From a virus, in IMG/VR virus record IMGVR_UViG_3300040806_000953, positions 1-28,550 of that record: a stretch of 28,550 nt of DNA. The stretch is one strand, 5' to 3'. Shown here in pieces: positions 1 through 28,550 of this stretch. How positions within the stretch are numbered: position 1 is the stretch's first letter; every line of letters begins with the position of its first letter. The translations under genes and the position numbers were made by a program. The notes below the pieces were generated by a model. The model was given only the letters and a program-made list of their open reading frames with translations. It ran no database searches and had not been told where the DNA came from.

Positions 1-1
1 A

Positions 2-583
2 TACATTGGTTGTTTCAAAAAAAATGTTACATGGGTTAAAGGTATGAGCGGAAGTGAAAGACGTCTTGCATTTAAGCGTGGCGAACTTAATGGCACTAGA
101 GAAAATCCAGCCGCATATAAGAAACATGTAGAATCTGATACAAATGCAGAAGTATGGTTTCATCACGGTATCCTACAAGCAGACGGTTCACATGCAGACG
201 ATCCAAACTATCCAGGCTTTCAGTTTGAAGAACTGTATAAAGCAAAATGGGGTTCATATCCAAGTGGTGAATTTTATGATGCATACAAACTTGTTAAGAG
301 TTTTAGAGATGGCATGCAAAAAGCACTATGGGTAAACAAAGGTAACCCAAATGCAAAAGCATTACAAACTGCACTAACTAAAATGTCAACTAATGCAGAA
401 AGTCGTGCAATTATTGAAAAGAAAGTTGGAAAATACGATTGGAAAATTGGTGCTGAAGGTGATGCACACAGAGATACATTAATGACTTTAGTTACTGTTG
501 ATGCACTAGAAGATCTTGTACTATTCAATACAGAAGCACTTGGCCTTAAGAGTGTATTTAAAATTGAACTGGGCCTTAAATGA
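2..583 (+). CDS. Partial TctC-like solute receptor (C-terminal part)
   Basis: The frame is open from the first bases of the window, so this is the C-terminal 193 or so residues of a longer protein whose start lies upstream; the first internal ATG is at 44. The pattern ERRLAFKRGELNGT followed by an aromatic-rich region, and a C-terminal half with FRDGMQKALWV and DALEDLVLFNTEALGL, resembles the extracytoplasmic receptors of tripartite tricarboxylate transporters (TctC/Bug family), which bind carboxylates in the periplasm. The resemblance is remembered pattern, not an alignment, and the signal peptide that would support it is outside the window. Its TGA overlaps the ATG of the hydrolase gene (ATGA at 580), so it belongs to the plus-strand cassette. 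In a phage it would be an auxiliary metabolic gene. A phage-specific protein of unknown role is the alternative. Confidence 0.45.
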   Translation, partial: YIGCFKKNVTWVKGMSGSERRLAFKRGELNGTRENPAAYKKHVESDTNAEVWFHHGILQADGSHADDPNYPGFQFEELYKAKWGSYPSGEFYDAYKLVKSFRDGMQKALWVNKGNPNAKALQTALTKMSTNAESRAIIEKKVGKYDWKIGAEGDAHRDTLMTLVTVDALEDLVLFNTEALGLKSVFKIELGLK

Positions 584-1296
584 AAATAGTAATATCGCAC
601 GGCAGCGGCGGAGTAGGTAGCGCAGAAACTTTTACTCGTGACTTTTTCTTAATGAAGGGTTACGAAGTAGAAATTATTGACTACTTTACTCCGCATGGCA
701 TCGACCGAATAAGATGGAGCGAAAAAGAGCCTGATAATTACGATGTTACTTTTAAGGAAATGTTTAACGTAGATTTTCCTAAAGGTGATTTAGTACATAT
801 AGGGTTTAGTCTTGGTGCTTTTCTAGGCATTGTTAATCATGCAAAGTTTGTTAAAAATTATTTGTTTTATCCTGGAGTACTGGGAATAACACAAGAGATG
901 TTAGATGTAGATTATAGTAATGCAAGTGTAATCTTATGTGGTAATGATAAAGGAAAATACAAATATGAAAAATTTAAAAGTCTTTTAAAAAAACCGCCAC
1001 TGACTGAATATATGCTTCCTTACACACATCATGCATTTATGATCGAAGATATTGATTTTAAATTTAATATGGTACGCTACAACACAACAGATAACATAAT
1101 GAGTTCAGAAGAGTTTTCTCAATTAAAGCCCAACCATAAATATCTTAGCGACAGATACGGTCATACCACTACTCCTACACATTTATTGTTTGATAAAGAA
1201 TTAAGATGGCAATATTTAAATCATATAGAAGAAGATATTAATGAAACCTTTCTTAGTGTTCGAAAACGGAACAACATACACGAAACCCCAGTTTGA
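580..1296 (+). CDS. Alpha/beta hydrolase (dienelactone hydrolase-like)
   Basis: A 238-residue protein with the order expected of a small alpha/beta hydrolase: an N-terminal strand followed by SHGSGGVG near residues 6-13 (oxyanion region), the nucleophile elbow GFSLG at 75-79 with Ser77, a candidate acid Asp123 in CGNDKGK, and a candidate His at 150-151 in THHAF. It probably hydrolyses an ester or thioester; the substrate cannot be read. There is no signal peptide, so it should be cytoplasmic. The start overlaps the preceding stop as ATGA, and its last 56 bases overlap the adenylating enzyme gene in another frame. The tight coupling suggests that hydrolase, ligase and radical SAM enzyme act in one pathway, possibly with the hydrolase as an editing or release enzyme for the ligase product. 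Confidence 0.75.
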   Translation: MKIVISHGSGGVGSAETFTRDFFLMKGYEVEIIDYFTPHGIDRIRWSEKEPDNYDVTFKEMFNVDFPKGDLVHIGFSLGAFLGIVNHAKFVKNYLFYPGVLGITQEMLDVDYSNASVILCGNDKGKYKYEKFKSLLKKPPLTEYMLPYTHHAFMIEDIDFKFNMVRYNTTDNIMSSEEFSQLKPNHKYLSDRYGHTTTPTHLLFDKELRWQYLNHIEEDINETFLSVRKRNNIHETPV

Positions 1297-2407
1297 TAAT
1301 ATTGCTAAAAAATATGCCAAGCAGTTAAAAAAAGCTGGTTACGATAAAACATGTCGTATTGGAGTTTTTAGTAATACTGAGAATATATTTAAAATTTTTG
1401 GAGCTATGCAAGTATGTAGCCCTGTTATTATAGACCATACTATGACCGAGCATGAGCTTAGTTATTATGACATAGATATATGGGACAATACACTTCCGTT
1501 GCCGCGATACAATCAATGCAACACAGATGAAGTTGTGGGTATATGCAGTAGCGGTAGTACCGAGAAACATCGTATAATACCAATTACTGAAGATCAATAC
1601 TATCGAGATGGATTAGATAATAATATACAAATTCATGGAAATATTACAGAACATGATAGTACTATAAATGTTATACCATTATGGGTTTGTATAGGCTTTC
1701 AAACATTTGCACTATGTTATAAAACAGGAGCAACCTATTATATTTTAGATGATCCATGGAACTCTTGGCCTAGAGTAAATCCTACATTTATTATCGGAAG
1801 TCCAAATGTATTACGTGGAATGATGTCTCCCAATGTGCCGTATGAAAACATGACCATACGACATATAAGAACAGTTGGCGCACCTATGTATAAAGACTTT
1901 AAAATTGAAGCACAAAAGTTTTTCAATTGTATTACTACAGACAGTTACGGAGTAAATGAAATAGGCACTATTAGTATAATGCATTATCCGCAAAAGTACA
2001 ACAGTGTAGGTTACGTTTTAGATAATATCGACTGTAAAGTAATCGATAATGAAATAATTGTAAATAATTTTGCAACAGGAGATCTAGGACATATAGATGA
2101 AGATGGATTTCTTTTTATAACAGGTAGAAAAAAAGAAACAATTATAAATGGCGGCTGGAAAATTATGCCTTATGAAGTAGAACAAGCATTATTAGATTCA
2201 GGAGCGTCTGATGTAGTTGTGTTTGGGTACGATACTGTGTATGCAGAAGTAGTGGGTAAGATTGATTTAGACTTACTAAAGTCAAAAATAGCTAGATATA
2301 AAATTCCTGAAAAAATATTTTATGTTGAAAGTATTAAACGAAAAGGTCAAGGTAAGATTAACAGGAAGAATTTATTAGATGAATATAAACAAAATAGAAA
2401 AATATGA
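1241..2407 (+). CDS. AMP-forming acyl/aryl ligase (ANL superfamily), short form
   Basis: A 388-residue adenylate-forming enzyme with most core ANL motifs: A3 phosphate loop ICSSGSTEKH (101-110), A5 SYGVNEIG (233-240), A7 TGDLG (277-281), the hinge region GRKKETIINGGWKI (293-306), and A10 GQGKINR with the catalytic Lys near 370. It would activate a carboxylic acid as an acyl-AMP and pass it to CoA or another acceptor. Normal ANL enzymes have about 500-550 residues; the shortening is in the N-terminal subdomain. An in-frame TAG at 1226-1228 shows that no longer start exists. The start has a purine-rich stretch (AGAAGAAG) before it and lies 56 bases inside the hydrolase gene. No carrier protein is visible nearby. 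Substrate unknown. Confidence 0.8.
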   Translation: MKPFLVFENGTTYTKPQFDNIAKKYAKQLKKAGYDKTCRIGVFSNTENIFKIFGAMQVCSPVIIDHTMTEHELSYYDIDIWDNTLPLPRYNQCNTDEVVGICSSGSTEKHRIIPITEDQYYRDGLDNNIQIHGNITEHDSTINVIPLWVCIGFQTFALCYKTGATYYILDDPWNSWPRVNPTFIIGSPNVLRGMMSPNVPYENMTIRHIRTVGAPMYKDFKIEAQKFFNCITTDSYGVNEIGTISIMHYPQKYNSVGYVLDNIDCKVIDNEIIVNNFATGDLGHIDEDGFLFITGRKKETIINGGWKIMPYEVEQALLDSGASDVVVFGYDTVYAEVVGKIDLDLLKSKIARYKIPEKIFYVESIKRKGQGKINRKNLLDEYKQNRKI

Positions 2408-3359
2408 CTGGTATGAAGATTATATAGTGCATTGGCGCCCTACCAATATGTGTAATTATGATTGTAGTTATTGCGAGCCTTCCAATCATCACGCAATCGA
2501 CAAGCGAAAATTACCAAATGTAGAAGACTTAATCGCTGCTGCTAAAAAGATAAGAGATAGTGTTCCTGCAGATAAAAGTGTGTTAGTTTATATTACAGGC
2601 GGCGAGCCATTCTTGATCAAAGATGTACATAAGTGGTTTAACTGGATGGGTGAAAATAATATTAGAGTGGGCATTTTTACAAACGGAAGTTTGCCATTAA
2701 AAATATATGATATGAGCAAAGAGTCATTTAAAAACATTAATATCAAAATAAGTTTTCATCCTGAGTTTGCCGAAATTGATAGAGTTGTTGAGTTTGTTAA
2801 TATGATTAAAGAAAACAACGGCAACGTAGAAATCCGTGCAATGATGGCAGCAGGATTATTTCATAAAGTAGATGAATTAGAAGAAAAGTTGCTCAATACT
2901 CCTATTGTAAGATTGCCTGTATTTCCGTTATATAATAAAACAACACAGGAAGTCAATCCTACTTATTCTTCGAGTAGATTTTTAGAAGGGTACAATCAAA
3001 AAATAGATGAAGGGCAGCTAGGATATTATACTAAAGATGAGTTAGATATACTTGAAAACTTAGAACAGGATGAACCTACTTATTTAAGTTGTACTGTAAA
3101 TAATGACATTGAAACTAATGCTGTTAATTTTGTAACAGAAAGAACAAACAAGTTTAAAGGCTGGACATGCGGTATTGTTAATAAAAAAATATTAATAGAA
3201 GCTAACGGAAATGTAAAGTACGGAACTTGCGCTGCTACAGGTATTATTGGAAATATTTTTAAAGATGATTTAACTCTCTTTGATAAGCAATATACTACCT
3301 GTCAAAGAGAAGTTTGTACTACATTAGATGAAATAATGGTTACTAAGTTTAAGGTGTAG
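2379..3359 (+). CDS. Radical SAM protein with SPASM-like C-terminus
   Basis: A 326-residue protein with a canonical radical SAM CX3CX2C cluster at Cys25, Cys29 and Cys32 (MCNYDCSYC) and the SAM-binding GGEP motif near residue 75. The C-terminal third carries further cysteines, in LSCTVNN, GWTCGIV, YGTCAATG and TTCQREVC. This resembles the auxiliary Fe-S region of SPASM or twitch enzymes, which modify peptides or small molecules. The start has AGGAAG upstream and overlaps the ligase gene by 29 bases, so the two are translationally coupled. Its 3' end overlaps the convergent tail fibre gene by 11 bases. The substrate is unknown; a product of the adjacent ligase, or a short peptide, is possible. 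It is not QueE, which is encoded separately at 12262. Confidence 0.85.
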   Translation: MNINKIEKYDWYEDYIVHWRPTNMCNYDCSYCEPSNHHAIDKRKLPNVEDLIAAAKKIRDSVPADKSVLVYITGGEPFLIKDVHKWFNWMGENNIRVGIFTNGSLPLKIYDMSKESFKNINIKISFHPEFAEIDRVVEFVNMIKENNGNVEIRAMMAAGLFHKVDELEEKLLNTPIVRLPVFPLYNKTTQEVNPTYSSSRFLEGYNQKIDEGQLGYYTKDELDILENLEQDEPTYLSCTVNNDIETNAVNFVTERTNKFKGWTCGIVNKKILIEANGNVKYGTCAATGIIGNIFKDDLTLFDKQYTTCQREVCTTLDEIMVTKFKV

Positions 3360-5301
3360 CAGCAGTACCGTCGTCTAAATTAATCCATGCGCCGCCTTGA
3401 CGTCCTTCAAATTTATCATTAGTACTATTGTAAATAACCATTCCGTTTACAGGTGTTAGTGCATCACGTTCTGTAGATGTTAATGATCCAAACTGAACAA
3501 ATCCGTCGATCTTAGCATTACCGTTATTTACGTGAAGCTTCTCGTCGGGGCGCGGCGTGCCTAACCCTAAATATCCTTGACTATTAAATAATAATAGATT
3601 TTGTAAGTTACCTGCTGAATTGGCTGTAATGAACATAACTCTGCCAGGCACAACACCTGGCGATACTGTAGAATCTAAATCAGTTGCAATTCTAACAATA
3701 CCTGCTATGTTATAGTCGCTACCATCATATCCTGAACCTTGTATCTCGCCTAGTGCATCGCCTGTAGTACCGCCTTCAACGGTTAAGGGAGCATCAACAG
3801 TGCCTGTGCTAGTTTGGAAAAGTACCTGGGGACCAATTGCTCCGGGTTTTGCTAGACCTGTTAATGTAGCCATTATATTATCGTTTGTAGTAACGTCTAT
3901 TTTGGCTGTTGAATCTATTTTACCAACAATACTATTTGCAACACCATCTACAAGTACAGTTGAATCATCGCCAAACACACTTCCAGTTACGTCACCGTTT
4001 ACAGTACCAGTTAAGTTACCGGTTACATTACCAGTTACATTACCAGTTAGGTTACCAGTTACATTACCAGTTACAGTCCCAGTAGCACTGATATCTGTTG
4101 TAAAAACTGAAGTACTGTTTACAGAATTCACATATAGTTCATTCCATTTTTTATCAGTTAATCCTATATTTTTTGCACTGTCTACTGATGGCAAAACATT
4201 CGTAATAATAGCTTCTAAATCAAGTGGATTTGCAGGTCTAAATACAAGATCCGAACCTGCTAGTAATACTTGACCTTCTGTTGGCGGAGTAGTTAGATCA
4301 ACATTCGATATGTCGTTTAACTCTAAAGTCTTTGCTTTCCAGCTAGTTGACCCGCCGTCGTATTGTAAAAAATCATTATCTAATACACCAAGCGATAAAT
4401 CAATATCAGTAATATTTGCAAACACTGGAGCAGGTACAGCATCGTTAATCCAACTATTAGAACCAGGGTTCCATACAAGTGTTTGACCTGCTGTTGGACT
4501 AGTTGTAGTAACATCTGTTAAATCGTTAATGCTTGCGTTTAATGCAAACACGCCGGTTGCGTTATTATATTGTAAACCGACACCTGCACTTAAATCTGTT
4601 AAGGCTATTCCACCACCACCACCTTGTGCTGCTAGTGCCTGCCATTTACCAGCAGTTGAATTCCATGTAAGAACTTGGTTATTCTGTGGATTTGTTGCAT
4701 CAACATCGGATAACAGTGATAAAGACTGATCTGATGCTGTCCAAGTACTTGTGCCATTATTCCACTTTAAGACTTGGCCGTCAGTTGCACTTGCTTGTGC
4801 TAATGCTGATGTAGTAATTCTTGATGTTGCTGAATCTATAAGAATAGTACTATCGTCGCCTACTATGTCTGCATTTACACTTGCAGCATTAAACTCGCCG
4901 TCGATATTAATGTTAGTAGTATATAAGTTTTTAAAACGCTTATTAGCATTACCTAATATATAGGCGTTGTTACTTGTAGGTATTAAATTACTACCTAGTC
5001 CAGTACCTTCTCCTGATTGCAAACTTAAACTTGTAGCGTTAATTCCGCCTTGTATATTAATTGCCCCTGTTCCGTTAACAGTAAAACTATTAAGTGACAA
5101 GTTTCCTCCTAGTTCAGGGGAAGTATCCTCAACAATATTATCTATACCCAAGAACGGATCACCAGTAACTGGAAGACCTCCTGCGTTTATACCGTCTCCA
5201 ATATAAAGTCTTTTAGTATCAATTGTATATATCAGCTCACCTTGATCAGGTGTAATGGTTTGTCTATCAGCATTTGTACCACGGCGTACTCTTAGCGGCA
5301 T
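3349..5301 (-). CDS. Tail fibre / virion structural protein
   Basis: A 650-residue fibre-like protein. The N-terminus (MPLRVRRGTNADRQTITPDQ, then GELIYTIDTKRLYIGDG) is the usual opening of marine T4-like phage fibre proteins. A middle region repeats a module of the form LxDV-xT-P-GQxLxWN-xW, seen about five times between residues 170 and 350. A VTGN/LTGN repeat follows (encoded by 3981-4088). The C-terminus has GLGTxxPxEKLHV and GMVIYNSTNDKFEGRQGGAWINL, typical of fibre tips. It probably contacts the host surface. The start is supported by TAGGAGATAAAC before the ATG and a late-promoter-like ATAAATA further upstream. The gene converges on the plus-strand radical SAM gene with an 11-base overlap. 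Confidence 0.85.
   Translation of the reverse strand: MPLRVRRGTNADRQTITPDQGELIYTIDTKRLYIGDGINAGGLPVTGDPFLGIDNIVEDTSPELGGNLSLNSFTVNGTGAINIQGGINATSLSLQSGEGTGLGSNLIPTSNNAYILGNANKRFKNLYTTNINIDGEFNAASVNADIVGDDSTILIDSATSRITTSALAQASATDGQVLKWNNGTSTWTASDQSLSLLSDVDATNPQNNQVLTWNSTAGKWQALAAQGGGGGIALTDLSAGVGLQYNNATGVFALNASINDLTDVTTTSPTAGQTLVWNPGSNSWINDAVPAPVFANITDIDLSLGVLDNDFLQYDGGSTSWKAKTLELNDISNVDLTTPPTEGQVLLAGSDLVFRPANPLDLEAIITNVLPSVDSAKNIGLTDKKWNELYVNSVNSTSVFTTDISATGTVTGNVTGNLTGNVTGNVTGNLTGTVNGDVTGSVFGDDSTVLVDGVANSIVGKIDSTAKIDVTTNDNIMATLTGLAKPGAIGPQVLFQTSTGTVDAPLTVEGGTTGDALGEIQGSGYDGSDYNIAGIVRIATDLDSTVSPGVVPGRVMFITANSAGNLQNLLLFNSQGYLGLGTPRPDEKLHVNNGNAKIDGFVQFGSLTSTERDALTPVNGMVIYNSTNDKFEGRQGGAWINLDDGTAATP
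3981..4088 (-). repeat. 12-bp tandem repeat encoding VTGN/LTGN
   Basis: Nine consecutive 12-base units related to TACCAGTTACAT on the plus strand lie inside the tail fibre gene and keep frame. Units at 4029-4040 and 4053-4064 are identical, and the others differ by one to five bases. They encode alternating NVTG and NLTG tetrapeptides. The arrangement suits expansion or contraction by slippage without loss of frame. Confidence 0.9.
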
Positions 5302-5331
5302 GTTTATCTCCTAAAGAATAATTCTTACTAT

Positions 5332-5339
5332 GTATTTAT
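5332..5339 (-). promoter_or_regulatory. T4-late-like promoter box upstream of tail fibre gene
   Basis: On the minus strand this reads ATAAATAC, close to the T4 late -10 box TATAAATA. It lies about 30 bases before the tail fibre ATG, in a short intergenic gap and followed by a good ribosome binding site. Late transcription suits a fibre gene. Confidence 0.6.
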
Positions 5340-5357
5340 CAAAGTGTTATCAGAACC

Positions 5358-5672
5358 TTATTTTCCTTTCTTAAGAAAAAACTTTGTTCTTTTAGTAATA
5401 TCGTGTTTTACTTTTTCAACATTAAGTCTAAAGTCGATATTATCAATATAATCATTATATTCTTCAAGTAACGATTCAATTTCAGCTTCTAAATTAGCCG
5501 CAGACGGCTTTTCTAGACTTTTTTGTATATCTACTTCCCATATTTTACCGTCAGTAAATAAGATTCGCATACTATGGAGGTACTCTAGCGGAACTACTGA
5601 AACATCCACATCATTGAGTACCTCCGGCCAATGGTCGATTACGTCTTGCGGAAGTTTATTCTGTTTGCTCAC
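5358..5672 (-). CDS. Conserved-looking phage protein, unknown function
   Basis: A 104-residue protein without a recognised domain. It has a beta-rich N-terminal half (SVVPLEYLHSMRILFTDGKI) and a charged, probably helical region (about 55-90) rich in Glu, ending in a basic tail KRTKFFLKKGK. Similar small proteins occur in marine T4-like phages next to structural genes, from memory. Its first 17 bases overlap the end of the next upstream gene (5656-6246), so it is probably co-translated with it. Possibly virion-associated. Confidence 0.7.
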   Translation of the reverse strand: MSKQNKLPQDVIDHWPEVLNDVDVSVVPLEYLHSMRILFTDGKIWEVDIQKSLEKPSAANLEAEIESLLEEYNDYIDNIDFRLNVEKVKHDITKRTKFFLKKGK

Positions 5673-6246
5673 TCTTTTGACGCTTTTTAGTTGGCACTAG
5701 CTCTTCTGCTTTTCTTCTAAGTTCAGCAGCTTCTTTATATAGTGCATTAGCTTGCGATCTATACCCTTTAGCTATATCTTCGTCAGTAAGAGCTGATTCA
5801 GTAGTATTTGAATCATTGATGTATACATCTTCTGCAGGCTTTGTGTCTTCGGAGGTTGTTGCAGTGCCACCTGCTAATTCAGCAATAGTTACACCTTTTT
5901 GATCAGCGATCATCTGATTTAACTCTGCTAAATTAATTACGTTTTTAGTATCTGGCGTCATTTCTACATCTTTAGTAAGTTGTTTTGATAGTTTGCCAAA
6001 TTTATGAAACGCTTTTAACATATTACGTCCGTCGGGTAGTGTTGCTCTGTCCATTGCATCAGCAAGTTCGTCAGCTGACTGTCCGGCGTTTGATTCAATA
6101 CAACGCATTAGTGCGTCATGCTCGTCTGCCGACAATGACTCTGTAGACACTACCAGGCAACTTTCTGCGTCACCTGGCAATGTTCTAAAAGCAACTCCGA
6201 CCTTTTTTCTTGTAGAGGCAATTCTGCCTACATGCTTTAAGGCCAT
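5656..6246 (-). CDS. Conserved phage protein, possible virion or assembly factor
   Basis: The protein has 196 residues if it starts at ATG 6246 (MALKHVGRIASTRKKVG), where AGGAAC precedes the start; the frame is open further upstream but would run into the neighbouring gene. The N-terminal 100 residues look globular (RTLPGDAESCLVVSTESL; MLKAFHKFGKLSKQL). The middle is acidic and Thr/Ser-rich, and the C-terminus is a charged helix with a basic end (ELRRKAEEL then KKRQK). No known domain is recognised. It sits in a three-gene run with the 104-residue and 98-residue proteins, four bases downstream of the latter. Confidence 0.7.
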   Translation of the reverse strand: MALKHVGRIASTRKKVGVAFRTLPGDAESCLVVSTESLSADEHDALMRCIESNAGQSADELADAMDRATLPDGRNMLKAFHKFGKLSKQLTKDVEMTPDTKNVINLAELNQMIADQKGVTIAELAGGTATTSEDTKPAEDVYINDSNTTESALTDEDIAKGYRSQANALYKEAAELRRKAEELVPTKKRQKSEQTE

Positions 6247-6250
6247 ATTA

Positions 6251-6547
6251 TTAAGTTCCTGTTTCTGTGCCTTCTGTTGGTGCTTCACCTTCAGGGGCTT
6301 GTGATTGTTGTGCTTGTACTGCAAGCAAGAAGTTGTTTAGGCGTGTATATGTTTTGCCTACAGCTTCCATTTCAGTTGGCCGGAATGCGCCTCTTGCACT
6401 AGCAACATCGATAATTTGTTTTAGTGCATTTAAATCACCAATACTTAGATCAGTGTTTTGTTCACCTTGTGCTTCTTGAGCATTTTCTACTAGTTCTTCA
6501 GCTACAGCTGGATCAGTAGTTGTTTGTGTTTCAGTAGTTTCAGACAT
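6251..6547 (-). CDS. Small acidic conserved phage protein, unknown function
   Basis: A 98-residue protein. A Thr/Glu-rich disordered N-terminus and a Glu/Gly/Thr-rich tail flank a conserved-looking core (DLNALKQIIDVASARGAF, then PTEMEAVGKTYTRLNNFLLA) that is probably helical. This core is familiar from T4-like marine phages, where its role is unknown. AGGAGA lies before the start at 6547. It begins a run with the next two genes downstream. Confidence 0.7.
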   Translation of the reverse strand: MSETTETQTTTDPAVAEELVENAQEAQGEQNTDLSIGDLNALKQIIDVASARGAFRPTEMEAVGKTYTRLNNFLLAVQAQQSQAPEGEAPTEGTETGT

Positions 6548-6593
6548 ATTATGTATTCTCCTTTGTTTACTTATAATATATATCTACAATTAA

Positions 6594-6872
6594 CTAATTG
6601 TATTTTAAAAGTGGACAAGCTAATAAAAAATAACTAGCCTCTTTTTCGTTTTCAAACCCTATTTGAACAACTGTTTCAATTTTGTTCGTAGTAGTTGAAA
6701 TATTTACACCCTTACATATAGCGTATCTTCCTTTTAGTTTACTATTAATCCATTTATCAACAGCATTAATTGTATTATACTTATATTCGATATTAACTTT
6801 TTCAAAATATTCTGGTATAATAGGAAGTTTTCGAGTACCAAGTAAGTTGTGTGGATTAGGCCGCATTGTCAT
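6594..6872 (-). CDS. Small unknown protein downstream of the VWA gene
   Basis: A 92-residue protein with no recognised domain. The N-terminus contains RPNPHNLLGTRKLP, and the remainder alternates strands and basic residues (YKYNTINAVDKWINSKLKG). It overlaps the last 17 bases of the VWA/metallopeptidase gene, so it is probably translated from the same message as the moxR-VWA pair. The second Met (ATG at 6866) is an alternative start. No clear Shine-Dalgarno sequence is visible for either. Confidence 0.6.
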   Translation of the reverse strand: MTMRPNPHNLLGTRKLPIIPEYFEKVNIEYKYNTINAVDKWINSKLKGRYAICKGVNISTTTNKIETVVQIGFENEKEASYFLLACPLLKYN

Positions 6873-8172
6873 AATGTGCCGTTACACCGAACGGTGCCTC
6901 TAAGTTCTTTTGATGATTACTGTGAATAATAAATACTGTATCACAGTATTCTGGATCGCCCCATGAATCCCATGCATAACCGTCTGTAAACATTAAGAAC
7001 TTCTTAGGTTGAATATCATTTTCTTTCATATAAGTCCAATTGACCATAAAGTCAGTGCCGCCGCCGCCCATAACTTGATATTCTGATAAGTCTTCGCCAC
7101 CGTCGGCACTAAAATCTTCTTCGTTATAGACTTTTGTATCAAAGCACCATAACTTAATTTTATAGTCTTTGTATTCGTCCATAATACCTTTAACTTCGCT
7201 TAGGAAGTCTGTAGCCTGATCATTACCTATCGACCCGCTCATATCAATACAAATACATAAATCAATAGTTTGATCAAAGTTCATACCAGGCAAAACTGCA
7301 CCGGTATGCCATCCTTTGCGTGAAGGACGCATAAATGTATAATCACTTCGAATTGTTGACTGAATTTGCTGACGCAAAATTTCACGCCAGTTCATTTTAG
7401 GCTCAGTAAGCTCTTTAATCATACGAGCAATTTCACCTGGAATATTACCTGCGCCCGAACTTTGTGCCGCAGAAATCATTCCTTCTTTTATTTCGTCACG
7501 TATTTTACGTAGTTCTTCTTTAGAATATTTCGGCGGTCCGCCTTTACCTTTGCTTTTGCCTGGAGTAGTACTATTACCATTGTCGCTATCGCCATCACCT
7601 TCCCAGTCAACATGTTCGTCTAACAGTTCACCGAGTTGTTTTAGTTCTTCCTCGTCATACTTGCCAAAGATGTCATCGTATACTTCTTCTGATGTCCAGC
7701 CTTCGTATTTAAAGTCTTGAAAACAATCAATAAAGGTAGGTTTATTACCAATACGATCTCTTACTAGTAGGTTGTTTACAATATAGTCAGCGGCAATGTT
7801 GTAAATTTGCGGATCTCTATCATCTCTACGTGCCAAGTGGTCAAATACACAATGAAGAATTTCGTGTGCAATAACAAACTCTACTTCTTTGTTTGACATT
7901 GCATTAAAGAACTGTGTATTGTAATATAAGTTACGTCCGTCGACAGCGGCAGTAGGGCACCAGTCGTCTGCTTCTTTAATAATCAAACGTGTTGCCATAT
8001 TACCAAAGAAAGGATGGCGAAGTAGTAATCCTACACGAGCAATAATAATACGATCTAATACTTCAACTCGCATTTCTTCTAATGCTTCTGGAGTAATATC
8101 AGGGTCTGGAGCCCAATTCTTTTTACCTTCTAAGTTGTACAGTACATCTGAATTAAAAAAATCTAAAGGCAT
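6856..8172 (-). CDS. VWA-domain protein with metallopeptidase-like N-terminus
   Basis: A 438-residue protein starting at ATG 8172, which is preceded by AAGGAGAAGG; the longer reading frame upstream overlaps the ATPase gene and is not needed. The N-terminal domain has an HEXXH motif, HEILH at 103-107, followed by DHLARR and an AxDxxxN-like segment, as in the putative metallopeptidase domain (DUF2201-type). The middle is a Gly/Ser/Lys-rich linker. The C-terminal VWA domain keeps a MIDAS site: DMSGS, the Thr of GGGGTDF, and TDG. Proteins of this build pair with MoxR ATPases. The gene follows the ATPase by 10 bases. It probably acts as a metal-dependent adaptor or peptidase in phage assembly or host takeover; the target is unknown. 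Confidence 0.8.
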   Translation of the reverse strand: MPLDFFNSDVLYNLEGKKNWAPDPDITPEALEEMRVEVLDRIIIARVGLLLRHPFFGNMATRLIIKEADDWCPTAAVDGRNLYYNTQFFNAMSNKEVEFVIAHEILHCVFDHLARRDDRDPQIYNIAADYIVNNLLVRDRIGNKPTFIDCFQDFKYEGWTSEEVYDDIFGKYDEEELKQLGELLDEHVDWEGDGDSDNGNSTTPGKSKGKGGPPKYSKEELRKIRDEIKEGMISAAQSSGAGNIPGEIARMIKELTEPKMNWREILRQQIQSTIRSDYTFMRPSRKGWHTGAVLPGMNFDQTIDLCICIDMSGSIGNDQATDFLSEVKGIMDEYKDYKIKLWCFDTKVYNEEDFSADGGEDLSEYQVMGGGGTDFMVNWTYMKENDIQPKKFLMFTDGYAWDSWGDPEYCDTVFIIHSNHQKNLEAPFGVTAHYDNAA

Positions 8173-8182
8173 AACCTTCTCC

Positions 8183-9277
8183 TTATGCTGATTGCGCCGC
8201 AGTAATATACTTACCATAACGTTCGTGGAATTCGTCAAAACATTCAACTTCGTCTGGATCAATTGGAAGACTATATTGTGTAAGTGCAAGTTTGATACCC
8301 ATAACAACTAACTCTGTATCAAAATTATCCATACTAAAGCGTAGGAAGTTGTTGACTTTGTCGTCAAACTTTTTATCGTTTTTATTACATGCTTCTCTAA
8401 GTTCGTAACAAAGTGATACGGTTAAAGAATACATAGCACTAATTTCTTTATTTTGTAAGTCTTTTACTTTGCCTGCTAAGATATCAGTTGGGTTAGGCAT
8501 TTTAGATGCAATTTTTCGGTGCGCCATAAATTTAACAGCAAGACCTTCGCCTACTGATCCGCTTACAAGATCTGTTGTAGTTTCTTCATCTTCACCGTCT
8601 TCTAACAGTTCTGATACAAATGACCACGAACGAGGCGTAGCAAATGAACGACTTGGACTCTTAGGATCAAAATCATACAAGTCTTTTTTAGCAAATGTCA
8701 AATAACCTACAACGTCCTTGTGTTGATTATTTTCTGGTGCAACTGCCCAATCAAACCAATCATCAAATGATACAGTAAGCTCTAAGTGTACAAAGCGGTT
8801 AGCCAGCGGAGCAGGCATACGATATGTAACACCTTTGTCAGCTTCACGGTTGCCTGCCGCAATAATAATAACGTTGTCGGGCAGTTTATATGTACCTACT
8901 CGACGATTAAGAATCAACTGGTATGCTGCCGCTTGTACTGCTGGCGCCGCAGAGTTCATCTCATCTAAGAACAATACAATATTATCAAATTGCTCTGCCA
9001 TTTCCTGTGTAGGCAATTCAATTGGCGGAGCCCATTTCATTGTATTATCGTTGGCAGCATAATAAGGCATGCCTTTAATATCTGTTGGATCCCATAATGA
9101 TAGACGAATATCAATCAAATGCGAGTTAGGTAGTGAGTTGGTTACTTGCCCTACAATGTCCGACTTACCAATACCTGGAGGTCCCCAAAGGAAGATTGGA
9201 CGTTTTTTCTTCATAGCACGTAGAATACTACGTTTTGCTTTATTTGGAGTTACAGTACGTGTTGCAATATTTTCCAT
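8183..9277 (-). CDS. MoxR-family AAA+ ATPase
   Basis: A 364-residue ATPase starting at ATG 9277 (MENIATRTVT) with AAAGGG upstream; the frame continues 15 codons higher, across the promoter region. Walker A is GPPGIGKS (32-39) and Walker B is IVLFLDE (100-106), followed by MNSA, with a sensor-like AAGNRE further on. Layout and length fit MoxR-type chaperone ATPases, which remodel protein targets through a VWA-domain partner. That partner is the next gene downstream. A sigma70-type promoter lies just upstream (9311-9339), so this pair is probably transcribed early. Cytoplasmic. Confidence 0.85.
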   Translation of the reverse strand: MENIATRTVTPNKAKRSILRAMKKKRPIFLWGPPGIGKSDIVGQVTNSLPNSHLIDIRLSLWDPTDIKGMPYYAANDNTMKWAPPIELPTQEMAEQFDNIVLFLDEMNSAAPAVQAAAYQLILNRRVGTYKLPDNVIIIAAGNREADKGVTYRMPAPLANRFVHLELTVSFDDWFDWAVAPENNQHKDVVGYLTFAKKDLYDFDPKSPSRSFATPRSWSFVSELLEDGEDEETTTDLVSGSVGEGLAVKFMAHRKIASKMPNPTDILAGKVKDLQNKEISAMYSLTVSLCYELREACNKNDKKFDDKVNNFLRFSMDNFDTELVVMGIKLALTQYSLPIDPDEVECFDEFHERYGKYITAAQSA

Positions 9278-9310
9278 TACTTTTGCCCTTTGCTGTGTTG
9301 CTATACTACT

Positions 9311-9339
9311 AATATAGTACATATTGAGTCAAAAGTCAA
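9311..9339 (-). promoter_or_regulatory. Sigma70-type promoter for moxR/VWA genes
   Basis: On the minus strand, TTGACT (9334-9339) and TATATT (9311-9316) are separated by exactly 17 bases. The -35 hexamer contains the TGA stop of the upstream gene (9336-9338). The predicted start of transcription leaves a short leader before the ATG at 9277. Confidence 0.7.
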
Positions 9340-9722
9340 CCGCTTTTGGCAAATTTTTCCATAGTTTTTGTCAATCCGTATCTATTAATATCGCCTGAAA
9401 AGAGTGTTAGTTCAACAGCTTTTCTTTCGTTTGTGACATAGATACTATACGGAGTAAGATAATATGGACTATCAATAAACTGATCTAAGAATATAATAGC
9501 ATGAACAGTTAAGTTAGTGTCTTTAGGAAACGGAACTTCGTATACAGTAATTTCTAATTCGTTTAACATTTGAAAGCCGTCATCGGTTAAACGTAATCCG
9601 CCAATATTTTTGTTTCGAGTGTTTTTCCACCATTTTGGAATGTGCTCTTTTACAGACACTTCATTAGTACTCTTACCTTGTTGATGCAAAAAAACTTTTG
9701 TATATTTTTGCTTAGGATTCAT
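9336..9722 (-). CDS. Unknown phage protein
   Basis: A 128-residue protein with no recognised domain. The N-terminus is basic (KQKYTKVFLHQQGKS). The centre contains PKWWKNTRNKNIGGLRLTDD and the remainder is probably beta-rich (ELEITVYEVPFP; AIIFLDQF). It starts two bases after the stop of the 93-residue gene upstream, so the two are likely co-translated. Its TGA stop is part of the -35 box of the moxR promoter. Confidence 0.65.
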   Translation of the reverse strand: MNPKQKYTKVFLHQQGKSTNEVSVKEHIPKWWKNTRNKNIGGLRLTDDGFQMLNELEITVYEVPFPKDTNLTVHAIIFLDQFIDSPYYLTPYSIYVTNERKAVELTLFSGDINRYGLTKTMEKFAKSG

Positions 9723-9724
9723 TA

Positions 9725-10006
9725 TTAAACTTTTTCACCTTGTGTTAGCTTATAAACAGAGAAGTCAGTACAATTAAATAAACGATTTAATCGTTTTTGT
9801 AGATTTAGTGCATGTCCTGGATTAGAAAAACTTACCTTTTTATATTTAGGGCCCGGGTAGTTTGTGATTACATTTAGTGTCTTTAAATTAAAAGGTTTTC
9901 CCTTGTAAAAGACTGCCCAAATTGCATCAGCTTCGAGCACTTGCTCGCTTTTATAGGTAGTTTTTTCTATTTTTTCTAATAAAACAGTAGGCTTAGGTCT
10001 ACTCAT
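9725..10006 (-). CDS. Small basic unknown protein
   Basis: A 93-residue protein containing DAIWAVFYKGKPFNLKT and FSNPGHALNLQKRLNRLFN, with a short beta-rich C-terminus ending in VYKLTQGEKV. It looks like a conserved family of marine T4-like phages with no known role. AAAGGAACG precedes the ATG. A late-promoter-like ATAAATA lies about 30 bases upstream, so late expression with the following 128-residue gene is likely. Confidence 0.65.
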   Translation of the reverse strand: MSRPKPTVLLEKIEKTTYKSEQVLEADAIWAVFYKGKPFNLKTLNVITNYPGPKYKKVSFSNPGHALNLQKRLNRLFNCTDFSVYKLTQGEKV

Positions 10007-10035
10007 ATGCGTTCCTTTGTAGTTATATACGCATA

Positions 10036-10042
10036 TATTTAT
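10036..10042 (-). promoter_or_regulatory. T4-late-like promoter box
   Basis: The minus strand reads ATAAATA, followed by TATG, in the 45-base gap upstream of the 93-residue gene. It matches the tail fibre box in sequence and in its distance of about 30 bases from the ATG. Confidence 0.5.
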
Positions 10043-10051
10043 CTAAAAAAA

Positions 10052-10282
10052 TTAGAAATTTTCGCCTTGCATTACAATACTAATAACTTCTTCTGCATTT
10101 TTATCTTTAATAAGTAGTTCTTCTAGATCACCGTTTAGTCTAGTCATTACTTCGGCTAGTGTAAATGCAACTTTTTTAGCAGTCTGTATATCTAATCTAA
10201 TTTCTTTTTGATTACTTGCGTCTGCAGATTTTACTTGTTGTATAAATTTTTCTAAAGGAATAGTATTTAGAGATTCTTTCAT
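10052..10282 (-). CDS. Small unknown protein
   Basis: A 76-residue, probably all-helical protein (FIQQVKSADASNQKEIRLDI; KVAFTLAEVMTRLNGDLEEL). No domain is recognised. Its ATG overlaps the TGA of the upstream 158-residue gene (ATGA at 10279-10282), so its translation is coupled to that gene. Confidence 0.65.
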   Translation of the reverse strand: MKESLNTIPLEKFIQQVKSADASNQKEIRLDIQTAKKVAFTLAEVMTRLNGDLEELLIKDKNAEEVISIVMQGENF

Positions 10283-10755
10283 TGTCTATCCTTTTTATTT
10301 GCAAGACTTAATTTGTGTTTCATTTCTAAATCAGTTAAGAACGGTCCTTGATATTCGTAACGCTCGCAAGTTATTAGTTTAGGGCAAAAACTTTTAACCC
10401 AGCCTTTGTCAAACTGAATAATATAGTAACCTGCACAATATAAACTAGTAGACTTCTCACTTTTTGTAAACAGCGGTAATTTGCGTTTAACATCAAATAC
10501 ACTATTACATGGAGGAACATTTGTTGGAAATCCGTGAACTTCTTTTTCTGTTATTACATATTCTTTAATACTTCCATTAAAAATGCTCTTTCCTAATTCT
10601 TTTGTAAGTGTAGATTTATCTTTAAAAAATTTATTTTTATTAGATGTACTAAACATATAACGATCTTCGTTGTAGCTAATAGTTCCAACCTTATCAGAAC
10701 CGTTTTCTACAATCCAAAATTTGTTTTTTAATATTTCTTTTGCTTTAAGCCCCAT
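10279..10755 (-). CDS. Unknown phage protein
   Basis: A 158-residue protein starting at ATG 10755 (MGLKAKEILKNKFWIV), preceded by GAGGTATAATA; the open frame upstream lies within the RNase H gene. It is rich in Lys and aromatic residues and probably beta-rich, with FWIVENGSDKVGTISY, a central EVHGFPTNVPPCNSVFDVKR and a C-terminal CERYEYQGPFLTDLEMKH. No domain is recognised. It overlaps RNase H by 11 bases, placing it in the operon started by the rnh promoter. Confidence 0.7.
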   Translation of the reverse strand: MGLKAKEILKNKFWIVENGSDKVGTISYNEDRYMFSTSNKNKFFKDKSTLTKELGKSIFNGSIKEYVITEKEVHGFPTNVPPCNSVFDVKRKLPLFTKSEKSTSLYCAGYYIIQFDKGWVKSFCPKLITCERYEYQGPFLTDLEMKHKLSLANKKDRQ

Positions 10756-11734
10756 TATTATACCTCGCTTGTAATGGTTCGGCAAACGATGCCGCTTGGT
10801 CTGCAATACGTTGCATATCCCACTTAGCACAGAACTTCATTAGTCTCATGCCTACTTGAGAAATATTTTTACCTTCAACTGATTGAACAGTATTATTTAT
10901 AATTTCTCTAATATCTTCGGGTTGTGCAGTTAAATCACACAGTACAACATTGCGTGTGTAGTCATCTAGTACACGATGCTCTTGACCGTTGTGATCTGTC
11001 CAACGCTGTAGCATCATGTTATTCCAATTGTAACCTTTAGTACCTTTGTCTTCGTATGCTTCAATAAGGCCTACTTTATTCTTAGTACCTTTCTTGCGGA
11101 CACCTGGATAAGCACTAAACACGTTGTCACTAGTATCACCACGCATACACTTTTCAAATAACATGTAGTCAGGATGTGGAGCAGGCTTAGGCTCGTTAGT
11201 CTTCTTGTCAATTACACGCTCGCCCTTATCATCAAAGTAACCTTCGTGTGTAATAGTAACGTTCTGTATACCGTTATACTGACGTACATTAGGTGCAATA
11301 AGTTGTGCAAAGTCACCGTCTGTACTAATAATAACATGGTTGTCGTTAGGATGTAATTGTATCCAACCAGCAATAAGATCATCTGCTTCTAGTTGCATAT
11401 GTTGCATAACAGTACAGTTAGTCTTTGTACTTACAAAATTTTTAAACTCGTCAAAGATCTCCCAAAACACTTTGTCTTCATCTGCTTGTGCAGGAGTCAT
11501 TGCATCTCGAGTCTCTTTGCGGTTACGTTTGTAAGGCTCGTAGTAGTCCTTGCGCCAACTGCGTCCTTCTAAACAAAACACAACATGATCTGCATCAAAG
11601 TCGCGCCATGCTTTTTTAACACCTGCAAGGGTGATATGTAATGCCATACCTAACTTTGTATCAATGTCGCCACGTACAACGTGTCTTGCACGAAAGAACG
11701 TGTTAGCAGTATCTACTAGAATATATGTTGCCAT
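10745..11734 (-). CDS. rnh: RNase H / 5'-3' exonuclease (T4 Rnh-like)
   Basis: A 329-residue FEN-family nuclease, near the size of T4 RNase H (about 305). It removes RNA primers and flaps from the lagging strand. Acidic and basic motifs appear in order: LVDTANTFFRARH (Asp8), YEPYKRNRKE (66-74), LEADDLIA with Asp118 and Asp119, STDGDFAQL (Asp139, Asp141) and MRGDTSDNV (Asp200, Asp203). These are the metal-binding residues of 5' nucleases. It starts at 11734, with GAGGCAAACTA before the ATG, and a consensus sigma70 promoter stands just upstream. It would work with the polymerase and clamp encoded further right. Confidence 0.9.
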   Translation of the reverse strand: MATYILVDTANTFFRARHVVRGDIDTKLGMALHITLAGVKKAWRDFDADHVVFCLEGRSWRKDYYEPYKRNRKETRDAMTPAQADEDKVFWEIFDEFKNFVSTKTNCTVMQHMQLEADDLIAGWIQLHPNDNHVIISTDGDFAQLIAPNVRQYNGIQNVTITHEGYFDDKGERVIDKKTNEPKPAPHPDYMLFEKCMRGDTSDNVFSAYPGVRKKGTKNKVGLIEAYEDKGTKGYNWNNMMLQRWTDHNGQEHRVLDDYTRNVVLCDLTAQPEDIREIINNTVQSVEGKNISQVGMRLMKFCAKWDMQRIADQAASFAEPLQARYNNGA

Positions 11735-11763
11735 TAGTTTGCCTCTGTGTAATTTATAGTATT

Positions 11764-11792
11764 ATTATAGCATCGGATCTGACTATTGTCAA
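11764..11792 (-). promoter_or_regulatory. Consensus sigma70 promoter for rnh
   Basis: The minus strand has TTGACA (11787-11792) and TATAAT (11764-11769) separated by exactly 17 bases, a perfect match to both hexamers. It sits in the 61-base gap between the 126-residue gene and rnh. Strong early expression using the host RNA polymerase is expected. Confidence 0.85.
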
Positions 11793-11795
11793 CCA

Positions 11796-12176
11796 TTAAG
11801 ATATTTCACTTTTACCTTTGTCAATCGGCACTACATTAATGTAACCAGCATCACGTTTAGGATCTTGTCCTTCTTCCCCTAGCATTTGTGCTACAATAGT
11901 TCTAAACCATGCATCAACAATCTGCTCATTAGTTTCGCCTGAGTAACCTGCATCAAGTAGTTGTTCGATAAACTCATTATTCCAATCGAGCTCAAAGAAA
12001 CCGTTCTTAATGTTATCTGGATTCACTTGTGTATCTAGTACTGCTACCCAAGGTTTCTTATCTTTGGTTGCCTGTGCTTTTTCTTTTTCAAGAATAGCTC
12101 TGCGTTCTTCTTCTGAAGTAAGTTTTTTAACTTCTTCAGCTTTCATACCCAACGCTTTTTTCATTTTATCTAACAT
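11796..12176 (-). CDS. Unknown phage protein
   Basis: A 126-residue protein. A charged helical N-terminus (MKAEEVKKLTSEEERRAILE) precedes a more globular domain with WVAVLDTQVNPDNIKNGFFE, LDWNNEFIEQLLDAGYSG and DAWFRTIVAQMLGEEGQ. A good Shine-Dalgarno sequence, AGGATGG, lies before the ATG, inside the end of the small upstream gene. From memory it resembles a conserved family of marine T4-like phages with no known function. It is the last gene before the rnh promoter. Confidence 0.65.
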   Translation of the reverse strand: MLDKMKKALGMKAEEVKKLTSEEERRAILEKEKAQATKDKKPWVAVLDTQVNPDNIKNGFFELDWNNEFIEQLLDAGYSGETNEQIVDAWFRTIVAQMLGEEGQDPKRDAGYINVVPIDKGKSEIS

Positions 12177-12179
12177 ATA

Positions 12180-12278
12180 TTACCATCCTGCCTTTCGTAT
12201 TTTATCTTCGTTAATAGGAGCCTTCATAGCCCGTTCGTGTTGCTTGTTCTTGTATTTTGCATCAAGTGCCCCACGCAT
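12180..12278 (-). CDS. Possible 32-residue peptide after queE
   Basis: A 32-residue basic peptide starting MRGALDAKYKNKQHERAM and ending in KAGW. It overlaps the 3' end of queE by 17 bases and fills the gap before the next gene, whose ribosome binding site lies in its last codons. The same frame stays open upstream to 12680, but that part lies antiparallel-free within queE in another frame and is hydrophobic noise. No convincing Shine-Dalgarno sequence is visible, so this call is tentative. Confidence 0.35.
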   Translation of the reverse strand: MRGALDAKYKNKQHERAMKAPINEDKIRKAGW

Positions 12279-13218
12279 TTCCGAAGAGTGAAATGTGTAG
12301 TCTTGGAGTGAATCTCCATCCTTCTGCCATACACGCTTCGGCAACTTCTTTAACGTTGAGATTGTATTCTTCACTGCGTCCGCCCATTGGCATAAGATAG
12401 ACTGGACATTGTACCCCGGCACTTCTGTAAGCGTCCACAGCTCTCTTAACCTCTGCAAAGTCGCTTTCAGTAGCGACAACAAACTTGAGATACAATTCGC
12501 TATCGCTAACCCTAGTATAATCAAGAGCAACGTCAGGCTTAATAGCAGTCTCCCAAGGTTCTCCGCTAACACTAAGTTTTGGGGAACAACTCCAAGTGAC
12601 TTGAATTCTGTTAGACCTGTTGAGATACTCGTAGAGATCATTGTGTAATAGTTGTGTAGTGTTTGTTTCAAATGTAACATTTTTTAAATCCTGCATACGT
12701 GGATGTTCGAACAGCTCTACGTAAAGTCGTTGCCACGCCAACAACGGCTCACCACCTGTCATAATTAAGTGTACATCTTGACCATTATCTTGTACCCAAT
12801 TACCATTAGGAGTAAGTGAAAGCAAATGTTCAACTACTTCGTCTACAGTTGCCTGTTTATTAAAGTGTTTAAACTCTGGATAGATACTAGCATAAGTGTC
12901 ACATCCTGTATGAATAATAGGTAAGTCTGTAAACTCTTTTGTAGTTTCATGTACACCTGCGTCAAGTAATCCTTGTACTTCAGCATTATGGATAATGCCA
13001 GCTTTCTGTTTTTCGTCACGCATTAGCTCGTTCTTTAAGCCAAAGTTCATACAACGAAAGTTACAACCAAATGTGCGTAGGAATACACTAGGTACTCCTA
13101 CAAACTTGCCTTCGCCTTGTACTGAATAAAATGCTTCTGAATATCTAAGTTTCATAGCTGGCTTTCTGTTAACTGCTTCATGTGACGGATATCCTTTTTC
13201 AAATACTGGTGCTATCAT
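12262..13218 (-). CDS. queE: 7-carboxy-7-deazaguanine synthase-like radical SAM enzyme
   Basis: A 318-residue protein starting at ATG 13218, which overlaps the stop of the 44-residue gene as ATGA and has AAGGATG upstream. It would convert 6-carboxytetrahydropterin to 7-carboxy-7-deazaguanine. Visible QueE features are SVQGEGKFVGVPSVFLRTFG, the radical SAM cysteines and MTGGEPLLAW. The cluster motif is unusual: Cys52 and Cys56 (GCNFRC) are followed by MNFG rather than a third Cys two residues later. The likely third ligand is Cys106 in HTGCDTYAS, which matches the WCDT motif of bacterial QueE but lies 49 residues further on. A similar split may be typical of phage QueE. Its neighbours folE, queD-like and dpdA support the deazaguanine role. 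Confidence 0.8.
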   Translation of the reverse strand: MIAPVFEKGYPSHEAVNRKPAMKLRYSEAFYSVQGEGKFVGVPSVFLRTFGCNFRCMNFGLKNELMRDEKQKAGIIHNAEVQGLLDAGVHETTKEFTDLPIIHTGCDTYASIYPEFKHFNKQATVDEVVEHLLSLTPNGNWVQDNGQDVHLIMTGGEPLLAWQRLYVELFEHPRMQDLKNVTFETNTTQLLHNDLYEYLNRSNRIQVTWSCSPKLSVSGEPWETAIKPDVALDYTRVSDSELYLKFVVATESDFAEVKRAVDAYRSAGVQCPVYLMPMGGRSEEYNLNVKEVAEACMAEGWRFTPRLHISLFGNAWGT

Positions 13219-13349
13219 TTGTTTAACATCCTTGCACAAGTAAAGAAACTGTTTTCTTCCAAACAATCACTCCAGATATGTTGTAGATAAAATCCTACAC
13301 CTACAACAAAGATAAGTGCAGCAGCACCATAAATTAGTTTCTCAATCAT
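13215..13349 (-). CDS. 44-residue membrane peptide between folE and queE
   Basis: A 44-residue protein starting MIEKLIYGAAALIFVVG. One hydrophobic segment (residues 5-22) suggests a single membrane span, followed by a polar tail with YLQHIWSDCLEENSFFTC and ending in ARMLNK. Both ends are coupled: its ATG overlaps the folE TGA, and its TGA overlaps the queE ATG. This double overlap and the natural composition make it a real gene despite its size. From memory, a very similar tail occurs in tiny proteins of other marine T4-like phages. Function unknown; it may only sit in the operon and not act in deazaguanine synthesis. Confidence 0.75.
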   Translation of the reverse strand: MIEKLIYGAAALIFVVGVGFYLQHIWSDCLEENSFFTCARMLNK

Positions 13350-14029
13350 CGTGCAAACTCCTGTTGTAGTTTAATGTTGTCAAAGAACTCTTTCTTTGTA
13401 CCAGCATCATCTTTAAAAGATCCACGTAATACAGTTGTTTGTGTTAAACTACTGTGTGCCATAATGCCGCGATTCTCACAACAGCCGTGTGTTGCTTGAA
13501 TGTAAACACCCAAGTGTTCTGCATCTGTTGCCGCTTGAATCTCACGTGCAATATCATTTGCAAGTTCTTCTTGTAGTGTTCCACGTCTAGCACACCATTG
13601 CGCAATACGTGTGTACTTGCTTAGACCAATTAATTTGTCTGCGGCAATAATACCAATGTATGCAATACCAGCTACTGGCTGGTGATGATGCGAACACATA
13701 CTCTTTAGTTCCGAACGCACTACTAGCATACCTTCATAGCGATCATCACTATCATTAGGAAATGCTGTTGCAGTTGGCGCAGGATCATAACGTCCTGCCA
13801 TGATCTCATTGTAGTACATCTTAGCTAAACGCTTTGCTGTACCTTTGCTGTTAGGGTCTTGATATCTATCAATTACAAGTGCGTCTAGCACACTTTCAAA
13901 TGCTGTAGTTGCTTCGTTGATAAGTTCTTCTTTATCACCTTCTTGCAATACTGCACTAATATTATCGCCAGCCCAATAGCGTTGTTTTGCCTGTACTAGG
14001 CGTGCCTTAATTTCTTCACTTTTACTCAT
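13346..14029 (-). CDS. folE: GTP cyclohydrolase I (FolE)
   Basis: A 227-residue enzyme of normal FolE length. It opens GTP to give 7,8-dihydroneopterin triphosphate, the first step of folate and 7-deazaguanine synthesis. Zinc ligands are visible as Cys112 and His115 (MCSHHHQPVAGIAYIG) and Cys183 in HGCCENRGI. Other family motifs are present, including IGLSKYTRIAQWCARR and LQEELANDIA. The start has GGAGAAG upstream. A perfect sigma70 promoter and a 37-base dyad precede it. The gene is ATGA-coupled through a 44-residue peptide to queE. Supplying precursor for DNA deazaguanine is the likely purpose, since no folate genes are nearby. Confidence 0.93.
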   Translation of the reverse strand: MSKSEEIKARLVQAKQRYWAGDNISAVLQEGDKEELINEATTAFESVLDALVIDRYQDPNSKGTAKRLAKMYYNEIMAGRYDPAPTATAFPNDSDDRYEGMLVVRSELKSMCSHHHQPVAGIAYIGIIAADKLIGLSKYTRIAQWCARRGTLQEELANDIAREIQAATDAEHLGVYIQATHGCCENRGIMAHSSLTQTTVLRGSFKDDAGTKKEFFDNIKLQQEFAR

Positions 14030-14068
14030 TTACTTCTCCGATGTTTAGGCAGTGGATTGCCGGTAGTA

Positions 14069-14105
14069 ATACAATGCACAATATAACTTATATTATACAT
14101 TGTAT
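14069..14105. promoter_or_regulatory. 37-bp dyad overlapping the folE promoter
   Basis: ATACAATG (14069-14076) and CATTGTAT (14098-14105) are perfect inverted arms. Between them AATATAA (14080-14086) and TTATATT (14088-14094) form a second inverted pair around a central C, with three unpaired bases on each side. The dyad covers the -10 box and the probable transcription start of folE, so it is placed to act as an operator. Part of the symmetry could be an accident of AT richness. Confidence 0.55.
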
Positions 14106-14120
14106 TTAGGTTTTTGTCAA
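14092..14120 (-). promoter_or_regulatory. Consensus sigma70 promoter for folE
   Basis: TTGACA (14115-14120) and TATAAT (14092-14097) lie on the minus strand with a 17-base spacer, AAAACCTAAATACAATG. The -35 box contains the TGA stop of the upstream gene (14117-14119). The spacer carries CTAAATA, a motif shared with the dsbA and cytidylyltransferase promoters. Confidence 0.85.
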
Positions 14121-14317
14121 GTAAAATGTTGATTTAACATTTCAATACGATCTGTTGCCGCGGCCATTTTATCAAGCTCTTCTTGAATAGCTTCGACAAT
14201 ATCACTGTGCTCGCCGATACCTACACTTTGATGCATATACACCATAATGTTTGTTTTTGCTCTTTCAAGCTCACCTTCGGCATGCATCCGTGCCGCTTTT
14301 ACTAATTGTTCTTTCAT
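14117..14317 (-). CDS. Small helical unknown protein
   Basis: A 66-residue, probably all-helical protein (LVKAARMHAEGELERAKTNI; SDIVEAIQEELDKMAAATDR). No domain is recognised. The ATG overlaps the TGA of the upstream 41-residue gene (ATGA at 14314-14317). Its own stop codon lies within the -35 box of the folE promoter. Confidence 0.65.
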   Translation of the reverse strand: MKEQLVKAARMHAEGELERAKTNIMVYMHQSVGIGEHSDIVEAIQEELDKMAAATDRIEMLNQHFT

Positions 14318-14439
14318 TTGCTTTCCTTTGCTTTCTGTTTATTTTCATATTCTGCTTTTTTCTCGAGGTACTGCTCCTCAGATAAACTGTGCCATCCACA
14401 ACATCTACCAGTAGGTGATCTTCCACAAGGGCAACTCAT
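14314..14439 (-). CDS. 41-residue Cys motif peptide (SEC-C-like)
   Basis: A 41-residue protein starting MSCPCGRSPTGRCCGWHSLS. The CPCG...CC pattern resembles the SEC-C zinc-binding motif found at the end of SecA and in other proteins; the rest is a charged helix with YLEKKAEYENKQKAKESK. Both ends are ATGA overlaps: with the phosphoribosyltransferase stop at its start and with the 66-residue gene at its end. Conserved Cys spacing and double coupling support a real gene. It probably binds zinc; its partner is unknown. Confidence 0.75.
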   Translation of the reverse strand: MSCPCGRSPTGRCCGWHSLSEEQYLEKKAEYENKQKAKESK

Positions 14440-14945
14440 CCGCCAAGCTCCCACGGATATACCAGCCAAACATCTTCTTCGGCTTTGTTTACTTCGTGCC
14501 AGTGATAATCTACTTCACCAAACTCACTACTTAGATTTTCTGTCATTGCAGCAAATCGAACATTTTTACCCCATACAGTATCCCATTTAGGATCATTAGG
14601 TAAACACCCTGCAGGCCAATCTTTTCTAATCCAGTTAAAGGTAGCACCAGTATCGTTGATATCATCTACAATAAGGATGTTCTTTGGATCTTTTTCATAA
14701 CCATATGCATCTTCGGCCATCCAACAGTTGCTTTCACATTCTTCACCGTCTTTGGCATCACGAAGTTTGACTTTGAGTGTTTCCATACGACAATCTAACA
14801 ACTGACTAATACGCAACGCAAGAGGTAATCCTCCTCTTGTAATGCCTACAACATAATCGGGTGTCCAATTATCTTTGTACATTTTTATTATAATATCTAT
14901 TGCGGCATTGTGCAAATCGTTGTATGTATAGTAATGTTTTTTCAT
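14436..14945 (-). CDS. Purine phosphoribosyltransferase-like protein
   Basis: A type I phosphoribosyltransferase fold protein of 169 residues. The PRPP-binding loop is ILIVDDINDTGAT, and an N-terminal GITRGGLPLALRIS matches the hypoxanthine/xanthine-guanine transferase family. It would join a purine-like base to PRPP. The ATG at 14945 is chosen because it overlaps the upstream TGA as ATGA; an ATG three codons earlier (14954) is the alternative. It lies within the deazaguanine island. A role in salvaging guanine or a deazaguanine base is tempting, but the base specificity cannot be read. Confidence 0.78.
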   Translation of the reverse strand: MKKHYYTYNDLHNAAIDIIIKMYKDNWTPDYVVGITRGGLPLALRISQLLDCRMETLKVKLRDAKDGEECESNCWMAEDAYGYEKDPKNILIVDDINDTGATFNWIRKDWPAGCLPNDPKWDTVWGKNVRFAAMTENLSSEFGEVDYHWHEVNKAEEDVWLVYPWELGG

Positions 14946-15166
14946 TTCTTCCATTCATCCATTTCAGTTTTAATTTCATTGCCTTCTGTGTCATTAGCAA
15001 TTAACAAAGCCATTGCTTGTATATCATCAATAAGATTTTGACATGCTGCCTTGTCATATTCTTTATAACTAATTTCAGCAAACTCGTTGCGAACTCGATG
15101 TAATAGAATAGCCTTGTCTTTCATTACTTCAAGTCTTCTTATAAGGTCTTCAATAGTATGTAACAT
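14942..15166 (-). CDS. Small helical unknown protein
   Basis: A 74-residue, probably helical protein (MLHTIEDLIRRLEVMKDKAI; EYDKAACQNLIDDIQAMALL). No recognised domain. It is joined on both sides: its ATG overlaps the upstream stop as TAATG at 15166, and its TGA overlaps the phosphoribosyltransferase ATG. Function unknown. Confidence 0.65.
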   Translation of the reverse strand: MLHTIEDLIRRLEVMKDKAILLHRVRNEFAEISYKEYDKAACQNLIDDIQAMALLIANDTEGNEIKTEMDEWKK

Positions 15167-15528
15167 TAAAACGGTGTCTCCTCGTTATCTTGGTTTCCCT
15201 TCCAATCTTGATGCACCATAGCATAAATTGTTTTAAAGTTTTCATAGGCTTTTGCCAATGCTGGATAATCTTTGCACATATCTTCTACTTTAGCAACACT
15301 CGGCATCTTATCTTCAAACTCTATTTGTTCCCAAGTAATACCGTCTGCCCAATGTGTGTCATCTAATGTTATAGTAGATGTAATAATACTATCAATATCA
15401 ATAGTTGATGTTGTTATATCTCCTACAGATACCCAACTACTATCCATATCATTTGTGCCAGTGACAGTAATAGTATCCGTAGTTCCGTTCATATTAGACA
15501 AATCAATTGTGTATTCATTGTCACTCAT
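15166..15528 (-). CDS. Acidic Thr/Asp-rich unknown protein
   Basis: The protein has 120 residues from ATG 15528, which has AAGGTAATTG upstream; a TTG two codons earlier is less likely. The N-terminal half is a low-complexity, beta-prone stretch rich in Thr, Asp, Ser and Ile (TDTITVTGTNDMDSS; TSTIDIDSIITSTITLDD). The C-terminal half is a compact domain with WEQIEFEDKMPSVAKVEDMC and YPALAKAYENFKTIYAMVHQ. It overlaps the glycosyltransferase gene by eight bases. No function is recognised. Confidence 0.65.
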   Translation of the reverse strand: MSDNEYTIDLSNMNGTTDTITVTGTNDMDSSWVSVGDITTSTIDIDSIITSTITLDDTHWADGITWEQIEFEDKMPSVAKVEDMCKDYPALAKAYENFKTIYAMVHQDWKGNQDNEETPF

Positions 15529-16579
15529 TTGCAATTACCTTATAAAGTTCTGTACCGCTAAAGAAATTCTTGTTTAGTTTAGTACGTTGTTTCTCTAAAG
15601 AAATTTGTAAGTCATCAAAGTTTTCCATATAGTTTACAATCTGTGCAATAACTTTGTCTTTATGATGTAAGTATGCATCATAATCTTCAGTCCACGCACT
15701 TGGATACTTAAACTCAGGTAGTGCCATTTCACTGTAGCTGAGTCTGTCCGGCACCATAGGAATAGCATCTACTAATGTGCCTTCGTACCAACTAATACCA
15801 AGTGTTTCTTGTAGGTTAGCACTAAACACAAGTTTAGCTTCACCTAATAAGTTATGGTATTCGTTCTTTGTAAGTTGTTGTTCTTGACACACTACAAACT
15901 CGTATTGAGGTAAACGCATTGCAAGATCTCTAAAAATATCAACTTGCTTCTCAGGAGCAACACGATGTGGAAAGAGAATAAGATCTCGTTTTTCCATGCC
16001 TTTATACTGTGTTAAACTATTCTTTAGATACTCCATAGGCCAACCTACACGATGTATTCTATTCCAGTCAACTGCATAGTCTTCGTCAAATACATCTGTA
16101 AACATATCAATGTGGAAGTCACTTGCAAAGAAGTTATCATCATAACATTCAAACATTGACATCTCAGCATGTCTTACCCAAGGCTTATCACCTATAAGTC
16201 TACCTAAGAAGTCTTGTGGATCATATGAACCAGCATGCCACAATCCACCAACAGTAATATCAACTTCTAGTAACTCCGCCATATACTTTAATTGTATGAC
16301 ACTAGGGTTCCAAGCATCAGTATATAAAAAGTAGTCACCGTTTTTAATTTCACCATTAGCAAATAGTCTGCTAATTTCTAACATTTGTTGAGACTTATAA
16401 TTATTAGTTCCAGCAAAGTTAAGAAATGCCCCAGGCGTAGTTGCCTGAGGTACTTCTCCGCCACTAATAACCACAACATTATTATTTGTAGACCTCCGCA
16501 GTTGCACTGGAAGATGTTCTTTCCATTGCTTAGTATAACGTGTATCTACTGCTTCAATGTCTACAACGTAGATGGTCAT
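15521..16579 (-). CDS. Glycosyltransferase, GT-B fold (GT4-like)
   Basis: A 352-residue protein with the C-terminal half of a GT4-type GT-B enzyme: FPHRVAPEKQVDIFRDLA, YEFVVCQEQQ, then SANLQETLGISWYEG with the acidic residues that hold a nucleotide-sugar, followed by AIPMVPDRLSYSE. It should transfer a sugar from a nucleotide donor; donor and acceptor are unknown. The N-terminal domain (VVISGGEVPQATTPGAFLNF) is less standard. It is TAATG-coupled to the 70-residue gene upstream. It lies inside the deazaguanine island, and the window also encodes sugar-nucleotide enzymes. DNA, virion or host surface could be the acceptor. Confidence 0.75.
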   Translation of the reverse strand: MTIYVVDIEAVDTRYTKQWKEHLPVQLRRSTNNNVVVISGGEVPQATTPGAFLNFAGTNNYKSQQMLEISRLFANGEIKNGDYFLYTDAWNPSVIQLKYMAELLEVDITVGGLWHAGSYDPQDFLGRLIGDKPWVRHAEMSMFECYDDNFFASDFHIDMFTDVFDEDYAVDWNRIHRVGWPMEYLKNSLTQYKGMEKRDLILFPHRVAPEKQVDIFRDLAMRLPQYEFVVCQEQQLTKNEYHNLLGEAKLVFSANLQETLGISWYEGTLVDAIPMVPDRLSYSEMALPEFKYPSAWTEDYDAYLHHKDKVIAQIVNYMENFDDLQISLEKQRTKLNKNFFSGTELYKVIANE

Positions 16580-16791
16580 TAGTTTCTCCGATTATTGATC
16601 TGACGTCCTTCATTGCGAGCCTTAGCACGAAGCCATCCTTGGTACTTCTGGTACGCAATCCAGTTAGGATCTTCTTTATTATAAAGTGCTTTTTCATTAA
16701 ACACTTTGCCTTCAAATCGACAATAATCTCGAAATGAATCTAAATCGTTGAATACTCTTGTATATGCATTACGATTAAAGTTAATAGTCAT
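16579..16791 (-). CDS. Small conserved phage protein, unknown function
   Basis: A 70-residue basic protein starting MTINFNRNAYTRVFNDLDSF, followed by RDYCRFEGKVFNEKALYN and a C-terminal WLRAKARNEGRQ. From memory it belongs to a family common in marine T4-like phages, with no known role. Its stop overlaps the glycosyltransferase start (TAATG at 16579). Confidence 0.7.
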   Translation of the reverse strand: MTINFNRNAYTRVFNDLDSFRDYCRFEGKVFNEKALYNKEDPNWIAYQKYQGWLRAKARNEGRQINNRRN

Positions 16792-16808
16792 TTTAAATAA
16801 TCCTCTTA

Positions 16809-17222
16809 TTATGACTTAGGGTAATAAATAGAACAGCCATTTTCGCCATCTTCGGCGACATCAATTTCTACAAAGCGGCCAGGGTACTTTGCAGTGATTT
16901 CTTTGTACAAGTCATCTGCAATCATTTCGCAGCTCTTGTGATCCAGTTGGATAACATCTTGTGCATACAACCGTTCCATCCAGCGTTTAAACTGAATGAA
17001 TTCAATATCGCGATCGTTGTGAAACACTTCGATGCGTACTTTAAAGTGAAAGATATGACGATGTGGAATACCTAGGAATGATACATCATCCCAATCGCCG
17101 GTTGCTAGTTTAGGATCAGTGTCCGCACCAGGGTACATATGCACCCCTTCTTTGCGGAATGTAACCCAAATACTGCGTTCTGCTGTTGCCATTGGGACGT
17201 GAATAGTATTTGCTGCTGTCAT
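16809..17222 (-). CDS. queD: QueD/PTPS-like protein (6-carboxytetrahydropterin synthase family)
   Basis: The protein has 137 residues from ATG 17222, which follows a GA-rich ribosome binding stretch; the upstream frame would overlap the promoter leader. Family features are the paired His of PHRHIFHFKV (His54, His56), FIQFKRW in place of the usual DF-xx-LK, LDHKS (Asp94, His95), Glu99 with IADD, and a C-terminal acidic region. His28 could be the third zinc ligand. The Cys that acts in normal QueD, expected between the first His and the HxH, is not seen. It may therefore be a divergent QueD, a pterin-binding relative or an altered enzyme. The folE, queE and dpdA context favours QueD. Own sigma70 promoter upstream. 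Confidence 0.6.
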   Translation of the reverse strand: MTAANTIHVPMATAERSIWVTFRKEGVHMYPGADTDPKLATGDWDDVSFLGIPHRHIFHFKVRIEVFHNDRDIEFIQFKRWMERLYAQDVIQLDHKSCEMIADDLYKEITAKYPGRFVEIDVAEDGENGCSIYYPKS

Positions 17223-17282
17223 AGTTCTCTCTTCTCTTGTTCTGCGTAAAATATAATCATGATATCTCTCTTGCATATTACT

Positions 17283-17311
17283 AGTATATGTTCACTTTAG
17301 AACTTTGTCAA
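17283..17311 (-). promoter_or_regulatory. Sigma70-type promoter for the queD segment
   Basis: TTGACA (17306-17311) and TATACT (17283-17288) on the minus strand are separated by 17 bases. The -35 box lies in the last codons of the upstream 173-residue gene (Leu-Asp-Lys). The spacer has CTAAA at the same position as in the folE and dsbA promoters. Confidence 0.75.
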
Positions 17312-17813
17312 GGCTATATTTTCTCCAATCCGTAAATTTATTACGGTCCATCAAATCATGCAGGCTATGGCACCAGACGCCTGGGTTACTTTTTCTAAAG
17401 CCTTTGTCATCTATTTTTAACATAGCATTATAACCCCATTGTTCGATAAAGGGTACTACAACACGTAGTTGCGGAATAAAATCATCATACTCTACTAGTG
17501 ATCCATCTAAGAACCATTCTAAATTAATAGTACTTGGAATGTCTAAACTACATAAGTATCCTTTAACTAAGAATTTTGAAATAAACTTTTCCCATCTTTC
17601 AAAGTCATCTGCCTTTGTAGGGTTGTAGCTATGATTTGCACCAAAGAATATATGTTCACAATCGTTTTGTTTATAAAACTTTATAATTTGATTATGGTCA
17701 TGTATACCGGTTACGAACAGTGTCTTTTTACCGAACGCAGGTGTTTTTTCGACTTCGACGCCGACAAACAATTTTACATTATCGATTTCGCCTGTTTTGT
17801 ATTCTCTTTTCAT
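17292..17813 (-). CDS. Unknown protein in the deazaguanine island
   Basis: A 173-residue protein with VKLFVGVEVEKTPAFGKKTL, FVTGIHDHNQIIKFYKQNDC, EHIFFGANHSYNP, and later LCSLDIPSTINLEWFLDG and FIEQWGYNAMLKIDDKGF. The alternating hydrophobic strands and helices suggest an alpha/beta (possibly barrel-like) fold, but no family is recognised. Several His, Asp and Glu residues could bind metal. Its start overlaps the preceding gene as ATGA. It lies between dpdA and queD, so a role linked to deazaguanine metabolism is possible but unproven. Confidence 0.7.
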   Translation of the reverse strand: MKREYKTGEIDNVKLFVGVEVEKTPAFGKKTLFVTGIHDHNQIIKFYKQNDCEHIFFGANHSYNPTKADDFERWEKFISKFLVKGYLCSLDIPSTINLEWFLDGSLVEYDDFIPQLRVVVPFIEQWGYNAMLKIDDKGFRKSNPGVWCHSLHDLMDRNKFTDWRKYSLDKVLK

Positions 17814-18013
17814 TTTAGTGCCTTTAATTCATTTTCTAATCTGTGTATTTCGTCTTTAAACCAAAGTTTTTGAGTTTTCATCCGATTAATTACAAACTCA
17901 TCATCACGCTTACTATAACATACTTTTATCTCATTGTCAAGCTCTCTATGTTTTCGATATAGTTCCTGTAAGTATGATGCTAATTTATTATGCTTATCTG
18001 TAAATTCAGTCAT
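17810..18013 (-). CDS. Small coiled-coil-like unknown protein
   Basis: The protein has 67 residues from ATG 18013 (MTEFTDKHNKLASYLQELYR); a GTG four codons upstream is an alternative start. The sequence is almost entirely charged helix, with heptad-like spacing in ELYRKHRELDNEIKVC and WFKDEIHRLENELKALK, so a coiled coil is likely. It overlaps the 58-residue gene upstream by eight bases and the next gene by four (ATGA). Confidence 0.65.
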   Translation of the reverse strand: MTEFTDKHNKLASYLQELYRKHRELDNEIKVCYSKRDDEFVINRMKTQKLWFKDEIHRLENELKALK

Positions 18014-18182
18014 TACGACGACCACTTTTTAAGTTATATAATTCATTTTGCATCATAAATTTTTGTCCTTCGAACTGTTTAATTTTATCCTCAGAGTACT
18101 TATTATCTTTCATAGTAACTATTAGCATTTCTAATTCAGAAATTGAATCTTCTAAAAATTTAGTTTTATCATTAGTATTCAT
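18006..18182 (-). CDS. 58-residue helical protein after dpdA
   Basis: A 58-residue protein starting MNTNDKTKFLEDSISELEML, helical and charged throughout, ending NLKSGRRND. Its ATG overlaps the dpdA TGA (ATGA at 18179-18182) and its end overlaps the next gene. It is similar in size and composition to the 67-residue protein that follows, so the pair may be partners or old duplicates. Function unknown. Confidence 0.7.
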   Translation of the reverse strand: MNTNDKTKFLEDSISELEMLIVTMKDNKYSEDKIKQFEGQKFMMQNELYNLKSGRRND

Positions 18183-19633
18183 TCAAATAATTCTCCAAAT
18201 TTAGTTTGTGCATTTACAGTCTTTTTACCGATAGCACCACGAGTTCCGATGATACTCATCCAAAAGCGTGAATAATCTTCTATAAGTGCTTCAGCACGAT
18301 CTCTGCTATCAGTAGCAAAAATTTCATTAACTATATCTTTAAAGTATAATCTATCAAACCTTTCTTCAACAAGCATCTTAGGTACAATACCGTTATCGTA
18401 TTGTCTATTTGCTTCTTGCACAGCATTAATATGCATCCATACATTATGACCCATCATTAGTGCATAGGAAAAGCTATCCCAAGATGTCTTTCCTTCCTTA
18501 CCAATTTTGTTTAAGTCACCTGGGCCGTAAATACAAATATCTTTTGCAGTCATACCTGTTGTTATAGGACTATCTTTAAAACTAGGATGTTTACCTTCTC
18601 TTACAAATGCTTGACTAAATGGTGTTGTATCTTGTGAAAGTCCTTTATCGTCGATACTCGGCACCATTCGATACACCCATTTAGTTCGATCTTGAGTTTC
18701 AAGTTCGCAATAGATTTGTCCATTCGCGGTTGCAAGGAAAGGACTAGCACAATCAAATGTGGCAGTAAAGTTTTCATTGTGATGTTTCCTAACAGCTCGT
18801 TGAATATCAGTTAATAATGTAGCCCACTCTAGTTTACTTGTACCTAAGAAGTGCATTACATCATGTACTCCTTTTTCGAGTAATCCGTCAAACCGTAGTG
18901 CTACTAATCTTTTGAGTACTAAGTGTACATCGCACATGTTTTGTCCGCCCATTGACCACCCATTAAAGTGTGTGTCGGGGTATTGTTTAGGATCGCAATA
19001 GTCTTTCATCTGTTGATACCAGTCTTCGGCATCAGCATGATTCTCGCCTTGTAAAACATTTAACAATTTACAAGCACCAGTTCTGTGTTTCATCCAGTAG
19101 TCATTGTTGATACGTGTTGCGGCAACTGCTTCTGCGTATGTACTAATACCTGTTGCTTTTGCACCTTCTGGTGAACGTGCTACCCAGGCTGGAATATCAA
19201 GTACCATTCCGTAGTCCATGTACGCATCCATCCAACGTAACACACCGTCACGTTTCTTTTGAGCCTTTGGACAGTTAGGATCTTTCCAATCGCCTTCCCA
19301 AACACCCTTACCAATTTGGAAGCCACCTGAGTCACCTAGTAACCAAGTGTTTTCTCTATCTCTATTACGCACCATGTCTTCTTTAGGAACGTGCTTGGTT
19401 GTGTCTAAGTCAGCATGTCCGGCACTATACAAACTCCATTTGTAAGTAAACTGGCCTTCTTGTGCGTTTAGATAGTTTAGACTTTCAACACCATGTGCGA
19501 GGTTGCTAGGTATTCTGGACTTATCCACGTATTCGTCATACCGTTGCTTGCCTACATAAGTTGCATAAAAGCCGCTTAGTGCAGGAAGAAAACGTGCATA
19601 ATCATGTTGTGTTGCGGTTAAGTCTTTGTTCAT
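18179..19633 (-). CDS. dpdA: DNA 7-deazaguanine transglycosylase (DpdA, TGT-like)
   Basis: A 484-residue tRNA-guanine transglycosylase relative. The TGT signature LLGDSGGFQIGKG gives the first catalytic Asp101, and FDCASPFLATANG gives the nucleophile Asp294, matching FDCxxPTRxARNG of TGT. A Gly-rich segment NGWSMGGQNM lies between them. The CxCxxC zinc site of true TGT is not seen, which suits DpdA enzymes acting on DNA. It would swap guanine for a 7-deazaguanine base in phage DNA, often to escape restriction. folE, queD-like and queE are in the same island. It is TAATG-coupled to the sliding clamp gene. A tRNA target is the alternative but less likely. Confidence 0.85.
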   Translation of the reverse strand: MNKDLTATQHDYARFLPALSGFYATYVGKQRYDEYVDKSRIPSNLAHGVESLNYLNAQEGQFTYKWSLYSAGHADLDTTKHVPKEDMVRNRDRENTWLLGDSGGFQIGKGVWEGDWKDPNCPKAQKKRDGVLRWMDAYMDYGMVLDIPAWVARSPEGAKATGISTYAEAVAATRINNDYWMKHRTGACKLLNVLQGENHADAEDWYQQMKDYCDPKQYPDTHFNGWSMGGQNMCDVHLVLKRLVALRFDGLLEKGVHDVMHFLGTSKLEWATLLTDIQRAVRKHHNENFTATFDCASPFLATANGQIYCELETQDRTKWVYRMVPSIDDKGLSQDTTPFSQAFVREGKHPSFKDSPITTGMTAKDICIYGPGDLNKIGKEGKTSWDSFSYALMMGHNVWMHINAVQEANRQYDNGIVPKMLVEERFDRLYFKDIVNEIFATDSRDRAEALIEDYSRFWMSIIGTRGAIGKKTVNAQTKFGELFE

Positions 19634-20361
19634 TACTTACTCTGCGCCGGAAGAATGTAGTCATATGTTGCCATACCTGAGTTTACACTAATCTTCATTG
19701 CACCTTGATCTGAAATACTCATAGTAATGTCACCATTTAAATTAAGCACAGCCTGCACCTGTGCAACTGGCCAACTCCATGTATGTGCTAATGTACCTTC
19801 AACACCTTTATGAAAGTCAAACTCGCCTGCGTGTGTACTTGCATCACCAAAGCTGAATACCAAGTTACCATTTTTAGTTGTAACATTAAATGTAGGTTCT
19901 TCTGAATGTGCTGCACTTTGTAGTTTCATCCTTGTAATTGCTTCAATACTAGGACTAAACTCTACTGCCCAGGCAGCACCTTTGAACTTGACAGTTTTTA
20001 GTTTCTCTTCAATGATTGCTTTGTTCATAAAGCGATAATCATTTTGAAAGTCGCCTGCTGCATTTTCAAAGTGAATGTGAGTTGGAATAGTTTCGCCGTT
20101 GCGTTCTGCTTGTACTACATCAATCTTAGCATCTTTCTGATACTCTGGATTCTTTAAATGTAGTGCTAACTTGTCTAAGTTAGGCATACCAAATGTACCT
20201 GTAAACTCTGTTACTGGAGTTGTTGTTTCTGCTGATAAAATAACAGAACGATCTTCTGCCATACTGTCAATTGATGTACTTGTGTCTGCTGTTACTTTAA
20301 CTAATGACAAAAAACCTAGTGCATGTGTATGTGCAACTACGTCTTGTAAGATATCTTTCAT
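19633..20361 (-). CDS. 45: Sliding clamp (T4 gp45-like)
   Basis: A 242-residue protein near the size of T4 gp45 (228). It resembles phage clamps in overall build: two similar halves, each with helices and sheets, containing FGMPNLDKLALHLKNP, FKGAAWAVEFSPSIEAITRM and a C-terminal MKISVNSGMATYDYILPA that is typical of marine T4-like clamps. It would ring DNA as a trimer and hold the polymerase. GGAGAAACAAT precedes the start, which overlaps the epimerase stop (ATGA). Its stop overlaps the dpdA start. No clamp-loader genes are in the window. Confidence 0.82.
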   Translation of the reverse strand: MKDILQDVVAHTHALGFLSLVKVTADTSTSIDSMAEDRSVILSAETTTPVTEFTGTFGMPNLDKLALHLKNPEYQKDAKIDVVQAERNGETIPTHIHFENAAGDFQNDYRFMNKAIIEEKLKTVKFKGAAWAVEFSPSIEAITRMKLQSAAHSEEPTFNVTTKNGNLVFSFGDASTHAGEFDFHKGVEGTLAHTWSWPVAQVQAVLNLNGDITMSISDQGAMKISVNSGMATYDYILPAQSK

Positions 20362-21113
20362 ATTGTTTCTCCGTTGAATAAGTTTATTATATTATCTAAG
20401 TTGTTGTTTGTCAAGAACTTTTCTACCGAATATTTAGGTTTAAAGCCCAATGATGACATTTTTTCTGTATTAGCGCAAGTAAAATTACGCTCTCCTAGGG
20501 TATTTAGACGCACTGGTAAGTCCGGTGCTAAGTCTTGGATCCTAATAGGAACTCCAGTACCAATATCAATAGTACCTTTAATATAGTTTTTATCAATTAG
20601 TAATTCTATAGCATCTAATACATCTTCTAAATGAATAAAGTCTCTATAGTGTGTTGTTGTATATTCTAATACATTGTTTAATAATTTATTAAAAAACATA
20701 TTATCTCTCGGACAGTTGTCGCTGTACACTGTGTGGAAACGCATTCCTAATGTGTTAGGATAACGTTCAGCAAGTTCTTCTATTATATACTTACTTGCCG
20801 CATAAGGGTTCAAATCGGGCTCGTAAGCACTCGAACTACTTGCATATAGTATACGTGTATCGGGATAGCGTTCAAATAAGCGTCTGCTTACTTCTACGTT
20901 ATTGTTCCAGTAACTTGCAGGATCTTTAAGGCTCTCACGTACTCCGCTTTTACCAGCCAAGTGTATAATTAAATCAAATTCTTCGTTAAAGTCTACGTCT
21001 AATAAATCATCACCGTCTACAAGATCAAACCCGATTACTTGATTATTTTTGCGAAGTCGTTCTAATAGTGCAGAGCCGATAAATCCTCTATACCCTGTTA
21101 ACATAATTTTCAT
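20358..21113 (-). CDS. NAD-dependent epimerase/dehydratase (extended SDR)
   Basis: A 251-residue short-chain dehydrogenase of the extended, sugar-nucleotide type. The Rossmann motif is TGYRGFIGS (Gly7, Gly10, Gly13). ASSSS (91-95) and YAASK (Tyr104, Lys108) form the catalytic triad. IIHLAGKSGV and RFHTVY are family features. It is shorter than normal epimerases (about 310-340). The substrate, perhaps a GDP- or UDP-sugar, is unknown. GGAGGATTTTAA before the ATG is a strong ribosome binding site. It overlaps the phosphomannomutase gene by 26 bases and the clamp by four, so sugar and replication genes share a message. Confidence 0.83.
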   Translation of the reverse strand: MKIMLTGYRGFIGSALLERLRKNNQVIGFDLVDGDDLLDVDFNEEFDLIIHLAGKSGVRESLKDPASYWNNNVEVSRRLFERYPDTRILYASSSSAYEPDLNPYAASKYIIEELAERYPNTLGMRFHTVYSDNCPRDNMFFNKLLNNVLEYTTTHYRDFIHLEDVLDAIELLIDKNYIKGTIDIGTGVPIRIQDLAPDLPVRLNTLGERNFTCANTEKMSSLGFKPKYSVEKFLTNNNLDNIINLFNGETI

Positions 21114-21798
21114 TTAAAATCCTCCATGTATCTTGCCAGTCTTTTACATTGTGCGACCTACTTGGGTGTTTTAATATTTTAGCCAACGGATAGTCATTAC
21201 CACCTTGTTCTGTCTTATCACCAAAGAATATAATTCGATCGAAGGAACTGAAATCTTTTATAATTTGCGATTTATCAAATCCAGTAGGATAGATATCAAT
21301 ACCAGTCTCGCCCCCAACTGCTGCTGTTAAGTCTTTGTAATCGAGATTAACTTGAAATGCAATACTTTCACGCTCTCTATATTCTAAGTCGTGTTTGATA
21401 TAATCTTTTCGTTGTTCTAATGTACAATTACGTCCTACAACACTAAAATTCAAACATCCGGGTCGCTGTTCGATATGGTTGCCTGTCCTTAATGAAAAAC
21501 TACTGGTTTGTAACCAGCCTTGCAAAAATGTTATTAAACTTTCTGGTGCAGTCCAATTGTTAGAACGTATGTTAACGCCGCGACTATAAACATCATTTCC
21601 AGAACAGTTATACGCAACCTTTACTGTATTATATAACTCTTCTCCTAACTGTTCGACAGTTTTATCTTTATCAGAACCTGTAACTAAGTATACATCATGT
21701 GTATTGCAGAATTCAAGAAAGAATTTACTAAACTTTAGATCAATAGATTGTCTGCTTGGCGTAAGTGTACCGTCTACATCAAATACAAATTTATTCAT
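21088..21798 (-). CDS. Phosphomannomutase, eukaryote-type (HAD superfamily)
   Basis: A 236-residue HAD phosphatase-fold protein resembling eukaryotic phosphomannomutase. The catalytic DVDGT is at 7-11 (Asp7, Asp9). Characteristic PMM segments follow: NCSGNDVY, RPGCLNFSVVGR (112-123), DIYPTGFDKSQ (168-178) and FFGDKTEQGGND (191-202). It should convert mannose-6-phosphate to mannose-1-phosphate, or a related hexose, for GDP-sugar synthesis. This form is typical of eukaryotes and is otherwise uncommon in bacteria, so a horizontal origin is likely. Its start overlaps the 58-residue gene upstream (ATGA), and it runs into the epimerase gene. Confidence 0.85.
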   Translation of the reverse strand: MNKFVFDVDGTLTPSRQSIDLKFSKFFLEFCNTHDVYLVTGSDKDKTVEQLGEELYNTVKVAYNCSGNDVYSRGVNIRSNNWTAPESLITFLQGWLQTSSFSLRTGNHIEQRPGCLNFSVVGRNCTLEQRKDYIKHDLEYRERESIAFQVNLDYKDLTAAVGGETGIDIYPTGFDKSQIIKDFSSFDRIIFFGDKTEQGGNDYPLAKILKHPSRSHNVKDWQDTWRILNENYVNRV

Positions 21799-21971
21799 AA
21801 ATTTAACTTACTAACGCATAGAGTACGTTCATTAATTACAAGTTTATCTAATTCAGTTTGTGCAACTAAACATTCTTTTTCTGTGTTAAACGTATCATAA
21901 TGAGTATATTTTAGTTCGCAATTATCGTCTAAACATACATTAGTACTAATAACAAATAATATCCACATCAT
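21795..21971 (-). CDS. 58-residue Cys-containing small protein
   Basis: A 58-residue protein starting MMWILFVISTNVCLDDNCEL, with four Cys (13, 18, 34, 52). The short hydrophobic N-terminus could be a weak signal or membrane anchor; the paired Cys would then suit disulfides outside the cytoplasm. Both ends are ATGA overlaps, with the cytidylyltransferase and phosphomannomutase genes, which supports translation. It is not recognised, though similar small Cys proteins occur in other marine T4-like phages, from memory. Confidence 0.7.
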   Translation of the reverse strand: MMWILFVISTNVCLDDNCELKYTHYDTFNTEKECLVAQTELDKLVINERTLCVSKLNL

Positions 21972-22378
21972 ACTTCACATACTCTTTTTCTTAGATCACT
22001 TGTGCTAAATCTGTGATCACGTTTGTTGAAATGTAATTCTATTCCACGCTTACGGCATGTATCTTTTCCAGTAAACTCACCTTCTTTATATTCTTCGCCT
22101 AAGAATCGCACATCTATTTGAAACAGTTCTAGTATATCAATCAAGTCTTGTTCTGTTTGATAAGGCACAATTTCATCTACAAATTTAAGTGCATTAAGTT
22201 GTGCATAGCGTTCTACCATAGTTTGTACAGGTTTGTTTTTTGTATCAGGTCTATCAATTGTAGGATCACTTTGCAGTCCTACAATAAGATAATCGCAATT
22301 TGCTTTAGCTTCACGTAACATGCCGATATGTCCTGCGTGAAGTAAATCAAATGTACTACATGTAAATCCTACTTTCAT
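21968..22378 (-). CDS. Cytidylyltransferase-like nucleotidyltransferase (TagD-like)
   Basis: A 136-residue nucleotidyltransferase of the HxGH class. TCSTFDLLHAGHIGML carries HAGH (14-17), and the C-terminal FSTSDLRKR matches the (I/V)STSxLRKR signature. Length and order fit glycerol-3-phosphate cytidylyltransferase (TagD, about 130). It would couple CTP with a phosphorylated alcohol or sugar; other phosphorylated substrates are possible. AGGAGTGTAAT precedes the ATG, and a sigma70-type promoter lies just upstream. It is the first gene of a message that includes the sugar genes and the clamp. Confidence 0.85.
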   Translation of the reverse strand: MKVGFTCSTFDLLHAGHIGMLREAKANCDYLIVGLQSDPTIDRPDTKNKPVQTMVERYAQLNALKFVDEIVPYQTEQDLIDILELFQIDVRFLGEEYKEGEFTGKDTCRKRGIELHFNKRDHRFSTSDLRKRVCEV

Positions 22379-22399
22379 ATTACACTCCTATAATATCTT

Positions 22400-22428
22400 A
22401 TAATACTATATTTAGATCAAGATGTCAA
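22400..22428 (-). promoter_or_regulatory. Sigma70-type promoter for the sugar/clamp/dpdA message
   Basis: TTGACA (22423-22428) and TATTAT (22400-22405) on the minus strand are separated by 17 bases, with CTAAATA in the spacer at positions 8-14. The -35 box overlaps the first codons of the plus-strand gene starting at 22422. This promoter could drive the whole run from the cytidylyltransferase to dpdA, since all these genes overlap. Confidence 0.7.
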
Positions 22429-22871
22429 CCACTAAATACAATATGGAAGATGCTTTCACTAATGCCTTCTTTGGCGTAGTACGAGATGCTCAAGAAACAT
22501 CAGGGTATCAATTACCTGTTCATCTTGAGCATTATATCGTTATGGTACTTGCGATACATATCGATAAACCTAACTGGTGTCCTGAACACTCTTTTGCAGA
22601 AGCATATCTTAAAATGAATACTAGATCTAATGCAAAAGAACTAGGTGACACTTGTCTTTTTGTTTCCGGAGTATTTCCAACCTTCGGAACTAAAAAAGGA
22701 TTGTCTAGATCATACTTTCGTAATATTGGCAAAACATCTTATAGTCAAATAGATGGAGAACTTTTTTCTGATCTTTCAATACACTTTGACTTTCTAAGCG
22801 ATTTTATAGATATTGCTATACATACTCCTAGTGTTATTAATCTCCAAAATCAAACAAACTATGGAATGTAG
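22422..22871 (+). CDS. Plus-strand unknown protein between sugar genes and polymerase
   Basis: A 149-residue protein, the only plus-strand gene after 3359. MEDAFTNAFFGVVRDAQETS, HLEHYIVMVLAIHIDK and GDTCLFVSGVFPTFGTKKGL look like a real folded protein. The LGDxxLFxSGxFP...GLSxxYF pattern recalls an uncharacterised bacterial family, so it may be host-derived. No minus-strand gene fills this stretch except a short shadow. The start is uncertain: the ATG at 22422 has no clear Shine-Dalgarno sequence, and the ATG at 22443 is the alternative. It converges on the polymerase with a 35-base overlap. TATAAT boxes at 22389 and 22399 could drive it. Confidence 0.65.
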   Translation: MSTTKYNMEDAFTNAFFGVVRDAQETSGYQLPVHLEHYIVMVLAIHIDKPNWCPEHSFAEAYLKMNTRSNAKELGDTCLFVSGVFPTFGTKKGLSRSYFRNIGKTSYSQIDGELFSDLSIHFDFLSDFIDIAIHTPSVINLQNQTNYGM

Positions 22872-25506
22872 TATGTTGTTTAGTATCTTCTAGTGGATAG
22901 TTCAACACGCCAATCAAGTTGTCTAGCTTGTTATCAATAATAGTTTCTGCCATTGCCGCATCATCAAATGGCAGTTCTTTGAACCAATCAGGAATACGTA
23001 GCTCGTCTGTTGGATAAGCGACACTTGTATAGCCTAGCGGGTTCTGTTTTAGTTTACAAACAATAACTTTCATACCATCAACAATCTCTTGTGAGTATTT
23101 GTCACCGTTCATGCGTTTTAGTGTATTCCAGTTAAGACTTGCTCGAACGTGTCCGGGCATGTTTGCTTTGCCTTGCTTTTCTTCTAGTCGACGATAGTGT
23201 CCAACTTTGTTTGCACGTTTCGGACTACCTTTCTCCCAACCTGGCCTTGCACTAAACTCCTTGCGGAATTCTGTAATGCGATCTAACACTTCTTGTTGCG
23301 GAACATCTGTAAGTACCATAAGCAATAGCTCACTTAGAAACTTTTGCATAAACACAGGAGTGTCTGATCTACGCAAGTCTAGGCCCATTGCTTTTACTTT
23401 GCCTGGTTTGCCGTCGGTATCACTTCTAAATCCTTCAATGTCGTATACTAGTGCCGCATAACGCTTCTTAGTAATAAACAATCCGCTTTCGGCAACAATT
23501 TCTCTAGCCGCCGCAATAACATCTGATCTACTTTTTGGACAATGAAATGCTTCTAACATAAACTTTGGAAACGTAGTATTTGCCGCTTCGCATACTTGAT
23601 CGTAAAGAGTAATTACATTATCTTTATCCCACGGAATATGTCCTTCTTTAATATCTTTTTTAAGTGTCTGGTATGCACTAAAATAACAAGAGTCAGTATC
23701 ACCGTATATCATTGCTTCACCTACATGATCATACTCGCCTGTAATAGTCTTGTTAACTTCTGCTGACATATGTTTAACAATAGTACGTCCGGTTAGCGTA
23801 GTAGAATGACCGATACGCTTATCAAAGAATCTACAACCAGGATTAAGAATCGCACCATACAAACTGTTTAAGTTAATCTTCTTAACTAGCTGTCGCTTGT
23901 CCCAATACTCAATCTCTGCTTTGTTGCCTGCATCTTTTGCCTTCTTCAACATCTTCTGCATATCTTTACGTTCAGCATACCAACGCTTTAGTAGTCCAGG
24001 AATAACACCTTCAAACTCTTGTGTAAAGATTGTGCCGTTAGCACTAAGCATCCAAGGCATTTGCGAATCAAATACTAATTGATAAATCTCTGCACCCGAT
24101 AGTACATCTGACCTACCGTCTTCCCAATCAATTGTAAGTGCAACATCTCGCCTTTGATCCATTACAGCTTCATATTCTTCTGTAGCAAAGCGTCCTTCCC
24201 AACTGCCTGCAAAGCTCTTCTTCTTCAACCCCATGTCTTCTGTTACACGGTTGTCTGAAATGTCAGGACGTATCTGTCCTACAACAGTTTCTGGAGCCAT
24301 GTTTAGCGCACGAATAACACTTGGATACAGTGAATTCAAATCCATTGAACCAATCCACTTGTGCAAGCCTTTCTTAGGAAACGCAACGTATGCACCTGCT
24401 GCCTGTGTGTTTTCATCGTCACGCTTAGGCCTGTTATTTACTTGCAAGCCTCTGTTGTGTGCTTCGTTAACAATACCTTGCTCTGTAACAGCAACAGCGC
24501 CCATAGTGGTTTGTAGCATCACAGTATTCTCGTGTGCAACAGTATTACTAAGATCAATAAATCTTAGTTTTTTGTCCAACTTGTCCAGTAGTGCGGTATC
24601 TTGAATGTTGTATTCGATGAACTTTCTAAAGTCATTGTTGTACAACTGGTCCAAAGTGCCTTCATAAGGGACTTTGTTTTCACCAACTTCGATTTCGCCA
24701 ATGGCATCAAGTCTATATGTGTGTCGTTCTTCATATGTGTATTTACGATATAATTCCAAACTATCTAAATGCACTCTACCTATTAGGTCAAAGGTTACAG
24801 CTGATTTACCATACTTTTCATATTCACGTTTTTTAGGCAATTGGCCCCATAAGCAGAATCTACGTGTGTCATCTTTGCTTAATACACGAGCAGTTCTATT
24901 TACAGTATACGGAATATCATAACCTTCACTGTTCCAGCCTGATAAAATATCAGCGTCTTCAATCAGCGTTAAGAACGTGTCAATCATATCACCTTCACGT
25001 TCGAATAGCATTACATTATCAATGCCTTCTAGTTCTGCTTTTGCTTGATCCATTGTAAGGGTCTTGGGAGGAACAGCTAAACAAATCATAGTTTCTAGCC
25101 ATTGTAAGTATATACTTATAGAAGTAATAGGCATAAACGGATCTGCTGGGTCAGCAAAGCCACGTTCTGGATCAAAGTCAGTCTCAATATCGAAGAAAGC
25201 AATGTTTAGTTTAGGAGCATCTTGGTTAAGATAGTTTTCACTTAAACATTGAAAGATTGGATTAATATCGCTTTCGAACAATTCTTTGTCGCGATTAATA
25301 GCAACTTCTTTTCGAAAGTCTTTTGTGTTCTTACATACAATACGACTTAGAGGATCGCCATACACACTTTTGTATTTGCCTCGTTCGTCCTTATAATAGA
25401 ATGTATATTTTGCTTGATATTCGCGGTATTCTCTTTTACCGTCTTTGCGTTCAACTACACGGATCATATCTTGATCGCGGTCAAATAGTGCGTCTACATA
25501 ACTCAT
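22837..25506 (-). CDS. 43: DNA polymerase, family B (T4 gp43-like)
   Basis: An 889-residue replicative polymerase, matching T4 gp43 (898). The 3'-5' exonuclease motifs are FFDIETDFD (Asp106, Glu108), GWNSEGYDIPY (190-200) and YNIQDTALL (299-307). Polymerase motif A is DLNSLYPSVI (Asp389), motif B KKINLNSLYGA (542-552) and motif C YGDTDS (601-606). All catalytic residues are present and there is no split or intein. The C-terminus ends in TTFHSLFDFG, which looks like a clamp-binding peptide of the T4 type and suits the clamp encoded at 19633. CAGGAGAATAA precedes the start at 25506. Its 3' end overlaps the convergent plus-strand gene. Confidence 0.96.
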   Translation of the reverse strand: MSYVDALFDRDQDMIRVVERKDGKREYREYQAKYTFYYKDERGKYKSVYGDPLSRIVCKNTKDFRKEVAINRDKELFESDINPIFQCLSENYLNQDAPKLNIAFFDIETDFDPERGFADPADPFMPITSISIYLQWLETMICLAVPPKTLTMDQAKAELEGIDNVMLFEREGDMIDTFLTLIEDADILSGWNSEGYDIPYTVNRTARVLSKDDTRRFCLWGQLPKKREYEKYGKSAVTFDLIGRVHLDSLELYRKYTYEERHTYRLDAIGEIEVGENKVPYEGTLDQLYNNDFRKFIEYNIQDTALLDKLDKKLRFIDLSNTVAHENTVMLQTTMGAVAVTEQGIVNEAHNRGLQVNNRPKRDDENTQAAGAYVAFPKKGLHKWIGSMDLNSLYPSVIRALNMAPETVVGQIRPDISDNRVTEDMGLKKKSFAGSWEGRFATEEYEAVMDQRRDVALTIDWEDGRSDVLSGAEIYQLVFDSQMPWMLSANGTIFTQEFEGVIPGLLKRWYAERKDMQKMLKKAKDAGNKAEIEYWDKRQLVKKINLNSLYGAILNPGCRFFDKRIGHSTTLTGRTIVKHMSAEVNKTITGEYDHVGEAMIYGDTDSCYFSAYQTLKKDIKEGHIPWDKDNVITLYDQVCEAANTTFPKFMLEAFHCPKSRSDVIAAAREIVAESGLFITKKRYAALVYDIEGFRSDTDGKPGKVKAMGLDLRRSDTPVFMQKFLSELLLMVLTDVPQQEVLDRITEFRKEFSARPGWEKGSPKRANKVGHYRRLEEKQGKANMPGHVRASLNWNTLKRMNGDKYSQEIVDGMKVIVCKLKQNPLGYTSVAYPTDELRIPDWFKELPFDDAAMAETIIDNKLDNLIGVLNYPLEDTKQHTTFHSLFDFGD

Positions 25507-25575
25507 TTATTCTCCTGTTGTTTCTGGCCAACTAACCTTCTACATGCTCGTAAGTGAGCGACTCTATAGTATATA

Positions 25576-25854
25576 TTACAATATGAATAATTGTACCATA
25601 GCAATTGAATTCATTACAACAAACCATGCACATAGAACAATAGCAAATCCAGCTCGTCTAATAATTGTGCTTATTACACCTAATATGCTACCAAACAAAT
25701 AAAGTGGAATGAATAGTTTTGTCGCTGGATCTAACACTGTATATGTTAGAATTGCACTTGCTGATATTAAAAGAACTGCTTCTAATAATTCACAATAGAA
25801 TGCAAATGGCGAAAGCTGATAACTTTCTTTAAAAAACCGTATTACTGCCTTCAC
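25576..25854 (-). CDS. Small membrane protein, unknown function
   Basis: A 92-residue hydrophobic protein with probably three membrane spans: AVLLISASAILTYTVL, LFIPLYLFGSILGVIS and FAIVLCAWFVVMNSIAMVQL. A short basic N-terminus (KAVIRFFKES) precedes them. It overlaps the dsbA stop by four bases (ATGA) and lies 69 bases before the polymerase gene, so it is probably co-transcribed with both. A host inner-membrane location is expected. No family is recognised. Confidence 0.7.
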   Translation of the reverse strand: MKAVIRFFKESYQLSPFAFYCELLEAVLLISASAILTYTVLDPATKLFIPLYLFGSILGVISTIIRRAGFAIVLCAWFVVMNSIAMVQLFIL

Positions 25855-26111
25855 TTATCATAGCCTAGCGTAGTAATAAGTGTTTCGAGATCATCATATG
25901 CGTCAGCATGTGAATCCCAATCACGCTTTTGTGCAATTTTAATTGCTTTGTTAATAAGACTTGGTTTAATATCTAATTCTTCTGCTACTGCTTTAACAGT
26001 GTCTTTAAGACCTGCATTTAGATCTTCTACTTCTTGTAGCACTGTTACACCTTCTTTAACTAGTCGTTCTAGTTTTGCTTTTTCTTCAGCACCATAGGTA
26101 CGGTCACTCAT
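25851..26111 (-). CDS. dsbA: dsDNA-binding protein (T4 DsbA-like)
   Basis: An 86-residue helical protein similar in size and pattern to T4 DsbA (89) and its marine T4-like relatives: EEKAKLERLVKEGVTVLQEV, EDLNAGLKDTVKAVAEEL and KPSLINKAIKIAQKRDW. In T4, DsbA binds double-stranded DNA and helps late transcription. CGGAGGTAATATAC before the ATG is a strong ribosome binding site. A perfect-spacing sigma70-type promoter stands upstream. The gene leads a message with a membrane protein and probably the DNA polymerase. Confidence 0.8.
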   Translation of the reverse strand: MSDRTYGAEEKAKLERLVKEGVTVLQEVEDLNAGLKDTVKAVAEELDIKPSLINKAIKIAQKRDWDSHADAYDDLETLITTLGYDK

Positions 26112-26138
26112 GTATATTACCTCCGTTAAGTTAAGTTA

Positions 26139-26167
26139 ATTATACAATATATTTAGGTTAAAGTCAA
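26139..26167 (-). promoter_or_regulatory. Sigma70-type promoter for dsbA (and probably gene 43)
   Basis: TTGACT (26162-26167) and TATAAT (26139-26144) on the minus strand have a 17-base spacer, TTAACCTAAATATATTG, with CTAAATA at the same place as in the folE promoter. The -35 box contains the TGA stop of the upstream gene (26164-26166). Tandem TTAAC units follow the -10 box. Confidence 0.8.
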
Positions 26168-26802
26168 GTAGAAAATACTTTTTTATTATCAAAAGCACGT
26201 TCCCATCCAAAGAATTGTGCTTTATAATCTGAATGGTCATCGGAGCTTAGATTTTCCCATTCGTGTTTGCGTTGATATAAAAGCATTGCGCCATCATACC
26301 AATCAGTGTTGTTGATGATATGTTCGAGACGTTCTTTTGCATCGTATGCTTCTTCTACACTATCAAAGTCTTGTTCAATGTGTATTACTTCCATAACAAC
26401 ATCGCGTGTTACATAGTCTAATGAAAAGTCAATGCCCCACTTAGGTTTAATGTTAAGTAGTTTTTGTAGTATAGGACGATTCGCACATACTTGTTGAATT
26501 TGTTCTCTTGCTTCGCCGGCAAATGCATAACGGGTTAACAGCATACAATGATCTAACACAAGTCCATGTTCGCTTTGTTCTATATCGTGATACCATTCTT
26601 GTACAGGTGCAATATGAAACTGTATTTCTCTATTGAGCTCTACGCCGTTTGCTTCGTAGTGTAGGTGTTCTAATGGTGTCGGAACTTCGTATCCGTCCTT
26701 ATCAAAATCTTTGAATGGAAGTGTTTCAACTAACTGTCGATCGATCGGAGTTTCGAGATATGGATGATTTGTAAACTTAGGTTCTAGATTTACTAAATTC
26801 AT
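26164..26802 (-). CDS. Unknown phage protein
   Basis: A 212-residue protein with no recognised domain. The N-terminus has LEPKFTNHPYLETPIDRQLV, the middle IQFHIAPVQEWYHDIEQS and VLDHCMLLTRYAFAGEAREQ, and the end AQFFGWERAFDNKKVFS. It is rich in His, Trp and acidic residues. It overlaps the next upstream gene by 26 bases, and its stop codon forms part of the dsbA promoter. Conserved in marine T4-like phages as far as I recall; possibly late or virion-related from its neighbours. Confidence 0.65.
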   Translation of the reverse strand: MNLVNLEPKFTNHPYLETPIDRQLVETLPFKDFDKDGYEVPTPLEHLHYEANGVELNREIQFHIAPVQEWYHDIEQSEHGLVLDHCMLLTRYAFAGEAREQIQQVCANRPILQKLLNIKPKWGIDFSLDYVTRDVVMEVIHIEQDFDSVEEAYDAKERLEHIINNTDWYDGAMLLYQRKHEWENLSSDDHSDYKAQFFGWERAFDNKKVFST

Positions 26803-27562
26803 CTAACTCTCTTCGTAGTCTTTCAGAAATAGATTCAGTTTTTTTATTCTTTTCAGCCTTGCTGTATTTGTCTTTTAGTCTACCTAGTTCTTCTTGACTA
26901 GCGCCATCTCGTCCTGCCGCGGCTGCTTTTTTCATATATTCTTTACCGTGCTTTTTAACACCAGTGTAATATTGTAATCCACTTTCGTTTGTTTCTTCGT
27001 CTTCTTTTTTGTTAGCCATTTTAACAATGTTATCAAAGATAGATGCAAATCTTGGTTCAGATAAAATTTTAATTAGTGCATCAACATATGGACCTAATGC
27101 TTCTCTTTGTTGTGGAGTTAATACTTGTCCTTTAACTGCTCGTTGCAAAGAAAGTTGTATCATTTGTACACTGGTCTTATCAGCTACATCTTTACGTGTG
27201 CGTTGTATTCCACGCATAAGTCCGCCATCATCTTCGCCAACTAGCTTATCTTTTAAAGGATGTTTAGATCGGCCTGGCTCTGCATTAGGCATTGGGTCTT
27301 TGCCTTTTGCTTGCCCTGCACTACCTGTTTTTTGTGATTCGTTAACTATTACCCCAGCAAGGGCAGCAAAGTCATTTAAACTATAATTACCTTCAACAGG
27401 CATTGTACCCTTTGCTATGTTTGCACTTTCTTGTAGATAATCTTTAGCAGGAGCAACACTTTCTTGCGGGTTAGCTGCTTGTGCTTGAAGTTTTGCTAGA
27501 TCTTCTTTCGGATCTGATGGATCTATTTGAAATAGTTTATTTTGTAGTGCATGAAAGTCCAT
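26777..27562 (-). CDS. Probable virion-associated or assembly protein
   Basis: A 261-residue protein. A polar, Gln/Ala-rich, probably disordered N-terminal half (KLQAQAANPQESVAPAKDYL; SAGQAKGKDPMPNAEPGRSK) leads into a helical central part (SVQMIQLSLQRAVKGQVLTP; YVDALIKILSEPRFASIFDN). A basic C-terminus has LQYYTGVKKHGKEYMKKAAA and ESISERLRRELDEFSK. The C-terminal motifs are familiar from marine T4-like structural or prohead-associated genes, but the function is unknown. GGGAGTAAC precedes the ATG at 27562. Confidence 0.65.
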   Translation of the reverse strand: MDFHALQNKLFQIDPSDPKEDLAKLQAQAANPQESVAPAKDYLQESANIAKGTMPVEGNYSLNDFAALAGVIVNESQKTGSAGQAKGKDPMPNAEPGRSKHPLKDKLVGEDDGGLMRGIQRTRKDVADKTSVQMIQLSLQRAVKGQVLTPQQREALGPYVDALIKILSEPRFASIFDNIVKMANKKEDEETNESGLQYYTGVKKHGKEYMKKAAAAGRDGASQEELGRLKDKYSKAEKNKKTESISERLRRELDEFSKSRT

Positions 27563-27571
27563 AGTTACTCC

Positions 27572-28231
27572 CTATGCTGGTACACAATTGTTAACCCTGA
27601 CGCCGCCCTTCATCTTTGTCTTAGGGTTACCGATCTTCTTACCCTTCCAACATTTTGGATCTAAGCGTTGTTTTTCTGCTACGTAACTGTCGCCGTCTGC
27701 TGCTGCTGCATTACCGCACTCTGAACAAACTTCACTTGATTCTCTTGCTATTTCTTTTGCAACTGCACGTTGTAATTTTTCTTCAATAGACTCCATACCG
27801 GCATGCATTGCTGCCATATGTTTCTTGTACTTTTTAGTACCTTTTTTATGCGGTGACTTGCCTTCTTTAACAGCATTACAATCACAATGCTTACATGTTG
27901 GAGCGCATGTGCAATCTTCTGCTTTTACATCAGCGCCACAACAGTCATCGGAGCAATACCCTTGCTTGGCTTCGTTCATTCCTTCGCCAAATTTCATATC
28001 ATAATCGAGATTGTGGTATACAGAACTAACATAATCTGCTGCTTTAGTAATCTTAGCTTGTTGCCAACCTTCTAAGCCTTCTGCTTCACTTACACCTTTG
28101 AGCATGTCGTGTAATTTGATAGCATACTTTGCAATTTTATATAAGTCGGCACGTGCCATTTGTACTTCGTGGTCAGCTTCAGCTCTTCCAGCTAAGTCGG
28201 CTAAACCTTCTCTAATCTCTTTATCTCTCAT
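27572..28231 (-). CDS. Cys-rich conserved phage protein
   Basis: A 219-residue protein in three parts. Residues 1-80 form a helical domain (LADLAGRAEADHEVQMARAD; LYKIAKYAIKLHDMLKGVSE) familiar from marine T4-like phages. Residues 93-118 hold eight Cys, in CSDDCCG, CTC and CKHCDC, probably a metal-binding or disulfide knot. A C-terminal part has CSEC at 169-172 and ends KMKGGVRVNNCVPA, a tail seen at the ends of several phage structural proteins, from memory. GGAGCAACTCA lies before the ATG, and a late-type box lies just upstream. Virion-associated role likely, function unknown. Confidence 0.65.
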   Translation of the reverse strand: MRDKEIREGLADLAGRAEADHEVQMARADLYKIAKYAIKLHDMLKGVSEAEGLEGWQQAKITKAADYVSSVYHNLDYDMKFGEGMNEAKQGYCSDDCCGADVKAEDCTCAPTCKHCDCNAVKEGKSPHKKGTKKYKKHMAAMHAGMESIEEKLQRAVAKEIARESSEVCSECGNAAAADGDSYVAEKQRLDPKCWKGKKIGNPKTKMKGGVRVNNCVPA

Positions 28232-28258
28232 TGAGTTGCTCCAATACGTATTATAATG

Positions 28259-28265
28259 TATTTAT
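28259..28265 (-). promoter_or_regulatory. T4-late-like promoter box
   Basis: The minus strand reads ATAAATA, followed by CATTATAATAC, about 27 bases before the ATG of the Cys-rich protein. It overlaps the stop codon of the upstream gene. It matches the tail fibre and 93-residue gene boxes. Confidence 0.55.
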
Positions 28266-28543
28266 GCCTTTTTAGTTTTAGGCTTCTTTTTCTTTCCAGC
28301 CATTAATGTATCACTGTCTAAAGCATTTTTTGCAGTACCGTCTGGGTTTTTAGGTTGACGAGATTGCATACCACCAATTGGTGCTGCTACTGCTGCTACC
28401 GAACCTGCACTAGTAGTTTCACCTATACGTTGTTTTACTATACCCAACATCTTGCTATCATTAGTGTTTAACCAAAGCACAATATTTCTATTTTTCATAA
28501 GCCACGCTTTTAATCCTTTAGGATTATTTTTATACTTTTTCAT
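28262..28543 (-). CDS. Small basic phage protein, possibly 5'-truncated
   Basis: 93 residues are visible from ATG 28543, but the frame is still open at the window edge, so a longer protein is possible. The N-terminus has LKAWLMKNRNIVLWLNTNDS; the middle is a low-complexity ETTSAGSVAAVAAPIGGMQS; the end is GTAKNALDSDTLMAGKKKKP with further Lys. The Ala/Gly-rich segment followed by NALDSD-LM-GKK is a pattern I recall from marine T4-like phage proteins of unknown role. Its stop overlaps the late box of the next gene. Confidence 0.6.
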   Translation of the reverse strand: MKKYKNNPKGLKAWLMKNRNIVLWLNTNDSKMLGIVKQRIGETTSAGSVAAVAAPIGGMQSRQPKNPDGTAKNALDSDTLMAGKKKKPKTKKA

Positions 28544-28550
28544 AGCTTGA

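Follow-up and report, generated by a model that had tools for sequence, protein, structure and literature searches.

A conserved gene pair for a MoxR-type ATPase and a metallopeptidase-VWA protein, widespread in large phages: a probable protein-remodelling machine

The window analysed here, a whole stretch of 28,550 nucleotides of viral DNA, carries on its minus strand two adjacent genes encoding a MoxR-type AAA+ ATPase and a partner protein in which a zincin-like metallopeptidase domain is joined to a VWA domain. The pair belongs to a syntenic block whose relevant features, all on the minus strand, are the following:

3349..5301 (-), last gene of the syntenic block, tail-fibre-like, with an Mtd_N domain (1e-9)
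6594..6872 (-), conserved downstream gene, 92 aa, with a 17-nt overlap with the end of the partner gene
6856..8172 (-), partner gene, zincin-like metallopeptidase plus VWA (MIDAS), 438 aa
7231..7245 (-), MIDAS motif DMSGS, partner residues 310-314, completed by T373 and D397
7786..7788 (-), D129, candidate third metal ligand (H112 is also a candidate)
7852..7866 (-), HEILH, partner residues 103-107
8173..8182 (-), putative ribosome-binding site of the partner gene (GGAGAAGGTT), read from the sequence
8183..9277 (-), MoxR-type AAA+ ATPase gene, 364 aa
8630..8632 (-), R216, candidate sensor 2, in 99/99 sequences
8795..8797 (-), R161, candidate arginine finger, in 99/99 sequences
8957..8974 (-), Walker B LFLDEM, ATPase residues 102-107
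8996..9088 (-), helix-2 insert in the predicted structure: helix 64-68, strands 70-74 and 79-83, helix 91-94
9161..9184 (-), Walker A GPPGIGKS, ATPase residues 32-39
9339..9311 (-), sigma-70-type promoter of the pair, TTGACT-17-TATATT, 10 of 12
10745..11734 (-), 5'-3' exonuclease gene, upstream of the pair in the same syntenic block

Only 10 nt separate the two genes, and an AGGAGA ribosome site serves the partner start at 8172. Longer open reading frames starting at 9322 (ATPase) and 8307 (partner) were both set aside, the first because the 9322 ATG stands upstream of the promoter's -10 box (9316..9311), so that the longer ATPase reading would take in this box, and the second because 8172 is the start that the ribosome site suits. 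The sequence-only reading had described a complete two-gene chaperone-like module, and both genes are indeed complete where it placed them (ATPase 9277..8183, partner 8172..6856). Merging of contigs fetched twice left 102 viral loci for the counting of neighbour genes; the 92-aa downstream gene, which gave no Pfam match at E<=1 and no PHROG match at E<=0.01, is present in 100 of these, and the Mtd_N-domain gene in 83. The order and strand of the pair are shared by 79 of 80 loci, three of them with a gene inserted between the two, and a contig edge truncates the eightieth. At E<=0.001, the two families have 800 (partner) and 811 (ATPase) matches among 50,697 phage records. Queries of N4, Atu_ph07 and rV5 type, run as single proteins, recovered four loci in total, two of them copies of N4 and Atu_ph07 themselves. 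The distance matrices of the two proteins are strongly correlated (r 0.907 for 61 sequences and 0.925 for 24 phage-labelled ones, against maxima of 0.185 and 0.251 in 999 permutations), a correlation that is partly due to shared ancestry. Loci without a strong ATPase match were left out of the tree and distance analysis, in which 60 of 65 were used and two contigs from bacterial MAGs (L107 and L108) were counted as phage by assumption. Annotated neighbours in several phages belong to DNA metabolism (dCTP deaminase, thymidylate synthase, Dda-like helicase, DNA polymerase), which speaks for the explanation favoured below. Among 16 long relatives, tail sheath PF04984 was found in none and capsid gp23 PF07068 in four, misses that mean little since the records of these relatives are fragments. 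Searches of the window found no RNA family or tRNA, and no third component of the kind found in MoxR-vWA ternary conflict systems (VMAP, iSTAND, FtsH or beta-propeller) was seen among its ten proteins scanned with Pfam. The conserved two-gene pair is real and widespread in large phages.

Residues, hairpin insert, family model and fold place the window ATPase in the MoxR helix-2-insert clade. Its Pfam matches are all above cut-off (AAA, 31.8 bits; AAA_3, 28.1, cut-off 27; AAA_5, 24.6); the generic AAA model outscores AAA_3, which we take to be the MoxR model, and the bpMoxR model reaches 15.8 bits, below its cut-off of 27. In PHROG the pair matches families 1314 (partner, 5.7e-114) and 1297 (7.3e-99). 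Residues K38, D105, N143, R161 and R216 occur in 99/99 sequences and E106 in 98/99. In the AlphaFold2 model (mean pLDDT 89.2), the beta-hairpin between helices 64-68 and 91-94 is, in our reading, the probable helix-2 insert. The best Foldseek match of this model is NorQ (9qh4, E 3.6e-9), whose chains occupy ranks 1-10 with CbbQ close behind. VIA-align places dynein first (Z 17.0, rmsd 3.5, 230 aligned), followed by NorQ (14.6; 3.6, 220) and CbbQ (14.4; 3.7, 229), but its Z score alone does not single out MoxR, since Hsp104 (13.4) and MCM (13.1) chains also score high. In the sequence-profile search, the best match is to the AAA domains of midasin (4.3e-29).

The partner has the DUF2201 metallopeptidase-VWA architecture (PF13203 + PF09967, phrog_1314), with Pfam matches to DUF2201_N (1.5e-40, 140 bits, cut-off 23.2) and to the VWA-like DUF2201 domain (7.9e-15, 55.5 bits, cut-off 26.4). 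Although phrog_1314 itself is labelled HNH endonuclease, as is the partner in 24 of the 60 phage records listed (nine say metallopeptidase), no HNH model appears among its Pfam matches up to E 1, and that identity was rejected. The Walker A and B, HEILH and MIDAS motifs had been described as intact, with a proposal to follow HEXXH and the Walker residues across homologues. This description stands: HEXXH is kept in 102/102 close viral loci and 20/21 distant ones, and neither it nor K38 and D105 (both 99/99) are lost in most homologues, a conservation that excludes chance as the origin of the HEXXH, MIDAS and Walker motifs. In the wider partner set (n=102: the window, 80 close viral loci and 21 others; the ATPase set has n=99), H103, H107, D129, N133, D310, S312, S314 and T373 are identical in 102/102 and E104, H112 and D397 in 101/102; the window's own locus L001 and the second copies L086/L088 had been removed before motifs were counted. 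When 60 phage and bacterial sequences are aligned, the only invariant columns are H103, H107, H112, D129, G242, D310, S312, S314, T373 and D397. The best Foldseek match of the partner model (mean pLDDT 81.7) is the MIDAS domain of MDN1 (8ql1, E 1.8e-4, TM 0.24 by query length), the listed rows of this search covering the VWA domain; sequence matches of the zincin domain are weak (M48, 3c37, E 0.0019; MJ1213, E 0.012). An active peptidase in the window phage is, as a prediction, somewhat favoured.

Several known systems resemble the pair in part. NorQ/NorD and CbbQ/CbbO likewise combine a MoxR ring with a VWA partner, but to our knowledge these VWA proteins have no HEXXH domain. In midasin (Rea1/Mdn1) an AAA ring also works with a MIDAS domain; it is one giant chain acting in ribosome assembly and, as far as we know, it has no zincin domain. 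In NorD, a finger (residues 403 to 448) is reported to extend out of the VWA domain and to enter the pore of the ring (PMC13036017); docking of the window partner may differ, since its VWA domain (about residues 300-438) has no obvious insertion and seems to leave no room for such a finger. The pair itself is already in print, both as N4 gp24/gp25 and as the MoxR plus metallopeptidase-vWA pair of jumbo phages. N4 gp24/gp25 (Schitoviridae) belong to the same families in the same order, with HELWH, MIDAS and Walker residues intact; identity to the window proteins is 26% for the partner and 29% for the ATPase. A 2014 comparison of 25 N4-like phages is reported to place both among the core genes, and in a 2020 analysis only one of three methods recovered gp25 as core. 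The jumbo-phage MoxR and vWA protein with N-terminal metallopeptidase, for which Iyer et al. 2021 (PMC7824862) proposed a role in virion assembly, has the same architecture as the window pair, which belongs to this kind; Atu_ph07, which has HQILH where the window has HEILH, and the RaK2/121Q group were compared. The best-ranked named relative is Pseudomonas phage 30-3, with 49.0% (ATPase) and 43.6% (partner) identity. In this phage and in Pseudomonas phage PA5oct, both Arenbergviridae, queE lies upstream; PA5oct additionally has an annotated exonuclease, and in both phages four genes separate ATPase and partner, including in PA5oct a putative homing endonuclease, whereas none does in the window. 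S-CREM1 is also reported to carry a phage MoxR ATPase (PMC9964418). The earlier statement that no phage role is established stands in one respect, as the open-access literature located holds no tested function and the accessible text of the CRISPRi-ART paper, which used N4, no result for gp24 or gp25; it is incomplete in another, since the pair and a proposed virion-assembly role were already published. Similarly, maturation of metalloproteins or handling of stress fits other MoxR/VWA pairs (NorQD, RavA-ViaA), but no such role was found for the DUF2201 subfamily in the sources available, nor was any peptidase activity of this family reported there.

Bacterial relatives carry the same DUF2201/MoxR pair but differ in the zincin site. 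From 47 loci counted as bacterial, many of them from MAGs, four duplicates and six unreadable loci were dropped. In 32 of the remaining 37 the ATPase gene is on the same strand at a distance of no more than 1.5 kb, and in 30 of those 32 it lies upstream; the order is reversed in L121-L123. Pair loci of betaproteobacteria are linked to LRV-repeat proteins. The catalytic Glu is lost in 12/37 of these relatives, in several lineages, while the metal ligands are kept, and the same is seen in phage Atu_ph07 (HQILH). Glu loss with ligand retention in the bacterial relatives is new here. Consequently, the equation of HEXXH with a peptidase needs a caveat, and the peptidase part of the explanation favoured below is weakened.

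At the level of expression, the early-type promoter previously attributed to the pair has been confirmed. A sigma-70-type site scoring at least 10 of 12 precedes the ATPase gene in 86/99 relatives, against 4.6 expected from mononucleotide shuffles, these relatives being not independent because of shared ancestry. A site of this strength precedes the partner gene in 91/99 relatives but not in the window (best 8 of 12), and the exonuclease gene has one at 11792..11764 that scores 12 of 12 in the window and at least 10 of 12 in 58/78 relatives. These counts exclude relatives in which a usable start or upstream gene was lacking and draw on 99 of 102 loci, with 78 for the exonuclease and 62 to 97 for the control genes. 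Taken alone, a promoter scan of 5200-12000 is not significant (32 sites against 24.6 +/- 5.1 expected). In four phages, pair regions of 17-21 kb hold 4, 5, 2 and 2 sites of at least 11 of 12 on the pair's strand, against none in any of their four 20-kb capsid regions, counted on the coding strand; at 10 of 12 the numbers are 9, 10, 15 and 7 against 3, 2, 4 and 3, a contrast that applies to whole regions. The best sites of these phages score 10, 11, 10 and 9 before the ATPase and 12, 12, 10 and 10 before the partner gene; two of their exonuclease genes score only 7. A T4-type late promoter was also considered and rejected, since the difference in ATAAATA (upstream of 9/26 capsid-region vs 7/37 pair-region genes) is too weak. 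Since such sigma-70-like sites occur more often near the pair than near the capsid gene, early expression in the window phage is likely on sequence grounds. The report of gp24/gp25 as middle transcripts in N4 (PMC4193335) fits this timing, although N4 differs in that its middle genes are transcribed by its own RNA polymerase.

That the pair is an AAA+/MIDAS remodelling machine is very likely. Both genes would provide one ATP-driven protein-remodelling machine, which in the window phage group host RNA polymerase would switch on from the sigma-70-type promoter. The ATPase would assemble as a MoxR-type ring on which the partner docks, and an acidic target residue may, by analogy with midasin and the NorQD pair, be gripped by the MIDAS metal. 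Through ATP cycling, the ring would then pull or twist the target, and the N-terminal zincin domain would clip it under strain or hold a metal against it. Given the use of a sigma-70-type promoter, the action of the pair most likely begins early in infection and is directed at an intracellular complex of host or phage. This explanation as a whole, in which the remodelling machine has an arm for clipping or for holding metal and is active from early on, is given middling confidence, and whether its main target is something other than virion parts is evenly poised. It overlaps with the rival explanations, and the confidences given to them do not add to one.

A tentative alternative is the proposal of Iyer et al. 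2021 that the pair folds, assembles or trims structural proteins and that the ATPase stays with the particle, made for jumbo phages by analogy to the pair of Acidianus two-tailed virus (PMC7824862). Preparations of three jumbo phages, PA5oct, phAPEC6 and fENko-Kae01, list the ATPase without the partner. In PA5oct it bears an ESI-MS/MS note, and in the stretch viewed most MS-marked genes are structural while DNA polymerase, PhoH, ClpA-like and DnaJ genes are unmarked. In phAPEC6, gp265c (6 peptides, 19% coverage; PMC7247149) was matched by mass (49.52) to the 121Q ATPase (49.51 kDa), as were its neighbours likewise. However, these lists are not clean, as that of phAPEC6 includes a RecA-like protein, SSB, topoisomerase and thymidylate synthase (PMC7247149) and that of PA5oct an exonuclease and a MazG-like enzyme, and the fENko-Kae01 authors state that their sample retains any complex >300 kDa and allows no conclusion, a hexamer of the 49.5-kDa ATPase amounting to about 297 kDa. 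The partner has no MS note in PA5oct or fENko-Kae01, and none of the hypothetical proteins listed for phAPEC6 matches it in mass (54.06 kDa in 121Q), so the proteomes do not support a stable complex of ATPase and partner. Genome context favours an assembly role to some extent, since structural genes adjoin the pair in 121Q, structural-labelled genes lie within a few genes of it in XaC1, Rhizobium phage Y2_6 and S-TIM5, four virion proteins are reported to be encoded near the gp24/gp25 homologues of RPP1, with a similar extra structural cluster in LIT1, and the block of the window group ends in the tail-fibre-like gene. Against it stand the early-type promoters of the window group, which are scarcer near the capsid gene, and the middle transcript of N4.

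Early expression is also what would be expected of a counter-defence or host-takeover factor that would eliminate or take apart one particular complex of host proteins, a reading we regard as rather doubtful. Carriage of the pair by several phage groups, at least five phage/cell changes on the tree and the interpretation of other MoxR-vWA systems as bacterial conflict systems (PMC7159879) point in its direction, but core status in the 25 N4-like phages, qualified by the 2020 result for gp25, resembles housekeeping more than a patchy gene. Membership of a defence system was rejected, as PADLOC gave partial ATPase matches only, the best to DolB (2e-5, residues 23-163), which we read as shared AAA fold. 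It is improbable that the pair is a metallochaperone that loads a metalloenzyme of phage or host with its metal, in the way NorQD is reported to insert iron into nitric oxide reductase, with an H-H-D site that would hold metal rather than act as a protease: NorQ is the best Foldseek match of the ATPase and bacteria retain the metal site even where the catalytic Glu is gone, but Glu is kept in all 102 close viral loci, more strictly than a mere metal site needs, and no single metalloenzyme gene stood out when annotated neighbourhoods were viewed by eye.

Returning to the remodelling machine, an unlikely extension of it would make the DUF2201 domain essentially a metal-holding grip with an optional protease. 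On this reading, bacteria would repeatedly have lost the catalytic Glu, and phages, which almost always retain it, would use the pair early in infection as a takeover machine to unfold and cut one conserved host complex. The occurrence of relatives with ligands kept and Glu lost offers a direct test of whether these zincins cut. We know of no demonstrated case of an energy-driven, MIDAS-aimed phage protease serving as a host-takeover tool. The pair is widespread and core in N4-like phages, no tested function of it was found in the open-access literature, and its partner is often labelled HNH endonuclease; should it turn out to be a protease driven by ATP and aimed by its MIDAS site, it would reveal the way in which phages break up a complex of the host or the virion.

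The window encodes a MoxR-type AAA+ ATPase and a partner joining zincin and VWA domains, at the positions that the sequence-only reading had assigned to both genes:

2379-3359, further radical SAM gene
3349-5301 (-), tail-fibre-like protein with an Mtd_N domain
6856-8172 (-), zincin/VWA partner
8183-9277 (-), MoxR-type ATPase
10745-11734 (-), 5'-3' exonuclease
12262-13266, QueE-like radical SAM
13346-14029, GTP cyclohydrolase

Both partner domains, the DUF2201_N metallopeptidase and the DUF2201 VWA-like one, score above cut-off, as do the AAA, AAA_3 and AAA_5 matches of the ATPase. This pair is already known and the window is a further member of it; three points are new within the searches made: the metal ligands persist independently of the catalytic Glu, early-type promoters are conserved and contrast with capsid regions, and three proteomes list the ATPase without its partner. 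In 24 of 60 listed records (phrog_1314), including NC_008720.1 gp25, NC_042013.1 gp263 and OR258281.1 XaC1_288, the partner is labelled 'HNH endonuclease', a label that we reject, as no HNH domain was found in it and metallopeptidase and VWA domains were found instead. The 28,550-base virus record, which encodes a family B DNA polymerase, is probably a fragment; a T4-type capsid gene (gp23) is found in four of 16 longer relatives of its phage group. The QueE-like, GTP cyclohydrolase and second radical SAM genes suggest 7-deazaguanine DNA modification.

Close relatives were viral contigs, with at least 80 loci from a first listing and at least 102 distinct ones after a second. ATPase and partner keep order and strand in 79 of the 80 listed loci, the remaining one being cut by a contig edge, and three of these loci hold an extra gene between them; of the 101 loci of the larger set whose spacing was measured, 98 have 150 nt or less between the two genes. 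Synteny extends over a block from the exonuclease to the tail-fibre-like gene, which closes it in 83 of 102 loci; the remaining block genes occur in 92 to 102, and some of the loci are truncated. The HEXXH motif (HEILH in the window), whose retention the sequence-only reading had proposed to check, is present in all 102 close viral loci. A wider set, also of 102 (the window, 80 close loci and 21 others with near-repeats, three rV5-type and two N4-type), has HQILH of phage Atu_ph07 as its only departure, a Glu loss that looks recent because its relative Phosso has HEVLH. Intervening genes encode a polysaccharide lyase domain (L010 7101-7946), an ORF without Pfam match (L076 6452-7432) and, in PA5oct, a putative homing endonuclease. 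In the rV5-type phage FFH2 (L085 1-9216), ATPase and partner lie on opposite strands, the ATPase near rIIA with two genes between, and the partner directly after a gene labelled anti-sigma factor, which has no Pfam match. In Alteromonas phage AD45-P1 (L101 3830-8494) the order is reversed, the partner coming before the ATPase; the next gene encodes a 669-aa protein without Pfam match that could be a third component.

Among bacterial relatives, 47 loci were examined, and dropping four duplicates and six without a readable motif left 37. The catalytic Glu is kept in 25 of these and lost in 12 (to V, L, M, T, A or Q), both His of the motif being retained where it is lost. Across 60 phage and bacterial sequences the only invariant columns are H103, H107, H112, D129 (window partner numbering), five MIDAS residues and one Gly. 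In a quick FastTree of 61 sequences, rooted at the midpoint, the minimum number of changes is four for the Glu state and five for the phage/cell label, with two MAG contigs assumed to be phage. Between the two proteins the distances are correlated (0.907, or 0.925 for phages alone). In three phylum samples, each built around one genome that is counted in it, the family was found at E<=0.001 in 5/79, 5/150 and 17/101 genomes, with 4, 2 and 17 above the family cut-off; it is uncommon in two of the three phyla sampled. LRV-repeat proteins, whose matches can be unspecific, lie with the pair in six of eight betaproteobacterial loci (L112, L115, L116, L117, L118, L120), joined by WGR domains in three of eight, a setting that may resemble the E. 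coli molR/yehL neighbourhood.

Sites matching a sigma-70-type consensus at 10 or more of 12 positions precede the ATPase in 86 of 99 relatives (4.6 expected), the partner in 91 of 99 and the exonuclease in 58 of 78, against 0/62, 0/87, 4/97 and 0/74 for control genes from within the block. Both regions could be compared in four phages: coding-strand sites matching 11 or 12 positions numbered 4, 5, 2 and 2 in pair regions, some of them not belonging to the pair, and none in any of the 20-kb capsid surroundings (chance level in mononucleotide shuffles, about 0.4-0.8 per strand). At 10 of 12 the counts were 9, 10, 15 and 7 against 3, 2, 4 and 3, and the contrast is therefore strong, not absolute. 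The early-type promoter proposed from sequence is thus supported, and judged by conservation and contrast the predicted element is real. A stretch like ATAGTTAGAAATTAGCACTGA, perhaps an operator or leader, lies just downstream of the ATPase promoter -10 box in several relatives (L128 7887-7950, L132 8720-8780) and is absent from the window.

These promoters, the neighbouring DNA-metabolism genes and the description of N4 gp24/gp25 as middle transcripts in the available part of PMC4193335 point to early intracellular action of the pair, whose probability we put at about one half. This reading overlaps with a role in virion assembly, proposed by Iyer et al. (PMC7824862, available part), which seems possible but doubtful. 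Structural genes adjoin the pair in 121Q and lie within a few genes of it in XaC1, Y2_6 and S-TIM5; virion proteins are encoded near the gp24/gp25 homologues of RPP1, and LIT1 is reported to have a comparable additional cluster (PMC4193335, same part). The ATPase is listed in the proteomes of PA5oct, phAPEC6 and fENko-Kae01, and most MS-marked genes in the PA5oct stretch viewed are structural; phAPEC6 gp259c, gp262c, gp265c and gp267c correspond by mass, to 0.01 kDa, to 121Q neighbours (PMC7247149). However, such lists also hold non-structural proteins, the fENko-Kae01 sample was by its authors' own words only a 300-kDa filtrate, and the partner was not found in the three lists, its 54.06 kDa fitting no hypothetical-protein entry for phAPEC6 (PMC7247149).

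The ATPase model (pLDDT 89.2) shows a hairpin insert within helix 2. Foldseek places NorQ closest; in VIA-align the top rank goes to dynein (Z 17.0, rmsd 3.5, 230 aligned), with NorQ (Z 14.6, 3.6, 220), Hsp104 (Z 13.4) and MCM (Z 13.1) as well, and the sequence profile best matches midasin. The partner model is closest to the MDN1 MIDAS domain by Foldseek and to an integrin-type I domain by VIA-align (3bn3, Z 12.6, rmsd 2.9, 137 aligned). In NorQD, the VWA partner enters the ring and is twisted through ATP cycling (PMC13036017, available part). By analogy, the phage pair may act in a comparable way, with a zincin arm in addition.
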